A stretch of DNA of 64,000 bases from Tenacibaculum sp. 190524A05c (GTDB lineage: Bacteria > Bacteroidota > Bacteroidia > Flavobacteriales > Flavobacteriaceae), in contig NZ_OZ038523.1 of the NCBI RefSeq assembly GCF_964036595.1, positions 2,734,501-2,798,500 of the forward strand. Direction: 5' to 3'. The notes under the pieces were generated by a model. That model saw only the letters and a program-made list of their open reading frames with translations. It was not told where the DNA came from and made no database searches. The translations under genes were made by a program, and so were the position numbers. Shown one piece after another: positions 1-64,000 of the stretch. Numbering within the stretch: position 1 is the stretch's first letter; every line of letters starts with the position of its first letter.

Positions 1-242
1 GTTACTCTATTTTTAGTAGAAATAGAATGTTCGGAAATATGATTGGTAAAGGATACACAGTAAAATCTGCCATGTTAGAAATGAATATGGTAGCAGAAGG
101 ATATTACGCAACCAAAAGTGCCTATAACATCAATAAAGAAAACGGTGCAAAAACGCCAATAATTGATGCAGTATATGCAATATTATACGGAAAAAAAGAG
201 GCGAAAGATGTGTTCGAGAAATTGACTAATCTATTAGACTAA
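1..242 (+). CDS. gpsA: NAD(P)-dependent glycerol-3-phosphate dehydrogenase, C-terminal fragment
   Basis: The gene is cut by the left edge; the frame is open from base 3 and ends at the stop at 240-242, leaving about 79 residues. The piece contains the family's conserved segment around FSRNR..GNMIGKGYTV and the helix AEGYYATK, typical of the C-terminal all-helical domain of GpsA, which binds the substrate. The enzyme reduces dihydroxyacetone phosphate to sn-glycerol 3-phosphate for phospholipid synthesis in the cytosol. An apparent ATG at 27 lies inside the conserved motif and is not the start. Confidence 0.9.
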   Translation, partial: YSIFSRNRMFGNMIGKGYTVKSAMLEMNMVAEGYYATKSAYNINKENGAKTPIIDAVYAILYGKKEAKDVFEKLTNLLD

Positions 243-468
243 TACGTTTACAGTTAAAAGTATAAAAACCCTTCAAATAATACTTTAATTGATACCCAAA
301 CGACCTCTAACGCCTATAAGTTTTAATTTTCGTAAAACTCGGGGCAAATGTAAGTTAAAATGAAAAACTAACAACATATAAAGGTTATTAAATTTTTTAT
401 TAAAAGTTAAATAAAAATTAACAACTTTTTATATTTTTACAACAAATAGTATATTTTTAAACATCCAA
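243..468. other. intergenic stretch without recognised gene
   Basis: Very AT-rich spacer between gpsA and the ACT-like gene. No ORF of convincing size and no tRNA-like cloverleaf. A TAttTTTA box near 431-438 could be the promoter -7 element for the gene at 469. Confidence 0.3.
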
Positions 469-1128
469 ATGAAAACAATTCAAGAAGCTGTTGAAATTAC
501 TATCAGAAAAACCCCTTTCATTGAAGAAGCTCTTAACGAAAAACTTATCAATGTTTCATCATTAGCTAGGGTGATTTTACCTGAAGTAGCACAGCAATTA
601 AAGAAAGAAGTAAAAGTTGGCGCCGTTATGATGGCAATCAACCGACTGTCCCCAGTAAACGAACTTCGAATCCGAAAAAACATTAAAAAATTAGCATTAA
701 ATCTAGGAGACGTAATTGTACGTTCTGATTTATGCGATTTTACTTTTAAAAACACTCCCACTTTATTTAAAAGAATCGCAAAAATATTAGATAAAGCTTC
801 TGAAAATAACGACTTATTCTTAACTATCTCCCAAGGAATTTTTGAAACAAATATTGTTGCAAGTGTTATTTTACAGCCGTTTATCGTAGAAATTTTTGAG
901 AAGGAAATTTTAATTAATAATGTAACAGATTTAGCTTCGATAACAATTAAGTTACCGAAAGAGAATTTGGAGCAATCGGGTATTTACTATTTTATTTTAA
1001 AACAATTTGCTTGGGCTAATATTGCAGTACAGGAAGTTATTTCTACTACACATGAAATGACAATTGTTGTAAAAGAGTCTGACGTGAATGAGACATTTGG
1101 TATTTTAATGGATTTAAAGCTGAATTAA
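469..1128 (+). CDS. conserved ACT-like protein of unknown function
   Basis: A 219-residue cytosolic protein without signal peptide or membrane segment. The N-terminal part (about 1-90) is helical and resembles an HTH-type or helical regulatory domain. Residues about 140-219 alternate strands and helices in the way ACT domains do (stretches SITIKLP, IAVQEVIST, MTIVVKESD). Flavobacteria have a conserved gene of this type that is often called a hypothetical or aspartate-kinase-like regulatory protein; no kinase domain is present here. It is followed after four bases by an MFS exporter, so the two are probably cotranscribed. A ligand cannot be named. Confidence 0.55.
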   Translation: MKTIQEAVEITIRKTPFIEEALNEKLINVSSLARVILPEVAQQLKKEVKVGAVMMAINRLSPVNELRIRKNIKKLALNLGDVIVRSDLCDFTFKNTPTLFKRIAKILDKASENNDLFLTISQGIFETNIVASVILQPFIVEIFEKEILINNVTDLASITIKLPKENLEQSGIYYFILKQFAWANIAVQEVISTTHEMTIVVKESDVNETFGILMDLKLN

Positions 1129-1132
1129 GCTT

Positions 1133-2395
1133 ATGAACAAAATCGATCCTTATGCTTCGCTGAGGTATAAAGAATTCAATATATTCTTACTCGTCCGTTT
1201 TCTATTGATATTTGCGTGGTCGATGCAATTTATAATCATAGAATGGCAAGTATATTCTATAACAAAAGATCCTTGGAGTTTAGGGTTAATCGGCGCGTTT
1301 GAATTTCTTCCTGCATTTTCAATGGCTTTATTTGCGGGTCATATTGTAGATCAAAGAGAGAAGCGAAATTTACTAGCACTTTGTATTGGATTATTCTCTC
1401 TAATTAGCTTTGGATTATACTTTTTAACCAACCCCGATTTTGTTGTCAATTGGAGTGAAAATAGTGTGTTGTATTCTATTTACGCTCTGGTTTTCTTCGG
1501 AGGTTTTTTACGTTCGTTTTTTGGTCCAACAATTTTTTCTTTAATAGCGTTAATTGTACCGAAAAAATTATATCCAAATGCCGCAACTTGGAGTAGTTCT
1601 ACTTGGCAAATTGCCTCAGTTTTAGGTCCAGCTTTTGCTGGATTTACCATTTATAAAATTGGAGTGAATCTTTCACTTTGTATCGTATTTGGATTAGTAA
1701 TACTTTCATTTTTAATGGTTTTTCTAATTAAAAAGAAACCAATTATGAATCCTAAAAAGAATGAACCAGTAAGTAAAAGTTTAAAAGAAGGAATTTCATT
1801 TGTATTTAAAACTAAAGCTATTTTAGGTGCAATTACATTGGATATGATTTCTGTTCTATTTGGTGGAGCTATTGCATTATTACCTGTTTTTGCGCAAGAC
1901 ATATTAGAAGTAGGTTCAAAAGGTTTTGGAGTATTGAGAGCTGCCCCTGCAGTTGGAGCTTTTTTAACCATGTTAATAACAGCATACATTCCAGTTAGTA
2001 AAAATGCCGGAATAAAATTACTCGGGGCTATTTTTGGGTTTGGAATATGTATTATCGTATTTGGATTATCTAAAATATTCTGGGTATCCTTATTAGCGTT
2101 GTTTTTTAGTGGTGTAACAGATGGAGTTTCTATGGTTATTAGACAAACAATTTTACAATTAAAAACTCCAGATCATATGCGTGGAAGAGTTGCATCTGTA
2201 AACTCTATGTTCGTTGGATCTTCAAATGAATTAGGAGCTTTAGAAAGCGGAATTACTGCAAAGCTTATGGGAACTGTAACTGCTGTAGTTTTTGGAGGAA
2301 CAATGACCTTAATAACAGTTTTAACTACTGGAATTTTAAATCCTACACTACGAAAATTAGATTTGACTGAAGATTTTGAAAATCATGAGAAATAA
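1133..2395 (+). CDS. MFS transporter, EntS-like exporter family
   Basis: A 420-residue integral membrane protein with about eleven or twelve hydrophobic segments starting near residue 15. The segment around residues 345-375 (RGRVASVN..FVGSSNELG) is characteristic of the MFS branch that includes the enterobactin exporter EntS and related drug exporters. It probably moves a small molecule outward using the proton gradient; the substrate cannot be deduced. The start is four bases after the upstream ACT-like gene, and an intrinsic terminator follows the stop at once. Confidence 0.8.
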   Translation: MNKIDPYASLRYKEFNIFLLVRFLLIFAWSMQFIIIEWQVYSITKDPWSLGLIGAFEFLPAFSMALFAGHIVDQREKRNLLALCIGLFSLISFGLYFLTNPDFVVNWSENSVLYSIYALVFFGGFLRSFFGPTIFSLIALIVPKKLYPNAATWSSSTWQIASVLGPAFAGFTIYKIGVNLSLCIVFGLVILSFLMVFLIKKKPIMNPKKNEPVSKSLKEGISFVFKTKAILGAITLDMISVLFGGAIALLPVFAQDILEVGSKGFGVLRAAPAVGAFLTMLITAYIPVSKNAGIKLLGAIFGFGICIIVFGLSKIFWVSLLALFFSGVTDGVSMVIRQTILQLKTPDHMRGRVASVNSMFVGSSNELGALESGITAKLMGTVTAVVFGGTMTLITVLTTGILNPTLRKLDLTEDFENHEK

Positions 2396-2426
2396 AAAAG
2401 AATCCATTACGGATTCTTTTCTTTTT
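2394..2426. terminator. bidirectional intrinsic terminator
   Basis: Stem of ten bases (2396-2405 with 2411-2420), five-base loop, A-run on the left and T-run on the right. It can serve both the plus-strand MFS gene and the convergent minus-strand YHS gene. Confidence 0.85.
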
Positions 2427-2436
2427 ATATAAACGG

Positions 2437-2880
2437 CTATTTAACTAAACTCGACCAATTTTTATCAGCTTTCATTTTAAGTTCTTCTGGGTTTTCATCT
2501 AACCACAATTTCAAGGTATTGGTTCCCCAAGAATTATAGAATAGGTATAATTTACCATCTCTAATTTCAAAAGTTTTAGGATTTATTCCAACTTTTTCAC
2601 CTTTTACTCCAATAGCATAGGCACAATATCCGCCATATTGAGGAATATATTTTGTTGGATTTGCTTTGAAAGTGTTTAAGTTTTCTTGTGTTGAAAACCG
2701 GAAAGTAACATCATCATATGTATAAGATAACTTCTTACTTCCTTTTACAGCTTTGTTTGAAAAGTATGCTACAACGTCATATCCATTTGCAACAGCTCCT
2801 TTTTTAGTATTGTAATTTTCCTTTTGTGAGAAAGCGGTAAGGGAAATGAATAAAATAGCGATAGTAAAAATGCGATTCAT
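2437..2880 (-). CDS. exported YHS domain-containing protein
   Basis: 147 residues with a Sec signal peptide (about 1-18, ending LTAFSQ). The mature part is a YHS-type domain: GYDVVAYF near residues 32-40, then a segment resembling the heavy-metal-associated YHS fold (FRFSTQENLNTFKANPTKYIPQ split by variable residues) and YGGYCAYA near 84. Homologues are small periplasmic or outer proteins, often found near metal or redox genes. Function unknown, possibly metal binding. Monocistronic, convergent with the MFS gene. Confidence 0.8.
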   Translation of the reverse strand: MNRIFTIAILFISLTAFSQKENYNTKKGAVANGYDVVAYFSNKAVKGSKKLSYTYDDVTFRFSTQENLNTFKANPTKYIPQYGGYCAYAIGVKGEKVGINPKTFEIRDGKLYLFYNSWGTNTLKLWLDENPEELKMKADKNWSSLVK

Positions 2881-2922
2881 AAGTAATAAATTTTCAAAGT
2901 AGTCGAAGGATACTATGAAAAT

Positions 2923-3897
2923 TTACAATACCATTAAGTTACAACCTCTAATATCTGAATTATCAAACCTACCAATAATCTCAAAAGAATTATCAGCATG
3001 TACTTTTCCTAAATCTTGAGTAGCAATAAACGAACAAGAGTTGTAATTGGCTAAATCTATAACATTTATTCCTCCAGTTTTTCCTTTAGTTTGAATTGAT
3101 AATGGATCTTCGGTATCTCTTGTTAAAATCTTCATCCAGGGCGGACAAGCAAAAATTCCGTTTCCATTAGAATATCCTTGACTCAATAACTCAGTCATAC
3201 CATATTCAGAGTGAATATTTTCAACTCCAAAACCATCAGAAAGTAATTGATGAAGCTCAGTTCTAATCAATTCTTTTCTTCTTCCTTTCATTCCTCCAGT
3301 TTCCATTATAATGGTATTTTTAAGGTTGAAAGAATGTTGTTCTACCATATCAAGCAAAGCAAAAGAAACACCGATTAAAAGCACCTTTTTACCACTGCTG
3401 TCTAATAAAGATAATTTATTGGCAAGTTCATCAAGATTATTAAGGTAAAACCCACTTTCTTCATGATTTGATTTTTGAATTAAATCATCAACCATATATA
3501 CCAAAGAAGAACCTTTTCTTTCTAAATAATTAGGAAGTAAAGCAAGGATAATATAATCATCAATATCACCATAAAAATGTTGAAAACCCTTGATATAACT
3601 TTCTTGATAAAGAGAAATATCAGTAACATAATGTTTACTCGTTACAGATCCTGTAGTTCCAGAGCTTGAGAATACTTCTTCAACCTCTTTCAAGGAAGAA
3701 ATTACCTTTTTAGATTTGAAAAACTGAATTGGTAAAAACGGAATTTCTTCAATATCCTTTACATCACTAGGATGTACATATAGTAAATCACAAAAAGATC
3801 GATATACAGGATTATGTTCAAACTGATGTTTAAAAACCTGTAACACAACTTCTTTAAATTCTTGCTCTGTTTGTATGTTAAAAATGGAGTTTTTCAT
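2923..3897 (-). CDS. LuxE-like acyl-protein synthetase / adenylate-forming enzyme
   Basis: About 324 residues from the preferred ATG at 3897; an in-frame ATG at 3930 adds eleven hydrophobic residues not expected for this cytosolic family. The P-loop-like motif SSSGTTG sits about residue 80, and EYGMTELLSQ about residue 235 corresponds to the A5-like motif of adenylate-forming enzymes. The LuxE family activates fatty acids as acyl-AMP and holds them as a thioester; in flavobacteria the gene stands alone without lux genes, and its substrate is not established. The C-terminal GRFDNSDIRGCNLMVL region matches this family. Confidence 0.75.
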   Translation of the reverse strand: MKNSIFNIQTEQEFKEVVLQVFKHQFEHNPVYRSFCDLLYVHPSDVKDIEEIPFLPIQFFKSKKVISSLKEVEEVFSSSGTTGSVTSKHYVTDISLYQESYIKGFQHFYGDIDDYIILALLPNYLERKGSSLVYMVDDLIQKSNHEESGFYLNNLDELANKLSLLDSSGKKVLLIGVSFALLDMVEQHSFNLKNTIIMETGGMKGRRKELIRTELHQLLSDGFGVENIHSEYGMTELLSQGYSNGNGIFACPPWMKILTRDTEDPLSIQTKGKTGGINVIDLANYNSCSFIATQDLGKVHADNSFEIIGRFDNSDIRGCNLMVL

Positions 3898-3979
3898 TTT
3901 CAAGAACAAAAATAATAGTATTTCACGCAACCCTTCGATAAAAATTACATCTTATCTATAAACACCAAAAAGTTTAGCC

Positions 3980-4678
3980 ATGAGAACTGTATTAAAACTT
4001 ATCTGTTTCGCACTTATTCTGGGGGCTTGTAACAAAGATGAAGAGATAAAAGAAACCTGTTTGGTTGATAATCCACTTGAGGAATTATTCTGGTTGAAAC
4101 AGATTAAAACTGGCCTTGAACAATCTGCTGCTGCAGGGAAAGCAGAAATTTATGAATACACATACAAACAACAACGTGTTTTTAGTGTGAATTCATGTGT
4201 AGGTTGTAGTGATTCTAAAACTGATGTTTACAATTGTGGAGGAAATATAATGTGTGAATTTGGAGGAATAGCCGGGTTAAATACTTGTCCAGATTTTGAT
4301 TCTCAAGCAACACATAAAAAATTACTTTGGAAAAATCATGATCAGCCCATAATTGACAAAGATGTGTATGACAATACAACAACAGATAATTATTCTATTA
4401 CAAATATTGAACTGAATGACGATACTTTAAAAATTAGTATTTCATTTAGTGGATGTTCACCAGATTCAGATAGAATTTATCTTGTAGATTCTGAGTCTGT
4501 TTTAGAATCTACCCCACCTCAACGTCTTTTAAAACTTGAGTTTTTTAAAGAAGAATCTTGTTTGGCCGCGTTTAATAGAATATTAGAATTTAACATTAAT
4601 AATTTACAAGTTTCTTCAATTAACGAGTTGAATTTATCAATTGAAGGTTGGAATAATAACATTACATATCAATATTAA
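3980..4678 (+). CDS. cysteine-rich lipoprotein, DUF6970-like N-terminal region
   Basis: 232 residues with a lipoprotein signal peptide (lipobox LILGAC, Cys16). The region to about residue 115 has the pattern NPLEEL.WL..., SCVGCSD...VYNCGG and CEFGGIAGLNTCPDF, which I associate with the Bacteroidetes family DUF6970; the rest is unassigned. It is the first gene of a run with a second lipoprotein (12-bp gap), a sigma factor and an anti-sigma-like protein, so it may be an envelope component or sensor for that sigma factor. Confidence 0.65.
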   Translation: MRTVLKLICFALILGACNKDEEIKETCLVDNPLEELFWLKQIKTGLEQSAAAGKAEIYEYTYKQQRVFSVNSCVGCSDSKTDVYNCGGNIMCEFGGIAGLNTCPDFDSQATHKKLLWKNHDQPIIDKDVYDNTTTDNYSITNIELNDDTLKISISFSGCSPDSDRIYLVDSESVLESTPPQRLLKLEFFKEESCLAAFNRILEFNINNLQVSSINELNLSIEGWNNNITYQY

Positions 4679-4690
4679 AAAGTACAGAAA

Positions 4691-5386
4691 ATGAAAAGAA
4701 TTTTAGCCATTTTAACCGTAGTATTAACCATCTCATCTTGTTCAGTTACAGATGAAGATATAAGCTTTGATCCAAAAGACCTTTTATCGGGAAATTGGAC
4801 GTTTGAGTATTCCAATAATGGAGAAACAGTTTTTAAAAGAACTAATACATTACCAAATGAAAAATATGGAGTATCGTTTTTTAGAGATGGTAAATTTATA
4901 GAAAGAACATCGGGTTGGTGTGGTACTCCTCCATTAGTTTTTTCTGATCTTCAAGGAACTTATCAATTAGAGAAAACCTTGATAAAAGTTAATATTGAAG
5001 GTTTTCCAGGAAATTATCATTGGAGAATAATTTCACTAACAAATAAAGAATTAGTTATTACGTATGATAGCGCAGATCAAGAAACAGATCTTCAAGAATT
5101 GATGGATTTATTTAACGAAATTTATGCAATGGCAACGAGCGAATCATGCCAAGATGCTAATGATTGGTCGTTCACTGCTTACGGATCAAAAGCGTGTGGT
5201 GGACCTCAAGGTTATTTGACATATCCAAATTCAATTAATGTAAATTTATTCTTAGAAAAAGTTGCAGCTTACACTCAAAAGGAAAAAGAATATAATATTA
5301 AATGGGATGTAATTTCAACATGTGATTTACCAGCTCAACCAAATGGTGTCAAGTGTGAAAATGATTTACCAGTTTTAACGTATTAA
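4691..5386 (+). CDS. putative lipoprotein of unknown function
   Basis: 231 residues; signal peptide with lipobox ending in Cys17 (TISSC). Residues 30-115 (GNWTFEYS..., FFRDGKF, GTYQLE, WRIISLTNKELVITY) have the strand pattern of lipocalin-like lipoproteins common in Bacteroidetes. Four or more further cysteines suggest disulfides. It lies between the upstream lipoprotein and the sigma factor gene, whose likely start is ten bases after this stop, so translation of the two may be coupled. Confidence 0.6.
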   Translation: MKRILAILTVVLTISSCSVTDEDISFDPKDLLSGNWTFEYSNNGETVFKRTNTLPNEKYGVSFFRDGKFIERTSGWCGTPPLVFSDLQGTYQLEKTLIKVNIEGFPGNYHWRIISLTNKELVITYDSADQETDLQELMDLFNEIYAMATSESCQDANDWSFTAYGSKACGGPQGYLTYPNSINVNLFLEKVAAYTQKEKEYNIKWDVISTCDLPAQPNGVKCENDLPVLTY

Positions 5387-5396
5387 GAAGACGAAG

Positions 5397-5933
5397 ATTA
5401 ATATACAAGAACTCATACAAAAGTGTAAGGAGAATAACTTACAAGCACAATCTCAAGTTTACCAGCTTTTTGCTGGTAAACTCTTTGCGTTGAGTTTAAA
5501 GTATTCAAGAAATCAGCAAGATGCAGAAGATGTATTGCAGGATAGTTTTTTAACAGCATTCAACAAAATACATCAATACAATTTTAAAGGTTCTTTTGAA
5601 GGATGGTTAAAACGAATTGTAATTAATACAGCGCTTCAGAAATACAGAAAGGAGCCATCGTTGTATTTGGTAAAAGAAGAGACAATTTCAGAGGAAGATG
5701 TAGATTTTGATGAAAGTAGTCTCGGAGTTCATGATTTGTTAGAGATGATTCAATGTTTACCAGACCGATATAGATTAGTGTTTAACTTATATGTTCTTGA
5801 TAGTTTTTCGCATAAAGAAATTGCGGAAATGTTGAATATTTCTATCGGAACATCAAAATCTAATTTGTCTAGAGCAAAGCAAATACTGAAGAAGTCAATA
5901 GAAAATCGAAAGGAAAAATTAGAAAAGGCATAA
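5397..5933 (+). CDS. ECF-type RNA polymerase sigma factor with a probable ATT start
   Basis: Sigma-70 region 2 (YSRNQQDAEDVLQDSFL) and region 4 (LPDRYRLVFNLYVLDSFSHKEIAEML) are clear. The frame has no ATG, GTG or TTG before the TTG at 5490, which would delete the start of region 2. Upstream, the frame is open back to 5379 and encodes the typical family N-terminus NIQELIQKCKENN..., so the natural start is best placed at an ATT codon (5397) just downstream of the previous stop, giving about 178 residues. It directs RNA polymerase to an envelope-related regulon. The stop overlaps the next ATG (TAATG), indicating translational coupling with its probable anti-sigma partner. Confidence 0.85.
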   Translation: MNIQELIQKCKENNLQAQSQVYQLFAGKLFALSLKYSRNQQDAEDVLQDSFLTAFNKIHQYNFKGSFEGWLKRIVINTALQKYRKEPSLYLVKEETISEEDVDFDESSLGVHDLLEMIQCLPDRYRLVFNLYVLDSFSHKEIAEMLNISIGTSKSNLSRAKQILKKSIENRKEKLEKA

Positions 5934-7237
5934 TGATGGAAGACAAAAAAATAGAAAGATTATTTCAAGAAAAACTAAAGGATTTTGAGATGCAGCCTTC
6001 TCCTCTAGTTTGGGAAAATATTGAAAGTAACTTAACAAAAAAGAAGAAAAGAAGAATTCTTCCTATTTGGTGGTTTACAAGTGGAATTGCATCTATGATT
6101 GTGATTGGATTATTACTTTTTCCAAAAGCTGAAAATGTAGATGAAAACATTCCTTTTGAAACTAAAGAAACCATAAAAAAACAGAATGAAAACACAAACA
6201 TAGTTACGAATCAAAACAATCAAATAAAAGAACTAAATACAACACCAAAATCCGCGGAAGACAACATCATAAAACAAAAAAACACACCTGTTGTAGTTCA
6301 ACAAAAAGAAGAATTAGTGGTTTCTAACAAAATTGCTACACAAAAGAAAAACCCATTAAAATCAGCCTTAACTGTGAAGGGTTTCAAAGCTGACGGAAAA
6401 ATTGCTATGAAAAATGTTTTATATGATGAATTGAATCTAAAAACAAAGGAAAGAGAATTAGAAAAGAAGGATTTCATTGCTGAAGTGAGTAAGGAAAACG
6501 AAAAGAAAGAAGATCAATCAAATAATTCTAAATGGAGTGTTTCTCCTGTTTTTGGAATTTTAACTTCTCAGTCGTTCACAAAAACTTCAGCAATAGATTC
6601 TAAACTTAGTCAAAACGAAATTAGCAATCCTGGAACCATTGCTTATGGAGTTAATTTCGCTTATCAATTGAGCGATAAGTTGTCTATTAAATCTGGTTTA
6701 CAAGTTCAAAATATGAGTTATGATACCGAGAATGTCGGGATAGTTGCTAGCTCAGTAATTTCAAACAATTTAGAAAACATTAGTTTTAATAATGGTAGTA
6801 ATTTTCTGTACATAAATGCTACTGATGCGGAAAGTGTTTCATCTTTAGATTTATCATCTTCTAACAGTTTACAAGAAGCTACTTTAACTCAAGATTTAAA
6901 TTATATTGAGTTTCCGTTAGAATTGAAATATCAAGTTTTTAGTTCGGGAACAATTCAAACGAGCATTATTTCTGGATTTAGCACATTGTTTTTAACTAAG
7001 AATAATATTTCTGCTCAGTCTGCCACATTTAGTGAAAACATAGGTGAGGCAAATAACTTAAATTCAATAAACTTTAGCGCAAATTTAGGTTTGGATGTAG
7101 AGTTTAATATAACCAGAAAAATGAGACTAAATATTAACCCAATGTTTAAGTCTCAATTAAATACCTTTTCGGAAAACCCAACTAATTTCCGTCCATATAT
7201 CTTAGGCGTGTATTCAGGTTTGAGGTATAGTTTTTAA
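5933..7237 (+). CDS. membrane protein with anti-sigma-like N-terminus and outer-membrane beta-barrel-like C-terminus
   Basis: 434 residues. Residues 1-40 are charged and include SPLVWENIE, a motif typical of proteins paired with flavobacterial ECF sigma factors. A single membrane helix lies at about 45-65 (PIWWFTSGIASMIVIGLLLF), followed by a low-complexity Lys/Asn/Gln linker to about 200, and then a porin-like strand pattern (SVSPVFGIL, YGVNFAYQL, LSIKSGLQV, LEFPLELKYQV, final GLRYSF). Likely topology is cytosolic N-terminus, inner-membrane helix and periplasmic C-terminus. It overlaps the sigma gene by one base and is a plausible antagonist of it. Confidence 0.7.
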   Translation: MMEDKKIERLFQEKLKDFEMQPSPLVWENIESNLTKKKKRRILPIWWFTSGIASMIVIGLLLFPKAENVDENIPFETKETIKKQNENTNIVTNQNNQIKELNTTPKSAEDNIIKQKNTPVVVQQKEELVVSNKIATQKKNPLKSALTVKGFKADGKIAMKNVLYDELNLKTKERELEKKDFIAEVSKENEKKEDQSNNSKWSVSPVFGILTSQSFTKTSAIDSKLSQNEISNPGTIAYGVNFAYQLSDKLSIKSGLQVQNMSYDTENVGIVASSVISNNLENISFNNGSNFLYINATDAESVSSLDLSSSNSLQEATLTQDLNYIEFPLELKYQVFSSGTIQTSIISGFSTLFLTKNNISAQSATFSENIGEANNLNSINFSANLGLDVEFNITRKMRLNINPMFKSQLNTFSENPTNFRPYILGVYSGLRYSF

Positions 7238-7312
7238 ATGAATAAAATTTGCGAACTATTTGTTTCAATTTCAGTTTTAGAGTAACTTTTCAACAAATTT
7301 GAATAAACAGTT

Positions 7313-7828
7313 ATGGCTTTAAGTGTAAGAGAAATAGAATTAAGAGATATCGATCTACTTTTAGATTATTGGTATAATTCAAGTGAAGAACATTTCTTGA
7401 AAATGGGCGCTGATATACATAAACTTCCAAAGAGAAATGAATTTCATTCGATCCTTGAAGAACAAATAAAAACTCCAATTCAAGAGAGAAAGTCTTATGC
7501 ATTAATCTGGGAAGAAAATGGTATACAAATAGGTCATACAAATGCAAATAGTATACTTTTTGGAAAAGAAGCATTTATGCATTTACATGTTTGGAATACC
7601 ACTAATCGAAGAAAAGGATCAGGTGTTGAATTAGTTAAAAAATCACTGCCGTTTTATTTTAAAAACTTGCAGATTGAAACACTATTTTGCCAACCTTACG
7701 CGCTAAATCCAGCACCAAATAAGACGCTAGAAAAAGTAGGTTTTGAGTTTGTTAAGGAGTACGTTACTATTCCAGGATCCATAAATTTTGAACAAAAAGT
7801 GAACCTATGGAAAATGACACGTAAATAG
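7313..7828 (+). CDS. GNAT family N-acetyltransferase
   Basis: 171 residues with the GNAT fold: N-terminal VREIELRDIDLLLDYW, central IGHTNANSI strand, and an acetyl-CoA loop near RRKGSGVELVKKSL (about 103-116), followed by the conserved NPAPNKTLEKVGFE. The RimJ/RimL-type ending suggests an amino-group substrate on a protein or small molecule, but none can be named. Single gene between the sigma operon and the convergent isoaspartyl peptidase. Confidence 0.75.
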   Translation: MALSVREIELRDIDLLLDYWYNSSEEHFLKMGADIHKLPKRNEFHSILEEQIKTPIQERKSYALIWEENGIQIGHTNANSILFGKEAFMHLHVWNTTNRRKGSGVELVKKSLPFYFKNLQIETLFCQPYALNPAPNKTLEKVGFEFVKEYVTIPGSINFEQKVNLWKMTRK

Positions 7829-7868
7829 TTTATTTCATCTTAAATTTACTTCAGAATAAATGTAAAAT

Positions 7869-8918
7869 TTAGTCTTTATAGATTTTTACATCAACTTCAC
7901 CTTTAGCATTCATAGATGCTCTATACATTCCAGCAGTATTAAATTCAAATACCATATTTCCATTTTTGTCAACGGCAATAATTCCTCCTGTTCCACCTAG
8001 TTTGGTAAGTTTATTTTGAATCACTTCTCTAGCAGCTTCTTTTAAAGATAAACCTTTGTAATCCATCAAAGCAGAAATATCATGAGCAACTTGAGCTCGA
8101 ATAAAATATTCTCCCCAACCTGTTGATGAAACTCCACAAGTGGCGTTATTAGCATAAGTTCCAGAACCAATTATAGGAGCATCACCAATACGATTCCAAC
8201 GCTTATTTGTCATCCCTCCTGTTGAGGTTCCTGCAGTAATATTTCCATCTTTATCTAAAGCAACACAACCAACAGTTCCAAATTTAGAATCTTTGATTAT
8301 AGGATCATAAAAAGCCGATTTTCCATCGTGATCTAATTCAGCTTTCATTTTTTCCTTTACGCGTTGTAATGAGTTAAATCTATTTTCGGTAAAAAAGTAT
8401 TTAGGATCAACAATTTCTACTCCTTGTTCTTTTGCAAATACTGAAGCTCCTTTACCAGATAGCATTACATGTTCAGAATTTTCCATTACTTTTCTCGCAA
8501 GAGTAATCGGGTTTTTAATATCAGTAACACCTGCTACAGATCCAGCATTTAAATCACTTCCAGTCATTATTGAAGCATCCAATTCGTTAGTTTCTTCATG
8601 AGTAAAAACAGCACCTTTTCCTGCGTTAAACAGTGGTGAATTTTCTAAAACATGAATGGTTTGCTCGACAGCATCAATACTTTTTCCTCCATTTTTTAAG
8701 ATGTTATATCCAACTTTAATAGCTTCTTCAAGCTTTTGTTTATAAGCTGCTTCTTTTTCTGGAGTCATATTTTTCTTTAAAATGGTTCCAGCTCCGCCAT
8801 GAATAACCAGAGCGAACTCATTAATTTTCTGTTCTTTAACAGGTTTAGTAGTAGATTTAGTAGCACAACTAAACAGTACAAATGCTAGTATAAATAGAGA
8901 AGGAAAGTAAGTCTTCAT
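7869..8918 (-). CDS. isoaspartyl peptidase / L-asparaginase, secreted lipoprotein form
   Basis: About 349 residues from the ATG at 8918, which opens a lipoprotein signal peptide with lipobox FSC; the ATG at 8939 would add seven residues. Ntn-hydrolase family of plant-type asparaginases: HGGAGTI near the N-terminus, FNAGKGAVFT, ELDASIM, and the autocleavage site GTVGCVAL whose Thr becomes the nucleophile, followed by AGTSTGGMTNKRWNRIGD. It hydrolyses isoaspartyl dipeptides and asparagine, here probably in the periplasm. All key residues are present. Confidence 0.88.
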   Translation of the reverse strand: MKTYFPSLFILAFVLFSCATKSTTKPVKEQKINEFALVIHGGAGTILKKNMTPEKEAAYKQKLEEAIKVGYNILKNGGKSIDAVEQTIHVLENSPLFNAGKGAVFTHEETNELDASIMTGSDLNAGSVAGVTDIKNPITLARKVMENSEHVMLSGKGASVFAKEQGVEIVDPKYFFTENRFNSLQRVKEKMKAELDHDGKSAFYDPIIKDSKFGTVGCVALDKDGNITAGTSTGGMTNKRWNRIGDAPIIGSGTYANNATCGVSSTGWGEYFIRAQVAHDISALMDYKGLSLKEAAREVIQNKLTKLGGTGGIIAVDKNGNMVFEFNTAGMYRASMNAKGEVDVKIYKD

Positions 8919-9025
8919 AAAAAGTTTAATTTTAAACAAAAAACATATGATTTGTTTAATTTATTAATTTAGAAATATTTGTAAATTTGACTTTTCAATT
9001 TAAACAACTAAAACGTAAATACAAA

Positions 9026-10567
9026 ATGGCAGATTTTGGTATTCAAGAAGCATTACAAACCTTAGGGTTAAATGAAATAAATGAAGGAACTTCAACAGGT
9101 TCAAAGTGGTTTTCTAACGGAGAAGTAATCGAAAGTTATTCTCCAGTAGATGGTAAATTAATAGGAAAAGTAAAGGCGTCTACAAAAGATGATTACGAAA
9201 GTGTAATGAAATCAGCTACAGAAGCTTTTAAATCTTGGAGAGTTTTACCAGCTCCACAAAGAGGAGAAATTGTACGTCAGTTTGGTGAAAAGTTGAGAGA
9301 GAAGAAAGAAGCTTTAGGTAAATTAGTTTCTTATGAAATGGGTAAAAGTTACCAAGAAGGATTAGGTGAGGTACAGGAAATGATTGATATCTGTGATTTT
9401 GCAGTTGGTTTATCTCGTCAATTACACGGTTTAACAATGCACTCTGAAAGACCAGGTCACAGAATGTACGAGCAATATCATCCATTAGGAGTAGTAGGAA
9501 TTATTTCTGCATTTAATTTCCCTGTTGCTGTTTGGGCTTGGAATACAGCTTTAGCTTGGATTTGTGGAGATGTTTGTGTTTGGAAGCCATCTGAAAAAAC
9601 TCCATTATGTGGTGTAGCTTGTCAAAATATTATTGCTGAGGTATTAAAAGAAAATGATTTACCAGAAGGAATTTCTTGTTTAGTAAACGGAGATTACCAA
9701 GTTGGTGAGTATATTTCTAAAGATACAAGAGTTCCTTTAGTATCTGCAACAGGTTCTACTCGTATGGGTAAAATCGTTGCAAAAGAAGTTGCTGGTCGTT
9801 TAGGTAAGAGTTTATTAGAGTTAGGAGGAAACAATGCAATTATTGTAACTCCAGATGCTGATATTAAAATGACTGTTATCGGTGCTGTATTCGGAGCAGT
9901 AGGAACTGCTGGTCAACGTTGTACTTCTACACGTAGATTAATTGTACATGAATCTATGTATGATAAAGTGAAGAACGCTTTAGTAGATGCTTACAAACAA
10001 TTACGTATTGGAAATCCATTAGACGAAAACAATCACGTTGGTCCGTTAATCGATACACAAGCTGTTGATATGTATAAAAATGCATTAGAAAAGGTTGTTG
10101 AAGAAGGAGGAAATATTATTGTTGAAGGTGGCGTTTTAGAAGGAGAAGGATACGAAAGTGGATGTTACGTGAAGCCTGCAATTGCAGAAGCTGGAAACTA
10201 CTATGATATCGTTCAACACGAAACATTTGCACCAGTATTATACTTATTAAAATATACAGGAGAAGTTGAAAATGCAATTGCTTTACAAAATGGGGTTGCT
10301 CAAGGATTATCTTCTGCTATTATGACCAATAACTTACGTGAAGCTGAGCGTTTCTTATCTCATGCAGGATCTGACTGTGGTATTGCTAATGTAAACATCG
10401 GAACTTCTGGTGCTGAAATTGGTGGAGCCTTTGGAGGTGAAAAAGAAACTGGTGGTGGTAGAGAATCAGGATCTGATGCTTGGAAGGTTTACATGCGTCG
10501 TCAAACAAATACAATTAACTATACAACTGAATTACCTTTAGCACAAGGAATTAAATTCGATTTATAG
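9026..10567 (+). CDS. aldehyde dehydrogenase, ALDH7 / piperideine-6-carboxylate dehydrogenase-like
   Basis: About 513 residues from ATG 9026; the ATG at 8987 adds a basic leader not seen in the family. Catalytic features are present: general-base Glu in LELGGNNAI, nucleophile in GTAGQRCTSTRRL, and the NAD-binding TGSTRMGK. The overall sequence, including the N-terminal LGLNEINEGTSTGS, matches the ALDH7A1/AmaB group, which oxidises alpha-aminoadipate semialdehyde in lysine catabolism. The cytosolic enzyme stands alone here. A terminator hairpin follows at 10595-10615, shared with the small RNA array. Confidence 0.88.
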   Translation: MADFGIQEALQTLGLNEINEGTSTGSKWFSNGEVIESYSPVDGKLIGKVKASTKDDYESVMKSATEAFKSWRVLPAPQRGEIVRQFGEKLREKKEALGKLVSYEMGKSYQEGLGEVQEMIDICDFAVGLSRQLHGLTMHSERPGHRMYEQYHPLGVVGIISAFNFPVAVWAWNTALAWICGDVCVWKPSEKTPLCGVACQNIIAEVLKENDLPEGISCLVNGDYQVGEYISKDTRVPLVSATGSTRMGKIVAKEVAGRLGKSLLELGGNNAIIVTPDADIKMTVIGAVFGAVGTAGQRCTSTRRLIVHESMYDKVKNALVDAYKQLRIGNPLDENNHVGPLIDTQAVDMYKNALEKVVEEGGNIIVEGGVLEGEGYESGCYVKPAIAEAGNYYDIVQHETFAPVLYLLKYTGEVENAIALQNGVAQGLSSAIMTNNLREAERFLSHAGSDCGIANVNIGTSGAEIGGAFGGEKETGGGRESGSDAWKVYMRRQTNTINYTTELPLAQGIKFDL

Positions 10568-10586
10568 GAATTAATAATTATCACAT

Positions 10587-10689
10587 AAAAAAAAGGACCA
10601 CATCAATTGTGGTCCTTTTTTGGTTCACAGTCCCCCCGAACTATAAACGATATATTTTGAAACTTACTAACTATATTATCTTTTGCTTA
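10587..10689 (-). ncRNA. predicted small RNA, array unit 1
   Basis: Predicted minus-strand transcript of about 100 nt starting a few bases after the -7 box at 10695-10702 and ending at the hairpin 10595-10615 with a U-run (plus-strand A-run 10587-10594). The core at 10623-10641 reads as a small hairpin with a six-G loop in the RNA. No start codon with a meaningful ORF is present, so it is probably non-coding. The hairpin also serves the plus-strand ALDH gene. Confidence 0.65.
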
Positions 10690-10694
10690 CACTG

Positions 10695-10780
10695 TAAAGA
10701 TACTATAGATATTAGCATTTATAGGGTTTTGTCGATGAATAGACCATTGTTATTGCCGACTTTCAATTAACATATGCTAA
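10695..10780 (-). promoter_or_regulatory. promoter and operator of array unit 1
   Basis: On the minus strand: palindrome at 10767-10780 (TTAACATATGCTAA on plus, one arm degenerate), box at 10732-10739 and TATCTTTA -7 box at 10695-10702. The box begins 30 nt and the palindrome 65 nt beyond the -7 edge. Confidence 0.65.
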
Positions 10781-10873
10781 ACCTATATATTCTTATTAGA
10801 CGTTTTATGTATAACTATTTTACAATTTTATTTTATAGAAAATTAGTAAGATTATTGCTAATTGAATTATATA

Positions 10874-10976
10874 AACAAACAAAGGAGCCACAAAACTGTG
10901 ACTCCTTTGTTTGTTGGTAGTTCCCCCGAACTACAACCGGTATATTCTATTGAAACTTAACATTGATTCTTATTTA
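10874..10976 (-). ncRNA. predicted small RNA, array unit 2
   Basis: Minus-strand transcript predicted from the -7 box at 10982-10989 to the terminator stem 10875-10887 / 10902-10914. The G-run core is the most diverged of the four (five G, and GGTAG instead of CACAG beside it on the plus strand), while promoter elements keep their spacing. Confidence 0.6.
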
Positions 10977-10981
10977 CACTG

Positions 10982-11068
10982 TAAAGATATTACAGATTAG
11001 GTTTGAAATTATTTTTTATCGATGAACTGCGGTTTGTTAAAGCCGATTCAAAAATTAACCTAGGTTAA
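10982..11068 (-). promoter_or_regulatory. promoter and operator of array unit 2
   Basis: Perfect palindrome TTAACCTAGGTTAA at 11055-11068, box at 11019-11026 and TATCTTTA (minus) at 10982-10989. Spacings are 66 and 30 nt from the -7 edge, matching the other units. Confidence 0.65.
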
Positions 11069-11163
11069 TACTATTAAAAACCATTTAACGATAGTTATAA
11101 AGCATAAAAAAGCTAGAACATTGATATAATTGAGAAGTGTTGAGAAATATTATAATATTATAG

Positions 11164-11265
11164 AAAAACAAAAGAGCCACTAAATTGTGGCTCTTTTGTT
11201 TGTTCACAGTCCCCCCGAACCATAAACGGTATATTTTGAAACTTACATTTAATTTCTTTTGCTTA
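11164..11265 (-). ncRNA. predicted small RNA, array unit 3
   Basis: Minus-strand transcript predicted from the -7 box at 11271-11278 to the terminator stem 11167-11180 / 11187-11200, a 14-bp helix. The 19-base core lies at 11202-11220. No ORF. There is no plus-strand gene upstream for this hairpin to terminate, which supports minus-strand transcription. Confidence 0.65.
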
Positions 11266-11270
11266 CACTG

Positions 11271-11356
11271 TAAAAATACTACAGATTTAAAATGAATTGG
11301 GTTTTTATCGATGAATAGACGATTGATGTTGTCGATATTAAATTAACATAGGTTAA
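11271..11356 (-). promoter_or_regulatory. promoter and operator of array unit 3
   Basis: Palindrome TTAACATAGGTTAA at 11343-11356, box at 11308-11315 and TATTTTTA (minus) at 11271-11278. Spacings 65 and 30 nt. Confidence 0.65.
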
Positions 11357-11451
11357 CCGAAAAAAATTAAAACGAAAGAAATGTTAATACAGTTATTACA
11401 AAGATTTTATTAGTGAAACATGAAGTTTAAAGATTTGAATATAAGGTAAAT

Positions 11452-11543
11452 AAAAAGGGCCGCATAAAATGTGGCCCTCCCTTTTTGGTTCACAGTCCCC
11501 CCGAACTATAAACGTAAAATCTAAATGAAACTTTTTTTAGTTA
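11452..11543 (-). ncRNA. predicted small RNA, array unit 4
   Basis: Minus-strand transcript predicted from the -7 box at 11549-11556 to a hairpin near 11456-11478. The 19-base core is at 11488-11506. The segment between promoter and core is shorter than in the others and the hairpin has small asymmetries. Confidence 0.6.
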
Positions 11544-11548
11544 CAATC

Positions 11549-11648
11549 TAAAGTTACAACGCTTTTTCGTGTTAAAAATTTTATATCGATGAATGGTAAC
11601 TTAGAAAAGGTGACTCCTTATTAACACAAGTTAATTAACATAGGTTAA
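11549..11648 (-). promoter_or_regulatory. promoter and double operator of array unit 4
   Basis: The -7 box TAACTTTA (minus) is at 11549-11556 and the second box at 11586-11593. Two TTAAC-N4-GTTAA palindromes abut: 11621-11634 (at the standard 65-nt distance) and 11635-11648. The second is the closer one to pth and could also act on that gene. Confidence 0.6.
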
Positions 11649-11701
11649 TAGGTTTTATACAGATTTAGAAGCTATTTTATCCATGTTTATTGGTTTTAGA
11701 T

Positions 11702-11709
11702 TAGATTTG
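11702..11709 (+). promoter_or_regulatory. pth promoter -7 box
   Basis: TAGATTTG matches the Bacteroidetes TAnnTTTG element and lies 17 bases before the pth ATG. A good -33 TTTG is not evident. Confidence 0.5.
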
Positions 11710-11726
11710 CACCTGAAATTTAAATT

Positions 11727-12356
11727 ATGGGTATTCTTTCATTTATTAATGGGCTATTCGGAAGTAAAAAAGAAACACAAGAAGAAATCATGAAGAAGTT
11801 TTTGATAGTTGGATTAGGAAATATTGGTGAGAAGTACGACAATACACGACATAATATCGGTTTTAAAATTGTTGATGCTCTTGTAAAGGAGTATGAAGAA
11901 TCTTTTTCTACAGAGAAGCTAGGAGATTTAGCTAAATTGAAAATTAAAGGAAAAACAGTATTTGTGTTAAAGCCAAATACATTTATGAATTTAAGTGGAA
12001 AGGCCGTTTTATATTGGATGAAGAAAGAGAATATTTTAATTGATAATGTGCTGATTATTACAGACGATTTGAATATTGATTTTGGAAAAGTAAGAATCAA
12101 AGGAAGAGGAAGTGCAGGAGGACATAATGGATTAAAAGATATTCAAGACAAATTAAATACAGGATCATATCCTCGTTTCAGATTTGGTGTAGGTGCCAAT
12201 TATAGAAAAGGTGGTCAGGTAGATTTTGTTTTAGGAAAATGGAGCGATGATGAAGAAAGCGCATTAATTGAGCGTGTTCCAACGAGTATTAAAGCAATAG
12301 AATCTTTTGTAAATGCTGGATTAGCAAATACAATGAATACATTTAATGGTAAGTAG
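11727..12356 (+). CDS. pth: peptidyl-tRNA hydrolase
   Basis: 209 residues. After a 21-residue N-terminal extension that is amphipathic and then acidic, the enzyme proper begins MKKFLIVGLGNIG. The catalytic His is in DNTRHNIGF (about residue 42), and KPNTFMNLSGKAV and GSAGGHNGLKDI are the conserved substrate-binding segments. It recycles tRNA from peptidyl-tRNA released during translation. The extension is common in flavobacterial Pth; an internal ATG at 11790 could give the short form. Confidence 0.93.
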   Translation: MGILSFINGLFGSKKETQEEIMKKFLIVGLGNIGEKYDNTRHNIGFKIVDALVKEYEESFSTEKLGDLAKLKIKGKTVFVLKPNTFMNLSGKAVLYWMKKENILIDNVLIITDDLNIDFGKVRIKGRGSAGGHNGLKDIQDKLNTGSYPRFRFGVGANYRKGGQVDFVLGKWSDDEESALIERVPTSIKAIESFVNAGLANTMNTFNGK

Positions 12357-12827
12357 TTAACGAACAATATATGTTGGTGTAAGTTTTATTTCCTCTAGGT
12401 TAGCATTAGGATTTTTGGTCAACAAATTATTAATAACATTGAATTCAGCACTCAATGATGCAATCTTCAAAATAATTTTGCTATTGGGATTTACATCAAA
12501 ATACGTTGAAGTTACCTCATCTATTATTCTATACCTTATATTCTTTGAAAATGGTTTTCTAATCTTTTTGTTTTCAGAATAAAAATCAACATAATAGGGC
12601 AACCATTTTACTTGATATAACATTTTTCTACAAAAGGCTATAGGTAAAAAGATGGTAATTTCCTTTGCTTCTTTTTTAGGAATATCATGAGAAATGAGGA
12701 GTTCTAGAAGTTCCTCTATTTCAATTTCTTTGTCAAGATTACCAATTAATTTGATAGTAGTTAATACGTAGTCTCGAAATTCAATTGGTATTGGCTTTGA
12801 AAAAACATTACTAAAATTGAATTTCAT
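12357..12827 (-). CDS. conserved protein of unknown function
   Basis: 156 residues with no signal peptide or membrane segment. The sequence is Lys/Ile/Asn-rich and mixed alpha/beta, beginning FNFSNVFSKPIPIEFRDYV. I do not recognise a family. It is directly convergent with pth (stop codons adjacent) and starts seven bases after the queD-like gene on the same strand, so it is probably the distal gene of that operon. Confidence 0.55.
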   Translation of the reverse strand: MKFNFSNVFSKPIPIEFRDYVLTTIKLIGNLDKEIEIEELLELLISHDIPKKEAKEITIFLPIAFCRKMLYQVKWLPYYVDFYSENKKIRKPFSKNIRYRIIDEVTSTYFDVNPNSKIILKIASLSAEFNVINNLLTKNPNANLEEIKLTPTYIVR

Positions 12828-12833
12828 TTTTAA

Positions 12834-13286
12834 CTACAAATTATCACTCGCAAACCACTCTGCGTAGCAGGTTTCCGTTTCTTGTAATTTTAAAGAATGT
12901 AGTGAAAGACCTTCAGGTAATTGTGCTTTAATTTTTGCAGCAAAATCTAAAATCATCATTTCACTTGAAGGTTGATAATCCACTAATATAATATTATGAC
13001 CTAATCCTAATAAGTGATTGGCTAATTCTAAGTGAGGAGTGTTTTTATTTAATATTGTAGCATGATCAAATACATCAACAACTTCTTTATTTACAATCTT
13101 TTTTAAATCACCAAAATCGATAACCATACCATATTTTACATTCGTAGGATCGCTTATTGGTGTTCCAATTACAGTAACTGAAAGTTTGTAACTATGACCA
13201 TGAACATTTTTACATTTCCCGTCATAACCATACAGCGCATGTGCTGTCTCAAAAGTGAATTGCTTTGTAACTCTTATCGTACTCAT
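12834..13286 (-). CDS. queD: 6-carboxy-5,6,7,8-tetrahydropterin synthase / PTPS family
   Basis: About 150 residues from the ATG at 13286; the frame also has an ATG at 13298. Zinc ligands are His in FETAHAL and the NVHGHSY pair; the conserved GMVIDFGDLK and catalytic DHATILN are also present, with a final Glu in KLQETET. It converts dihydroneopterin triphosphate to 6-carboxytetrahydropterin for queuosine, or acts as a PTPS. The gene is not beside queC/queE here, so the queD symbol rests on the family alone. Confidence 0.82.
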   Translation of the reverse strand: MSTIRVTKQFTFETAHALYGYDGKCKNVHGHSYKLSVTVIGTPISDPTNVKYGMVIDFGDLKKIVNKEVVDVFDHATILNKNTPHLELANHLLGLGHNIILVDYQPSSEMMILDFAAKIKAQLPEGLSLHSLKLQETETCYAEWFASDNL

Positions 13287-13350
13287 AATAATGCGCAAAA
13301 GTATATAAAATACTAATACACCGCTTTATTTTGTATAAATAATTGACATT

Positions 13351-13389
13351 AAAAAAGATGAGTGATTACTGTGGCGGTAATCACTCATC
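13351..13389 (-). terminator. strong minus-strand terminator
   Basis: Thirteen-bp perfect stem 13357-13369 / 13377-13389, seven-base loop, then six T on the minus strand (plus A-run 13351-13356). It ends transcription of the small gene at 13462. Confidence 0.8.
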
Positions 13390-13461
13390 ATTACAAAAGA
13401 ATCCCCATTAGGATTTGGTTACATAAAACCTGACAACATAAAAAATGTCTTTCTGTAAAGC

Positions 13462-13770
13462 TTACTCTTCTAACTCGATGTAAACTTTACTTTTAATTTT
13501 AAGTTTTTTACCTTGAATTCTAGCTTGAGAGAAAAACTCTTTAGCTATCTGTTGTTCGTTTAATAATTCTTGAATTCTTCCATTATCATACTCGCAAGCA
13601 TCATTTTCATTTCCTTCTTTGATAGAAAGACGCTTAATTTTATGGAAGTTAATTTTAGCGTTTAGTACATCATTAATAATTGTTGCCGCTTCCGCTGCTG
13701 TAAATACATTATCAATTAAATTGATTTCTTGCTCTGTTTTTACAGTTTCTAATGTTTGTACCATTTTCAT
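13462..13770 (-). CDS. small conserved flavobacterial protein of unknown function
   Basis: 102 residues, acidic N-terminal half and basic C-terminus (QGKKLKIKSKVYIELEE). A helical region with FTAAEAATIINDVLNAKINFHK resembles a short DNA- or RNA-binding helical bundle, but no family can be named with confidence. Single gene with its own terminator. Confidence 0.6.
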   Translation of the reverse strand: MKMVQTLETVKTEQEINLIDNVFTAAEAATIINDVLNAKINFHKIKRLSIKEGNENDACEYDNGRIQELLNEQQIAKEFFSQARIQGKKLKIKSKVYIELEE

Positions 13771-13861
13771 ATAGGTTTGACTTTTATTTTCTTGGTGTAA
13801 AGATCCTACTTCTTTTTAATTAGTTTTTATTTATGTTTTTTATTATTAATATAAACTATTG

Positions 13862-14830
13862 TTATGACGAGTTTATAATACATAGGTAGAGTGGAATTCC
13901 TAAAGTGATATTAAAAGGAAATGTTATTGCTAATGCCATTGGAATGTATAAACTCGGATTTGCTTTTGGGTTAGCTAATTTCATTGCAGCCGGTACAGCA
14001 ATATAAGATGCACTCGCCGCTAATATTGCAAACAACAGTCTATTTCCTGTTCCTGCAATAAAAAAGCTAGTTACAAAAGCAACTAAACATCCATTAACTA
14101 TTGGGATAATGATTGAAAATGCGAAAGCAAAACCACCTTTTTTTCCAAAATCAGATAGCTTTTTTCCACTGGTAATTCCCATATCTAAAAGAAATACAGC
14201 TAAAAACCCTTTGAAGATATCCGTTGTAAATGGTTTAATTCCTTCAGCCTGGGCTTCACTTGCGAAAAAACCAATAATAAGACTTCCTATTATCAACAAA
14301 ACACTTCCGTTTGTAAGTGAATGATGCAGTACTTTTTGAACAGAGAAATTTTTATCTCGTTTTTTCTTTTTGTTGAATATCGACATTAATAACAAACCAA
14401 CCATAATTGATGGAGCTTCCATCAGTGCCATTACGGCAACCATATGACCACTAAATGGAATTTGTTCTAATTCTAAAAATGAAATTGTAGTAACAAATGT
14501 AACTGCGCTTACAGATCCGTAAGCTGCTGCTATAGCTCCCGAGTTTTCTACGGTAAATTTTAATCTTAGGATAAAATACGTATAGATAGGAACAATAATT
14601 GCTAAGAATATTCCAAATAAAAGCGACCATAAAATTTCGACCGAAAACTCGCTATGTGAAAGCTCTTGTCCTCCTTTAAAACCAATTGATAATAGCAGAT
14701 AAAGAGAGATGAATTTTGAAGAATTTTCAGGTATGGAAAGATCACTTTTTAATTGAACCGCTATAATTCCTAAAAAGAAAAAGAGAAGTGCGGGGTTAGT
14801 CAAATTGTCGAATAATAAATGTAAATCCAT
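13862..14830 (-). CDS. sbtA: sodium-dependent bicarbonate transporter, SbtA family
   Basis: 322 residues, about ten membrane segments in two halves. Characteristic motifs are FFLGIIAVQLKSDL near residue 17, SIGFKGGQELS near 50, AYGSVSAVTF near 104, and LLDMGITSGKKL and ASASYIAVPAAMKLA in the second half. The family imports bicarbonate with sodium; in non-phototrophs it may feed carboxylases. It is transcribed divergently from a LysR regulator, as in other SbtA/CmpR-like pairs. Confidence 0.82.
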   Translation of the reverse strand: MDLHLLFDNLTNPALLFFFLGIIAVQLKSDLSIPENSSKFISLYLLLSIGFKGGQELSHSEFSVEILWSLLFGIFLAIIVPIYTYFILRLKFTVENSGAIAAAYGSVSAVTFVTTISFLELEQIPFSGHMVAVMALMEAPSIMVGLLLMSIFNKKKKRDKNFSVQKVLHHSLTNGSVLLIIGSLIIGFFASEAQAEGIKPFTTDIFKGFLAVFLLDMGITSGKKLSDFGKKGGFAFAFSIIIPIVNGCLVAFVTSFFIAGTGNRLLFAILAASASYIAVPAAMKLANPKANPSLYIPMALAITFPFNITLGIPLYLCIINSS

Positions 14831-14917
14831 TTTTGCTTTTTAAAATTTTCGCAAAGATGAATGGTATTATTCATATAATATTATTTATATTTATAATGTA
14901 AAATATAATTTATTGTT

Positions 14918-15841
14918 ATGCATTATACCTTACATCAATTAGAGATCTTTCGAAAAATAGTCGAATTGAAAAGCGTAACTAAAGCTGCAGAAGAGTTATT
15001 CTTAACTCAACCAGCAGTTTCTATACAACTAAAAAAGTTTCAAGATCAATTTCAAATTCCTCTTTTCGAAGTTGTTGGAAGAAGAATTTACATAACTGAA
15101 TTCGGTGAAGAAATTGCTACAGCGGCAGAAAAAATTTTAGAGGAAGTTTCTGCCATTAATTATAAAGCAATGTCTTTTCAAGGTGCACTTGCAGGGAAAT
15201 TAAAAATTGCAATTGTATCTACTGCAAAATATGCAATGCCATATTTCTTAACTGGTTTTTTAAACCGACATAAAGGTGTTGATTTAGTAATGGATGTTAC
15301 TAATAAATCAGAAGTGGTAAGATCTTTAGAAAATAATGAAGTTGATTTTGCAATGGTATCTACTATTCCTAAAAATTTAAAAATCAACAGAATTGAGTTG
15401 ATGGAAAATAAATTACATTTAGTTGGAGGAAAACAATATAAAGGAACGGGAAAAGATGTAACAATAAAAGAATTTGAACAACTTCCATTAATTTATAGAG
15501 AACAAGGTTCTGCTACTAGAAACGCAATGGAAAGATTTATTGCTTCACAGAAAATATCAACGTATAAAAAAATGGAGTTAAAGTCTAATGAAGCATTAAA
15601 ACAAGCTGTTATTGCTGGATTAGGTTATTCCATTATGCCATTAATTGGGATAAAAAATGAATTAAATAATGGTGATTTGCAGGTAATTCCTGTGAAAAAA
15701 TTACCGATTATTACCAATTGGAATTTAATTTGGTTAAGCTCAAAAAACTTATCAAACGTAGCAAAGGAGCTAATTACTTATATCAATGAAAATAAAACTG
15801 ATATAATGAATGAGCATTTTAATTGGTTCGAAAAATACTAG
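14918..15841 (+). CDS. LysR family transcriptional regulator, CbbR/CmpR-like
   Basis: 307 residues. Winged HTH at 1-65 (LHQLEIFRKIVELKSVTKAAEELFLTQ is the classic N-terminus) and a LysR substrate-binding domain after about 90. The N-terminal sequence is closest to the CbbR/CmpR type that responds to carbon metabolites. Its divergent position next to sbtA with an AT-rich 87-bp spacer suggests it controls that transporter and itself. Confidence 0.82.
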   Translation: MHYTLHQLEIFRKIVELKSVTKAAEELFLTQPAVSIQLKKFQDQFQIPLFEVVGRRIYITEFGEEIATAAEKILEEVSAINYKAMSFQGALAGKLKIAIVSTAKYAMPYFLTGFLNRHKGVDLVMDVTNKSEVVRSLENNEVDFAMVSTIPKNLKINRIELMENKLHLVGGKQYKGTGKDVTIKEFEQLPLIYREQGSATRNAMERFIASQKISTYKKMELKSNEALKQAVIAGLGYSIMPLIGIKNELNNGDLQVIPVKKLPIITNWNLIWLSSKNLSNVAKELITYINENKTDIMNEHFNWFEKY

Positions 15842-15849
15842 TTGATTCC

Positions 15850-15930
15850 TTAGCGTCTATTTCTGTTTTTATTATAAAAATACACGACTACTAATCCAAC
15901 AGCTAGTACAAGAAATAAATATTGATCCAT
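15850..15930 (-). CDS. 26-residue single-pass membrane peptide
   Basis: A small ORF with ATG at 15930 and TAA at 15850-15852. It encodes MDQYLFLVLAVGLVVVYFYN followed by a basic tail of Lys, Asn and Arg: a transmembrane helix with a positive C-terminus. It lies alone in the 233-bp gap between the LysR and AraC genes. The composition is unlikely to arise by chance and resembles small membrane proteins conserved in other bacteria. Not included in usual gene calls because of size. Confidence 0.6.
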   Translation of the reverse strand: MDQYLFLVLAVGLVVVYFYNKNRNRR

Positions 15931-16005
15931 TGTTATTAATTTTTGCCTAAGGTACAATTTTAATTGACTTTCACTTTTAGAATTCAATTCTTGAAAACTT
16001 TAAAA

Positions 16006-16050
16006 TGTCCTATTTTAACAAACAGCCAGCGGAATAAATATATAGGTTTG
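16006..16050 (+). promoter_or_regulatory. AraC operator and promoter of the araC-type gene
   Basis: A 21-bp element at 16006-16026 starts TGTCCTA and ends ACAAACAGC. It is followed after 16 bp by the -7 box TAGGTTTG (16043-16050). The same element and spacing recur before the sterol desaturase gene. Confidence 0.75.
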
Positions 16051-16074
16051 TATATCAGAATTGTAATTTGATGA

Positions 16075-16938
16075 ATGAGTAATCCAACACAAATAGAGCG
16101 ATATCAGAAACTACTAGAGTTTTTAGACAAGCAGTTTAAAAGCTCCATATCCTCAAAAGATATTGAAGAGGTTTCGTTTTATTCCTATCGAAATATTAAT
16201 CGAATATTTTATGCACTTCAACAGGAAACTATTGGTCATTATCTTAAAAGAATAAAACTTGAAAAAGCTGCAGAGTATTTGAAGTACAGTTCAGATGAAG
16301 TATCTGACATTGCAATTGCAGTTGGTTATGCGGATCTTCCCACTTTTAGCAAAGCGTTTAAAAATCGTTTCGGATGCTCTCCTACATACTATAGAAATTC
16401 AGAAATTTTAAAAGAAGAAATACTTGAGGAAGCGATTAAAGATTCACAAGGATTCAATAAACTTGAATTTACAATTGAAGAATTACCAGCATTTAAAATA
16501 TTGTATCTGCAATACAAAGGGAATTATGATAATATTAAAGCCATTGAACAAACATGGGAGAAATTAGTTCGTTACGCACTAAAAAAGAAGCTCTTTAAAG
16601 ACGATACGATTATTGTTGGAGAAGTTTTAGATGATGATGAAATATCAGAATCGTTAAAGTGTAGATATAATGCTGGAATTATTATTGATTCTAATGCTGA
16701 TATAACTACGGAAGGCTTATTCGGAACAAAAGAAATTGAAGCTCAAAAATATGCTAAATTCATTCATAAAGGAAGTCATGAAAGTTGTTTTGAATCCTAT
16801 AATTCCATTTACATGCATTGGATGAAAGACGTTAAATTGGAGTTTGAAGATAAACCTACATTAGAGTTTTATTTGAATGACGAAGAAACAACTCCCAAAG
16901 AAAAATTAATTACTGAGATTTATATTCCCGTAAAATAA
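16075..16938 (+). CDS. AraC family regulator with GyrI-like effector domain
   Basis: 287 residues. Two HTH motifs in residues 1-105 (SSKDIEEVSFYSYRNINRIF and SDIAIAVGYADLPTFSKAF, then FGCSPTYYR). The C-terminal 150-287 is a GyrI/SOUL-like small-molecule-binding domain (ELPAFKILYLQYKGNYDNI, YAKFIHKGSHES). Proteins of this layout respond to hydrophobic or cationic compounds. A shared operator before this gene and the next suggests autoregulation and control of the desaturase. Confidence 0.85.
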   Translation: MSNPTQIERYQKLLEFLDKQFKSSISSKDIEEVSFYSYRNINRIFYALQQETIGHYLKRIKLEKAAEYLKYSSDEVSDIAIAVGYADLPTFSKAFKNRFGCSPTYYRNSEILKEEILEEAIKDSQGFNKLEFTIEELPAFKILYLQYKGNYDNIKAIEQTWEKLVRYALKKKLFKDDTIIVGEVLDDDEISESLKCRYNAGIIIDSNADITTEGLFGTKEIEAQKYAKFIHKGSHESCFESYNSIYMHWMKDVKLEFEDKPTLEFYLNDEETTPKEKLITEIYIPVK

Positions 16939-16939
16939 T

Positions 16940-16984
16940 TGTCCTAAATCGACAAACAGCAGATTTCCATTTAAAATACTTTTA
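16940..16984 (+). promoter_or_regulatory. AraC operator and promoter of the sterol desaturase gene
   Basis: Element 16940-16960 matches the one at 16006-16026: TGTCCTA at the left, ACAAACAGC at the right, differing only in the central five bases. A TACTTTTA box follows at 16977-16984 after the same 16-bp spacing. Confidence 0.72.
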
Positions 16985-17005
16985 CGCTATAAAAAAAGAG
17001 TAAAA

Positions 17006-17878
17006 ATGGAATTAAAAGAAGTTGTTTTTCTGTTTGAAAATGCGTCAATTATAAAGTATGTAGGATTGTTTTTCATCTTTAATTTAAGTATCGTTTTCAT
17101 TGAAATTATTGTTGATTTTTTAATTGCGAAGAAGAGAAGATGGAAAGATACTGGAGCTAATGTTGTGATTTTTGGAATCAATCAATTACTCGAAAAAACA
17201 ATTGTAGGAAGTATTGGTATTATTTTATTGATTCCGTTTCAATGGTTATCTCTGTTTGAAATTCCAATGAACATCTGGACCTGGATTTTAGCAATTTTTG
17301 TTGCCGATTTCACCTATTATTGGATGCATAGATTAGAGCACGAACATAGAATTTTATGGGCGCATCACAGTGTGCACCATTCATCTGAAGATTATAATCT
17401 TACCATTTCAATGCGATTAAGTATTATAGAAGGATTGTTCGAATGGATTTTTCTAATTCCAATGATTTTGGTTGGTTTTAGTCCATTTCAGGCAGTTGTA
17501 GGTTTGGTTTTAGTTGCACAATATCAAACTTGGATCCATACAGAGCATATTAAAAGTTTAGGTTGGTTAGATGAGGTTTTCAACACACCATCAACACATA
17601 GAGTTCATCATGGTTCTAACAGAAAATACTTAGATAAAAATTATGGAGGAATTTTAATTATATGGGACAAACTTTTCGGAACTTTTGAACGTGAAAAAGA
17701 AAAGGTAATTTATGGCTTAACAAAAAACATTAATACGAATAACCCACTAACCATCAACTTTATTGAATACCTCAATATTTGGAAAGAAGTTAAAAAATGT
17801 AAAACACTAAAAGATAAATTCAGAATTGTATTTGGAAACTTAATTTGGAAACCCGAATACTTCAAGAGGAATGATTAA
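17006..17878 (+). CDS. sterol desaturase / fatty acid hydroxylase superfamily protein
   Basis: 290 residues with four or so membrane segments and the superfamily's histidine clusters: HRLEHE near 111, WAHHSVHHSSE near 121, and THRVHHG near 205. These bind a di-iron centre that hydroxylates or desaturates lipid C-H bonds in the membrane. The substrate is unknown; bacterial members act on fatty acids, hopanoids or ether lipids. Likely a target of the AraC regulator encoded just upstream. Confidence 0.85.
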   Translation: MELKEVVFLFENASIIKYVGLFFIFNLSIVFIEIIVDFLIAKKRRWKDTGANVVIFGINQLLEKTIVGSIGIILLIPFQWLSLFEIPMNIWTWILAIFVADFTYYWMHRLEHEHRILWAHHSVHHSSEDYNLTISMRLSIIEGLFEWIFLIPMILVGFSPFQAVVGLVLVAQYQTWIHTEHIKSLGWLDEVFNTPSTHRVHHGSNRKYLDKNYGGILIIWDKLFGTFEREKEKVIYGLTKNINTNNPLTINFIEYLNIWKEVKKCKTLKDKFRIVFGNLIWKPEYFKRND

Positions 17879-17940
17879 CGTGGGTTAGATATAAGTACTT
17901 AAGATGATCAAAATTGTCATTGCTACAAAGGTTAACTAAT

Positions 17941-18014
17941 TCGTCATTGCGAGCGCCAGCAAAGCAATCTCACCTCGATAAAAAGATTACTTCGTCATTC
18001 TTCCTCGTAATGAC
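17941..18014. repeat. dispersed palindromic repeat copy (R1)
   Basis: Contains GTCATTGCGAG on the left and CTCGTAATGAC on the right with inner AGCAATCT and AGATTACT arms, forming nested inverted repeats. Related copies lie at 23773, 29121, 31621, 32023 and 32092. The rest of the 17879-18041 gap holds nothing else recognised. Confidence 0.75.
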
Positions 18015-18041
18015 ATCTTTCAGTTATGTCCTAGAAATTAA

Positions 18042-18494
18042 TTAAATCAGTTTTTTTTCAAAACAAAGGCTTTCTTCTATTCCAGCATATTGCCCATAGT
18101 TTTCCATCAATGTATATTTATTCTTTTTGTATAGATGAACAGCTTCAACTTGTCGAATTCCGGTTTCTAGAATGCATCTTTCAAAAGACAATTCTAAAGC
18201 CCATTTTTCAAGTTCAACTAAAACTTTTGATGCCATTCCTTTACCTCTAGATTTTTCTGAAGTAAACATCCTTTTAATTTCCATGGTTTTGGCATCAAAT
18301 TGTTTTATTGCACCGCAAGCAACAGGAATAGAATCCATATAACCAACAATAACATATTTGATATTGTCTAAGCCATTATACTGATTGTAAAAGTCATGAT
18401 CATCGCCATCAGTAATAGCTAAAAAAGCATCGAGTTGTTTTACCAACTCGATAAAGTCTTTATTCTTAGAATCTGTTCGAATTAAGGAAATCAC
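18042..18494 (-). CDS. GNAT family N-acetyltransferase
   Basis: 150 residues with the complete acetyl-CoA site: KRMFTSEKSRGKGMASKVL near 88-106, then ERCILETGIRQVEAVHLYKKNKY. It most resembles small PhnO/YjaB-like acetyltransferases of free amino groups. The start overlaps the stop of the enoyl-CoA hydratase gene by four bases, so the two are translated together. Confidence 0.8.
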   Translation of the reverse strand: MISLIRTDSKNKDFIELVKQLDAFLAITDGDDHDFYNQYNGLDNIKYVIVGYMDSIPVACGAIKQFDAKTMEIKRMFTSEKSRGKGMASKVLVELEKWALELSFERCILETGIRQVEAVHLYKKNKYTLMENYGQYAGIEESLCFEKKLI

Positions 18495-19261
18495 TTTTTA
18501 AATTTTGCTAAGGCATTTTTAGTGAATTCAGAAAGTACTAGTTTACCAGAAGTTTCTGCTCGATCAATTAGTAAAGTATCCCAATGTTCTGTGCCTAACC
18601 ATAAAGCTCTTTTCATTTCATCTAAAGCTTCAGGATTGTATGAAGCTAGCTTTTCAGCTAATAATTCTACTTCTGAATCTAATTCAGAAATTGACTCAAA
18701 TACACGTGCATATAATCCTTTATCTTTTGCCCAATATGCATTTTTCCAACTTGTTGCGTCTAATGTTAACTCTGCTAATCCGCTAACACCAACTTTACGT
18801 TCTACAGCCGGAGCAATTACAAAAGGTCCAATTCCAATAGTTAATTCAGAAAGTTTAATTGAAGCCGCTTCTGTTGCTAATACATAATCACAAGCACCAG
18901 CTAAACCAACTCCACCACCTACAACTTTTCCTTGGATACGACCAATAACTAATTTTGAACATTTACGCATTGCGTTGATAACATTAGCGAATCCAGAAAA
19001 GAAAGCTTTCCCATCTTCTAAATTATCAATCGCTACCAATTCATCAAAAGAAGCTCCAGCGCAAAAGGCACGTTCTCCTTCAGATTTTAAAACGATAACT
19101 GAAACGTTAGTATCATCAGAAAGTTTATCAAATTCTTTAGCTAATCTATCTAATAATTCACTTGGAAATGAATTACTTGCTGGATGTCCAAATTCAATAG
19201 TTGCTACTTTATTTTCAATTTTGGTATATAAACTCCCGTTGGGTCTTGTTGTTGTAGTCAT
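18491..19261 (-). CDS. enoyl-CoA hydratase/isomerase family protein
   Basis: 256 residues of the crotonase fold: ATIEFGHPASNSFP, the oxyanion-hole segment AFCAGASFDEL near 67 and GKVVGGGVGLAGACDYVLA near 110. The usual catalytic Glu positions are partly replaced, so hydratase, isomerase or another crotonase activity is possible. Role probably in fatty acid or amino acid degradation in the cytosol. Confidence 0.82.
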   Translation of the reverse strand: MTTTTRPNGSLYTKIENKVATIEFGHPASNSFPSELLDRLAKEFDKLSDDTNVSVIVLKSEGERAFCAGASFDELVAIDNLEDGKAFFSGFANVINAMRKCSKLVIGRIQGKVVGGGVGLAGACDYVLATEAASIKLSELTIGIGPFVIAPAVERKVGVSGLAELTLDATSWKNAYWAKDKGLYARVFESISELDSEVELLAEKLASYNPEALDEMKRALWLGTEHWDTLLIDRAETSGKLVLSEFTKNALAKFKK

Positions 19262-19311
19262 TATTTAGTTGTTTGTTCAAAAATAGTGGTAATTTTAATT
19301 TTTGAGAAATT

Positions 19312-19767
19312 ATGAATGATCAAAACATAAAAATTAAGTCAATTCAAGGAATCCCAAGTAACGAAGTCTTGAATGAGCTGTTGACCTTGTATACTTCGGT
19401 TTTTGAAGATGCGATAGTCGATTTTTTTATGGAAAGGATTTCAACCAAAGAAGATGTCGTTTCAATAATTGCTTATAAAAATGAAGTGCCAGTTGGATTT
19501 AAAATCGGATATCGATACAACGAAAGTACTTTTTACAGCTGGGTTGGAGGTGTTTTATTGAACCATAGAAAAGAAGGAATTGCTAAACAATTAGCAGCAA
19601 CACAAGAATCAATTGTAAAAGAAAAAGGATATACCAAATTAAGAACAAAATCTATGAATCGATTTAAGCCTATGTTGATTTTAAATCTTAAAAATGGATT
19701 CGATATTGTTCAAGTGTATACCAATGAAAAAGGACAACAAAAGATTGTTTTTGAGAAGGAGATTTAA
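19312..19767 (+). CDS. GNAT family N-acetyltransferase
   Basis: 151 residues; the acetyl-CoA loop is in LLNHRKEGIAKQLAATQESIVKEKGYTKLRTKSMNRFKPML, given here as adjacent motifs (RKEGIAK near 87 and the KLRTKSMNRFKPML strand/helix). Third acetyltransferase in the window and not closely similar to the others. Substrate unknown. Divergent from the enoyl-CoA hydratase operon. Confidence 0.75.
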   Translation: MNDQNIKIKSIQGIPSNEVLNELLTLYTSVFEDAIVDFFMERISTKEDVVSIIAYKNEVPVGFKIGYRYNESTFYSWVGGVLLNHRKEGIAKQLAATQESIVKEKGYTKLRTKSMNRFKPMLILNLKNGFDIVQVYTNEKGQQKIVFEKEI

Positions 19768-19773
19768 AATTAA

Positions 19774-20292
19774 TCAGTTTCTTTTTTTAGCGGGAACTCT
19801 AAATAATGAGAGATGTCGAGTTACAATACCTTTATTAAAATCAGTAAATAACTCTAAGCTTAAAGTGTCTACACTGTTATGAATAAATATAATGCTCTCT
19901 TCTTTTTTTAGATAGGAAAAATTAAACTTTCTTAATTCGCTATTTAATTTTTTAACATCTAAATTATTTAGGTTATTGATTATGGATTTATATTGACTTT
20001 TAGAAATATTAGAGGTGTCAATTTGCATGGTATCTAAAGAATAATTAAATCCTTTCGCCACTACTTTTCTCCAATCATCCATATAAATTTGATAATATGT
20101 TCTTAACCTACCTGAATTTTCTTGTAAATTGAAGTAACCACATCCAGCAGAAATAGTGTCACAATTGTCTTTAATTAGTTTACTAACATTAACATCAAAC
20201 TGATCATCAAAAGGGTTATAATTTGGCGTTTCTTTACAACTTATAAAATATAGTAAACTTATGCTAAATAGTATCTTAATAGAAATCTTCAT
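19774..20292 (-). CDS. putative lipoprotein of unknown function
   Basis: 172 residues with lipobox LYFISC (Cys19). The mature part contains two further Cys (ISAGCGYFN) and many Asn/Asp. No family recognised. It lies 17 bp downstream of the MATE gene on the same strand, so it may be cotranscribed. Confidence 0.55.
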   Translation of the reverse strand: MKISIKILFSISLLYFISCKETPNYNPFDDQFDVNVSKLIKDNCDTISAGCGYFNLQENSGRLRTYYQIYMDDWRKVVAKGFNYSLDTMQIDTSNISKSQYKSIINNLNNLDVKKLNSELRKFNFSYLKKEESIIFIHNSVDTLSLELFTDFNKGIVTRHLSLFRVPAKKRN

Positions 20293-20309
20293 AGTTTTTT
20301 ACTTCCAAA

Positions 20310-21644
20310 TTACTCATTTTTAGCCAATGCTAAAAACTTCTTTCGAAATACCATAATTAAAGGAAAGCCACGAGCTATGATCCAAGCAAAGAACGCAATC
20401 CAAATTGCATATAATTTGTAGTCCAAAGAATCAAAAAATAGTAGTGTTGGAATAAAGACAATTCCTGTTGTTACTAAAAGTAAATTACGCAGATATTTCA
20501 TTTCTCCCATTCCTTTAAACATTCCATCATAAATAAAGGCTAAGGAACAAAAAGGTTGCATTAATAATATGATCCAAAATGAAGTATAGAAGGTGTCTAA
20601 AACTTCTTTTTCTTGTGTAAACAACCTTCCAATTGGTTCATACAGCAAAAAACCAATAATAGCCATAACTACTCCTAAAGAAAAACCATATAAAATCAAT
20701 CTATTACCTAATGTTACTAAAGTTTTATATGCTTTAGCACCAAGTAATTTTCCCGATAAAATATTTCCAGCAGAAGAATATCCATCAATTATAAATGCCC
20801 CCATAAGCCAAAGATTTAAACCAATGGTATATGCAGCAATATATTCGTTTCCGTATCCTGTTGCGTAAGATGTACCGAAATATAAAGCAGTATTTAAAGC
20901 AATGGTTCTTACGAATAAGTTTAATACCATTGTGATAAAACGTGGAATTTCATCGTGAAATGGTAATTGAAACTTCAAAGAAATGTTCGTTTTTTTATAC
21001 AGTAAAATCAGTGAAATAACAGCCATAATAATTTGTGCAATTACACTTGCATAAGCTGCTCCTTGTATATGCATTGGAGGAATGTAACCATCTATTCCGT
21101 ATACTAAAACAATATCTAAAACAATATTTACTACCGTTCCAATAATTGCAATAATCATTGGATAATAGGTGTTTTGTAATCCTCTAAAAGTTCCGTAAAC
21201 TGCTATAGTGAATAAGGTAAACGGAAATCCAAAAACTCTGATTTTATAATAGTCGACAGAATATTCTAAAACTTGACCAGAGGCATTATAAAACTCAAAA
21301 ATTTCTTGTGCAAACGGATAACTGAAGACCAAAATTACAATACTTGCCAAAACAATAATTACTGTGGCTTGTGCGGGTAGCGTTTTTATATTGTCTAGTT
21401 TTTGTGCACCAACATATTGAGATACAATTGATGAAATACCACTGCGAGTTTGTCCAAAAACCCAAATTAACATAGAAAGAAAAGCCCCAACAATACCAAT
21501 GGCAGCAATGCTTTCGGTAGCATTTTCTTGAATATTACCAACAATAGCTAAATCTGTAGTAGATAGCAGAGGTTCTGCAACACCAGTAATTAATGCAGGA
21601 ATTGCCAATTTATTAATATATTTAAAACTGATATCGTGTTGCAT
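20310..21644 (-). CDS. MATE family efflux transporter
   Basis: About 444 residues from the ATG at 21644 (an in-frame ATG at 21656 adds four). Twelve predicted membrane segments in two homologous halves; N-terminal INKLAIPALITGVAEPLLSTTDLAIVGN with Asp in helix 1 is typical of the DinF branch, and the internal GTVVNIVLDIVLVYG is a MATE signature. It expels cationic compounds with proton or sodium antiport across the inner membrane. Confidence 0.88.
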   Translation of the reverse strand: MQHDISFKYINKLAIPALITGVAEPLLSTTDLAIVGNIQENATESIAAIGIVGAFLSMLIWVFGQTRSGISSIVSQYVGAQKLDNIKTLPAQATVIIVLASIVILVFSYPFAQEIFEFYNASGQVLEYSVDYYKIRVFGFPFTLFTIAVYGTFRGLQNTYYPMIIAIIGTVVNIVLDIVLVYGIDGYIPPMHIQGAAYASVIAQIIMAVISLILLYKKTNISLKFQLPFHDEIPRFITMVLNLFVRTIALNTALYFGTSYATGYGNEYIAAYTIGLNLWLMGAFIIDGYSSAGNILSGKLLGAKAYKTLVTLGNRLILYGFSLGVVMAIIGFLLYEPIGRLFTQEKEVLDTFYTSFWIILLMQPFCSLAFIYDGMFKGMGEMKYLRNLLLVTTGIVFIPTLLFFDSLDYKLYAIWIAFFAWIIARGFPLIMVFRKKFLALAKNE

Positions 21645-21705
21645 AACAGTCAACAAAAATAGGTATTATTGAAATTGAAAAATGAAATCGTAATAAATTG
21701 TTTTT

Positions 21706-22176
21706 ATGTTAGAATTAATTGCTGAAATTGTAGGTTATTTTAGTTCGATTGCTCTAGATATTCAAGAGTTTTTCTTCAGAAAAAAACGAGAAAAAAGAAG
21801 AAGGTTCGAGGAAGAAAACAACCTACCAAAAAAGAAAATGCGATCTCCTTACGATAGAACAAATATTTTGTTTGTAGTCGTTTTAATTATAGTATTTGTA
21901 TTGGGTGTTTTCGGTTTTCCTAGATTTAATGTTACTTCTAAAAACTCAGAAAGGGTTAAAAAAATCAAAGAATTATTAGAAAAAGAAAAAAAAGTGTTTG
22001 GTACCTATCCGGAAAAATTGCAAAGTATAAAAAGAGGAGATCCGCTGCGTAAAAATTTACTTATTGACGATTGGGGGACAACGTTTAAGTATAGTATTGT
22101 TGAAGATTCTTATCTGTTAATATCCGCAGGAAAGGATAAAAAATTCGAGACAGAAGACGATATTCAATTCAATTAA
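21706..22176 (+). CDS. membrane protein with pseudopilin-like C-terminal region
   Basis: 156 residues. A cytosolic basic N-terminus (FFRKKREKRRRFEEE) precedes one membrane helix at about 53-70. The periplasmic part has KIKELLEKEKKVFGTYPEKLQSIKRGDPL in two pieces, then DDWGTTFKYS and AGKDKKFETEDD, a pattern like the C-terminal domain of type II secretion major pseudopilins (GspG). There is no prepilin peptidase site, so it is not a pilin. Its stop overlaps the convergent fur-like gene by four bases. Confidence 0.55.
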   Translation: MLELIAEIVGYFSSIALDIQEFFFRKKREKRRRFEEENNLPKKKMRSPYDRTNILFVVVLIIVFVLGVFGFPRFNVTSKNSERVKKIKELLEKEKKVFGTYPEKLQSIKRGDPLRKNLLIDDWGTTFKYSIVEDSYLLISAGKDKKFETEDDIQFN

Positions 22177-22550
22177 GAACAACTAGAGCATTTACCTGTT
22201 AAGAACACAGTTGCGTTTTCAATCGTATGATTTTCAACTTGTGGAATTGAAATTTCAACAGATAAACACGTTACTTTTTTACATTCTGTACACTGAAAGT
22301 GCGGATGAATATCATTATGATGATGCGAAGAACAACTTGTGCATTTTGCATACCATTTAATTCCTTCGGTTCCCATGAAGGAATGAACAATACCATCATT
22401 TTCAAGTCTGTCTAAAACTCGATATACCGTAGTCTTATTCATTTCTTCATTAAGTTGTGACACTAAATCAACAGCTGATATTGCTGATACACCTGGCTCA
22501 AATAAACTTAATAATCTTTTTACTGCTTTTGTTTTTCTAATAACTCCCAT
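22173..22550 (-). CDS. Fur family transcriptional repressor, Zur-like
   Basis: 125 residues: winged HTH (AVDLVSQLNEEMNKTTVYRVLDRL in part) followed by a metal-binding dimerisation domain rich in His and Cys (CTSCSSHHHNDIHPHF, CTECK, CSSCS). Two CxxC pairs form a structural zinc site. Position opposite merC-folE and a GCAACA-TT-TGTTGC-type palindrome in the shared promoter favour zinc (Zur) over iron sensing; this is inference. Confidence 0.8.
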   Translation of the reverse strand: MGVIRKTKAVKRLLSLFEPGVSAISAVDLVSQLNEEMNKTTVYRVLDRLENDGIVHSFMGTEGIKWYAKCTSCSSHHHNDIHPHFQCTECKKVTCLSVEISIPQVENHTIENATVFLTGKCSSCS

Positions 22551-22563
22551 AAAATCAACTAAC

Positions 22564-22600
22564 GCAACATTGTTGCAATTAAAAAATTAACGTATTTTTG
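22564..22600 (+). promoter_or_regulatory. candidate Zur operator overlapping the merC-folE promoter
   Basis: Perfect palindrome GCAACATTGTTGC at 22564-22576 lies in the divergent fur/merC spacer. A -7 box TATTTTTG is at 22593-22600, so the palindrome covers the -33 region. A repressor bound here would block merC-folE and probably the fur-like gene. Confidence 0.7.
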
Positions 22601-22629
22601 CTAATTCAAAATACTAAATTAAGAAATCA

Positions 22630-23031
22630 ATGGTTCTGAAGCAAAAGTCAGATACTTTAGGAGCTTTATCAAGCGGTTTGTGTTTGGTGCATTGTGTTTT
22701 TACACCGTTTTTATTTGTTATTCAATCTCATGCTGCATGTTGCAGTCATGAAGAGGTTCCTTTTTGGTGGAAAAGCGTTGACATCCTATTTTTAATTATC
22801 TCATTTTTCGCAATTCACAAATCGGTACAAACTACATCAAAAATGTGGATGAAATATGCGATGTGGATAACTTGGTTTGTTCTTACATTGATTATTATTA
22901 ATGAGCATTTCAGTTGGATGTCTTTAGCTGAAGAAACTATTTATATTCCTTCATTAACACTGGTATTTTTACACATATATAACAGTAAATATTGTCAATG
23001 TTCAACTGATGCGTATTGCGACGTGAACTAA
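22630..23031 (+). CDS. MerC-domain membrane protein
   Basis: 133 residues, four membrane helices. Paired cysteines in the first helix region (SGLCLVHCVFTPF) and a CCSH pair match MerC-type proteins; a CQCSTDAYC tail is also present. MerC carries mercuric ions, but in flavobacteria the domain commonly stands next to a Fur-like gene without mer genes and probably handles another soft metal such as zinc. Seventeen bases separate it from folE. Confidence 0.8.
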   Translation: MVLKQKSDTLGALSSGLCLVHCVFTPFLFVIQSHAACCSHEEVPFWWKSVDILFLIISFFAIHKSVQTTSKMWMKYAMWITWFVLTLIIINEHFSWMSLAEETIYIPSLTLVFLHIYNSKYCQCSTDAYCDVN

Positions 23032-23047
23032 CTTAAAAAATTTCGAA

Positions 23048-23707
23048 ATGGAGAAACATGATCATATTGGAGATAACCATATTTCAACAAGTGTAGAAAC
23101 CCCTTTAGTACCAAACGCTTTTGATAAATCAGATGACGAAAAGATAGCAAACATTCAAGGGTATTTTTCAAAAATCATGGAAGAGCTAGGTTTAGATTTA
23201 ACTGATGATAGTCTTTCAGGAACTCCATATCGTTTTGCAAAAATGTATGTAAAAGAATTGTTTTACGGTTTAAATCCGGCTAATAGACCAAAAGCATCAA
23301 CTTTTGAAAACAAGTATGGTTATGGTAAAATGTTAGTAGAACAAAATATTACTATTGATTCTTCTTGCGAACATCATTTTCTTCCAATTACGGGTTATGC
23401 ACATGTAGGTTATATTCCAAAAGATAGAGTTATTGGGCTTTCCAAAATCAACAGATTGGTAGATTATTATTCACACAGACCACAAGTACAAGAGCGTTTG
23501 TGTTTACAAATTCTAAAAGATTTACAAGAAACTTTAGGTACTGAGGATGTAATTGTGTTGGTAAATGCCAAGCATTTATGTGTTTCTTCTCGTGGAATTA
23601 AAGACAAGAATAGCTATACAACAACCATTGAATACGGAGGAAGTTTTAATGATTTAGCCGTTCGTAACGAGTTCTTTAAAATTTGTGAGTTCGAAAATAG
23701 AGAGTAG
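23048..23707 (+). CDS. folE: GTP cyclohydrolase I
   Basis: 219 residues of the FolE IA family: CEHHFLPITGYAHVGYIP carries zinc Cys and catalytic His, GLSKINRLVDYYSHRPQVQERL in part, and the second zinc Cys in KHLCVSSRG. It converts GTP to dihydroneopterin triphosphate at the start of folate and queuosine pathways. Its place in a probable zinc-regulated operon fits a zinc-dependent enzyme that is made in extra copy when zinc is scarce. Confidence 0.93.
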   Translation: MEKHDHIGDNHISTSVETPLVPNAFDKSDDEKIANIQGYFSKIMEELGLDLTDDSLSGTPYRFAKMYVKELFYGLNPANRPKASTFENKYGYGKMLVEQNITIDSSCEHHFLPITGYAHVGYIPKDRVIGLSKINRLVDYYSHRPQVQERLCLQILKDLQETLGTEDVIVLVNAKHLCVSSRGIKDKNSYTTTIEYGGSFNDLAVRNEFFKICEFENRE

Positions 23708-23772
23708 ATATTCTGGACATTTCGAATAAGTGAAACGAATGAAGGAATCTTTGTATTAGGAGTAATAGTAAA

Positions 23773-23810
23773 GAGATTGCTTCTTTCATTCTTCAATCGT
23801 AATGACGTTT
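23773..23810. repeat. dispersed palindromic repeat copy (R2), degenerate
   Basis: AGATTGCTTC at the left and TCGTAATGACG at the right, a shortened relative of the repeats at 31621 and 32092. Lies between the convergent folE and mutS. Confidence 0.55.
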
Positions 23811-23816
23811 GAGAAA

Positions 23817-26426
23817 CTACTTCTTAACCAACATTCTCTTAATTTCATTTAGTTTCATTAACGCTTCAATTGGCGTTAGAGTGTCAATATTTGTAGTTAA
23901 AATTTCTTCCCTGATATCTTCTAATAAAGGATCATCTAATTGGAAGAAGCTCATTTGCATTTCTTGATTTTGAACATCTTTTAAAGTGTCTTCAACTTCT
24001 TTGTGTGAATGACTCTCTTCTAATTGTTTCAAAATTTTATTTGCTCTATGGATAACTTGATTTGGCATTCCTGCAAGCTTTGCTACATGAATTCCAAAAC
24101 TATGATTACTTCCACCAGCTACAAGTTTACGCAGGAATATGATACTATCTTTTAACTCTTTTACAGAAACATTAAAGTTTTTAATGCGTTCAAAAGTAGT
24201 TGTCATTTCATTTAACTCGTGGTAATGTGTAGCAAATAAGGTTTTTGCTTTTGCTGGGTGCTCATGTAAATATTCAGAAATTGCCCAAGCAATAGAAATT
24301 CCATCATAGGTAGAAGTACCACGACCAATTTCATCTAATAAAACTAAACTACGTTCTGAGATGTTATTTAAAATAGAAGCAGTTTCATTCATTTCTACCA
24401 TGAATGTAGATTCTCCCATCGATATATTATCACTAGCACCAACTCTGGTAAATATTTTATCTACAATTCCAATTCGAGCTTGTTGAGCCGGAACATAACT
24501 TCCCATTTGAGCTAATAAAACAATTAAAGCAGTTTGACGAAGAATCGCAGATTTACCTGACATGTTTGGCCCGGTAATCATGATAATTTGTTGCTGATTG
24601 CGATTTAAAACCACATCGTTTGCAATATATTCTTCACCAATTGGAAGTTGTTTTTCAATTACCGGATGACGACCATTTTTGATTTCAATATCTGTGGTTT
24701 CATCGACAGTTGGTCTTACATAATTATGATCGATAGCCAATTGCGCAAAGGATAACAAACAATCTATTTTAGCAATAATTTGTGCATTTTCCTGAATTGG
24801 TTGCACAAAGTTGATGATATATTGAATTAACTTTCCAAACAACTCAACTTCTAAAGCTTGAATCTTCTCTTCAGCTCCTAATATTTTTGTTTCATACTCC
24901 TTTAGTTCCTCCGTAATGTATCGTTCAGCATTTACTAAAGTTTGCTTTCGAATCCATTCTTCAGGAACTTTATCTCTGTGCGTATTTCTTACTTCAATAT
25001 AATATCCGAAAACATTATTGAATGCTATTTTTAAACTCGGAATTCCGGTACGTTCTGTTTCACGAGCAAGCATGTTATCTAAATACTCTTTTCCAGAATT
25101 TGCAATGGCTCTCAGTTCATCTAATTCTTCTGAAACACCATTTGCAATTGCATTTCCTTTGTTGATGTTTACAGGAGCATCTTCAAAAACAGTAGTATTT
25201 ATTTTATCTATTAAATCAGTACACGCATGTAGTTGTTTTCCTAACGATTTTACTGTTGCATTTTTAGTAGCTTCAGCAGCTTCTTTAACAGGAAGAATTG
25301 CTTTTAATGAATTCTTTAATAGTACTACTTCTCTAGGAGAAACTTTCCCTGTAGCTACTTTAGAAACCAATCGCTCAATATCAGAAATTTGCTTAAGTTG
25401 ATATGATGTGGTTTCAAAAAAGTCATCACTATCAATTAAAAACTTCACCAATTCGTGACGCTCTTTAATTTGTTCTAAATTTTTAAGAGGTAAGGCCAAC
25501 CAACGCTTTAATAAACGTCCTCCCATAGGAGAAATGGTTTTATCAATAACATCTAATAATGAAACTGAGTTTATAGAATTTCCTCCGTACAACTCTAAAT
25601 TGCGAACCGTGAATCGATCCATCCAAATGTAGTTGTCTTCAGCAATTCTATTAACACGTTGAATATGTTCAATTTTGTTGTGCTGTGTTTCCGATAAATA
25701 ATACATAACAGCACCAGCAGCAACAATTCCGTAAGAAATGTCTTCTACACCAAATCCTTTTAGGTTTTTAACGTTAAAATGATTGGTTAAAGTTTCGTAA
25801 CCATAGTCTTTTTGAAACACCCAATCTTCCATATAAAATGTGTGGAATCGATTGGTAAATTGTTCTAGAAAACGTTGTTTATGTTGTTTTTGAACCAAAA
25901 CTTCACTTGGAGAAAAGTTTTGTAATAACTTATCTATGTAAGATTCATTTCCTTGCGCAACTAAAAATTCTCCAGTAGAAACATCTAAGAAAGAAACTCC
26001 TAATTGCTTTTTATCGAAATGAATTGCAGCTAAAAAATTGTTGGTTTTAGACTGTAAAACTTCGTCGTTTAAAGAAACTCCTGGAGTAACCAATTCAGTT
26101 ACACCACGTTTTACAATTTTCTTTGTCATTTTAGGATCTTCTAACTGATCGCAAATGGCAACACGATGTCCTGCTTTCACTAATTTAGGTAAATAGGTGT
26201 TTAACGAATGATGAGGAAAACCAGCCAAAGCAGTTTCACTCTCACTACCATTTCCTCTTTTAGTTAAAACAATTCCTAAAACTTCTGAAGCTTTTATAGC
26301 GTCCTCACCAAAGGTTTCATAAAAATCACCAACACGAAACAACAACATTGCATCCGGATATTTGGCTTTAATTCCGTTATATTGTTGCATTAATGGAGTA
26401 ACCTTTTTTGCCTTTGTTTTTGCCAA
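23817..26426 (-). CDS. mutS: DNA mismatch repair protein MutS
   Basis: About 869 residues. Mismatch-binding domain with [16 protein letters not shown] near the N-terminus, lever and clamp domains, and a C-terminal ATPase with Walker [26 protein letters not shown] and ATHYHEL. I place the start at the TTG at 26426 ([16 protein letters not shown] follows, the usual N-terminus); the upstream ATG at 26507 adds 27 unrelated residues across a likely promoter. MutS recognises mispairs and recruits MutL. Confidence 0.93.
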
Positions 26427-26501
26427 GTTTATAGATTTTAAGTTAGTTTTGCGAAGATAGAAAAAATACTCAGTGTCTGTTGATTGATGTGTATTGTTAT
26501 T

Positions 26502-26628
26502 TGTCACTTCGAGTGAAATTATGAGGAGAGAAAAGTATCATAATTTTGTATCGAGAAGTGTTCAAAATAGTTCTCGATACAATTTCATCTCATTTGATTT
26601 CAATTACTCGAACTGACATTACTCGAAC
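26502..26628. repeat. second type of dispersed inverted repeat (R7)
   Basis: Contains a hairpin 26548-26580 with arms GTATCGAGAAG and CTTCTCGATAC-like, flanked by CACTTCGAGTGA and TTACTCGAACTGACATT arms. Different in sequence from the R1 family. It separates mutS from the first RNA methyltransferase gene. Confidence 0.6.
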
Positions 26629-26652
26629 CAATTAAATAATAGTGAAGTATTT

Positions 26653-27183
26653 ATGCGTAAACTAAGAAATAATGAGTTAGGAAGAATTTCTGTTGATGAA
26701 TTTAAAGAAGCAGAAAAAACTCCAATAATTGTTGTACTTGATAATATTAGAAGCTTAAATAATGTAGGTTCCGTCTTTAGAACTTCAGACGCTTTTTTAA
26801 TTGAGAAGATCTATTTATGTGGAATTACAGCCACACCTCCAAATAAAGAAATTCATAAAACAGCTTTAGGTGCTACAGAATCTGTAGCATGGGAATATGT
26901 AGAAGATACCTTAACGTTAATTGAAAAATTAAAAGACGAAGGTGTTAAAGTATTTGCTATTGAACAAGCAGATAATAGTACAAAATTGAATCAACTTACT
27001 GTCGCTAAAGAAGAAAAGTATGCCATTGTTTTTGGTAATGAAGTTAAAGGTGTACAACAGGAAGTCGTAACTGCATCTCACAATTGTATTGAAATTCCTC
27101 AATTAGGTACAAAGCACTCATTAAACATTTCTGTGAGTTGTGGTGTTGTACTTTGGGATTTGTTTGTAAAGTTGAGAGGATAA
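26653..27183 (+). CDS. SpoU/TrmH family RNA 2'-O-methyltransferase, copy 1
   Basis: 176 residues of the SPOUT fold: motif 1 LDNIRSLNNVGSVFRTSDAF split by short segments, motif 2 AIVFGNEVKGVQQEV and motif 3 CIEIPQLGTKHSLNISVS in part. It should methylate ribose in tRNA or rRNA using S-adenosylmethionine. A copy differing at only a handful of residues lies at 29179, each followed by a TPR histidine kinase, showing a tandem duplication. Confidence 0.88.
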   Translation: MRKLRNNELGRISVDEFKEAEKTPIIVVLDNIRSLNNVGSVFRTSDAFLIEKIYLCGITATPPNKEIHKTALGATESVAWEYVEDTLTLIEKLKDEGVKVFAIEQADNSTKLNQLTVAKEEKYAIVFGNEVKGVQQEVVTASHNCIEIPQLGTKHSLNISVSCGVVLWDLFVKLRG

Positions 27184-27225
27184 GATTTTAAACACACATT
27201 TTTTAAATATTAATACAAATTAACC

Positions 27226-29109
27226 ATGCGTTACATTCTTGTTTTTTTGTTTGTTATTAATTTTTCATTTGGTCAGAACAAGAACACTGAAAAAGATAGT
27301 ATTATCAAAGAGGCATTAAATGCTTATTTTAAGAGGGATACAGTTAAATTAAAGAAATATACAGGGGCTGTATTTAACTTGTACCAAAGAACAAATGATT
27401 CAACCTTACTAGCAAAATATCATCAATACAACGCGTTAAGAGCTAAAATCACATTTAAAAATGATAGCGCTTATTACTATCAATATCAAGCTCTTGAAAT
27501 ATCAAAAAAGCTAAAAGATTCATTGCAAGTAGGATTACGTTATTTAAGTATTGCTGGATTACAAAGAATGAACCAAGACTGGATTGGAAGTGAAGAAAAT
27601 TTAATTCAATGCTTAAAGTATCATGAACCTTTGGCGAGTAAGGACGATCCTGATATTTACATGTATGTAAAATCAGCATATAATATTTTAGGTTTAATTT
27701 CTTTTGAAAGGAAGCGATATGAAGAATCCCTAAAATATTATAGAAAAGCATTAGAGTTAAATGAAAAGGTAGTTAATAAAGGAAGAAAGGAAAAAGGATA
27801 TTTATATCTAATCAATAATATAGGTGTAACCTATATGAACATGAATAATTATGAGAAAGCAATTGAATATTTTAAAGAAGGTTTAGCTTTTGAAAATATA
27901 AAAGAAAACTACCCTTCAAACTATGGATTATTCTTGGAAAACTTTACTGAATCAAGTTTTAATCTAGAACGATATGATGACGTTTTAAAAAACTATAATG
28001 TAGTAATAGATATTCGTTTGAAGAACGGGAATTTGTTTGATTTAAGTGCTGTTCATATTAACATTCTAGACTTTTATTTGAAAACAGGAAATCTAAAGAA
28101 AGCAAAAGAATATGGCTTAAAAGCTCTTGATTATGCTAAAAAATCAGGAAATACTAGATACATTTTAAAATCCTATTATAACTTATCTAAAGTTACTAAC
28201 GAGAAAGAGTCTAATAATTATTTAGATGCCTATATTCAACTCTCAGACAGTTTACAAGTTGCTGAGAGAGATACTAAAAATCAATTTGCAAGAATAAGTT
28301 TTGAAACAGAAAAAAAGGAGAAGGAAAATGCCATATTAACGGCAGAAAATCAATCGAAAGAATTAGAAATTTTAGAGCAAAAACAACAAAAAACATGGGG
28401 TTGGTTTTTGGCTATTTTTAGTTTGTTAGGTCTTGGAATTAGTATTCTGTTTTTCAACTTAAAGAAAAGAAAGGCCGCTTTTATAGCAGAATTAGATAAA
28501 GTTAGAGTTGCTAATAATGAACGTGATAGGATTGCTCAAGAATTACACGACGGTATTTTAGGAAGATTATTTGGGACACGATTTGGTTTAGGATTTTTGC
28601 CTGTAGGAGGAGGTAAAGAAGAAGCCGAAAAGTATGGTCAACTATTAGATGAGCTTCAGGATATTGAAAAAGAAATTCGAGAAGTCTCACATAAATTGAG
28701 TTACACTCCGAGTAGTTCTTCAGAGAATTTTAACGCAGTAATTAATGAGCTGATTAAAGAGAAAAGTACTATTGCTGATTTGAATTATAAAGTTGATATA
28801 GCCAAAGAGATCAATTGGGATATCATACAGAAAGATATTAAAACTGATATTTACAGAATTCTTCAGGAAGCCTTACAGAATATTATCAAGCATGCAAAAG
28901 CAAACACAGTTTCTGTAGCCATTAAAGAGTCCAATAATAATCTTTCTTTAGAAATAGAGGATAATGGTGTTGGTTTCGATGCTTCAGAGCAAGCTGAAGG
29001 AATTGGTTTTAGAAATATGGAAGCACGAGTTAAAAAGTTACAAGGAATTTTTGGAGTACAAAGTTCAAAAGGAAATGGGACAAACGTATTAGTTCAAATT
29101 CCTATTTAA
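27226..29109 (+). CDS. TPR-containing sensor histidine kinase, paralogue 1
   Basis: 627 residues: signal peptide (about 1-16), periplasmic tetratricopeptide repeats (about 60-340, e.g. YNILGLISFERKRYEESLKYY in parts), coiled coil, membrane helix about 391-411, then a HisKA_3 domain with the phosphorylated His in QELHDGILG and an HATPase domain (DNGVGFDAS, GIGFRNMEARV). It should sense a periplasmic protein or peptide and phosphorylate a NarL/LuxR-type regulator. No regulator gene is adjacent. From about residue 350 on it is nearly identical to the paralogue at 29715, while the sensor half has diverged. Confidence 0.87.
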   Translation: MRYILVFLFVINFSFGQNKNTEKDSIIKEALNAYFKRDTVKLKKYTGAVFNLYQRTNDSTLLAKYHQYNALRAKITFKNDSAYYYQYQALEISKKLKDSLQVGLRYLSIAGLQRMNQDWIGSEENLIQCLKYHEPLASKDDPDIYMYVKSAYNILGLISFERKRYEESLKYYRKALELNEKVVNKGRKEKGYLYLINNIGVTYMNMNNYEKAIEYFKEGLAFENIKENYPSNYGLFLENFTESSFNLERYDDVLKNYNVVIDIRLKNGNLFDLSAVHINILDFYLKTGNLKKAKEYGLKALDYAKKSGNTRYILKSYYNLSKVTNEKESNNYLDAYIQLSDSLQVAERDTKNQFARISFETEKKEKENAILTAENQSKELEILEQKQQKTWGWFLAIFSLLGLGISILFFNLKKRKAAFIAELDKVRVANNERDRIAQELHDGILGRLFGTRFGLGFLPVGGGKEEAEKYGQLLDELQDIEKEIREVSHKLSYTPSSSSENFNAVINELIKEKSTIADLNYKVDIAKEINWDIIQKDIKTDIYRILQEALQNIIKHAKANTVSVAIKESNNNLSLEIEDNGVGFDASEQAEGIGFRNMEARVKKLQGIFGVQSSKGNGTNVLVQIPI

Positions 29110-29120
29110 TTCTGAATTTA

Positions 29121-29160
29121 CAGATTACTTCATCCCGAAGTTTCGGGATTCGCAATGACG
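29121..29160. repeat. dispersed palindromic repeat copy (R3)
   Basis: CAGATTACTTCATCCCGAAG followed by an inner CCCGAAGTTTCGGG hairpin and CGCAATGACG. Lies exactly between the two duplicated modules. Confidence 0.65.
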
Positions 29161-29178
29161 TAAATGGTTACTAAAACT

Positions 29179-29709
29179 ATGCGCAAACTAAGAAATAATG
29201 AGTTAGGAAGAATTTCTGTTGATGAATTTAAGGAAGCAGAAAAAACTCCGATAATTGTTGTACTTGATAATATTAGAAGCTTAAATAATGTAGGTTCTGT
29301 CTTTAGAACTTCAGATGCTTTTTTAATTGAGAAGATCTATTTATGTGGAATTACAGCCACACCTCCAAATAAAGAAATTCATAAAACAGCTTTAGGTGCT
29401 ACAGAATCTGTAGCATGGGAATATGTAGAAGATACCTTAACGTTAGTTGAAAAATTAAAAGACGAAGGTGTTAAAGTATTTGCTATTGAACAAGCAGATA
29501 ATAGTACAAAATTGAATCAACTTACTGTCGCTAAAGAAGAAAAGTATGCCATTGTTTTTGGTAATGAAGTTAAAGGTGTACAGCAAGAAGTTGTATCTGC
29601 ATCTCATAATTGTATTGAAATTCCTCAATTAGGAACAAAACATTCTTTAAATATTTCCGTAAGTTGCGGTGTAGTGTTGTGGGATTTATTCGTGAAACTT
29701 AAAAAATAA
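29179..29709 (+). CDS. SpoU/TrmH family RNA 2'-O-methyltransferase, copy 2
   Basis: 176 residues from the ATG at 29179 (an ATG at 29164 adds five residues). Compared with the copy at 26653 the visible changes are few: Ile to Val in TLTLVEKL, Thr to Ser in VVSASH, and a different C-terminal pair (LKK against LRG). All SPOUT motifs are intact in both, so both are probably active. Many of the silent differences are near the 3' end. Confidence 0.88.
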   Translation: MRKLRNNELGRISVDEFKEAEKTPIIVVLDNIRSLNNVGSVFRTSDAFLIEKIYLCGITATPPNKEIHKTALGATESVAWEYVEDTLTLVEKLKDEGVKVFAIEQADNSTKLNQLTVAKEEKYAIVFGNEVKGVQQEVVSASHNCIEIPQLGTKHSLNISVSCGVVLWDLFVKLKK

Positions 29710-29714
29710 TTAGT

Positions 29715-31598
29715 ATGCGTTTTTTTGTTTTTATTTTTTTTACTGTTGCCTTCGTTTTTGGTCAAGAAAAAACTACCGAAAGAGATAGTATTATAAAAGA
29801 AGGTTTGAATGCTTATTACAAGCGAGATACAGCTAAACTAAAAGAATATACTGGAGCGGTATATAATTTATATAAGTCAACAAAAGATTCGGTTTTATTG
29901 GCTAAATACCATCAGTATAAAGCTTTGTTCTCAAAAATTACTTTTGAAACAGATAGTGCTTACTATCATTATTACAAAGCCAAAAACATTTCAAAAAGCT
30001 TAAAGGACTCTGTTGAAGTCGGATTGAGGTATTTGGGGTTAGCGGGTTTGCAAAGAGTCAATAAAGATTTAATTGGTAGCGAAGAAAGTCTGGTTGAATG
30101 CTTAAAACATTTAGAGCCGTTGGCGAGTGAAGATAATCCAGATATTTATATGTATACCAAAACAGCATATAATATCTTAGGATTGGTTTTTAGAGAAAGG
30201 AATGAGTATGAAAAATCACTAACATATTATAAAAAGGCATTAGAACTAAATGATTTAATTGTTAATAAAACAAGGAAAGACCGAGGTTATTTGTATATCA
30301 ATAATAACATTGCCGGAGCGTATATGAATTTAGAAGAGTATGACAAGGCAAAAGAGTATATTCAAAACGGATTATCATTTAAAAATGTAAAAAAAGATTA
30401 CCCATTAAACTATGCATTGCTATTAGAAAATTTAGCTGCTTGTAATTTTAAGTTAAAAAAATACGATGGTTTATTAGTTCAATATAATGAAGCTAGAGAC
30501 ATTTATATTAAACAGAAAAGCTGGGTAAATTTGAGTAATGTGTATTTAAATATTGCACGCTACTATCAAAAAAAAGGAGAAGTTTTAAAAGCTAGAAAAT
30601 TTGCACTAGAAGGGTTAAAAAACTCAAGAAAAACTAATAATAATAGATTTGTACTAGAAAGTTTGAGTGAGTTATCTGAAATGTCAAATAACCGAGATGC
30701 TAAGAAATATTTGGGAGAGTACATTGAACTTTCTGATAGTCTTCAAAAAGTAGAAAGAGATATTAAAAATCAATTTGCAAGAATAAGTTTTGAAACAGAA
30801 AAAAAGGAAAAAGAAAACGCCATATTAACAGCAGAAAATCAATCGAAAGAATTAGAAATTTTAGAGCAAAAACAACAAAAAACGTGGGGTTGGTTTTTGG
30901 CTATTTTTAGTTTGTTAGGTCTTGGAATTAGTATTCTGTTTTTCAACTTAAAGAAAAGACAAGCAGCTTTTACGGCAGAATTAGATAAAGTTAGAGTTGC
31001 TAATAATGAACGTGATAGAATTGCTCAAGAATTACACGATGGTATTTTAGGAAGATTATTTGGAACACGATTTGGTTTAGGTTTTTTACCTGTAGCAGGA
31101 GGTAAAGAAGAAGCAGAAAAGTATGGTCAACTATTAGATGAGCTTCAGGATATTGAAAAAGAAATTCGAGAAGTCTCACATAAATTGAGTTACACTCCGA
31201 GTAGTTCTTCAGAGAATTTTAACGCAGTAATTAATGAGCTGATTAAAGAGAAAAGTACAATTGCTGATTTGAATTACAAAGTTGATATAGCCAAAGAGAT
31301 CAATTGGGATATCATACAGAAAGATATTAAAACTGATATTTACAGAATTCTTCAGGAAGCTTTACAGAATATAATCAAGCATGCAAAAGCAAACACAGTT
31401 TCTGTAGCCATTAAAGAATCCAATAATAATCTTTCTTTAGAAATAGAAGATAATGGTATTGGTTTTGATGCTTCAGAGAAAGCTGAAGGAATCGGTTTTA
31501 AAAACATGGAAGCACGAGTTAAAAAGTTACAAGGAATTTTTGGAGTTCAAAGCTCAAAAGGAAATGGTACAAGTGTATTAGTTCAAATTCCTGTTTAA
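29715..31598 (+). CDS. TPR-containing sensor histidine kinase, paralogue 2
   Basis: 627 residues with the same layout as the gene at 27226: signal peptide, periplasmic TPR region to about 340, membrane helix near 391-411, His in QELHDGILG, HATPase. The gene begins six bases after the methyltransferase copy 2. Differences in the kinase half amount to about ten residues, whereas the TPR half differs throughout. The pattern suggests recent duplication with diversification of the sensor, or gene conversion of the kinase half. Confidence 0.87.
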   Translation: MRFFVFIFFTVAFVFGQEKTTERDSIIKEGLNAYYKRDTAKLKEYTGAVYNLYKSTKDSVLLAKYHQYKALFSKITFETDSAYYHYYKAKNISKSLKDSVEVGLRYLGLAGLQRVNKDLIGSEESLVECLKHLEPLASEDNPDIYMYTKTAYNILGLVFRERNEYEKSLTYYKKALELNDLIVNKTRKDRGYLYINNNIAGAYMNLEEYDKAKEYIQNGLSFKNVKKDYPLNYALLLENLAACNFKLKKYDGLLVQYNEARDIYIKQKSWVNLSNVYLNIARYYQKKGEVLKARKFALEGLKNSRKTNNNRFVLESLSELSEMSNNRDAKKYLGEYIELSDSLQKVERDIKNQFARISFETEKKEKENAILTAENQSKELEILEQKQQKTWGWFLAIFSLLGLGISILFFNLKKRQAAFTAELDKVRVANNERDRIAQELHDGILGRLFGTRFGLGFLPVAGGKEEAEKYGQLLDELQDIEKEIREVSHKLSYTPSSSSENFNAVINELIKEKSTIADLNYKVDIAKEINWDIIQKDIKTDIYRILQEALQNIIKHAKANTVSVAIKESNNNLSLEIEDNGIGFDASEKAEGIGFKNMEARVKKLQGIFGVQSSKGNGTSVLVQIPV

Positions 31599-31620
31599 TT
31601 CTGAATTAAATTCAGGATAA

Positions 31621-31701
31621 ACAGATTGCTTCACTCATTTTATTCCATTCGCAATGACGTTTTGAATTGTCATTACGAGGAAGGATGACGAAGTAATCTG
31701 T
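31621..31701. repeat. palindromic repeat copy flanking the GIY-YIG gene on one side (R4)
   Basis: Begins ACAGATTGCTTCACTCATTT, includes TTCGCAATGACG and GTCATTACGAGGAAG, and ends GACGAAGTAATCTGT. Its ends are inverted (ACAGATTGCTTC / GAAGTAATCTGT). Nearly the same block recurs at 32092-32170. The repeat touches the stop codon of the GIY-YIG gene. Confidence 0.8.
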
Positions 31702-32000
31702 TAATTCGTATGAAAAACCCAATCTTTAGATAAATCAATCCATTCAGAATTCGAAACATTTATTAAACCTTCTTTTCTTTTTCTATTCCCTGATTTTAAT
31801 TGTTTTTCTCTTATAATTGCTTCATTTATTGAATCAAACTTTTCGAGATAAACCAGTTTATTACAATTATACTTAGAAGTAAAACCTTTAAATACTTTTG
31901 TTTTATGTTGAAGAATTCTTTTCTCTATATCACTAGTAACCCCAATATAAATAACCGTATTATTTTTATTGGTAAGAAAATATACATAGCTCTTTTTCAT
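31701..32000 (-). CDS. GIY-YIG nuclease-domain protein
   Basis: 99 residues consisting of one GIY-YIG domain: YVYFLTN...IYIGVT at the start, KRILQHK with the conserved Arg, and the Glu in EAIIREKQLK. Small proteins of this UPF0213/YhbQ-like type are common in flavobacteria, often many per genome. The gene sits between palindromic repeats, with its stop within the repeat at 31701. Its function is unknown; DNA nicking or a mobile cassette role is possible. Confidence 0.85.
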   Translation of the reverse strand: MKKSYVYFLTNKNNTVIYIGVTSDIEKRILQHKTKVFKGFTSKYNCNKLVYLEKFDSINEAIIREKQLKSGNRKRKEGLINVSNSEWIDLSKDWVFHTN

Positions 32001-32022
32001 AAAGATAAATATATATAATTTC

Positions 32023-32058
32023 TGTCATAACGAGGAGGTAACGACGAGGTAATCTGTC
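32023..32058. repeat. short palindromic repeat fragment (R5)
   Basis: GTCATAACGAGGAGGTAACG and GACGAGGTAATCTGT resemble the right half of R4. It lies just upstream of the GIY-YIG start. Confidence 0.6.
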
Positions 32059-32091
32059 TTTTTAATAATTCTGATTTAGTCCTAAACTTAA

Positions 32092-32170
32092 AGATTGCTT
32101 CATTCCATTTTATTCCATTCGCAATGACGTTTCATTCCGTCATTACGAGGAAGAATGACGAAGTAATCTC
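32092..32170. repeat. palindromic repeat copy flanking the GIY-YIG gene on the other side (R6)
   Basis: AGATTGCTTCATTCC, TTCGCAATGACG, GTCATTACGAGGAAG and GACGAAGTAATCT appear in the same order and orientation as in R4, so the two are direct repeats around the gene at 31701-32000. Confidence 0.8.
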
Positions 32171-32292
32171 TAATTTTCTATTATTCTAAATTTATTTTAG
32201 AATCCCATAATGGTTTGATGTTAAAAGTTTCTTGCAGATTGTAATATTTCTGTGATTGAATTAAGAAATTTCTAATTTTTTTTGCATATTTT

Positions 32293-32358
32293 CGCAAAAA
32301 TTGAAACCACCCACAGGAAAATCCCCCTTTTTCGAAAAATAAAACAGTTATTGTTTTG
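32293..32358 (+). promoter_or_regulatory. regulon operator and promoter S1, upstream of the peptide/kinase/regulator genes
   Basis: Half-sites CGCAAAA at 32293 and AGGAAAATCCCCCTTTTT at 32315, 22 bp apart. The expected -7 position holds TATTGTTTTG (32349-32358), a poorer match to TAnnTTTG than in the other nine copies. It would let the response regulator at 34575 control its own locus. Confidence 0.6.
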
Positions 32359-32373
32359 AGAATTGATATATTA

Positions 32374-32457
32374 ATGTCGCTCAAAGAAATAGCTCTAGAA
32401 AAACAAAAAAATTTGCTAACCTCAACAAACGCGGGGAAAAGTTTAGAATACTATTAA
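32374..32457 (+). CDS. possible 27-residue peptide
   Basis: ATG at 32374 to TAA at 32455-32457, immediately after promoter S1. The encoded peptide starts MSLKEIALEK and ends AGKSLEYY; it is charged at the N-terminus and would be cytosolic. I do not recognise it. Its position as the first ORF after a regulon promoter is the only support, so it could be chance. Confidence 0.3.
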   Translation: MSLKEIALEKQKNLLTSTNAGKSLEYY

Positions 32458-32542
32458 CATATGTAGATTTTGTGTTTTTCAACTAAAATGTTTAATTTGA
32501 GAGATAGAATACATAATATTAACATTTAAATTTTTTTAAATC

Positions 32543-32677
32543 ATGAAAAAAATTACTTACGTTCAGAAAACAGAAACAATGAAGTTCCCAGGAGGAGATG
32601 ACAATAACGGTGGAGGAATGACTACCGGTGGTGGTGGATCTAGCGGAGATGGAGAAGGAGGAGGAAAAAAATTATAA
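32543..32677 (+). CDS. 44-residue glycine-rich peptide
   Basis: ATG 32543, TAA 32675-32677. N-terminal part MKKITYVQKTETMKFPGG, then an acidic, Gly/Ser/Asn-rich tail ending KKL. The layout (short basic leader, Gly-Gly, low-complexity core) recalls the precursors of ribosomally made, modified peptides in Bacteroidetes, but no modifying enzyme gene is near. It has its own terminator (32700-32728) and lies between promoter S1 and the histidine kinase. Confidence 0.65.
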   Translation: MKKITYVQKTETMKFPGGDDNNGGGMTTGGGGSSGDGEGGGKKL

Positions 32678-32699
32678 AATAAGTACTATATTTATGAAT

Positions 32700-32728
32700 A
32701 AAAAACCATCATATTATGATGGTTTTTT
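32700..32728 (+). terminator. intrinsic terminator after the glycine-rich peptide
   Basis: AAAACCATCAT pairs with ATGATGGTTTT over a three-base loop, followed by T residues. It lies only 16 bases before the histidine kinase ATG, so the kinase may depend on readthrough. Confidence 0.75.
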
Positions 32729-32743
32729 AATTATATTAATCTT

Positions 32744-34582
32744 ATGCGTTTTTTTCTAATTGCTTTTATTGTAGCTTACTCTTCTTATTCTCAAAAGAGA
32801 ATAGATTCCATTACGGCAAAAGTTATTGATGATGGATTAAAGTCTTACCGCAACAAAGATTCTTTAGGTTTAAAAAAGTCAATTAATAAACTTTATGAGT
32901 TATCAAATTCAGGTAAGGATTCTTTGGTTCTAGCAAAGTACTTTCATTACAAGGCATTATCATATAGGGTGAGATTTCAATATGATAGTGCTTATTACTA
33001 TTATAATACTTCAAAAAGTATTTCTAAGGATATCGGAGATTCCTTAAATGTTGGTAGAAGACTTCTAAGTATGGCTGTAATGCAAAGAAGAGCTAAAGAT
33101 TATTTGGGAAGCGAAATTAGTTCAGTTGAAGCATTACAGTATTTAGAGCCAATAAAATCTTATACCTTTTTAGAAAGTGTTTATAATAATTTGGGTTTAG
33201 TTTCTGAAGAATTAAATCAAGACAGAGAAGCTATTAAGTATTATAAGCAGGCCTATAAAATTAGTGAGTTAATAGAGGACAAATCAAGAAAAGAAGTAAG
33301 TTTTCTTCGTTTTCATAACAATTTGGGCTTATTATATCAGCAGGATAGTATTCATAATACTGCTGTTGAATATTTTAGAAAAGGATTGCAGTTTGATAGT
33401 TTAAAAGAGAAACATCCAATTCATTATGCTTTATTGTTAGAGAATTTAACTTATAGCAGTATTGCACTAGGAAAAAAGGGTTTTGCTGAAGAGAACTATA
33501 ATGAGGTTATTCAAATAAGAGAAAATCAGAAGGACTACAGTGATTTATGTATCACTCACGTTTTATTATCTGAGTTTTATACGAGTGAGAAAAGAGTTGG
33601 TAAAGCTAAATTTCATGCTAATCAAGCATTGGAATATGCAAAGGAAACTCATAATAATAAACGTTGGTTACAGGCACTACAAAAGTTATCTGAACTTTCT
33701 ACAGTAGAGGAATCTAATAAGTATTTAAGAGAATATATGACTCTTAACGATAGTCTTTTTCAACAGGAAAGGCAGTTGAAAAACCAATTTGCCAAAATCC
33801 GTTATGAAACGGATAAAACTGAAAAAGAGAATAAAGAGTTAAAAGTCGAGAATGAAAAAACATTAGCGGAAGCAGAATTACAAAAACAACGTGCAACTAT
33901 TGGTTTACTTCTTTCAGGAATTAGTATAATGTTTCTTTTATCAAGTATTTCATTTTTTAGATTTAGAAGAAAAAAGCTTTTGTTTCAATCACAACTGCAA
34001 AAAATAGAGGCAAGAGAACAAGAAAGAAGACAAATTGCAAAATCTTTGCACGACGAGGTTGCTGGTGATTTACGTTTACTACATAGAAAGCTAGAAAAAT
34101 CATTTTTATTAGAGGAGGCTCAAAAGTTAGAGTTGGTAAAAGATAATGTTCGTAATCTTTCTCACCAGTTGAGTAGTGTGAGTTTTGAAGACGTTCCATT
34201 TAGAGATCAAATTCTAAATTTGGTAAGCGATTATTTTTCTCCTGATTTTATTATAAAAGTTAACGGACTAAAAGAGATTGATTGGTCCGAAGCAAATAAA
34301 TCAATCAAAAGATTACTTTATTTGAGTTTACGAGAGTGTATTCAAAATTGTCAGAAATATGCAGAAGCTTCTAAAATGACAATTAATTTCTCAATACATA
34401 AAAAATCTGTATTTTTGGATGTAGCAGATAACGGTAAAGGTTTCGATACCGCTACGCAAAAAAAGGGAATTGGATTACTAAACTTACAAGAACGTGTTCA
34501 AGATTTAAACGGAACATTAACCATTGAAAGTGAGGTAGGAAAAGGAACTAAAATAATCATCCAAACACCTCTAAATGCCTGA
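32744..34582 (+). CDS. TPR-containing sensor histidine kinase of the peptide/RNA regulon
   Basis: 612 residues: signal peptide (about 1-16, AYSSYSQ), periplasmic TPR region (about 60-340), coiled coil, membrane helix about 384-405, HisKA_3 domain with the phosphorylated His in IAKSLHDEVAGDL (about 435) and HATPase motifs DNGKGFDT and GIGLLNLQERV. It belongs to the same class as the two kinases at 27226 and 29715 but is much diverged. It overlaps the response regulator gene by eight bases, so they form a pair. A periplasmic TPR sensor is suited to bind peptides. Confidence 0.88.
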   Translation: MRFFLIAFIVAYSSYSQKRIDSITAKVIDDGLKSYRNKDSLGLKKSINKLYELSNSGKDSLVLAKYFHYKALSYRVRFQYDSAYYYYNTSKSISKDIGDSLNVGRRLLSMAVMQRRAKDYLGSEISSVEALQYLEPIKSYTFLESVYNNLGLVSEELNQDREAIKYYKQAYKISELIEDKSRKEVSFLRFHNNLGLLYQQDSIHNTAVEYFRKGLQFDSLKEKHPIHYALLLENLTYSSIALGKKGFAEENYNEVIQIRENQKDYSDLCITHVLLSEFYTSEKRVGKAKFHANQALEYAKETHNNKRWLQALQKLSELSTVEESNKYLREYMTLNDSLFQQERQLKNQFAKIRYETDKTEKENKELKVENEKTLAEAELQKQRATIGLLLSGISIMFLLSSISFFRFRRKKLLFQSQLQKIEAREQERRQIAKSLHDEVAGDLRLLHRKLEKSFLLEEAQKLELVKDNVRNLSHQLSSVSFEDVPFRDQILNLVSDYFSPDFIIKVNGLKEIDWSEANKSIKRLLYLSLRECIQNCQKYAEASKMTINFSIHKKSVFLDVADNGKGFDTATQKKGIGLLNLQERVQDLNGTLTIESEVGKGTKIIIQTPLNA

Positions 34583-35252
34583 TAAGATAAAAATATTAAT
34601 TGCAGATGATCACCAGTTAATTATAGAAGGTATACTATCGTACATTAAAGATATTGATAATCTAGAGATAGAAACAACCAATTCTTGCGATGAAGCATTC
34701 TCTAAAATTAAGGTAGCATTAACAGAGACCCCCTTTCAAATTTTATTTACCGATTTAAGTTTTGATAACGCTAGCGAGAACTCAAGAATCGATAGTGGCG
34801 AAAACTTAATTAAAACCATTAAACAAGAAGAAATTCCAATTAAAGTTGGTGTAATTACTGGACATTCTGAAACAAATAGAGTATTTAATGTAATTCAGAA
34901 TTTAAATCCAAATGCATATTTATTAAAAGGAAAGTGTAATACAGCTGAGCTAAATTTTGCCATTGATAAAATGTTGTCTGGTGAAGTATATTACACACAT
35001 GAAATTCATCAAAAGTTGTTGAAACGTGCTTTAATAGATATTCAAATGGATGATGTGGCTATTCAAATATTAAAGGAATTACCAAAGCATCCAAAAATTA
35101 GTAACCTTGAAGGAATTATTACTAAAGATGACGGTAGTTTGCTTAAAATAAGATCAATAGAAAATAAATTAGCTAAGCTAAGAACAGATCTTCAGGCAAA
35201 TAATAACACTGATTTAGTACTAAAAGCTAAGGAATTAGGTATCCTAGATTAA
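34575..35252 (+). CDS. LuxR/NarL-like response regulator of the peptide/RNA regulon
   Basis: 225 residues. Receiver domain (about 1-130) with DDH near residue 11, phospho-acceptor Asp in FTDLSF (about 61), Thr in ITGHS and Lys in LLKGK. The C-terminal part ends in SIENKLAKLRTDLQANNNTD and LVLKAKELGILD, which lines up with the LuxR recognition helix and following segment, although the first helices are unusual. The first regulon operator starts six bases after its stop. I infer that it binds the 22-bp-spaced half-sites. Confidence 0.85.
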   Translation: MPDKIKILIADDHQLIIEGILSYIKDIDNLEIETTNSCDEAFSKIKVALTETPFQILFTDLSFDNASENSRIDSGENLIKTIKQEEIPIKVGVITGHSETNRVFNVIQNLNPNAYLLKGKCNTAELNFAIDKMLSGEVYYTHEIHQKLLKRALIDIQMDDVAIQILKELPKHPKISNLEGIITKDDGSLLKIRSIENKLAKLRTDLQANNNTDLVLKAKELGILD

Positions 35253-35257
35253 TTTTG

Positions 35258-35321
35258 CGGAAAACCACAGTTTAGCTTGCAGATATCCCCTTTCCAGTGC
35301 TTCTAATCTCTTATATCTTTG
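35258..35321 (+). promoter_or_regulatory. regulon operator and promoter, unit A1
   Basis: Half-sites CGGAAAACCACAG at 35258 and CAGATATCCCC at 35280 (22 bp), and TATCTTTG at 35314-35321, 34 nt from the second half-site. Confidence 0.8.
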
Positions 35322-35326
35322 TATCA

Positions 35327-35421
35327 CTTACATGAAACAAATTCTTTAGGGAAGAATTACTGAAAAGAGTAAAAGAAAGACAAAAGACCTCTTAGGCGTT
35401 AAGCTTAGGAGGTTCTTTTTT
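35327..35421 (+). ncRNA. predicted regulon small RNA A1
   Basis: About 95 nt from the predicted start to a terminator at 35396-35421. It contains an AATTCTTTAGGGAAGAATT hairpin with a G-containing loop. The only ATG opens a five-codon frame, so it is most likely non-coding. Confidence 0.6.
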
Positions 35422-35439
35422 GCGTTTAATTTTAGGGTA

Positions 35440-35503
35440 CATAAATCCACATTTCAATCTGCGGAAAACCCTTTTTTTAACCTGAAAATATGAGATAGCT
35501 TTG
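35440..35503 (+). promoter_or_regulatory. regulon operator and promoter, unit A2
   Basis: Half-sites CATAAATCCACATTT at 35440 (left half degenerate) and CGGAAAACCCTTTTTTT at 35462; TAGCTTTG at 35496-35503, again 22 and 34 nt. Confidence 0.8.
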
Positions 35504-35508
35504 TACCA

Positions 35509-35604
35509 GAATCAATCATGTAATTCACGTTGGGGGAAGGAATTACTGTAGGAGATTAGTATTCTTGAACCTCTCAAACGCTCGTTTGGGAGGTTCTTTT
35601 TTTT
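35509..35604 (+). ncRNA. predicted regulon small RNA A2
   Basis: About 96 nt. The stem GTAATTC / GAATTAC encloses a loop with a run of five G, followed by GAGATTAGTAT and a terminator with stem GAACCTCTCAAAC / GTTTGGGAGGTTC and eight T. The only ATG is directly followed by TAA. Shares most features with A3. Confidence 0.7.
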
Positions 35605-35621
35605 GCTTAATTTTTGGGTTA

Positions 35622-35685
35622 CATAAAACCACATATTTATCTGCGGATATTACTTTTTTTCTGAGAGGATGTTCACATAACTTTG
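35622..35685 (+). promoter_or_regulatory. regulon operator and promoter, unit A3
   Basis: Half-sites CATAAAACCACAT at 35622 and CGGATATTACTTTTTTT at 35644; TAACTTTG at 35678-35685. Confidence 0.8.
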
Positions 35686-35690
35686 TATCA

Positions 35691-35787
35691 AATCAATCAG
35701 GTAATTCATTTTGGGGATTATAAATTACCATAAGAGATTAGTATAATGCGAACCTCTCAAACTTTTGTTTGGGAGGTTCTTTTTTTA
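35691..35787 (+). ncRNA. predicted regulon small RNA A3
   Basis: About 97 nt. Stem GGTAATT / AATTACC encloses a loop with GGGGATTA; then GAGATTAGTAT as in A2 and the same terminator stem as A2 with different loop. No plausible ORF. Confidence 0.7.
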
Positions 35788-35806
35788 TCTGATTTTTAAG
35801 GGTTTG

Positions 35807-35870
35807 CATAAATCCACATTTTAAATTGCGGAAATCCCCTTTATTAAAATGTGACTTTAATATACATTTG
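35807..35870 (+). promoter_or_regulatory. regulon operator and promoter, unit A4
   Basis: Half-sites CATAAATCCACATTT at 35807 and CGGAAATCCCCTTT at 35829; TACATTTG at 35863-35870. Confidence 0.8.
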
Positions 35871-35875
35871 TATCA

Positions 35876-35960
35876 GTGATCATCCGCGGAAACATAAGGG
35901 TGAAAACATTTTAGGGGATTATATGGCCTTCTAGAAATTTCTTTTCTAGAAGGTTTTTTT
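35876..35960 (+). ncRNA. predicted regulon small RNA A4 with a peptide-type leader
   Basis: About 85 nt, terminator 35927-35960. Like the leaders of the 33-residue peptide genes it contains TTAGGGGATTAT just before an ATG (35923), but the frame ends after Met-Ala-Phe (TAG at 35932-35934). It may be a remnant of a peptide gene or an RNA acting on its own. Confidence 0.6.
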
Positions 35961-35999
35961 ATGAAATTTAGTGGAGTTGTAATTGATTTCTTTTTCTAT

Positions 36000-36007
36000 T
36001 ACATTTG
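36000..36007 (+). promoter_or_regulatory. -7 box of the small membrane protein gene
   Basis: TACATTTG lies 27 bases before the ATG at 36034 and inside the longer possible ORF, which supports the shorter start. There is no regulon half-site before it. Confidence 0.6.
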
Positions 36008-36033
36008 AGTATACTAACCATAAACTACTAATA

Positions 36034-36516
36034 ATGAGAGGAAAAGAAGGAATTATCAACTTCTTGGTAATAGTAGCTCTCTTAGGTTACATTATCAGTT
36101 CGGTCTTACTTTTTAAAGAAGCTTTTGAATTAAAAGGACAAAAAAATCCAGAAACTAGTCCTGTTTTAATGTATTTGGCAAGTGCCTTAACAGGTCTTGT
36201 TGGAGGAATAGTTGCTGCTGCTTTTGGTGTAAAAACTGATAATGACGGCGTAGATGCAATGAATACAGGAGGAAGTTCTGCAACTGCAGGAAAAATAAAA
36301 ATGCAGAGAGTTGGCGAATTTGCAATGGGAGCAAACGAAGAGAAACTAAAAGAAAAATTAGGAACGTTATATGCTTGGGCATATATCTTAGTCGGAATTG
36401 CTTCCATTGTAGTTTGGGCGATGTTAAACGCAGATGCTTCTCAAAGTATTACCACCAACGCCACAACATTTATTGGAATGATGTTGGCAATTGTGAGTGC
36501 ATTTTTTAAAGATTAA
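36034..36516 (+). CDS. small integral membrane protein of unknown function
   Basis: 160 residues from the ATG at 36034. Four hydrophobic segments at about 7-27, 45-67, 113-134 and 138-158, with a polar loop rich in Gly and Ser in between (MNTGGSSATAGK). The upstream ATG at 35983 would lie before the promoter -7 box. I recognise no family. It sits between the two arrays of regulon units but has an unrelated promoter. Confidence 0.65.
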   Translation: MRGKEGIINFLVIVALLGYIISSVLLFKEAFELKGQKNPETSPVLMYLASALTGLVGGIVAAAFGVKTDNDGVDAMNTGGSSATAGKIKMQRVGEFAMGANEEKLKEKLGTLYAWAYILVGIASIVVWAMLNADASQSITTNATTFIGMMLAIVSAFFKD

Positions 36517-36537
36517 AAACTATAATTTGGTTTGAAT

Positions 36538-36567
36538 AAAAAAGGTCTTCATTTGAAGACCTTTTTT
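36538..36567. terminator. bidirectional intrinsic terminator
   Basis: AAAGGTCTTC pairs with GAAGACCTTT, flanked by A-run and T-run. Shared by the convergent membrane protein gene and hydrolase gene. Confidence 0.85.
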
Positions 36568-36574
36568 GTAGTAT

Positions 36575-37933
36575 TTATCTTAAATCCCAAAACCAATCAT
36601 TGGTTTTCAGTAGGAATGGCAAATATCCTGTAATATGTTCTCCTAAGGTATAATCGAAACTTACAGAACCTCCAAAACTTTTATGTTTTTGATAATATTC
36701 AAAAGCCTGACTCGTATAAACTGCATTATCTAACTTACCATGATACATTCTAAATTGACATCTATTGTTCCAAGGTTGAATGCTGTTTTTTCGTAACGTA
36801 TTAAAAAAGTTGGCATAATCAGAATTCTGATCATTAGGATTTGCATTGATAAAATCACTCATCAATAATCTACTAGGTATATTAGGTAGAGCGAATTGAA
36901 GTTTTAAAATTGAATTTGTTCCATCATATAACGCTCGTATTTGATCGTAATTATCATATTGTTGAGTAGATGCAAATTTGTTCAATTGAATAATTCTGTC
37001 TTCACCAATAGAAATCAGATTGTTCTCTTTCATTCCGTAATATGCATATGGGAAGAAGAACGGATGTGGATGAAAACTTTCTGAACGAGCCTTAACAATA
37101 AAGTTGTCTAGTAAAGCTGGTGTTCCTCCAGCGGAAAGACCTTTTACTTTTTTAAGGTTATTTGTTTCTAGATATCTAGCAAATTGAATGGCTGAAAATG
37201 CACCTTGAGAATATCCTTGAATTAGCATTTCATCCTTTAGTTCATAACCCATGTTTTCTAACTGCTGAATTCCCGCTTTTAAGAAATCATAGTTAGAGCG
37301 GTTGTGAGCATCCTTATTCACAAATGGAGGAAAACAATCTCCGAAGGAATCTCCAAATCCTGGATAATCTGGAACAAACACTGCAAATTTACCAGTCCAA
37401 GCTTGAGCAATCATAGTTAATGGTACTAATTGATCTATCTCATCTGGAATGCTAAATATATTATTATAAGAAACTGACGCTGCAGATGAATTACTCGTAT
37501 ATGTAAAAGGAGTTACAAATCTAATACGATACGGGATCTTTTCTTTTTTAAACCATACAATACGGTCTTTATATTTTGGAATTAAAACAACACCAGAAAT
37601 TTGAATACTTCTTCCTGATCCATCTGGATGCGGCGACTGAGTTGATACCTTATATATATTAACTGTTATTCCAGAATAGATTTTTTCAGATGATTTTGAA
37701 GATTCAATGATCTCTTCAGTTTTCATTCCATACTTTTCACCAAGTTTGGTAACTATCTCATTTGGAGGTTGAAAGTTTTTTTCATTTACTGTTGTAAGTA
37801 AGTTGACTTCGCTGAGTTGTTGCGAAACATCTTCATTATTGATTTCGTCTTCTGCACAAGAATAAAAAAAGCATAACGAGATGATTGAAGCTATTATCAA
37901 TAGCCTCTTTTGAAAGGGTTTTAAAAGATTCAT
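36575..37933 (-). CDS. secreted alpha/beta hydrolase, lipase-like lipoprotein
   Basis: 452 residues. Lipoprotein signal peptide (Cys at FYSC, about residue 26). Alpha/beta hydrolase fold with nucleophile Ser in GYSQGAFSA (about 235), PDYPGFGDSFGD before it, and a late His (EHITGY) near 430. It resembles the secretory lipase / LIP-like group, whose members hydrolyse esters outside the cell. The substrate is unknown. It lies inside the peptide/RNA region on the opposite strand. Confidence 0.75.
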   Translation of the reverse strand: MNLLKPFQKRLLIIASIISLCFFYSCAEDEINNEDVSQQLSEVNLLTTVNEKNFQPPNEIVTKLGEKYGMKTEEIIESSKSSEKIYSGITVNIYKVSTQSPHPDGSGRSIQISGVVLIPKYKDRIVWFKKEKIPYRIRFVTPFTYTSNSSAASVSYNNIFSIPDEIDQLVPLTMIAQAWTGKFAVFVPDYPGFGDSFGDCFPPFVNKDAHNRSNYDFLKAGIQQLENMGYELKDEMLIQGYSQGAFSAIQFARYLETNNLKKVKGLSAGGTPALLDNFIVKARSESFHPHPFFFPYAYYGMKENNLISIGEDRIIQLNKFASTQQYDNYDQIRALYDGTNSILKLQFALPNIPSRLLMSDFINANPNDQNSDYANFFNTLRKNSIQPWNNRCQFRMYHGKLDNAVYTSQAFEYYQKHKSFGGSVSFDYTLGEHITGYLPFLLKTNDWFWDLR

Positions 37934-38056
37934 AATTTGAAAGGTTAAAATTTGTTACCTTCCTAAAATACTAAAAGAAAAATTACCGTAAGCTTAAAAT
38001 CTTAACAAATAAACAATCATTTGGAATGTTCATAGGAAAAACCCCTAACGAGAATT

Positions 38057-38121
38057 CGGAAAATTGCATCCTAATCTGCGGCAATCCCCTTTTATTAGGC
38101 TTGAATTGCGTTCTATATTTG
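38057..38121 (+). promoter_or_regulatory. regulon operator and promoter, peptide unit B1
   Basis: Half-sites CGGAAAATTGCATCC at 38057 and CGGCAATCCCCTTTT at 38079 (22 bp); TATATTTG at 38114-38121, 35 nt from the second half-site, one more than in the others. Confidence 0.85.
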
Positions 38122-38173
38122 CAGTGTTATTCTTTAATAACAAGTTTTAGGGATTATTTTTTAAATTAAAAAA

Positions 38174-38275
38174 ATGGGAAAGTTATTAATCAAAAAAGTT
38201 AAGCGAATTATTAAGGGGATCGTTTTAACTTTAAGCGAATGGGGCAAAGCTGCGAGCTATGCATTACAACATTAA
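38174..38275 (+). CDS. 33-residue amphipathic peptide B1
   Basis: Begins MGKLLIKKVKRIIKGIVL and ends EWGKAASYALQH. It is strongly cationic (seven Lys/Arg against one Glu) and amphipathic when drawn as a helix. Unlike the other four copies it has Trp in place of Cys at residue 23 and a longer leader between TTAGGGATTAT and the ATG. No signal peptide. Family unknown to me. Confidence 0.8.
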   Translation: MGKLLIKKVKRIIKGIVLTLSEWGKAASYALQH

Positions 38276-38298
38276 AAAACAATTAACCAAATTTTTAG

Positions 38299-38324
38299 AG
38301 CTGTCATTATCGACAGCTTTTTTT
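38299..38324 (+). terminator. terminator of peptide unit B1
   Basis: AGCTGTC pairs with GACAGCT, followed by seven T. Confidence 0.8.
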
Positions 38325-38356
38325 ATGGACATAATTTCAGTTTAAAAACAGGTGTT

Positions 38357-38420
38357 CGGAAAATTGCATTTCAAGTTGCGGATATCCCTTTTTTTAGACT
38401 GTAAAGCTATTATATATTTG
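38357..38420 (+). promoter_or_regulatory. regulon operator and promoter, peptide unit B2
   Basis: Half-sites CGGAAAATTGCATTT at 38357 and CGGATATCCCTTTTTTT at 38379; TATATTTG at 38413-38420. Confidence 0.87.
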
Positions 38421-38470
38421 TAGTGTAATTAATTAGATACTAACAATTAACAATATAAAATAAGGGGATT

Positions 38471-38572
38471 ATGACAACAATATTACTTAAAAGAATAGAT
38501 AGAATTGCAAAAGGGTTTTTAACAGCATTAGCAGAATGTGCAAAAGGTGCTAGTTATGCAATTCAACACTAA
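38471..38572 (+). CDS. 33-residue amphipathic peptide B2
   Basis: Begins MTTILLKRIDRIAKGFL and ends ECAKGASYAIQH. The ATG follows AAGGGGATT directly, a sequence shared by the leaders of B3, B4 and (as AAAGGAATT) B5. One Cys at residue 23. Very similar to B3, together with its promoter, so these two are the most recent duplicates. Confidence 0.85.
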   Translation: MTTILLKRIDRIAKGFLTALAECAKGASYAIQH

Positions 38573-38595
38573 AAAGAACAAACTTAAATTCTTTA

Positions 38596-38623
38596 AAGCT
38601 GTCTTTATCGACAGCTTTTTTTT
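38596..38623 (+). terminator. terminator of peptide unit B2
   Basis: AAGCTGTC pairs with GACAGCTT, followed by eight T. Confidence 0.8.
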
Positions 38624-38654
38624 ATGGAAATAAATTAGAGTAAAAACAGGTGTT

Positions 38655-38718
38655 CGGAAAATTACATTTCAAGTTGCGGATATCCCTTTTTTTAGACTGT
38701 AAAGCTGTTATATCTTTG
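38655..38718 (+). promoter_or_regulatory. regulon operator and promoter, peptide unit B3
   Basis: Half-sites CGGAAAATTACATTT at 38655 and CGGATATCCCTTTTTTT at 38677; TATCTTTG at 38711-38718. Nearly identical to the B2 promoter. Confidence 0.87.
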
Positions 38719-38766
38719 TATTGTAATTAATTAGATACTACTAACTAACAATAAAATATAGGGATT

Positions 38767-38868
38767 ATGACAACATTATTACTTCAAAAAATCGACAGAA
38801 TTGTAAAAAGCTTTTTAACAGCATTAGCCGAGTGTGCTAAAGGAGCAAGTTATGCTTTAAATCACTAG
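38767..38868 (+). CDS. 33-residue amphipathic peptide B3
   Basis: Begins MTTLLLQKIDRIVKSFL and ends ECAKGASYALNH, stop TAG. Differs from B2 at seven residues, mostly conservative. The Cys23, Lys25, Tyr29 and final His are kept. Confidence 0.85.
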   Translation: MTTLLLQKIDRIVKSFLTALAECAKGASYALNH

Positions 38869-38890
38869 TAAATTTAAAATCACGAATTAA

Positions 38891-38924
38891 GAAAGCCGCT
38901 TAACTAAGTGGCTTTCTTGTTTTT
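38891..38924 (+). terminator. terminator of peptide unit B3
   Basis: GAAAGCCGCTTA pairs with TAAGTGGCTTTC, followed by a T-rich tail. Its stem differs from those of the neighbours. Confidence 0.75.
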
Positions 38925-38947
38925 GTAAGTTATATTAAATCTAACTA

Positions 38948-39011
38948 CGGAAAATCACACTTTTAATTGCGGAAAACCAATTTAATATATTGATAATCAG
39001 TTATATATTTG
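38948..39011 (+). promoter_or_regulatory. regulon operator and promoter, peptide unit B4
   Basis: Half-sites CGGAAAATCACACTT at 38948 and CGGAAAACCAATTT at 38970; TATATTTG at 39004-39011. Confidence 0.85.
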
Positions 39012-39056
39012 TGTTGTAACCAATTAGGGATAACAAAAAAACATTATTAGGGGATT

Positions 39057-39158
39057 ATGGGAACACTATTAACTACAAGGATTAATCAAATTTTGAAGGG
39101 GATTATATTAACACTAATTGAATGTGGTAAAGGAGCTGGTTACGCCATTCACCACTAA
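39057..39158 (+). CDS. 33-residue amphipathic peptide B4
   Basis: Begins MGTLLTTRINQILKGIIL and ends ECGKGAGYAIHH. Less cationic than B1 and with two final His. Leader TTAGGGGATT directly before the ATG. Cys at residue 23. Confidence 0.85.
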   Translation: MGTLLTTRINQILKGIILTLIECGKGAGYAIHH

Positions 39159-39181
39159 TCGGTTAATAGCCAAACTGAGAG

Positions 39182-39211
39182 AGCTGCTTTTCTTAAAAGC
39201 AGCTTTTTTTT
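39182..39211 (+). terminator. terminator of peptide unit B4
   Basis: AGCTGCTTTT pairs with AAAAGCAGCT over a short loop, then eight T. Confidence 0.82.
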
Positions 39212-39231
39212 ATTTGAAAATCAATAAATTA

Positions 39232-39295
39232 CGGAAAAATGCATTTTTTATTGCGGAAATCCCTTTTTTTAAATTAATAATCCTGTCTATCTTTG
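39232..39295 (+). promoter_or_regulatory. regulon operator and promoter, peptide unit B5
   Basis: Half-sites CGGAAAAATGCATTTTT at 39232 and CGGAAATCCCTTTTTTT at 39254; TATCTTTG at 39288-39295. Confidence 0.87.
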
Positions 39296-39344
39296 AATTG
39301 TAACGTTTAAAACACTGCTAGTCAGTAATATAAATAAAGGAATT

Positions 39345-39446
39345 ATGACAACAATATTACTTAAAAGATTAGATCAAATTATAAAGAGCTTATTAGTGAC
39401 TTTAATTGAGTGCGCAAAAGGCGCAAGCTACGCTTTAAATCACTAA
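39345..39446 (+). CDS. 33-residue amphipathic peptide B5
   Basis: Begins MTTILLKRLDQIIKSLL and ends ECAKGASYALNH. N- and C-terminal parts follow B2/B3 while the centre (DQII, LIEC) follows B4, so it looks intermediate. Leader TAAAGGAATT before the ATG. Confidence 0.85.
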   Translation: MTTILLKRLDQIIKSLLVTLIECAKGASYALNH

Positions 39447-39478
39447 ACTCACCCCCCGACGCTATTAACACACGTTGT

Positions 39479-39503
39479 AAGCTGCCACTTGGCAGCTTTT
39501 TTA
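39479..39503. terminator. terminator of peptide unit B5
   Basis: AAGCTGCC pairs with GGCAGCTT over a four-base loop, then T-run. It is placed at the end of the convergent acyl-CoA dehydrogenase gene and overlaps its stop region. Confidence 0.8.
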
Positions 39504-40679
39504 TTTAAAAGCGTTTAATCCTGTAATATCTAATCCTGTTATTAGTAAGTGAACATCATGAGTTCCTTCATAGGTAATAACACTTTCTAAATTCATCGCA
39601 TGTCGCATAATAGAGTATTCACCAGAAATTCCCATAGCACCTAATATTTGTCTTGATTCTCGAGCGATTTCCAAAGCCATAGCCACATTATTTCTTTTTG
39701 CCATTGAAATTTGCGCAGAAGTTGCTTTACCTTCATTTTTTAAAACACCAAGTCGCCATGCTAACAGTTGAGCTTTTGTAATTTCCGTAATCATTTCAGC
39801 TAACTTTTTCTGTTGAAGTTGAAATTGACCAATAGGTTTTCCAAATTGCGTTCGTTCTTTTGCATATCGCAGAGCGGTGTCATAACAATCCATTGCAGCA
39901 CCAATTGCTCCCCATGCAATTCCATATCGAGCATGATCTAAACATTTCAATGGAGCACTTAATCCAGACTTGTTCGGAAGTAAATTTTCTTTAGGAACTT
40001 TTACATTATCGAATAATAGCTCTCCTGTTATAGAAGCACGTAAAGACCATTTGTTTTTTGTTTCTGGAGTTGAAAATCCTTCCATTCCTCTTTCAACAAG
40101 TAAACCATGAATTCTTCCTTCTTCATTTTTTGCCCAAACAACAGCTACATCACAAATAGGAGAATTTGAGATCCACATTTTAGAACCATTTAATAAGTAA
40201 TGATCTCCCATATCTTTGAACTTAGTTTCCATTCCTCCAGGATTAGATCCATGATTAGGTTCTGTTAAACCAAAACTACCAATCCATTCACCAGAGGCCA
40301 ATTTTGGTAAATATTTTTTACGTTGTTCTTCAGTTCCATAATTATATATAGGTCCCATTACTAAAGAAGTTTGTACAGATGCTGTAGAACGAATTCCACT
40401 ATCTCCACGCTCTAATTCTTGCATAATTAAACCATAAGAAATCTGATCCAAACCAGCGCCTCCATATTCTTCAGGAATATAAGACCCAAAGGCTCCAACT
40501 TCGGCAAGACCGTTAACTAAAGTCTGTGGAAATTCTGATCGTTGTGCATATTCTTCAATAATTGGAGATAAATATTTTTTCACCCAATCTCTAGCAGTAT
40601 TTCGAACTAATTTGTGTTCATCAGTTAAAAGTTCATCTAGTTGGTAATAATCAGGTGATTGGAATAAGTCGGATTTCAT
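39501..40679 (-). CDS. acyl-CoA dehydrogenase, glutaryl-CoA dehydrogenase-like
   Basis: 392 residues covering the N-terminal helical, beta and C-terminal helical domains. Motifs: GLTEPNHGSNPGGM, KMWISNSP, RYGIAWGAIGAAMDCY, ERTQFGKPI, and catalytic Glu in YEGTHDVH. The overall sequence is closest to glutaryl-CoA dehydrogenases, FAD enzymes that oxidise and decarboxylate glutaryl-CoA in lysine and tryptophan breakdown. The ALDH7-like gene at 9026 could act in the same lysine pathway. Confidence 0.87.
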   Translation of the reverse strand: MKSDLFQSPDYYQLDELLTDEHKLVRNTARDWVKKYLSPIIEEYAQRSEFPQTLVNGLAEVGAFGSYIPEEYGGAGLDQISYGLIMQELERGDSGIRSTASVQTSLVMGPIYNYGTEEQRKKYLPKLASGEWIGSFGLTEPNHGSNPGGMETKFKDMGDHYLLNGSKMWISNSPICDVAVVWAKNEEGRIHGLLVERGMEGFSTPETKNKWSLRASITGELLFDNVKVPKENLLPNKSGLSAPLKCLDHARYGIAWGAIGAAMDCYDTALRYAKERTQFGKPIGQFQLQQKKLAEMITEITKAQLLAWRLGVLKNEGKATSAQISMAKRNNVAMALEIARESRQILGAMGISGEYSIMRHAMNLESVITYEGTHDVHLLITGLDITGLNAFK

Positions 40680-40733
40680 AAAAATGATTTTCTCAAAAAT
40701 AAGTAAAAAAACAAATGATAGCTTTAGTTTACG

Positions 40734-40741
40734 TATGTTTG
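40734..40741 (+). promoter_or_regulatory. rnpA promoter -7 box
   Basis: TATGTTTG lies only five bases before the preferred rnpA ATG (40747), so the mRNA would have almost no leader. Confidence 0.55.
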
Positions 40742-40746
40742 TAATA

Positions 40747-41130
40747 ATGAAATTTACACTTGGTAAAGAAGAACGACTAAAAAGTAGAAAACTAATTGGG
40801 AGGCTTTATTCTGAAGGAGAATCGATAAAAAAGTTCCCATTGAAAATGGTGTATTTACAAACCGAACATACTTCGAAATACCCCACTCAAGTTGGAGTTT
40901 CCGTTCCTAAAAGATTATTTAAAAAAGCTGTTGATAGAAACAGAATTAAACGTTTATTAAGAGAATCGTATCGTTTGCAAAAGGAAATCGTTTATTCAGA
41001 AGTTGATAAACCCTATGTGTTCATGATTTCTTATCTTGCAAAAGAGGAGTGGAAATATGCCGATATTGAAGATAAAATGAGAAAATTATTAACTTTATTT
41101 ATAGAAAAAACATCTAAAAATGAGGAATAA
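40747..41130 (+). CDS. rnpA: ribonuclease P protein component
   Basis: 127 residues from the ATG at 40747; the frame is open from 40684 but the extra part precedes the promoter box. Typical RnpA sequence: FTLGKEERLKSRKLI, VGVSVPKRLFKKAVDRNRIKR in part with the RNR motif, and RLLRESYR. It binds the RNase P RNA and helps mature tRNA 5' ends. Neither rpmH nor an origin is next to it, as is usual in Bacteroidetes. The stop overlaps the S41 protease gene by eleven bases. Confidence 0.92.
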   Translation: MKFTLGKEERLKSRKLIGRLYSEGESIKKFPLKMVYLQTEHTSKYPTQVGVSVPKRLFKKAVDRNRIKRLLRESYRLQKEIVYSEVDKPYVFMISYLAKEEWKYADIEDKMRKLLTLFIEKTSKNEE

Positions 41131-42751
41131 AAAAAATCTTATACTGCTTGTAGTAACTGTTGTTATAGTTTCTTTTTCGTTTCAAGATCGTTTTTTCGAG
41201 ATTGCTAAACAAATTCAGATATATAACAATGTGTATAAAACATTGAATATAAATTATATTGATGAATTGAATCAAGGAGATTTAACATCAAAAGCAATCA
41301 ATAACACATTAGAAAATTTAGATCCTTACACACGTTTTTATAATGAGCAGCAAGTAGAAGATGCAAAAATCAGAAGAGAAGGTGAATATGGAGGAATTGG
41401 AATTTCATCAAAGTATACGAAAAAAGGAATTCTAATAGTATCTGTAAAAGAAGGATTTCCAGCAGATAAATCAGGATTAAAAGTAGGAGATGTAATTACA
41501 GTTGTAAACAATCAAAAATTAGAGGAATTAGAAAGAGAGCAATTATCTCAAGTATTGAAAGGAATTCCTGGAACACCTATAACTTTAAAAATTGAAAGAG
41601 GAAATAAAAACCTTGACTTTGGATTGAAGTTAGATAAAATCATAGACAATCCGGTTCCTTTTTACGATATGATTAATGAGGATACTGGGTATTTTATTTT
41701 AACTCGTTTTACAGTTCGTAAAGCAACAGATGGAGTTAAAGATGCTATCGAAGCACTGAAATCAAAAGGAATGAAAAAATTGGTTTTTGACCTTCGTAGT
41801 AACCCAGGAGGATCTTTGTTTGATGCTGTTAATATTACCAATTTGTTTATTCCAACGGGTAAAAAAGTTGTAGACACCAGGGGTAAAACAAGAAAAAATT
41901 CTAGAACATACAGTACAAGTAATACTCCGTTAGATACAGAAATGCCAGTAGTAGTTTTAATTGATAGAAGATCTGCTTCTGCATCAGAAATTGTGTCTGG
42001 AGCATTACAAGATTATGATCGTGCAGTTGTGATGGGACAGCGATCTTTTGGGAAAGGATTGGTACAACGTTATTTTGATTTGAGTTATGGAACTCAAATG
42101 AAAGCAACAATTTCAAAATATTATACACCAAGCGGTAGATGTATTCAGGAATTAGATTATGCAAATCGTGATTTAAAAACAGGAAAAGTTCCTAAGTTTT
42201 CTGATAGAATCGTAAACTCTTTTAAAACTACAAACGGAAGAACGGTTAAAGATGGTGGTGGAGTTACTCCAGATATTGTAATTGAAATTGCTGATAAAAC
42301 GGATGAAACAAAGAAATTATTAGGTTCTTCGGCAATTTTCAATTTTGCAACCGATTATGTTAGAAACAATGCAAAGCCTACACTTGAAAATTTTGCTTTT
42401 GGGAATTCAGATTTTGATGCATTTAAAAGTTATTTGAAATCTAAAGACACAACCTTTACAAGTAAGCAAGAAGCATTATTCAAAAAGGCATATAAATCAG
42501 TAAAAAATAATAAAGCCATTTCAAGTGATTATAACAAGCTATTAAAACAATTAGAGAACCAAAAGATAGCATCAATCACAACGAATAAAGATATTTTGAT
42601 GACTGAAATTCAAGATGAAATATTAGAACAATACTTTTACAAAAAAGGTGTTTATCAATATCATCTTCAAAATGACGAAACGATTAAAAAAGCAGTTGAG
42701 ATTTTAAACGACACTGAGAAATATCAAAAAATATTAGCAAACGGAAAGTAA
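41120..42751 (+). CDS. C-terminal processing peptidase, S41 family
   Basis: 543 residues: signal anchor at about 5-21, helical region, PDZ domain about 85-165 (YGGIGISSKY, VKEGFPADKSGLKVGDVI), protease core with FDLRSNPGGSLFDA, catalytic Ser in RRSASASEIVSGAL and Lys in GQRSFGKGLVQ. A C-terminal domain of about 150 residues follows. It trims or degrades periplasmic proteins. Co-occurrence with rnpA is common in flavobacteria. Confidence 0.9.
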   Translation: MRNKKNLILLVVTVVIVSFSFQDRFFEIAKQIQIYNNVYKTLNINYIDELNQGDLTSKAINNTLENLDPYTRFYNEQQVEDAKIRREGEYGGIGISSKYTKKGILIVSVKEGFPADKSGLKVGDVITVVNNQKLEELEREQLSQVLKGIPGTPITLKIERGNKNLDFGLKLDKIIDNPVPFYDMINEDTGYFILTRFTVRKATDGVKDAIEALKSKGMKKLVFDLRSNPGGSLFDAVNITNLFIPTGKKVVDTRGKTRKNSRTYSTSNTPLDTEMPVVVLIDRRSASASEIVSGALQDYDRAVVMGQRSFGKGLVQRYFDLSYGTQMKATISKYYTPSGRCIQELDYANRDLKTGKVPKFSDRIVNSFKTTNGRTVKDGGGVTPDIVIEIADKTDETKKLLGSSAIFNFATDYVRNNAKPTLENFAFGNSDFDAFKSYLKSKDTTFTSKQEALFKKAYKSVKNNKAISSDYNKLLKQLENQKIASITTNKDILMTEIQDEILEQYFYKKGVYQYHLQNDETIKKAVEILNDTEKYQKILANGK

Positions 42752-42755
42752 ACAT

Positions 42756-44432
42756 ATGACCAAAGTATATAAAGAAAGAACAAGAGCACAAGAATCAACA
42801 AATGCCATAGAAAGATTATACATTTCTATGCGTCACCTTTTTAGTAGAGGATTTTATAAACCAATGGGTGTTTCAGGAGAAACACTGAGAAAATCACTTT
42901 TATTATTAAGACCAGAGATTTATGGTTCTATTGCAGAGGAGAAATCAGAATTAAACGGATTAACATATATCATTGAGCGTTTACCAGAAGGAATTGAGGA
43001 ATGTCAATTTATCAATTTAACAGCTGACGAAGGTTATAGAAATTCTCATTTTAAATGTATTGTTCCTCCAAAACGTAGAAGAAACTGTTATCGAATAGAT
43101 AAAGATCAGATGAATATTGAGATTACTCGAGGAAGATCTGATATCTATGATATTTTAACTCATCTTACTTTCTTATTTATTGAATCGCATAAGATAAAAG
43201 ATAGAGTTTTACTTTCTGATGCCGGAAAAACTACTAGAGAATGGTCTAACCTTGAAGATGTAGTTGTAAATAACACAACGTTATCTGATAAGGAAAAAGA
43301 TGTATTAATGGTGCATCTTGGAAGTATTTTAGGAAGAACATATGATGAGGTTTATCAATCATACAATACTTTCTCTACCGAAGAAAATCCGCATCGTTTT
43401 TTCCATTTAATTTACTGGTTAGGAAAATTAGCGATTAACGAAGAGTTACATGATAAGAAAAGATCTATTCGTTTTAGTTCGGTATTATCAGAAGAGATTG
43501 GAAGACATTACCATGGAGAGCGTTGGGCAAATGATATTAAAGAAGTACTATTAAAAGAAGGTTTAATAGAAAGACCAATTCATATTATTAGTGCTAACAT
43601 GCATAGTGTTTTAAATTCTATCTATGCTAAAAATGCAATTCCAAATGAAGCAAATACCAATGTAGGGTTTTCATTATTTGAACTGTTAAGTAATAGTGAT
43701 AGTAAACCATTACAAACAGCGGTAAAGAATTTTGCTTCTGAAAATGGATTGATTTATTTGAAAGACAAATCAGGAACAAATATTAATGTTCAGGTAATTG
43801 ATACAGCTAAAATTTCATTTGACTCTGATTTAATTTCAAAAGATAAAGGTGGAGAGAAACCTGTAATAATTGTAATGGATTATGCATTTGGTGAGCAGGC
43901 TTATGAAACAATGGATGAGTTATTAAAACCATATAAAGATGGAACAAATACACATCTTTTAAATGTAGAGTCCGTTTCTATAATGGGTAAAGCCGGAATA
44001 TTAGAAGGAGGTAAAGGAGATATCATGATTCCTTCGGCTCACGTTTTCGAAGGAACAGCCGATAACTATCCTTTTAAAAATGAGTTGACCAAAGAAGATT
44101 TAGAAGGATTTGGAGTTGAGGTTTTTGATGGAAGTATGGTTACGGTATTAGGAACATCTTTACAAAATAAAGATTTATTGAAGTTTTTCCACGATTCAAC
44201 TTGGAAAGTAATCGGATTAGAAATGGAAGGAGCACATTATCAAAAAGCTATTCAATCCGCTTCAAGAATTAGAGAAACTATTGGTGAAAATGTAAAGGTA
44301 AGATATGCATATTATGCTTCGGATAATCCGCTAGAAACTGGAGCAACATTAGCATCTGGTGGTTTAGGAATGAGCGGTGTAACACCAACATATGCGATCA
44401 CACAAAGAATATTAGAACAAATATTAAAATAA
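42756..44432 (+). CDS. DUF6909-like protein with a nucleoside phosphorylase-like segment
   Basis: 558 residues, cytosolic. The N-terminal half (ISMRHLFSRGFYKP, PPKRRRNCYRIDKDQMNIEI in part) is a conserved flavobacterial module I associate with DUF6909. The C-terminal half contains VIGLEMEGAHY, similar to the substrate motif of purine nucleoside phosphorylases, and VVIIVMDYAFGEQ-like strands before it. Enzymatic role unknown. Starts five bases after the S41 protease gene. Confidence 0.6.
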   Translation: MTKVYKERTRAQESTNAIERLYISMRHLFSRGFYKPMGVSGETLRKSLLLLRPEIYGSIAEEKSELNGLTYIIERLPEGIEECQFINLTADEGYRNSHFKCIVPPKRRRNCYRIDKDQMNIEITRGRSDIYDILTHLTFLFIESHKIKDRVLLSDAGKTTREWSNLEDVVVNNTTLSDKEKDVLMVHLGSILGRTYDEVYQSYNTFSTEENPHRFFHLIYWLGKLAINEELHDKKRSIRFSSVLSEEIGRHYHGERWANDIKEVLLKEGLIERPIHIISANMHSVLNSIYAKNAIPNEANTNVGFSLFELLSNSDSKPLQTAVKNFASENGLIYLKDKSGTNINVQVIDTAKISFDSDLISKDKGGEKPVIIVMDYAFGEQAYETMDELLKPYKDGTNTHLLNVESVSIMGKAGILEGGKGDIMIPSAHVFEGTADNYPFKNELTKEDLEGFGVEVFDGSMVTVLGTSLQNKDLLKFFHDSTWKVIGLEMEGAHYQKAIQSASRIRETIGENVKVRYAYYASDNPLETGATLASGGLGMSGVTPTYAITQRILEQILK

Positions 44433-44437
44433 GACAA

Positions 44438-45481
44438 ATGTCAAAACAAGTAAAAGATAACGAGGAAGTAGACTTAGGTTCTTTATTTGTAATTATTGGT
44501 AAAGGATTTTCAAAACTAGGAAATCTTATCGTTTCAATGTTTAATGTAATTTTTAAGTTTTTAATTGAGGCGTTATTATTTCTAAAAACAAACGTTATCA
44601 AACTTTCAATTGCTGCTCTTATTGGAGGTGTTGTTGGTTTTATAATTGAGTATAAAAACGGAACAAAATATGAAGCAAACCTTTATGTTAAACCAAACTT
44701 TGGAAGTTCAAGACAATTATATAATAACGTAAACTTCTATAATGATTTAGTAAAACAGAAGAACAGTAAGGATTTATCTGAGATATTTGGAATTAGTGAA
44801 GATGAAGCAAAATCATTAAAAAAATTCTCTATTAAACCCGTTATTAATGAAAACGACATTTTAACTTCTTTTGATGAGTTAATGCAATCTATTGATACCG
44901 CTACAGTAAAGAGTTATTCTTACAAAAAGTTTAAAGAAACATTTACTGAAGTAGATTATAATATTCATGAAATTTCTGTTGAATCATTAAATGATAATAT
45001 TTTTCAAAAATTAAGTCAGCCTATAATCTCTTCAATTATAAATAATGATTATTTCAAAACCTTAAAAGGAAATAAAAAAGAGAATTTAAAAAGGACTAGT
45101 TCTTTACTTAAAAAGAATTTGCAACAAGCCGATTCTCTTCACAGTTTATACAAGAAAGTTTTATTAGAAGAGGCTAAAAAGAGCAATTCTGGAACCACTA
45201 TAGATCTTGCTCAAAGTAGAAATAAATCAGAAAGAGAATTGAAACTTTTTGAAACGAGTTTACGATTAAACGATAATCTTGTTGAGGTAAATGATGATTT
45301 ATCTGAGAAATCAGAGGTAATTAATATTGTTTCTAATTTTCAACCTATTGGACATAAAGTAAGAGAAATTGAAAAGAATAAAGGATTTCAATTTGCTTTA
45401 GTTGGCTTTGGTTTAATGGTTGTCTTTTTATTATTAGTTCAACTAAATACGTATTTAGAAGAATACAAAGAAAGAAATTAG
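44438..45481 (+). CDS. Wzz-like polysaccharide chain-length protein (probable)
   Basis: 347 residues. First membrane segment about 44-70 after a cytosolic N-terminus, a periplasmic coiled-coil-rich region with many Lys/Asn, and a second membrane helix at about 320-340 near the C-terminus. This two-helix layout with a large helical periplasmic part is that of Wzz-type co-polymerases, and gmd follows. Sequence similarity cannot be checked by eye, so the call rests on layout and place. Confidence 0.6.
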   Translation: MSKQVKDNEEVDLGSLFVIIGKGFSKLGNLIVSMFNVIFKFLIEALLFLKTNVIKLSIAALIGGVVGFIIEYKNGTKYEANLYVKPNFGSSRQLYNNVNFYNDLVKQKNSKDLSEIFGISEDEAKSLKKFSIKPVINENDILTSFDELMQSIDTATVKSYSYKKFKETFTEVDYNIHEISVESLNDNIFQKLSQPIISSIINNDYFKTLKGNKKENLKRTSSLLKKNLQQADSLHSLYKKVLLEEAKKSNSGTTIDLAQSRNKSERELKLFETSLRLNDNLVEVNDDLSEKSEVINIVSNFQPIGHKVREIEKNKGFQFALVGFGLMVVFLLLVQLNTYLEEYKERN

Positions 45482-45533
45482 AACTCCTTGTAAAAGTTAT
45501 TTTAAAGGATCATGTTTATGAATTTATAGAGGA

Positions 45534-46649
45534 ATGAAAAAAGTAGCTTTAATTACAGGAATTACAGGGCAGGATGGTGCTTATCTAGCTGAGCTTTTAC
45601 TTGAAAAAAACTATATCGTTCATGGTATAAAAAGAAGATCATCTAGCTTTAATACCCAACGAATAGATCACCTTTATCAGGATCCTCATAGTAATAACAG
45701 AAATTTGATTCTTCATTATGGAGATATGACTGATGGAATTAATTTAATCAGAATTCTCCAAGAAGTACAACCAGATGAAATTTACAATCTGGCTGCAATG
45801 AGTCATGTTCATGTTTCATTTGAAACTCCAGAATATACAGCAAATGTCGATGGTTTAGGAACACTACGTTTACTTGAAGCAATTCGAATTTTAAAGCTAG
45901 AGAAAAAAACAAAATTTTACCAAGCTGCTACCTCTGAATTATTCGGGAAAGCAAAGGAAATTCCGCAATCGGAAACGACTCCTTTCTATCCACGAAGTCC
46001 ATACGGAGTAGCAAAAATGTATGCATATTGGATTACAGTAAATTATAGAGAAGCCTATAATATTTTTGGATGTAACGGAATTTTATTTAATCATGAATCT
46101 CCAATTCGAGGAGAAACATTTGTTACTCGAAAAATTACAAGAGCCGTCTCAAAAATTGCTTTAGGATTACAAGACCAATTGTATCTTGGAAATTTAAATG
46201 CTCAGAGAGATTGGGGACACGCTAAAGATTATGTTCGAATGATGTGGATGATTTTACAAGCAGAAGAACCAGAAGATTGGGTTATTGCTACTGGAAAAAC
46301 TACCACAGTAAGAGATTTTGTGAGATTAGCCTTTGAAGAAATTGGTGTGGAGTTAGAGTTTGAAGGAGAAGGAAAAGAAGAGAAAGGAATAGTAAAATCA
46401 TGCAGCAATACCGATTATAGCATAGAAATAGGAAAAACTGTTGTTTCAATTGATCCACATTATTATCGTCCAACGGAAGTAGATGTGTTAATTGGTGATG
46501 CGTCAAAAGCAAAGAAAAAACTTGGTTGGATTCCAGAATACACTTTAGAAGATATGGTGAAAGAAATGATGGTGAGTGATTTGGAGTTAATGAAGAAAGA
46601 AGCTTTTTTGAAACAAAAGGATCATAATACACATAGAGATTATGATTAA
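45534..46649 (+). CDS. gmd: GDP-mannose 4,6-dehydratase
   Basis: 371 residues of the extended SDR family: [17 protein letters not shown] with the NADP loop, [19 protein letters not shown] in part, catalytic Thr and [10 protein letters not shown] (Tyr-Lys pair near 157). It makes GDP-4-keto-6-deoxymannose in the cytosol. The next gene reduces this to GDP-L-fucose; the two overlap by eight bases. Confidence 0.95.
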
Positions 46650-47691
46650 GTCATCTAAAATATTTGTAGCTGGTCACCGTGGATTAGTGGGTAGTGCTAT
46701 TGTAAGAAACTTAGAACAAAAAGGATTTACAAACATCATTACTAGAACACACAACGAGCTTGATTTAACAAATCAAGTTGAGACCGCATCTTTTTTCAAT
46801 AAAGAAAAACCAGAATATGTTTTTTTAGCCGCTGCAAAAGTTGGTGGTATTATGGCGAATAATACCTATAGAGCAGATTTTATTTATGATAATTTGATGA
46901 TTCAGAATAATGTGATTCATGAAAGTTATAGGCATAATGTAAAAAAACTTTTATTCTTAGGAAGTACTTGTATTTATCCTAAAAATGCAGAACAACCTTT
47001 AAAAGAAGATTCATTATTAACAGGAGAATTAGAATACACAAACGAACCATATGCTATTGCGAAAATAGCAGGTATTAAAATGTGTGAGAGTTATAATTTA
47101 CAGTATGGGACTGATTTTATCTCTGTAATGCCAACAAATCTATACGGTCCTAATGATAATTTCGATCTGGAGAAATCTCATGTTTTACCCGCTCTTATTA
47201 GAAAAATGCATTTGGCAAAATTACTATCGGAAAAAAAAGAAACAGAAGTTATTAAAGATTTAGATGTTGAATCTATAGAACAGGCAAAATTTTATTTAAG
47301 GAAATTCGGTGTATCTGAAAATAGTGTAGAGATTTGGGGTTCAGGAAAGCCAACAAGAGAGTTCTTATGGAGTGAAGATTTGGCTGATGCTTGTATTTAT
47401 ATAATGGAGAAAATACATTTCAATAATGTTATAAATGAAGTAGAAGGAGACATAAAAAACACACATATTAATATTGGTACCGGTAAAGAAATTTCGATAA
47501 AAGAATTAGCTGAAATTGTGAAGAGAGAAGTAGGGTTTAAAGGAGAATTACAGTTTAATATAAGCAAACCAGATGGTACAATGCGAAAGGTTACCGATGT
47601 GCATAAGTTAACTAAACTAGGTTGGAAACATAAAGTTGAGTTAGAGGAAGGAATTCATAGAATGTATAATTGGTATATTAACAATAATTAG
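46642..47691 (+). CDS. fcl: GDP-L-fucose synthase
   Basis: 349 residues: nucleotide loop [17 protein letters not shown], the family's [11 protein letters not shown], catalytic Ser in GSTCIYP and YAIAKIAG with Tyr and Lys. It epimerises and reduces the Gmd product to GDP-L-fucose. An insert of about 25 residues with Glu/Lys ([14 protein letters not shown]) is seen in many Bacteroidetes homologues. Confidence 0.94.
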
Positions 47692-47695
47692 AGAA

Positions 47696-48436
47696 ATGAC
47701 TGGTAAAGGAATAATTATTCAAGCAAGAGTAGGATCAACTCGATTGAAAAATAAAATCTTACTTCCTGTTGATGATCAAATCACATTTTTAGATATTCTA
47801 ATTCTAAACTTGAAGAAGAATTTTAAAAACATTCCTATTATACTAGCTACCTCTATAAAGGAAGAGAACGATGTTTTAGTAACTGTAGCTAAGAAACACC
47901 AGATTAAGTGTTTTAGAGGAGATGAAAACAATGTGCTTAAGAGATTTACAGATTGTGCTAGTGAATTTAACTTAGATACAATTATTAGGGTGTGTTCTGA
48001 TAATCCTTTTTTAAGTAGTAACCTCTTGAAGGAATTATTACAAGATTATCAAAACGAGGATTATTTAGCTTTCAGCGTAAATGGAACACCTAGTATTTTA
48101 ACACATTATGGGTTTTTTGCTGAGATTGTAAGTACAAATGCTTTAAATAAAATTTTAAGTAAAGGGAATTCACATTGCCAAGAACATGTTACCAATTGCG
48201 TTTACACTAATAACGAAGGATTATTTAACGTAAAATTCAATGACTTAAATATACGCTCAACTAATATTCGTTGTACTTTAGATACACAACAAGATTTTGA
48301 GAATTTGAAAAACATCTACTTTAATTGGTATAAAGGAAATGAAGATAGAAGTATAGATTCGTTATTAAATTTTCTGAATAAACAAGAGGATTTAAAGAGA
48401 TTAATGGAATTAGAAATAAAAAATAATAGTAAATAG
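47696..48436 (+). CDS. cytidylyltransferase, SpsF-like
   Basis: 246 residues with a nucleotidyltransferase N-terminus (IIIQARVGSTRLKNKILLPV) and a Asp-containing RVCSDNPFLSS segment. SpsF-type enzymes are thought to activate acidic sugars with CTP. The following genes encode a NeuB-like synthase and a KdsC-like phosphatase, so the likely product is a CMP-nonulosonic acid. Confidence 0.8.
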   Translation: MTGKGIIIQARVGSTRLKNKILLPVDDQITFLDILILNLKKNFKNIPIILATSIKEENDVLVTVAKKHQIKCFRGDENNVLKRFTDCASEFNLDTIIRVCSDNPFLSSNLLKELLQDYQNEDYLAFSVNGTPSILTHYGFFAEIVSTNALNKILSKGNSHCQEHVTNCVYTNNEGLFNVKFNDLNIRSTNIRCTLDTQQDFENLKNIYFNWYKGNEDRSIDSLLNFLNKQEDLKRLMELEIKNNSK

Positions 48437-49471
48437 ATGGCTTATATAATAGGAGAAATAGGACAAAATCATAATGGTTCTGTAGATATAGCTAAACTTA
48501 TTGTAGATGTTGTAACCAGACAAGTAGATGATAAGCTTTTTGGAACAGTATTAAAAGGAATGGATGCAGTAAAGCTTACAAAAAGAGATTTAGATTATGA
48601 GTTATCTGCATCACAAATGAGTCGACCTTATGATTCTCCAAATTCTTTTGGTAAAACTTATGGGGAACATAGAGCATTTCTTGAATTGGATGATCATCAA
48701 CATTTAGATGTTTATAATTATGCCAAAGAAAAAGGACTTGATTTTGTAGAAACACTTTGTGCACCGTCATGTCTTAAAATGCTAAATTTATTTACTCCTG
48801 ATAAACTAAAAGTAGCATCAAGAGATTTAACAAATTTACCGCTACTTGAGGCCATGGCAGAAACTAAAATTCCAATTATTCTTTCTACTGGAATGGCGGG
48901 AGAAAAAGAACTTAATGATGCTTTAAATGTTATTGAAAAACACCATAATGATATCACTATTTTACATTGTGTTTCTCAATATCCAACGGAGTACAAAAAC
49001 GTTAATTTAAAGACAATCACCTATCTAAAAAGAGTGTATCCTAACTATAAAATTGGTTATTCAGATCACACTATTGGTATTGCTACACCAATTGCTGCAG
49101 TTGCAATGGGTGCTGAAGTTATTGAAAAGCACATCACATTAGATAGACAAATGAAAGGTACTGATCAAGCAGGTTCATTAAGTGTTGATGGAATATATAG
49201 AATGATGAGGGATATAAGAAATCTTGAAAATTCATTTGGAGAAGAATTAATGAAAATTGAAGATTCAGTTGATTCTGCAAGACATAAATTAGAAAGGTCT
49301 ATTGCAAGTAATAAAGATCTAAATAAAGGAGCAGTTTTAAGAGAAGAAGATATTCATTTACTAAGTCCAGGAGATGGTGTTAAATGGATTGATAAAAGTT
49401 TAATTATTGGTAAAAAACTAAAGAATGATTTACCAAAGGATGAAATTATTTACTTGAATAATATTGAATAA
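48437..49471 (+). CDS. NeuB family nonulosonic acid synthase
   Basis: 344 residues. TIM-barrel N-terminal part (IGEIGQNHNGSVDIAK, metal- and substrate-binding) and C-terminal SAF/antifreeze-like domain (about 280-340, RSIASNKDLNKGAVL). It condenses phosphoenolpyruvate with a six-carbon aldose or aldose phosphate to a nine-carbon acidic sugar. Starts directly after the cytidylyltransferase stop. Confidence 0.88.
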   Translation: MAYIIGEIGQNHNGSVDIAKLIVDVVTRQVDDKLFGTVLKGMDAVKLTKRDLDYELSASQMSRPYDSPNSFGKTYGEHRAFLELDDHQHLDVYNYAKEKGLDFVETLCAPSCLKMLNLFTPDKLKVASRDLTNLPLLEAMAETKIPIILSTGMAGEKELNDALNVIEKHHNDITILHCVSQYPTEYKNVNLKTITYLKRVYPNYKIGYSDHTIGIATPIAAVAMGAEVIEKHITLDRQMKGTDQAGSLSVDGIYRMMRDIRNLENSFGEELMKIEDSVDSARHKLERSIASNKDLNKGAVLREEDIHLLSPGDGVKWIDKSLIIGKKLKNDLPKDEIIYLNNIE

Positions 49472-49472
49472 A

Positions 49473-49991
49473 ATGTTACCCAAATTAGTACTAACAGATA
49501 TTGATGGAGTTTGGACAGATGCAGGAATGTATTATGACGAACAAGGAAATGAATTTAAAAAATTCAACACTTATGATAGTGCTGGTATTTTATTCTGTAA
49601 AGAGCTAAATATTCCTACTGGTATTATTACTGGAGAAAACTCTAAAGCAGTCAAAAGAAGGGCTGAAAAATTAAAGGTAGATTATTTGTATTTAGCAGCT
49701 AAAAACAAATTAGAACTAATTGAAAACTTATGTGATTCTTTATCAATTACCTTAAAAGATGTAGCATATATTGGAGATGATATTAACGATTTTCAGTTAT
49801 TAAAAAATGTAGGTTTTAGTGCAGTACCTTCGAGTGCTCCAGATTATATTAAAGACGATGTTGATGTTGTTTTGCATAAAAAAGGAGGTGAGGGTGTTTT
49901 TAGAGAGTTTGTTGAGTTAATACTTAAAAAGAATAACATTAATATTAAGGAACTTGTTGAAACGATAACGATAAACAAGTTTAAACAGTAA
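49473..49991 (+). CDS. HAD phosphatase, KdsC family
   Basis: About 172 residues from the ATG at 49473 (an in-frame TTG at 49464 lies inside the previous gene). HAD motifs LTDIDGVWTD, a Ser/Thr motif in TGIITGENS, and the metal-binding GDDINDF. KdsC-like proteins of this size act as tetramers and remove the phosphate from 8- or 9-phosphorylated ulosonic acids. Placed behind the synthase it should dephosphorylate that product. Confidence 0.87.
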   Translation: MLPKLVLTDIDGVWTDAGMYYDEQGNEFKKFNTYDSAGILFCKELNIPTGIITGENSKAVKRRAEKLKVDYLYLAAKNKLELIENLCDSLSITLKDVAYIGDDINDFQLLKNVGFSAVPSSAPDYIKDDVDVVLHKKGGEGVFREFVELILKKNNINIKELVETITINKFKQ

Positions 49992-49996
49992 AAATT

Positions 49997-51226
49997 GTGC
50001 GTTTACCGTCTTACTTTTCTTTTCATAAGTTAGTTAATGTATTTTTAAGAATTAGTGCCATAGGCAGTAAATTCATAGTATTTACTTATTTATCTAAATA
50101 CTTTACGGATATCGAATTTGGTAATTATAGTTTAATTACATCTTTAGTAACTATTATGATTTTTGTTCTAGGATTAGATTTCTATAACTTTAGTATTAGA
50201 GATATTCTAAAAACAAAAGAAACTTCACAAATTCAAAAAAACATAGTCTCAACTGTTCTATTATATTTAGTGATATATACAGTTTTTTTTGTGTTGGGAT
50301 GGGCAGTTTTTAATCAAATCAATTTCACAAAAGAATATGCTTTTCTAATTATTGCTTTGTGTGTTACTGAGCATTTTTCTCAGGAAATTTATAGATTCCT
50401 AGTTGGTTTTAATAAAGTATTATTTGCAAATATTCTTTTGTTTTTAAGAACTTTCATTTGGGGTACTTATGTTCTTTTTCTTTCTTATATGAGTAAGTCA
50501 ATATCTATTGAATTCATCTTGAAAATCTGGACAGTATCGAATGCTCTAACCATACTAATTACCTTAGTTTCATCTTTAAAATATATCGATTCTAAGAGTA
50601 TTAGTATTAATTATAACTGGATATCCAAAGGATTAAAAGTGAGTTCACTTTTTTTCATTTCAACTATTTTCTTAAAGCTAATAGAATACGCAAATAGGTT
50701 TGTAGTTGATATTTTTTTAGGTAAAGAAATGGTAGGTGTTTATACTTTTTATTCTAGTATTGCCATTCTCATTACAGTATATATTAATACAATTGTTATC
50801 TCTTTTGAGTTGCCAAATATACTTAAGGCTTCTAATGAGGCACAAGATCAACAGTTATTTCCAAAATTTAAGAAGTCGCTTTTGGTTCAGAATATTGTAA
50901 TATCAATAATTTTACTTTTAATTATTTATCCAATATTATGGTGGCAAAATAAACCAATATTTCAAGAGTTTCAACCTATTTTATATTTTATGATAATAGG
51001 TGTGGTTTTAATGAACTACTCTTTATATTACCATTTTAAATTATATGTTAAACATTTTGATATGCAACTGGTAAAGACCATAGTTGTTTCAGGAATTATA
51101 AGTTTAGTATTAGCCATAATCGCTACGAAATATTTTGGAATCTATGGAGCAGCATTGGCTTTCTCCTTGTCTGGAGGTGTGTTATTTTATTGCAGATATT
51201 ATGAGGTTAAAAAATTAAAGCTATGA
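49997..51226 (+). CDS. polysaccharide flippase, Wzx-like
   Basis: 409 residues with about twelve membrane segments in the oligosaccharide flippase pattern; the first at about 10-35 and the conserved YANRFVVDIFLGKEMVGVYTFYSSI region around 235 in pieces. Probable GTG start at 49997, nine bases after the HAD gene. It moves lipid-linked repeat units across the inner membrane. The four-base overlap with the next gene shows an operon. Confidence 0.8.
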   Translation: MRLPSYFSFHKLVNVFLRISAIGSKFIVFTYLSKYFTDIEFGNYSLITSLVTIMIFVLGLDFYNFSIRDILKTKETSQIQKNIVSTVLLYLVIYTVFFVLGWAVFNQINFTKEYAFLIIALCVTEHFSQEIYRFLVGFNKVLFANILLFLRTFIWGTYVLFLSYMSKSISIEFILKIWTVSNALTILITLVSSLKYIDSKSISINYNWISKGLKVSSLFFISTIFLKLIEYANRFVVDIFLGKEMVGVYTFYSSIAILITVYINTIVISFELPNILKASNEAQDQQLFPKFKKSLLVQNIVISIILLLIIYPILWWQNKPIFQEFQPILYFMIIGVVLMNYSLYYHFKLYVKHFDMQLVKTIVVSGIISLVLAIIATKYFGIYGAALAFSLSGGVLFYCRYYEVKKLKL

Positions 51227-52230
51227 CGAATATATTTATAGGCCTTTCTAATAATCAAATAAAGAGTTACGAATCCTTATTAAAAAAAGGAATAAAAGGG
51301 AACAATATTTTAATTGCTAATAGTAGTTTGAATTTTGATCAAACTCTTTTTAGTACAGTTATTTTATCAGAGTCAAGTTTTAATAATCAAGCTTCAGGAA
51401 GATTACAATCAATACAGAATATAACGAATAAGATTAGCGAATATAAACGAATAGTCAAAGGGTTAAAATCATATAAAAGAGATAAAGACATAACACTTTA
51501 TTTTACGTACATAGAGGATGTGTTGACAAACTATTTGTTTTTTTCTTTTAATAAAAACCTTAGAGGTATTGTTGTAGAAGATGGAACTTTAAATTATTAT
51601 AATCATACAATTGAAAACTTAAATAAAAAAAAGGTCTATCTAAAAAAAGTATTAAGTTCCTTATATGGATTGAATTTTACTTTATACAAAGGTCATTCAA
51701 GCGGTATAGAGTACAATAAGGTTATAAAACAATATGTTCGTTCACCAAAACTTAGCATGTTTCCTGAAAAATCAGAGGAATTACCTTATAGTAAACGAAG
51801 TGCTAATCTTACTGATACTTTTTTAATTATTGGTCAGGAAGCCTACATAAATGAGAGCGGAAAAGAACTTTACAATACTCGACTTCAACAGTTGTTTGAA
51901 GTAATTAAAAAAAATAACGGTTACAATACAGTAAGTAAAATTTATTACAAGCCTCATCGAAACGGTGAGCGTATCGATTATAATTTACTTTACGATGCTT
52001 TTTTGGATAAAGAAGTAGAAGTGCTTTCTGCTAATGAACCTCTAGAAGATTTATATTTTAATGAGATTGGATCTGAAAATATTTTTTCATTCGATTCAAG
52101 TGCACTATTAAATATATATTTAGAAGCTGCGGAAGAAATTAAATCTAAAATTAAGTTTACAGTACTTTTAAAGTATAATAAAGAGCTAAGATTTATTTTT
52201 GAGAGATTTAACTTTAAAATTATTGAATGA
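51223..52230 (+). CDS. sialyltransferase-like glycosyltransferase (probable)
   Basis: 335 residues, no signal. I see the three elements of bacterial sialyltransferases of the GT52/GT38 type: an acidic EDG motif (VVEDGTLNYYNH, about 117), a basic KPHR (like the HP motif, about 242) and a Ser pair (FSFDSSALLNIY, about 285). The HP motif is HR here. Given the nonulosonic-acid genes upstream, it should attach that sugar to the polysaccharide. Without a search this remains a probable call. Confidence 0.6.
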   Translation: MTNIFIGLSNNQIKSYESLLKKGIKGNNILIANSSLNFDQTLFSTVILSESSFNNQASGRLQSIQNITNKISEYKRIVKGLKSYKRDKDITLYFTYIEDVLTNYLFFSFNKNLRGIVVEDGTLNYYNHTIENLNKKKVYLKKVLSSLYGLNFTLYKGHSSGIEYNKVIKQYVRSPKLSMFPEKSEELPYSKRSANLTDTFLIIGQEAYINESGKELYNTRLQQLFEVIKKNNGYNTVSKIYYKPHRNGERIDYNLLYDAFLDKEVEVLSANEPLEDLYFNEIGSENIFSFDSSALLNIYLEAAEEIKSKIKFTVLLKYNKELRFIFERFNFKIIE

Positions 52231-53489
52231 TAATTGCAACTAACATAGCACTAATTATAATCGCTCTGATTATTCTTATCTATATCTTAGAGAGAGATTT
52301 AGGTCTTTTTCTTTTATCCTTCATAATTTTATTGCAGTACATATGGATGTTCTGTTCCATTTTAGTAATCGAGAATGGAATTTATATTAATGAACAAGGA
52401 CGAAATGGCTATTTTGTATATTCTGGTTTCATTCTGCTCTTGTTTTATGTCACCTCACTTCTATCACTTATTTTTTACAAGAAAACTTTTGGAACTTTAT
52501 TTAAAAAAACACCGTCATTTAAATTTAAAATAGGTGAATTAAAAGATATAAATATTGCAAGTATATTAATAGGAACAATACTAGGTATTGCTTATTTCAA
52601 TTTGTTTAATTCTCCTATTCCTCTGTTTTCTGAGGAAGTTACAAAGTTCAATTTTTGGGAGTATGCTAAATATCCTTTTTTAAAATCAATAATAGGAAAT
52701 GTAATTGCTTTCGCTGGCTTTGGTGCAGCATTATTATACAGATTTAAAAAGCGAACCAGTATTTTTTATTTAACATTATATATAGGATACTTAGTTTTAA
52801 TGGATCAGAAATTCACTGGGTTTCTAATAGCAATTTATGGTATTCTAGTAGCATTGTATTTTTCATCTAATGTAAGGGTACAATTCAAACTCAAGTGGAT
52901 ATTAAACAAATATTTAATAACAATTGTTATTGCTCTTTTTTGTTTGGTATATTACAAGTATAGTGTTAAACAACCATTTAAATACATGGGTTTAACACCA
53001 TTAGAGTCTGTTTTTTATCGAGCTTTTGGATTACAGGCTCACGTGTTTTGGGGTACAACAGAACATTATATTTATAATGGAACTCCAAATACATGGAATC
53101 TATCTGAACTTTGGAAAGGAATGCATGTGTTGATGAGAGAATTTTGGCCTTGGTCGTATGAAGCTTATGTATCGGTAACAACCAGAGGTGTGAGTTGGAC
53201 AAACGCTTATCCTTCTATTTTACTAAGAATTTTTCCGTTGCCTATTGCGTTACTTGTAAACATGCTATTGTTAAGTGTTGTGGGATTTTTCCAGTCTTTA
53301 TTGGCAACTTTTATCGAAAGAAGATCATTTGTATTAAGTATTGTTTTCTTCCAACTTTTAATGTGGGTAAGTTATGCATACACAATGGCATATTTTAATA
53401 AATTAATAATACCTTTTATTCTCTTATTTGCTTTGAGCTTCTTTACCTTTCTAATTAATAAAACGAGAAAAAATGAATCAGAAAATTAA
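52227..53489 (+). CDS. oligosaccharide repeat-unit polymerase-like membrane protein
   Basis: 420 residues with about eleven membrane segments and a large loop with aromatic and charged residues between about 265 and 330 (LQAHVFWGTTEHY). This is the layout of Wzy-type polymerases, which join repeat units on the periplasmic face. Sequence of this family is poorly conserved, so the call relies on topology and position. Overlaps the upstream gene by four bases. Confidence 0.68.
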   Translation: MIIATNIALIIIALIILIYILERDLGLFLLSFIILLQYIWMFCSILVIENGIYINEQGRNGYFVYSGFILLLFYVTSLLSLIFYKKTFGTLFKKTPSFKFKIGELKDINIASILIGTILGIAYFNLFNSPIPLFSEEVTKFNFWEYAKYPFLKSIIGNVIAFAGFGAALLYRFKKRTSIFYLTLYIGYLVLMDQKFTGFLIAIYGILVALYFSSNVRVQFKLKWILNKYLITIVIALFCLVYYKYSVKQPFKYMGLTPLESVFYRAFGLQAHVFWGTTEHYIYNGTPNTWNLSELWKGMHVLMREFWPWSYEAYVSVTTRGVSWTNAYPSILLRIFPLPIALLVNMLLLSVVGFFQSLLATFIERRSFVLSIVFFQLLMWVSYAYTMAYFNKLIIPFILLFALSFFTFLINKTRKNESEN

Positions 53490-54642
53490 ACTAGCTCAGA
53501 GATATGTAGTGTATGTCTTATTCTTTTTTCTTCCTACTTGGAGACTGATTCATAATATCTGTTTAGCCTTATTGTTTGTCTTACCTCCCTATAAATTTGA
53601 AATAAAGAAAAAGACATTATTAATTGGTACACCTGTAGTATTTTTAGTTTACTTACTGATTAATGCATTAGCCCAAGGGAGTTTTAATATTGAATTATCC
53701 AATATTCTTAAAATCATTCCAATAATTCTAGTGCCTTTTGTTTTATTAAGAGATGATGAGAAAACCATTGAATACGCTTTGTTAGTGCTACTATTAGGGG
53801 TTTTTTCAATGCAGTTGATTTCAATATATGGAATAACAAATTACTTCTTGACCAGTGATAAAATTGGTAGAGATTTAACAAATTATGTAAAACTGAATGA
53901 AATACTTCGATTTGAAAGACCATACTTAGGTTTTTTCTCGGCAATAAACATTTTACTTTCTTATATATTTTTCAAAAAATACAAGAAATGGTATTATGTA
54001 ATCACCGCAATAATTTCGTTATGTTTTATAATCTATATATCTGCCAGGCTAGCACTTATTCTTGCAGGCATTTACATAGTTTGGATTCTTTGGAGAGAGA
54101 TGAAAAATTTAAAGCAGAAATTAATTGTTTTTGGATTAATGGGGTTAACGGTAGTAGGAGTAACACTAAGCTATAACTCATCAATAAAGAAAAGGTTTTC
54201 CCAAATAAAAGAAGATTCAAGGAATATTATTTGGGGTGGAGCTGCAGAGCAATTAAGTTCTTTTAAAGATTTCCTAATAGGAAACTCCAGTTTAAAGCAA
54301 ACAAGACAATATCTTTTAGAGTATTATAAAAGGTATGAACACTTTAATGATATAGAAATAAGAAATAGATTTATAAAGAACAATTACAATACTCACAATC
54401 AATTTTTAAATGAATTGGTAAGAGGAGGATTTATTGGTCTAATCCTATTTTGTTTACCTATTATCTATGGGTTTTTCATTAATTTTAAATTGAAGAATTA
54501 TACCAATATCCTTCTACTTATCTCATTATCTATGTTTATGCTGGTAGAAAATCTATTGGAACGACAAATAGGAATTTATACGATTGGAATTGTATTAACA
54601 ATAACGAACTTTAAGAATATATTTTACTTTAAAGAGAAATAG
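53473..54642 (+). CDS. O-antigen ligase / polymerase family membrane protein
   Basis: 389 residues with about ten membrane segments. The motif THNQFLNELVRGGFIGLILF (about 313-332, near the start of a periplasmic loop) is typical of the WaaL/Wzy superfamily, including the catalytic His and Asn. With the gene before it this gives two candidates for polymerase and ligase; which does which cannot be told from sequence. It overlaps the preceding gene by 17 bases. Confidence 0.75.
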   Translation: MNQKIKLAQRYVVYVLFFFLPTWRLIHNICLALLFVLPPYKFEIKKKTLLIGTPVVFLVYLLINALAQGSFNIELSNILKIIPIILVPFVLLRDDEKTIEYALLVLLLGVFSMQLISIYGITNYFLTSDKIGRDLTNYVKLNEILRFERPYLGFFSAINILLSYIFFKKYKKWYYVITAIISLCFIIYISARLALILAGIYIVWILWREMKNLKQKLIVFGLMGLTVVGVTLSYNSSIKKRFSQIKEDSRNIIWGGAAEQLSSFKDFLIGNSSLKQTRQYLLEYYKRYEHFNDIEIRNRFIKNNYNTHNQFLNELVRGGFIGLILFCLPIIYGFFINFKLKNYTNILLLISLSMFMLVENLLERQIGIYTIGIVLTITNFKNIFYFKEK

Positions 54643-54692
54643 AATCAGTATTTATTAATTGAAGAACTTGATTCTATTAAACACAAGAATTG

Positions 54693-55802
54693 ATGAAAAG
54701 AGCACTAGTTCATGATTGGTTTTATACCAAAGCAGGAGGAGAAAAGGTTGTTGAGGCAATTAGCGATATATGGTCGGATTTTGATTATTATACGTTAATT
54801 GATACTCTGAATGATCAATTAAGAAATGAAATTCTAAAAGGATCAAAAACAACCACAAGTTTTATTCAAAAGTTACCAAGATCTAAAAAGAATCATAGAA
54901 ATTACTTAGAATTATTTCCTGCTGCAATAGAAAGTTTTGATTTATCTCCATACGACTTAGTTATTTCATCGTCATCATCTGTTGCAAAGGGTGTTTTAAC
55001 AAATCAAAATCAATTACATATTTGCTATTGCCATTCACCTATTAGGTATGCGTGGAATTTATATTTCGATTATTTAAATGACAAGAATTTAAACAAAGGA
55101 ATTAAAGGTTGGTATGCCAAAAGGGTATTAAGAAAAATTAGACTTTGGGATGTTATTTCTTCCAACAGAGTCGATTTTTTTATCGCAAACTCTAATTACA
55201 TTGCTCAAAGGATTAAGAAAATCTACAATCGAGATTCAGTGGTAATTTACCCACCGGTAGAAACAGAGAAATTTACTTTATGTAGTGAAAAGGAAGATTT
55301 CTATATCGCCGCATCTAGATTAGTTTCATACAAGAAAATTGATGTTATCCTAGAAGCATTTAATCAAATGCCAGATAAACAGTTGAAAATAATAGGAGAC
55401 GGTCCAGAAATGAAAACATTGATCAAGAAAGCAAATAAAAATATTACATTTGTTGGGAAGGTCAGTGAAGAGGATATGATATCCAATTTACAAAAAGCAA
55501 AAGCACTTGTATTTGCGGCAGATGAAGATTTTGGTATTCTACCAGTTGAAGCCCAATGTTGCGGTACACCTGTTATAGCATTTAGAAAAGGAGGTTTGTT
55601 AGAAACTGTAATTGAAAATAAGACAGGAGTGTTTTTTGATCGTCAAATACCTGAAGATATCATAAAAGCTGTAAAAGTATTCGAATCCTCATCTTTTGAT
55701 TTTTCAGTCATTAGAGAGAATGCTTTAAGATTTAGTGTTGATCGTTTTCAAAGAGAGTTTAAATTATTCGTTGAAGAAAAATTAAAAGAGTTTTATTCTT
55801 GA
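54693..55802 (+). CDS. glycosyltransferase family 4
   Basis: About 369 residues from the ATG at 54693 (a TTG precedes it). GT-B fold: N-terminal ALVHDWFYTKAGGEKV with the acceptor-binding Gly-rich loop, and C-terminal EDFGILPVEAQCCGTPVIAF with the nucleotide-sugar site. N-terminal sequence is that of GT4 enzymes adding mannose or fucose-like sugars in O-antigen loci. Cytosolic or membrane-associated. Confidence 0.87.
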   Translation: MKRALVHDWFYTKAGGEKVVEAISDIWSDFDYYTLIDTLNDQLRNEILKGSKTTTSFIQKLPRSKKNHRNYLELFPAAIESFDLSPYDLVISSSSSVAKGVLTNQNQLHICYCHSPIRYAWNLYFDYLNDKNLNKGIKGWYAKRVLRKIRLWDVISSNRVDFFIANSNYIAQRIKKIYNRDSVVIYPPVETEKFTLCSEKEDFYIAASRLVSYKKIDVILEAFNQMPDKQLKIIGDGPEMKTLIKKANKNITFVGKVSEEDMISNLQKAKALVFAADEDFGILPVEAQCCGTPVIAFRKGGLLETVIENKTGVFFDRQIPEDIIKAVKVFESSSFDFSVIRENALRFSVDRFQREFKLFVEEKLKEFYS

Positions 55803-57157
55803 GAAAAAGATATTCAATATATATTCCCCTAGTCTTAGTATTGGTTGATGTGTTTATCATCAATACAGTTATATACTTAATTAACGATAAAGATTATTTA
55901 AACCCGAAATTTCTTGGATATATTAATTTGTTCTGGATTCTCTCAGGAGTTATTACCAATTTTTACAAGATTTATCGTCATTATAATTACTTCAAAGTAA
56001 TATCAGCTTTAAGTACTCAAGCAATCATATTTGTACTTGGTTTCTTTACATTCTTTACCATTTTTAGAGAAGGAGATATTGTTAACAATCAAACAAAAGT
56101 GTTAGCATCAATTATTCTGAGTATTGTAATTGCAAGACTTTTGTTCGTATATGCGATAAGAAAGTATAGAAGACGAGGTAATAACTACAGAAAAGTAATA
56201 GTTTTAGGTGCAGATGAGTCCGCTAAAAAATTAATAGAAATTCTAAAAAACAAGAAGAGTCTTGGATATCAATTTTTAGGGTACTTTTCAAATAAAGAAG
56301 AAGATGATAACGAAAACTTTCTTGGATCTTTATCTAAATATGAAAGTTTTGCCTTAGCCGAGGAGGTTGATGAAGTATATTGTTCGTTGGCTGAACTCAA
56401 AAGCAAACAAATTAAAAAAGTAAAAAAATTTGCTATAAAGCATAAACGAGGTGTAAAACTGATTCCAAATTCAAACGAATTAAACACAAAGAATGTTGCT
56501 GCTCAGTATTATGATGATTCTATGCTGATATTAAATGTTAAAAAATTACCGTTTGATTTACCAGAAAATAGAATTATTAAACGCGTTTTTGATTTTCTTT
56601 TTGCCGCCTTTGTTTGTTTGTTTATTATTTCATGGTTGTATCCTATACTTTGGATTTTAATAAAGTTAGAATCTAGAGGTCCAGCAATTTTTAAGCAAGA
56701 AAGGGAAGGTTTTAATGGGGAAGAATTTGTCTGTTATAAATTCAGATCTATGAGGATTAATCAAGAAGCAGATAAAGTCCATGCTACTAAAAACGATCGT
56801 AGAGTAACAAAATTAGGTTCATTTTTACGCAAAACTAGCTTAGATGAAATACCGCAGTTTTTTAATGTTTTATTAGGAAGTATGAGTGTTGTAGGACCAC
56901 GACCTCATTTAGAGAGTCTTGCTTTAGAATATCAAAAAGATGTTGATAATTATTTAGAAAGACACGCGGTAAAACCTGGAATTACAGGATTAGCACAAAT
57001 AAGTGGTTATCGAGGTGAAATCAAAAAGAAGTCAGATATTAAAAATAGGGTTCGCTTAGATATATTTTACATAGAAAATTGGTCTTTTATTTTAGATGTA
57101 AAAATCGTGGTTAGTACGGTTTTAAATATATTTAAAGGAGATGAAAACGCATATTAA
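55799..57157 (+). CDS. initiating sugar-phosphate transferase (polyprenyl glycosylphosphotransferase)
   Basis: 452 residues: four N-terminal membrane helices, a Rossmann-like middle domain (IVLGADESAKKLIEIL), a fifth helix near 265 and the C-terminal catalytic domain with RGPAIFKQEREGFNG, KFRSM, LRKTSLDEIPQFFNVL and PRPH. It moves a sugar-1-phosphate onto undecaprenyl phosphate to start the repeat unit. The start appears to be TTG overlapping the upstream TGA; no ATG lies near. Confidence 0.9.
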   Translation: MRKRYSIYIPLVLVLVDVFIINTVIYLINDKDYLNPKFLGYINLFWILSGVITNFYKIYRHYNYFKVISALSTQAIIFVLGFFTFFTIFREGDIVNNQTKVLASIILSIVIARLLFVYAIRKYRRRGNNYRKVIVLGADESAKKLIEILKNKKSLGYQFLGYFSNKEEDDNENFLGSLSKYESFALAEEVDEVYCSLAELKSKQIKKVKKFAIKHKRGVKLIPNSNELNTKNVAAQYYDDSMLILNVKKLPFDLPENRIIKRVFDFLFAAFVCLFIISWLYPILWILIKLESRGPAIFKQEREGFNGEEFVCYKFRSMRINQEADKVHATKNDRRVTKLGSFLRKTSLDEIPQFFNVLLGSMSVVGPRPHLESLALEYQKDVDNYLERHAVKPGITGLAQISGYRGEIKKKSDIKNRVRLDIFYIENWSFILDVKIVVSTVLNIFKGDENAY

Positions 57158-57918
57158 TGCTTAATCAGAACATAAACATATCAGCAGCGATAGTTTTATA
57201 TAATGAGGAAGAGGAAGAACTATTACAAGCAATTAATTCCTTTTTGTCCAGTAAGCTCACGAAGAAGTTGTTTTTAGTGGATAATTCTACATCAAAATTC
57301 ACAAACGCAACTATATTAAACCATCCAGATGTAGTATATATCTTCAATAATAGAAATTTAGGATTTGGACGTGCTAATAATTTAGTTATTGATAGTATCA
57401 AAGATGTTTCAGAGTTTCACCTAATCTTAAATCCTGACACAAAATTTGATCCTAATATACTAGATGAGCTAACAACTGAGCTTATCAAGAATGAAGACTT
57501 AGCATTAATAACACCAGCCATAAAGTTTCCAGATGGAAGTCATCAATATTCAGTAAGAAAGTATCCTTCTTTTTTCGATTTAATTATTAGAAAGTTAGGA
57601 GTTTTCAAGAGTAGAATTCATAATAAAGAATATAGAGATATAGATTTATCCCAACCCTTCTATCCTGATGCTGTTCATGGAAGTTTTATGCTGTTTAAAA
57701 CAGAAGATTTTGTTGCTGTAGATGGTTTTGATGAACGTTATTTTTTATATCTAGAAGACATTGACATTTGTAAGAAAATAGATACTCTAGGTAAGAAAAA
57801 ACTATTCTATCCTAAAGTAACTGTTACCCATGCTTTAAAGAAAGAATCTTCAAAGAAATTGAAGTTGTTTTTTTACCATTTCTCATCTGCTATTCAATAC
57901 TTTTTAAAATGGTTATAG
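57157..57918 (+). CDS. glycosyltransferase family 2
   Basis: 253 residues of the GT-A fold: AAIVLYNEEEEEL, NRNLGFGRANN, LNPDTKF as DxD-type motif (about 92) and VHGSFMLFKTEDF near 166. It looks like the rhamnosyl- and related GT2 enzymes of O-antigen loci. It starts one base into the stop of the initiating transferase gene and is the last gene of the locus. Confidence 0.87.
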   Translation: MLNQNINISAAIVLYNEEEEELLQAINSFLSSKLTKKLFLVDNSTSKFTNATILNHPDVVYIFNNRNLGFGRANNLVIDSIKDVSEFHLILNPDTKFDPNILDELTTELIKNEDLALITPAIKFPDGSHQYSVRKYPSFFDLIIRKLGVFKSRIHNKEYRDIDLSQPFYPDAVHGSFMLFKTEDFVAVDGFDERYFLYLEDIDICKKIDTLGKKKLFYPKVTVTHALKKESSKKLKLFFYHFSSAIQYFLKWL

Positions 57919-57919
57919 C

Positions 57920-57927
57920 TATATTTG
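57920..57927 (+). promoter_or_regulatory. purD promoter -7 box
   Basis: TATATTTG lies 22 bases before the purD ATG and right after the stop of the polysaccharide locus, so purD has its own promoter. Confidence 0.6.
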
Positions 57928-57949
57928 CGGCTCAATAACACAACACACA

Positions 57950-59227
57950 ATGAATATTTTAGTATTAGGTTCTGGAGGAAGAGAACATGCATTTACTCAT
58001 AAGTTATTAGAGAGTAAAAAAATTGATAAACTTTATGTAGCTCCTGGTAATGCAGGAACGAATGAAATAGCAACTAATATTGCAATTAATCCAACGGATT
58101 TTGAAGCAGTAAAGAAAATTGTTTTAGAGCACAATATTAATATGGTTGTTGTTGGACCAGAAGCACCCTTAGTAGAAGGAGTTCATGATTTTTTCTTGTC
58201 AGACGAAGAGCTAAAATCAATTCCGGTAATTGGTCCTAAAAAGGATGGTGCTTTATTAGAAGGAAGTAAAGACTTTTCGAAGCAGTTTATGGAAAAGCAT
58301 AATATTCCAACTGCAAAATATCAATCATTTACTAGCGAAACTCTTGAAGAAGGATATGTGTTTTTAGAAACTTTAAATCCGCCATTTGTTTTGAAAGCAG
58401 ATGGTTTAGCAGCAGGTAAAGGAGTACTAATTTTAGAAGATATACAAGAAGCAAAAGCTGAACTAAAAGAAATGCTTACGAACCAAAAGTTTGGAGCTGC
58501 TTCAGCAACAGTAGTTATTGAAGAGTTCTTAAAAGGAATTGAGCTTTCAGTTTTTGTTTTAACAGACGGTAAAAGTTACAAAGTATTACCATCGGCTAAA
58601 GATTACAAGAGAATTGGAGAAGGAGATACTGGTTTAAATACAGGAGGAATGGGAGCTATTTCACCTGTTCCTTTTGCAGATAATGATTTCTTAACCAAAG
58701 TAGAAGATAGAGTTATAAAACCTACAATTGATGGACTACAAAAGGATGGAATAGACTATAGAGGTTTTGTTTTTATTGGATTAATGAATGTTGCTGGAGA
58801 TCCATTTGTAATTGAATATAATGTTCGTATGGGAGATCCAGAAACAGAAGTGGTTTTACCAAGAATTGAATCAGATCTTTTAGAGTTGTTCGAAGGAGTT
58901 GCTACTCAAACCTTATCAGATAAAAGCTTTAGTGTAATAGATAAAACTGCTACTACTGTGATGTTAGTTTCTGGAGGTTATCCAGAGGCATATGAAAAAG
59001 GGAAGGAAATTACAGGTTTAGAAGCTGTAGAAGGATCTTTAGTTTTCCATGCGGGAACGAAAAATGAGGATAATAAAGTGGTTACTAATGGAGGACGTGT
59101 AATCGCAATTACATCATTTGGAGAAACCATTGAAGAAGCTCTAAAAACTTCATATAATAACATTAATAAAATCTCATTTGACAAAATCAATTATAGAAAA
59201 GACATAGGTTTTGATTTAACAAAATAG
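57950..59227 (+). CDS. purD: phosphoribosylamine-glycine ligase
   Basis: 425 residues of the ATP-grasp family: NILVLGSGGREHAF at the N-terminus, VVVGPEAPLVEG, KADGLAAGKGVLI (ATP-grasp), GLNTGGMGAISPVP, and NVRMGDPETEVVLPR. It performs the second step of purine synthesis. Standalone gene with promoter and terminator of its own, outside any pur operon here. Confidence 0.95.
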   Translation: MNILVLGSGGREHAFTHKLLESKKIDKLYVAPGNAGTNEIATNIAINPTDFEAVKKIVLEHNINMVVVGPEAPLVEGVHDFFLSDEELKSIPVIGPKKDGALLEGSKDFSKQFMEKHNIPTAKYQSFTSETLEEGYVFLETLNPPFVLKADGLAAGKGVLILEDIQEAKAELKEMLTNQKFGAASATVVIEEFLKGIELSVFVLTDGKSYKVLPSAKDYKRIGEGDTGLNTGGMGAISPVPFADNDFLTKVEDRVIKPTIDGLQKDGIDYRGFVFIGLMNVAGDPFVIEYNVRMGDPETEVVLPRIESDLLELFEGVATQTLSDKSFSVIDKTATTVMLVSGGYPEAYEKGKEITGLEAVEGSLVFHAGTKNEDNKVVTNGGRVIAITSFGETIEEALKTSYNNINKISFDKINYRKDIGFDLTK

Positions 59228-59521
59228 AAGATTAACAAATACTTTAATTTATAAATAAAGCTTGGGGTTTATTTCTCAAGCTTTTTTTTAAACAAAAACG
59301 AAACTAATAATTGACTTGAAGTCTGTAAAACGTACTTTTAGTAAATTAGGGGAGAATTCAATAACAATAGAATATTGTTCGATTGAATAATGATTAATAG
59401 ATGTTTATGATTACTTCCAGCGCCCAACAGTAAGTTTATAAATAGAGGATAATTCATCTAATAATTCACCTCAAACTTCAACGGGTTATAGAAAATTTAG
59501 AAATGGAAAAGTAAAAAAATA
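59228..59521. other. intergenic region with a purD terminator
   Basis: Hairpin 59257-59289 (AAAGCTTG pairing with CAAGCTTT, followed by T residues) ends purD. The rest, to 59521, is AT-rich with no convincing ORF or RNA gene. Confidence 0.6.
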
Positions 59522-59998
59522 ATGAAAAAAATATTCTTACTAAGTTTTATTCTGATGTTGTCTTTTGGGAATGCTCAAAAAGAGAAAGAATTCTTTTTTC
59601 CTTTAGATACAATTGTTTTAAATAAACCCATCATCTTTTCTTTAAAGAATTATGAAGGTTATTTCGTAACGGAACTTTCGAACTTCAATAAAAGAGATTT
59701 CAAGAAGAAAAGTAAAGTTTTAGCTTCGGAAAATATCTATTTTATGGGATTTAATCCCTATATCTTTTCTATTAGAGATGATTTTAGATACAATACTAAT
59801 AAATGTGAAATCAAAGTAAATGAAAATCTTTATTATGATAGTTTTACAGAGGATACTGTATCTTTTGCCGTAGGCTTAATAAAAGCTTCGTATTATGATA
59901 AATTAATCAGAACAGTAGATAAAGAAAAGACTGTTTTACATAAAACTAACAATAAAGTTTACTACAAGATAATTTTTCCTATTTGTAGTACCCGATAG
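59522..59998 (+). CDS. exported protein of unknown function
   Basis: 158 residues with a signal peptide (about 1-18, SFGNAQ). The mature part is aromatic-rich with many strands (FFFPLDTIVLNKPIIF, YFMGFNPYIFSI) and one Cys near each end. No family recognised. Isolated gene with a terminator-like hairpin at 60069. Confidence 0.5.
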   Translation: MKKIFLLSFILMLSFGNAQKEKEFFFPLDTIVLNKPIIFSLKNYEGYFVTELSNFNKRDFKKKSKVLASENIYFMGFNPYIFSIRDDFRYNTNKCEIKVNENLYYDSFTEDTVSFAVGLIKASYYDKLIRTVDKEKTVLHKTNNKVYYKIIFPICSTR

Positions 59999-60327
59999 CT
60001 CTAATGCTCTCGCCAGTTTGTAACTGGTAGCAGTTTTGGTAATAAGAAAAATAATTAGCTTAGAATACAACCACGATATTTACTAAAATAGCGTGGTTTT
60101 TTTATTTGAAAAACAATAGTAAAAACCAAAACACACCATAGTAACATTCACTAAACTTTAAGAACTTAAATAAGCGAATGCATTTAGTTTTTATGAGTCT
60201 ATTTTTAACAGAAAACATAGTAACAGCCGTGCTTTTTGTTAAAGTATCGTTATAGTTCTATTAAAATTTAAAAGACAATTATTTTAATCACTAATCTTGC
60301 TAGGTTTTTAATGTAAGTGAAAAAGAA
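59999..60327. other. intergenic region
   Basis: A terminator-like hairpin at 60069-60103 (ACCACG pairing with CGTGGT, then seven T) and a small CCAGTT/AACTGG hairpin near 60014-60028. No ORF of note. Possibly contains the promoter for the gene at 60328. Confidence 0.45.
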
Positions 60328-60891
60328 ATGAGTACATATCCTGTAATTCCCTATTTACCTAAAAATTTCAATTTAGTAAAACGTGTAGTTTTTTTACTTT
60401 TTTTTAGTGCTGTTTTAACATCAAATATTACTGCTCAAACAGGTAAAGATTATCAAAATGCACAAAGAGTTGTCAATAGCGTTTTTCATAACGATTTACC
60501 CAACTCTTATATGTTGTTTTCAATAGAAAACTCAGAGTATTTAATTGTAGAGAAGAAAGGAGAATCCTTTAAAGAACATTTTGTTGAAGTAAATAAACAA
60601 AACATCATTACCAATGTAATTCAAAAGAGTATTCAGAAAAACACTACCTTAAACAGAGCCTTTCATAAAGAGTTGTACTTTAAAGATTATGTAGATTTAG
60701 AGTCTCCATATTTTATTGCTCGAAATTCATTTTCAGAAGGAAAACCCATCTATTTTTATTATAAAGATAAAGATGGAAACATGTACGGAGAATCAAAACT
60801 AACTACAATTATTCACCCTAATCCAATAGATCTTTCGGTATTTGGATATTTATTAAACGAGCTTACAGCAACGTTCAATAAGAAAGCATAA
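60328..60891 (+). CDS. exported protein of unknown function
   Basis: 187 residues. Hydrophobic stretch at about 19-35 (VVFLLFFSAVLTSNITAQ) is a signal peptide after a short N-terminal extension. The mature part has YMLFSIENSEYLIVEKK and PIYFYYKDKDGNMYGES. I recognise no family. It lies just before the exonuclease gene on the same strand, 66 bp apart. Confidence 0.5.
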   Translation: MSTYPVIPYLPKNFNLVKRVVFLLFFSAVLTSNITAQTGKDYQNAQRVVNSVFHNDLPNSYMLFSIENSEYLIVEKKGESFKEHFVEVNKQNIITNVIQKSIQKNTTLNRAFHKELYFKDYVDLESPYFIARNSFSEGKPIYFYYKDKDGNMYGESKLTTIIHPNPIDLSVFGYLLNELTATFNKKA

Positions 60892-60957
60892 CTCATTAGA
60901 AAATAAAGAAACGAGTTCCTGTTTTATTATAGGATTCATAGTTGTATTTTTACTACT

Positions 60958-62349
60958 GTGAAGTATGCAATTGTAGATATAGAAACCGATGGTGGTGTAA
61001 AAATCACTGAAATCAGCATTTTTGTTTTTGATGGAGAAAGTGTTATAAATGAATTTACAACACTCATAAATCCAGGTACATTTATCCCGTCGTATATTAC
61101 TCAATTAACGGGAATTACCAACTTTATGGTAAAGGATGCTCCGAGGTTTGAAGAAGTTGCCAAGCAGATTTATCAAACTACAGAAGATTGTGTTTTTGTA
61201 GCGCACAATGTAAATTTCGATTATGGAATTATTGGAAAGGAATTTAAATCTTTAGGCTTAACATACCGCAGAAAAAAACTATGTACCGTTCGTTTATCAA
61301 GAAAATTATTACCAGGAAAAAGATCATACAGCTTAGGTAAATTATGTATTTCTGAAGGAATTGAAATTAAAGCAAGACATAGGGCAAAAGGTGATGCTGA
61401 AGCGACTGTAATACTGTTTAAAAAGTTATTGGAAAAAGATAAACTTAATAACTTTGAAGTTGTTAATTCATTTCTAAATCCTAAATCTAGAGAGGCAACC
61501 TTACCACCGTTGCTACCAAAAGAGGTTTTTGATAGTTTGCCAGAAACACACGGAGTGTATTATTTCTGGAGTAAAGACAAAGAAGTGATTTATGTAGGGA
61601 AAGCCAATAATATCAAACAACGAGTTGTAAGTCATTTTCACGATAAGAAAAAGAAAGAAATAGAAATGTGTTTGGCAACGGCTAACATCACGTTTACAGA
61701 AACAGGAAGTGAACTCATTGCCTTACTTGAAGAATCTGTCGAGATCAAACGTTTATTTCCTAAATTCAATCGAGCACAACGAAGAACAAATGCGAATTAC
61801 GGATTATTCAGTTATAAAGATCGAAAAGGAATTATTCATTTAGCGTGGAATAACGTTAAGCTGATCAGTCAACCACTAATGAGATTTTACTCTGTACCTC
61901 AAGCCAGAAGTTTTGTAGAACAGTTATGTAAAGAGTTTGAGTTATGTCCTAAATACTGTCATTTACAAGATAATGTTACTAGTTGTTTTCATTATCAAAT
62001 AAAAGATTGTAAAGGAATTTGTAGAGAGGAAGAATCGATTGAATCCTATAATAAAAGAGTTGAAAAGGCCATTGCTTCTGTCGTATTTGAAACTGAAAAC
62101 TTTATCATTACAGAACAGGGTAAAACGGAAGATGAACTGAGTTATGCTCTAGTTTTGAATGGAGTATATGAAGGATATGGATATTTAAAATTAGAGGAAC
62201 AGAATTCGAGCAGTTCTGAAATCTATTTGCAGCATCTTAAACCACAAAAAGACAATCAGGATATTCGTCGAATTTTAAATTCACATGTAAAGAAGAATCC
62301 TGAATCATTAAAGCAAATCGAACACAAAGAACTAGGTCGCCTTTTCTAA
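60958..62349 (+). CDS. exonuclease fused to a GIY-YIG (UvrC-like) nuclease domain
   Basis: 463 residues. N-terminal DEDDh 3'-5' exonuclease of the DnaQ type (AIVDIETDGG, FVAHNVNFDYGII, RAKGDAEATV with catalytic Asp/Glu/His), then a UvrC-type GIY-YIG domain about 195-285 (GVYYFWSKDKEVIYVGKANN with Tyr and Gly, conserved Glu ELIALLEES). The C-terminus has more Cys (CPKYCH, CFHYQIKDCKGIC) as in Cho-like proteins. GTG start at 60958. Probably a DNA repair nuclease. Confidence 0.88.
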   Translation: MKYAIVDIETDGGVKITEISIFVFDGESVINEFTTLINPGTFIPSYITQLTGITNFMVKDAPRFEEVAKQIYQTTEDCVFVAHNVNFDYGIIGKEFKSLGLTYRRKKLCTVRLSRKLLPGKRSYSLGKLCISEGIEIKARHRAKGDAEATVILFKKLLEKDKLNNFEVVNSFLNPKSREATLPPLLPKEVFDSLPETHGVYYFWSKDKEVIYVGKANNIKQRVVSHFHDKKKKEIEMCLATANITFTETGSELIALLEESVEIKRLFPKFNRAQRRTNANYGLFSYKDRKGIIHLAWNNVKLISQPLMRFYSVPQARSFVEQLCKEFELCPKYCHLQDNVTSCFHYQIKDCKGICREEESIESYNKRVEKAIASVVFETENFIITEQGKTEDELSYALVLNGVYEGYGYLKLEEQNSSSSEIYLQHLKPQKDNQDIRRILNSHVKKNPESLKQIEHKELGRLF

Positions 62350-63375
62350 AGTAAAAGAAAACTCTGAACCTTCACCAAAGTTACTTTTTAGTAGAATCGT
62401 TTCGTTGTGTGCTTCAATAATATGTTTTACAATTGACAATCCTAAACCAGAACCTCCTTGTTCTCTAGATCTACTTTGATCAACTCTATAAAAACGCTCA
62501 AACAATCTAGGAATATGTTCTTGTTTAATTCCTTCACCATCGTCAATGATTTTTATAATGAACTTATTTTCGTTATAAAGTTCAACAGAGGCAGTGGTAA
62601 CTCCGCCTGGTTTTCCATATTTAATAGAGTTAACAACCAAGTTAATTAATACTTGTTCTATACGTTCAACATCACCTTTTACAAATATTGGAAATTCATA
62701 AAGTCGATCGAAAATCAGCTTAATATTCTTCTTTTTAGCTTTCATTTCGAATAAGTCGAATACATTTTGAATCAGCTCAAGAATATTAAATGGTTCGAAT
62801 TTTATTTTCATTCCATCTGTTTCTAATTTGGCAATCATGTCCAAATCTTTAACAATAGAAGTTAATCGTTCGACTCCTTTATTCGCACGTTCTAAATATT
62901 TATCACGAATTACCTTGTCTTCAGCAGCACCTTCAATTAAGGTTAAAATATATCCTTGTACTGTAAAAAGAGGAGTTTTTAATTCGTGAGCAACATTCCC
63001 TAAAAAATCTCTACGAAAAGAATCTCTTTCTGTTAGGTTAGCAATTTCTTCCTTTTTATCCTCAACATAATCTTGTACCGTTTTGGTAAAAGCTTCAATA
63101 TCTGTGGTGATTTTATCACGTTTTAAATCTTCTACATCTAGAATAGAAATATCCTTATATAGTTTTTTAACACGTTGATAAATAAAATGTTCAGCTCTGT
63201 ATTGAATTACGAAGAATGAAAAAACAAATAGAATTATTCCAAAAATAATTATGGAAACTAAACCAAGAGATTTAAAAAAGTAGAGATATGAAAAAACAGC
63301 AATAACAACTGATAAAATGGTTAAATATAAAGCTGATAAAAAAGCGTAGTTGTATGTTTTTTTTAGTTTTTTCAT
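62332..63375 (-). CDS. sensor histidine kinase, PhoR-like
   Basis: 347 residues: two N-terminal membrane helices (about 10-30 and 36-55) with almost no periplasmic loop, no clear HAMP, HisKA domain with His in NVAHELKTPLF (about 130) and HATPase with NLVVNSIKYG, DDGEGIKQEHIP and GSGLGLSIV. Overlaps the exonuclease gene (opposite strand) by 18 bases at its 3' end. Together with the next gene it forms a two-component pair of flavobacteria, sometimes linked to phosphate or envelope control. Confidence 0.9.
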   Translation of the reverse strand: MKKLKKTYNYAFLSALYLTILSVVIAVFSYLYFFKSLGLVSIIIFGIILFVFSFFVIQYRAEHFIYQRVKKLYKDISILDVEDLKRDKITTDIEAFTKTVQDYVEDKKEEIANLTERDSFRRDFLGNVAHELKTPLFTVQGYILTLIEGAAEDKVIRDKYLERANKGVERLTSIVKDLDMIAKLETDGMKIKFEPFNILELIQNVFDLFEMKAKKKNIKLIFDRLYEFPIFVKGDVERIEQVLINLVVNSIKYGKPGGVTTASVELYNENKFIIKIIDDGEGIKQEHIPRLFERFYRVDQSRSREQGGSGLGLSIVKHIIEAHNETILLKSNFGEGSEFSFTLEKAT

Positions 63376-63435
63376 AAAAAGAAAGAATGCCCTTTAGGGG
63401 GCAAACTAATTCATTGTATTATTTAATATGTGGGT

Positions 63436-64000
63436 TTATTTATCTGTTTCAAGCACAAATTTATACCCTACACCTTTAACTGTTTTAAAGTAGTGATCGC
63501 CTATTTTCTCTCTAAGCTTTCTAATATGAACATCAATAGTTCTTCCACCTACAACAACCTCGTTACCCCAAACACTATCTAAAATAGTTTCTCTTTTAAA
63601 CACTTTTCCAGGTTTAGAAGTTAATAAAGAAAAAAGTTCAAACTCTTTTCTAGGCAAAGTAATTTTCTGCTCTCCTTTAAACACAACGTATTCATCACGA
63701 TTGATAAGGATATCACCAATTTTAGTAGTAACCTCAGAAACTGTATCGGTTTTTAATCGACGTAAAAGTGATTTTACCTTACTAACTAATACTTTTGGTT
63801 TAATAGGTTTAGTAATGTAATCATCGGCACCAGCATCAAAACCAGCAACCTGAGAATAGTCTTCACCTCTAGCAGTTAAAAATGATATGATAACATTTTC
63901 TAAAGGTTTAATGTTTCTTATTTTTTCACACGCTTCGATACCATCCATTTCTGGCATCATAATATCTAACAAAATTAAATGAGGAGATATTTTGCGGGCT
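63436..64000 (-). CDS. OmpR/PhoB-type response regulator, C-terminal part
   Basis: The gene runs off the right edge; about 188 residues are visible. Receiver domain from LLDIMMPEMDG (phospho-acceptor Asp and the conserved Met/Pro) and FLTARGED to YITKPIKP, then winged helix with LPRKEFELFSLL, VVVGGRTIDVHIRKLREKIG and a final VKGVGYKF. An apparent start at 63972 is internal. It is 60 bp upstream of the kinase gene and cotranscribed with it. Confidence 0.92.
   Translation of the reverse strand, partial: ARKISPHLILLDIMMPEMDGIEACEKIRNIKPLENVIISFLTARGEDYSQVAGFDAGADDYITKPIKPKVLVSKVKSLLRRLKTDTVSEVTTKIGDILINRDEYVVFKGEQKITLPRKEFELFSLLTSKPGKVFKRETILDSVWGNEVVVGGRTIDVHIRKLREKIGDHYFKTVKGVGYKFVLETDK

What the first reader, a model, noticed from the sequence alone, without database searches (positions are those of the whole stretch)
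38174..39446. Five-member family of 33-residue peptides with fixed length and invariant C-terminal motif
All five ORFs are exactly 33 codons. Eleven positions are invariant: Met1, Leu5, Ile12, Lys14, Leu20, Glu22, Lys25, Ala27, Tyr29, Ala30 and His33. Four carry Cys23, one has Trp. Substitutions elsewhere are conservative and silent changes are common, the mark of protein-level selection. The first 20 residues form an amphipathic helix; there is no signal peptide, so release would need a dedicated exporter or lysis, or the peptides act on the inner face of the membrane.
Basis: partly seen in the sequence, partly recalled or inferred. Interest (0 to 1): 0.92.

Follow-up and report, generated by a model that had tools for sequence, protein, structure and literature searches.

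The report
Peptide and small-RNA array, one regulator
In the marine bacterium Tenacibaculum, five tiny protein genes and four small-RNA genes sit behind a sensor-regulator pair, share the regulator's probable DNA switch and mostly share one short RNA motif, which looks like an independently evolved version of a well-known bacterial control circuit.

Summary
In detail: five 33-codon ORFs with the stated invariant residues. They are real genes. Close copies have pooled dN/dS of 0.13, and 61 distinct homologues were found, nearly all in Tenacibaculum and nearly all exactly 33 aa.

Each ORF is its own transcription unit: an operator of two TGCGGAAATCC repeats 22 bp apart, a TAnnTTTG promoter box, a leader usually carrying GGGA/GGGG, the ORF, and a terminator. 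The same operator drives four ORF-less units (small RNAs) at 35256-35960, directly behind a TPR histidine kinase and NarL-type response regulator (32744-35252). These nine are the only operator matches in the 64 kb window. Of 69 Tenacibaculum/Polaribacter orthologues of the regulator, 62 carry this operator right behind the gene; 1.2 Mb of control DNA gave 2 hits. Polaribacter has small RNAs only; 23 Tenacibaculum loci also have peptides there.

Small RNAs and peptide mRNAs share an exposed AGGGGA motif (59/66 leaders against 27/960 ordinary genes). Best reading: a Gac/Rsm-like circuit in a lineage where no CsrA was found, with motif-bearing RNAs titrating an unknown RNA-binding protein. The regulon is well supported; titration and peptide function are inferred. 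It is not a classical antisense toxin-antitoxin pair.

The parts
32543..32677 (+). 44-aa Gly-rich peptide with a PGG junction (MKKITYVQKTETMKFPGG/DDNNGGG...), just upstream of the kinase; candidate ligand
   Evidence: Gly-rich peptides at the same place in most Tenacibaculum and many Polaribacter loci. Role as ligand is inference.
32744..34582 (+). Sensor histidine kinase: signal-peptide-like N-terminus, TPR repeats, TM, HisKA_3-like region, HATPase_c
   Evidence: Pfam; HisKA_3 is below cut-off in this protein; synteny. TPR outside the cytoplasm is inferred from the N-terminus and TM.
34575..35252 (+). NarL/FixJ-type response regulator, divergent C-terminal helix-turn-helix
   Evidence: Response_reg; D11 D12 D60 K118 invariant; model pLDDT 88; best full-length matches spr1814, RcsB, LiaR
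35256..35289 (+). Operator of sRNA unit 1
   Evidence: PWM 35.0
35327..35421 (+). sRNA 1 (type I: AATTC-TTTAGGGAA-GAATT hairpin, terminator); ends approximate
35438..35471 (+). Operator of sRNA unit 2
   Evidence: PWM 39.2
35509..35604 (+). sRNA 2 (GGGGGAAGG motif, terminator); ends approximate
35620..35653 (+). Operator of sRNA unit 3
   Evidence: PWM 31.6
35691..35787 (+). sRNA 3 (hairpin enclosing TTTTGGGGATTAT, terminator); ends approximate
35805..35838 (+). Operator of sRNA unit 4
   Evidence: PWM 45.1
35876..35960 (+). sRNA 4 (type II: 5' hairpin, unpaired CATTTTAGGGGATTAT, terminator)
   Evidence: (own-genome model hit, E 4.9e-9)
38055..38088 (+). Operator of peptide unit 1; TATATTTG box at 38114-38121
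38174..38275 (+). Peptide 1, MGKLLIKKVKRIIKGIVLTLSEWGKAASYALQH; terminator 38297-38327
38355..38388 (+). Operator of peptide unit 2
38471..38572 (+). Peptide 2, MTTILLKRIDRIAKGFLTALAECAKGASYAIQH; leader AAGGGGATT-ATG; terminator 38595-38623
38653..38686 (+). Operator of peptide unit 3
38767..38868 (+). Peptide 3, MTTLLLQKIDRIVKSFLTALAECAKGASYALNH; terminator 38888-38924
38946..38979 (+). Operator of peptide unit 4
39057..39158 (+). Peptide 4, MGTLLTTRINQILKGIILTLIECGKGAGYAIHH; terminator 39177-39215
39230..39263 (+). Operator of peptide unit 5
39345..39446 (+). Peptide 5, MTTILLKRLDQIIKSLLVTLIECAKGASYALNH; leader has AAAGGAATT instead of GGGA; terminator 39479-39503

Best explanation
A two-component system (TPR sensor kinase plus NarL-type regulator) drives a compact regulon of nine small units. 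When phosphorylated, the regulator binds two TGCGGAAATCC repeats 22 bp apart upstream of each unit and activates (a) four short non-coding RNAs and (b) five mRNAs for 33-aa cationic amphipathic peptides. The RNAs and four of the five peptide leaders carry GGGA/GGGG motifs (AGGGGA or close variants), predicted mostly unpaired. Most likely this motif is the site of an unidentified RNA-binding translational regulator: the small RNAs and the leaders act as decoys that titrate it, freeing targets that include the peptides' own start regions. The circuit then works like GacS/GacA-RsmXYZ. The peptide most likely lies on the membrane surface through its amphipathic helix and presents the conserved C-terminus GKGASYALxH to a partner. 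Shown by sequence: gene reality, operator, promoter and terminator anatomy, conservation of the array behind the regulator, shared motif. Inferred: that this regulator binds the operator, titration, membrane location. The confidence given is for the whole chain up to titration; I put the shared-regulon part alone at about 0.9, and the peptide placement at about 0.4.
For: Operator: nine matches in the 64 kb window, all at these units; strict matches genome-wide only at this locus. Behind the regulator in 62 of 69 orthologous loci, against 2 hits in 1.22 Mb control; 55 of the 62 have the promoter box at fixed spacing. Synteny MutS-TrmH-kinase-regulator-array-ACAD-RnpA. In other Tenacibaculum an unlinked locus carries the same operator in front of the same sRNA type, and in one genome operator-bearing peptide units lie about 70 kb from the regulator, so the link is not just proximity. 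Motif: GGGA in 59/66 peptide leaders against 27/960 long-ORF upstream regions, including unlinked copies whose promoters lack the operator. In aligned type II sRNAs the main conserved block outside the terminator T-run is the AGGGG motif. All 31 Tenacibaculum type I, 94% of type II and 88% of Polaribacter-type RNAs carry GGGR; mean unpaired probability 0.59-0.76. Many peptide leaders have a 5' hairpin followed by the motif, as type II sRNAs do. RNAs are not complementary to peptide mRNAs.
Against: No CsrA in the genome or 19 relatives and no RRM_1 protein in the genome, so the titrated protein is unknown. Each RNA has only one or two motifs, fewer than RsmY/RsmZ. Type II enrichment over dinucleotide shuffles is modest (0.94 against 0.75). 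Peptide 5 lacks GGGA in its leader. The own-clade MTT-type leaders lack a clear 5' hairpin. No transcript or binding data exist here; operator assignment rests on position and conservation. The operator PWM was built from the same loci it was then scored on, though the control regions were not used to build it.
Confidence: 0.5

Rival explanations
1. The sRNAs are ordinary trans-acting antisense RNAs whose exposed AGGGGA is a seed for C-rich sites in target mRNAs; the peptides are simply co-regulated.
For: The motif is exposed and conserved as a seed would be. Flavobacterium sRNA Rfp18 affects protease mRNA levels, with pairing predicted (PMC9723704).
Against: The same-sense motif recurs in peptide leaders, also in unlinked copies without the operator, which a seed does not predict.
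Confidence: 0.2
2. The motif is a stability or translation-enhancing element needed in highly expressed short RNAs, without titration; the regulator simply expresses sRNAs and peptides together.
For: Present in nearly all units of both kinds.
Against: Does not explain why Polaribacter-group loci keep motif RNAs with no peptide behind the regulator, nor the multiplied sRNA copies.
Confidence: 0.2
3. Secreted surface-active peptides under quorum control, working like agr/PSM/delta-toxin: the Gly-rich peptide is the signal, the kinase the receptor, the 33-mers the effectors.
For: Cationic amphipathic helix, no signal peptide, multiple copies; Gly-rich PGG peptide next to the kinase. Can coexist with the best explanation.
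Against: No exporter recognised in the locus; the strict C-terminus (A27, Y29, A30 fixed in all 55 33-mers) suggests a specific partner rather than detergent action; regulator is NarL-type, not LytTR.
Confidence: 0.2
4. Type I toxin-antitoxin arrays: the peptides are toxins and the ORF-less RNAs antitoxins.
For: Short amphipathic peptides in tandem next to small RNAs.
Against: sRNA-mRNA duplex energies are no better, often worse, than with shuffled mRNA; both share a same-sense motif; Polaribacter-group loci have RNAs without peptide units.
Confidence: 0.04

Closest known systems
GacS/GacA-RsmX/Y/Z with CsrA/RsmA (Gammaproteobacteria)
   Same: NarL-type response regulator whose recognised regulon is mainly small RNAs with exposed G-rich motifs, from one conserved upstream element; in P. 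aeruginosa Gac acts almost exclusively through RsmY/RsmZ, which titrate the GGA-binding RsmA (PMC2904497).
   Different: No CsrA/RsmA found. Operator is a direct repeat, not the palindromic GacA UAS TGTAAGCATTCTCTTACA (PMC4353343). Kinase is TPR/HisKA_3-type and encoded next to the RNAs. RNAs have one or two motifs. The regulator also drives peptide mRNAs.
Staphylococcal agr: AgrA, RNAIII/delta-toxin, PSM peptides (own knowledge)
   Same: One response regulator directly switches on a regulatory RNA and short amphipathic peptides without signal peptides.
   Different: AgrA is LytTR-type; no AgrB/AgrD-like gene recognised; peptides here have a fixed length and strict C-terminus; phylum differs.
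RcsB-RprA
   Same: NarL-family regulator; RcsB is among the closest folds and has been solved on the rprA sRNA promoter.
   Different: RprA is a base-pairing sRNA (own knowledge); no array, no peptides.
Rfp18 sRNA of Flavobacterium psychrophilum
   Same: Conserved flavobacterial sRNA with a deletion phenotype (PMC9723704).
   Different: The passages read name no adjacent two-component system; predicted to act by base pairing; its sequence was not compared here.

Membership tests
Gac/Rsm system | NarL/FixJ-type response regulator activating small RNAs through one conserved upstream element | tested here: met
   Fold match; operator behind regulator in 62/69 loci. Actual binding and activation not tested.
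Gac/Rsm system | GacA UAS palindrome TGTAAG-N6-CTTACA | tested here: not met
   Element is two TGCGGAAATCC direct repeats 22 bp apart.
Gac/Rsm system | CsrA/RsmA RNA-binding protein | tested here: not met
   PF02599: 0 of 20 genomes; positive controls found.
Gac/Rsm system | sRNAs with repeated exposed GGA motifs | tested here: inconclusive
   Exposed GGGR in nearly all, but usually one or two per RNA.
Gac/Rsm system | sRNAs titrate the RNA-binding protein | not testable with these tools
   Needs pull-down or genetics.
Type I toxin-antitoxin | RNA antisense to the toxin mRNA | tested here: not met
   Duplex energies not better than shuffled.
Phenol-soluble modulins / delta-toxin | Short alpha-amphipathic peptide without signal peptide | tested here: met
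Phenol-soluble modulins / delta-toxin | Secretion by a dedicated ABC exporter and surfactant activity | not testable with these tools
   No exporter recognised in the locus; activity needs experiment.
agr quorum sensing | LytTR regulator and AgrB/AgrD | tested here: not met
   Regulator is NarL-type; no such genes recognised in the locus ORF list.
Known Pfam/NCBIfam peptide family | Match to a curated model | tested here: not met
   No match for the peptides tested.

The most novel reading that the evidence does not exclude
A convergent Gac/Rsm-type system of Tenacibaculum and Polaribacter: a two-component system writes multi-copy decoy RNAs that titrate an undescribed AGGGGA-binding translational regulator, and in Tenacibaculum the decoy module has been joined to an ORF, giving RNAs that are both decoy and mRNA for a new 33-aa peptide family.
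Probability: 0.42. Interest if true: 0.9.

Novelty: new variant of a known kind. Interest (0 to 1): 0.76.

Why it matters
Post-transcriptional control in Bacteroidota is poorly known: Bacteroides has no obvious Hfq or ProQ homologue (PMC7366714), and no CsrA was found here. This locus gives a defined set of RNAs, a probable operator, a motif to use as bait for an unknown RNA-binding protein, and a small-protein family with a testable C-terminal signature. Multiplied copies and single-copy relatives across many species allow evolutionary tests, such as whether peptide genes arose by inserting an ORF into an sRNA gene. In some fish-associated Tenacibaculum (T. finnmarkense, T. dicentrarchi, T. 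piscium) the RNA branch is kept with no peptide unit seen behind the regulator.

Tried and rejected
Rfam: no match reached a family's gathering score (two weak hits). Pfam and NCBIfam: no model for the peptides. Double-glycine leader reading of GKGA/SYAL: positions do not fit the usual leader pattern (inspection). Shine-Dalgarno reading of AGGGG: rejected because distance to AUG varies from 3 to about 30 nt and the invariant core is GGG, not GGAGG (inspection). Antisense pairing: rejected. LytTR operator guess from the direct repeats: dropped once the regulator fold proved NarL-like. Base-paired covariance model: RNAalifold kept only the terminator stem because hairpin 1 changes sequence and length; the model was used mainly as a sequence profile, and some of its weak hits (L205, L208, L214, L215) look like ordinary terminators. 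Wider distribution: in 397 Flavobacteriaceae genomes only Tenacibaculum plus one weak hit in another genus (MTFLFKNWAAKRARLLVLLEECAKASSYAIHR). Literature searches found no description of this array, within an open-access library only.

Full report
Observation. The five ORFs are as described: 33 codons each, eleven invariant residues, Cys23 in four and Trp in one. The genome (4.13 Mb, one contig) holds three further copies elsewhere. The genus is Tenacibaculum, judged from the named neighbours of the regulator. Homologues occur in about 14 other Tenacibaculum genomes, some in tandem arrays. I collected 61 distinct peptides, nearly all exactly 33 aa. Among the 55 different 33-mers, M1, L20, A27, Y29 and A30 never vary and H33 is His in 48. 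Pooled dN/dS for close pairs is 0.13. The helix is amphipathic and cationic, net charge +2 to +6.

Anatomy of a unit. The copies repeat every 284-300 bp as complete transcription units: two TGCGGAAATCC-like repeats 22 bp apart (base counts), a TAnnTTTG box at fixed spacing, a leader of about 50 nt, the ORF and an intrinsic terminator (five found against 0.8 expected).

The missed half. Between the response-regulator gene and a membrane-protein gene, window 35256-35960 holds four more units with the same operator, promoter and terminator but no ORF. A position matrix of the operator finds nine sites in the 64 kb window, all in front of these nine units. Strict patterns find the operator genome-wide only at this locus. 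One looser extra site (PWM 32.2) lies in front of a double-glycine-leader peptide elsewhere in the genome, without a clear promoter box.

The regulator. The preceding genes encode a TPR sensor kinase and a response regulator. The regulator keeps D11, D12, D60 and K118 in 31 aligned relatives. Its model (pLDDT 88) matches full-length NarL-family regulators: spr1814, RcsB and LiaR. Orthologues with at least 58% identity are found in Tenacibaculum, Polaribacter and close relatives. In 62 of 69 such loci the operator lies within 120 nt behind the regulator stop codon; 1.22 Mb of control DNA (both strands) from the same loci gave 2 hits. The locus is syntenic: MutS, TrmH, kinase, regulator, array, acyl-CoA dehydrogenase, RnpA. 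Polaribacter-group loci have sRNA units and no peptide; 23 Tenacibaculum loci have both. Proximity alone does not explain the link: several Tenacibaculum carry an unlinked sRNA gene with the same operator, and in G416 (apparently the same assembly as locus L093, by matching contig length) operator-bearing peptide units lie about 70 kb from the regulator.

The RNA motif. The type II small RNAs have a variable 5' hairpin, an unpaired ATTTWAGGGGA stretch and a terminator; in a 28-sequence alignment the AGGGG block is the main conserved feature outside the terminator T-run. Type I RNAs present TTTAGGGAA or TTGGGGAAA in or beside an AATTC/GAATT hairpin. GGGR occurs in 31/31 Tenacibaculum type I RNAs, 94% of type II and 88% of Polaribacter-type; dinucleotide shuffles, which keep GG steps and are therefore conservative, give 46%, 75% and 43%. 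In peptide mRNAs GGGA lies in 59 of 66 distinct leaders against 27 of 960 ordinary long ORFs; most also have GGGA across the start codon. Unlinked peptide copies whose promoters lack the operator keep the motif, so it is an RNA feature rather than part of the promoter. Many leaders begin with a hairpin followed by the motif, like the sRNAs. Peptide 5 (AAAGGAATT) is an exception.

Mechanism. The simplest reading that covers all of this is a Gac/Rsm-like circuit: kinase and regulator drive RNAs that titrate a protein binding AGGGGA. In Pseudomonas aeruginosa, Gac acts almost exclusively through RsmY and RsmZ, which titrate the GGA-binding RsmA (PMC2904497). CsrA was not found in 20 genomes including this one, nor RRM_1 in this one, so this is not a member of that family; it would be a functional analogue with an unknown protein. 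The rivals are base-pairing sRNAs, a stability element, and a PSM/agr-like effector system. Antisense toxin-antitoxin is disfavoured because the RNAs are not complementary to the peptide mRNAs. What the peptide does is the weakest point. The conserved C-terminus argues for a specific partner, the helix for the membrane surface.

Input. A Gly-rich peptide with a PGG junction sits just upstream of the kinase in most Tenacibaculum and many Polaribacter loci. TPR domains often bind peptides (own knowledge), so it is a reasonable candidate ligand; this is inference.

Novelty. No curated protein or RNA family matched and the literature searches found no description, within an open-access library only.

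Noticed in passing
window 32543-32677: Gly-rich PGG peptide just upstream of the kinase, present at the same place in most Tenacibaculum and many Polaribacter loci; candidate secreted ligand.
   Followed up: partly
L062 (G000:C1:2848436 onward): Operator-like site (PWM 32.2) in front of a 77-aa double-glycine-leader peptide (MIRNIKNLGSVLNRKDQKKITGG...), promoter box unclear.
   Followed up: partly
L197-L200, L202, L207: Second, unlinked sRNA gene with the same operator in several Tenacibaculum, behind a 121-aa protein (MEVIGKIKLINETQTFGSNGFRKRE...).
   Followed up: partly
L084, L085, L088, L089, L071, L076, L082: Single-copy peptide genes at a conserved chromosomal place; several share a different upstream element (AAAAAGGGGTAAAATCC-like), suggesting another regulator of the same family.
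   Followed up: no
L179 (G000:C1:795059): AGGGGATTAT between the end of an unrelated ORF and its terminator; possible 3'UTR member of the motif set.
   Followed up: no
window 26653-31598: Duplicated TrmH-like methyltransferase plus TPR-kinase pairs in tandem; no partner regulator seen.
   Followed up: no
window 36034-36516: Conserved 160-aa membrane protein of unknown function directly behind the sRNA units, also in T. skagerrakense (L070).
   Followed up: no
window 31620-32200: Short intergenic repeats resembling 'cattccattcgcaatgacgt' between the kinase genes.
   Followed up: no
L213 (G215:C1:2874979): Distant 32-aa homologue in another genus (MTFLFKNWAAKRARLLVLLEECAKASSYAIHR), without the GGGA leader.
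   Followed up: partly
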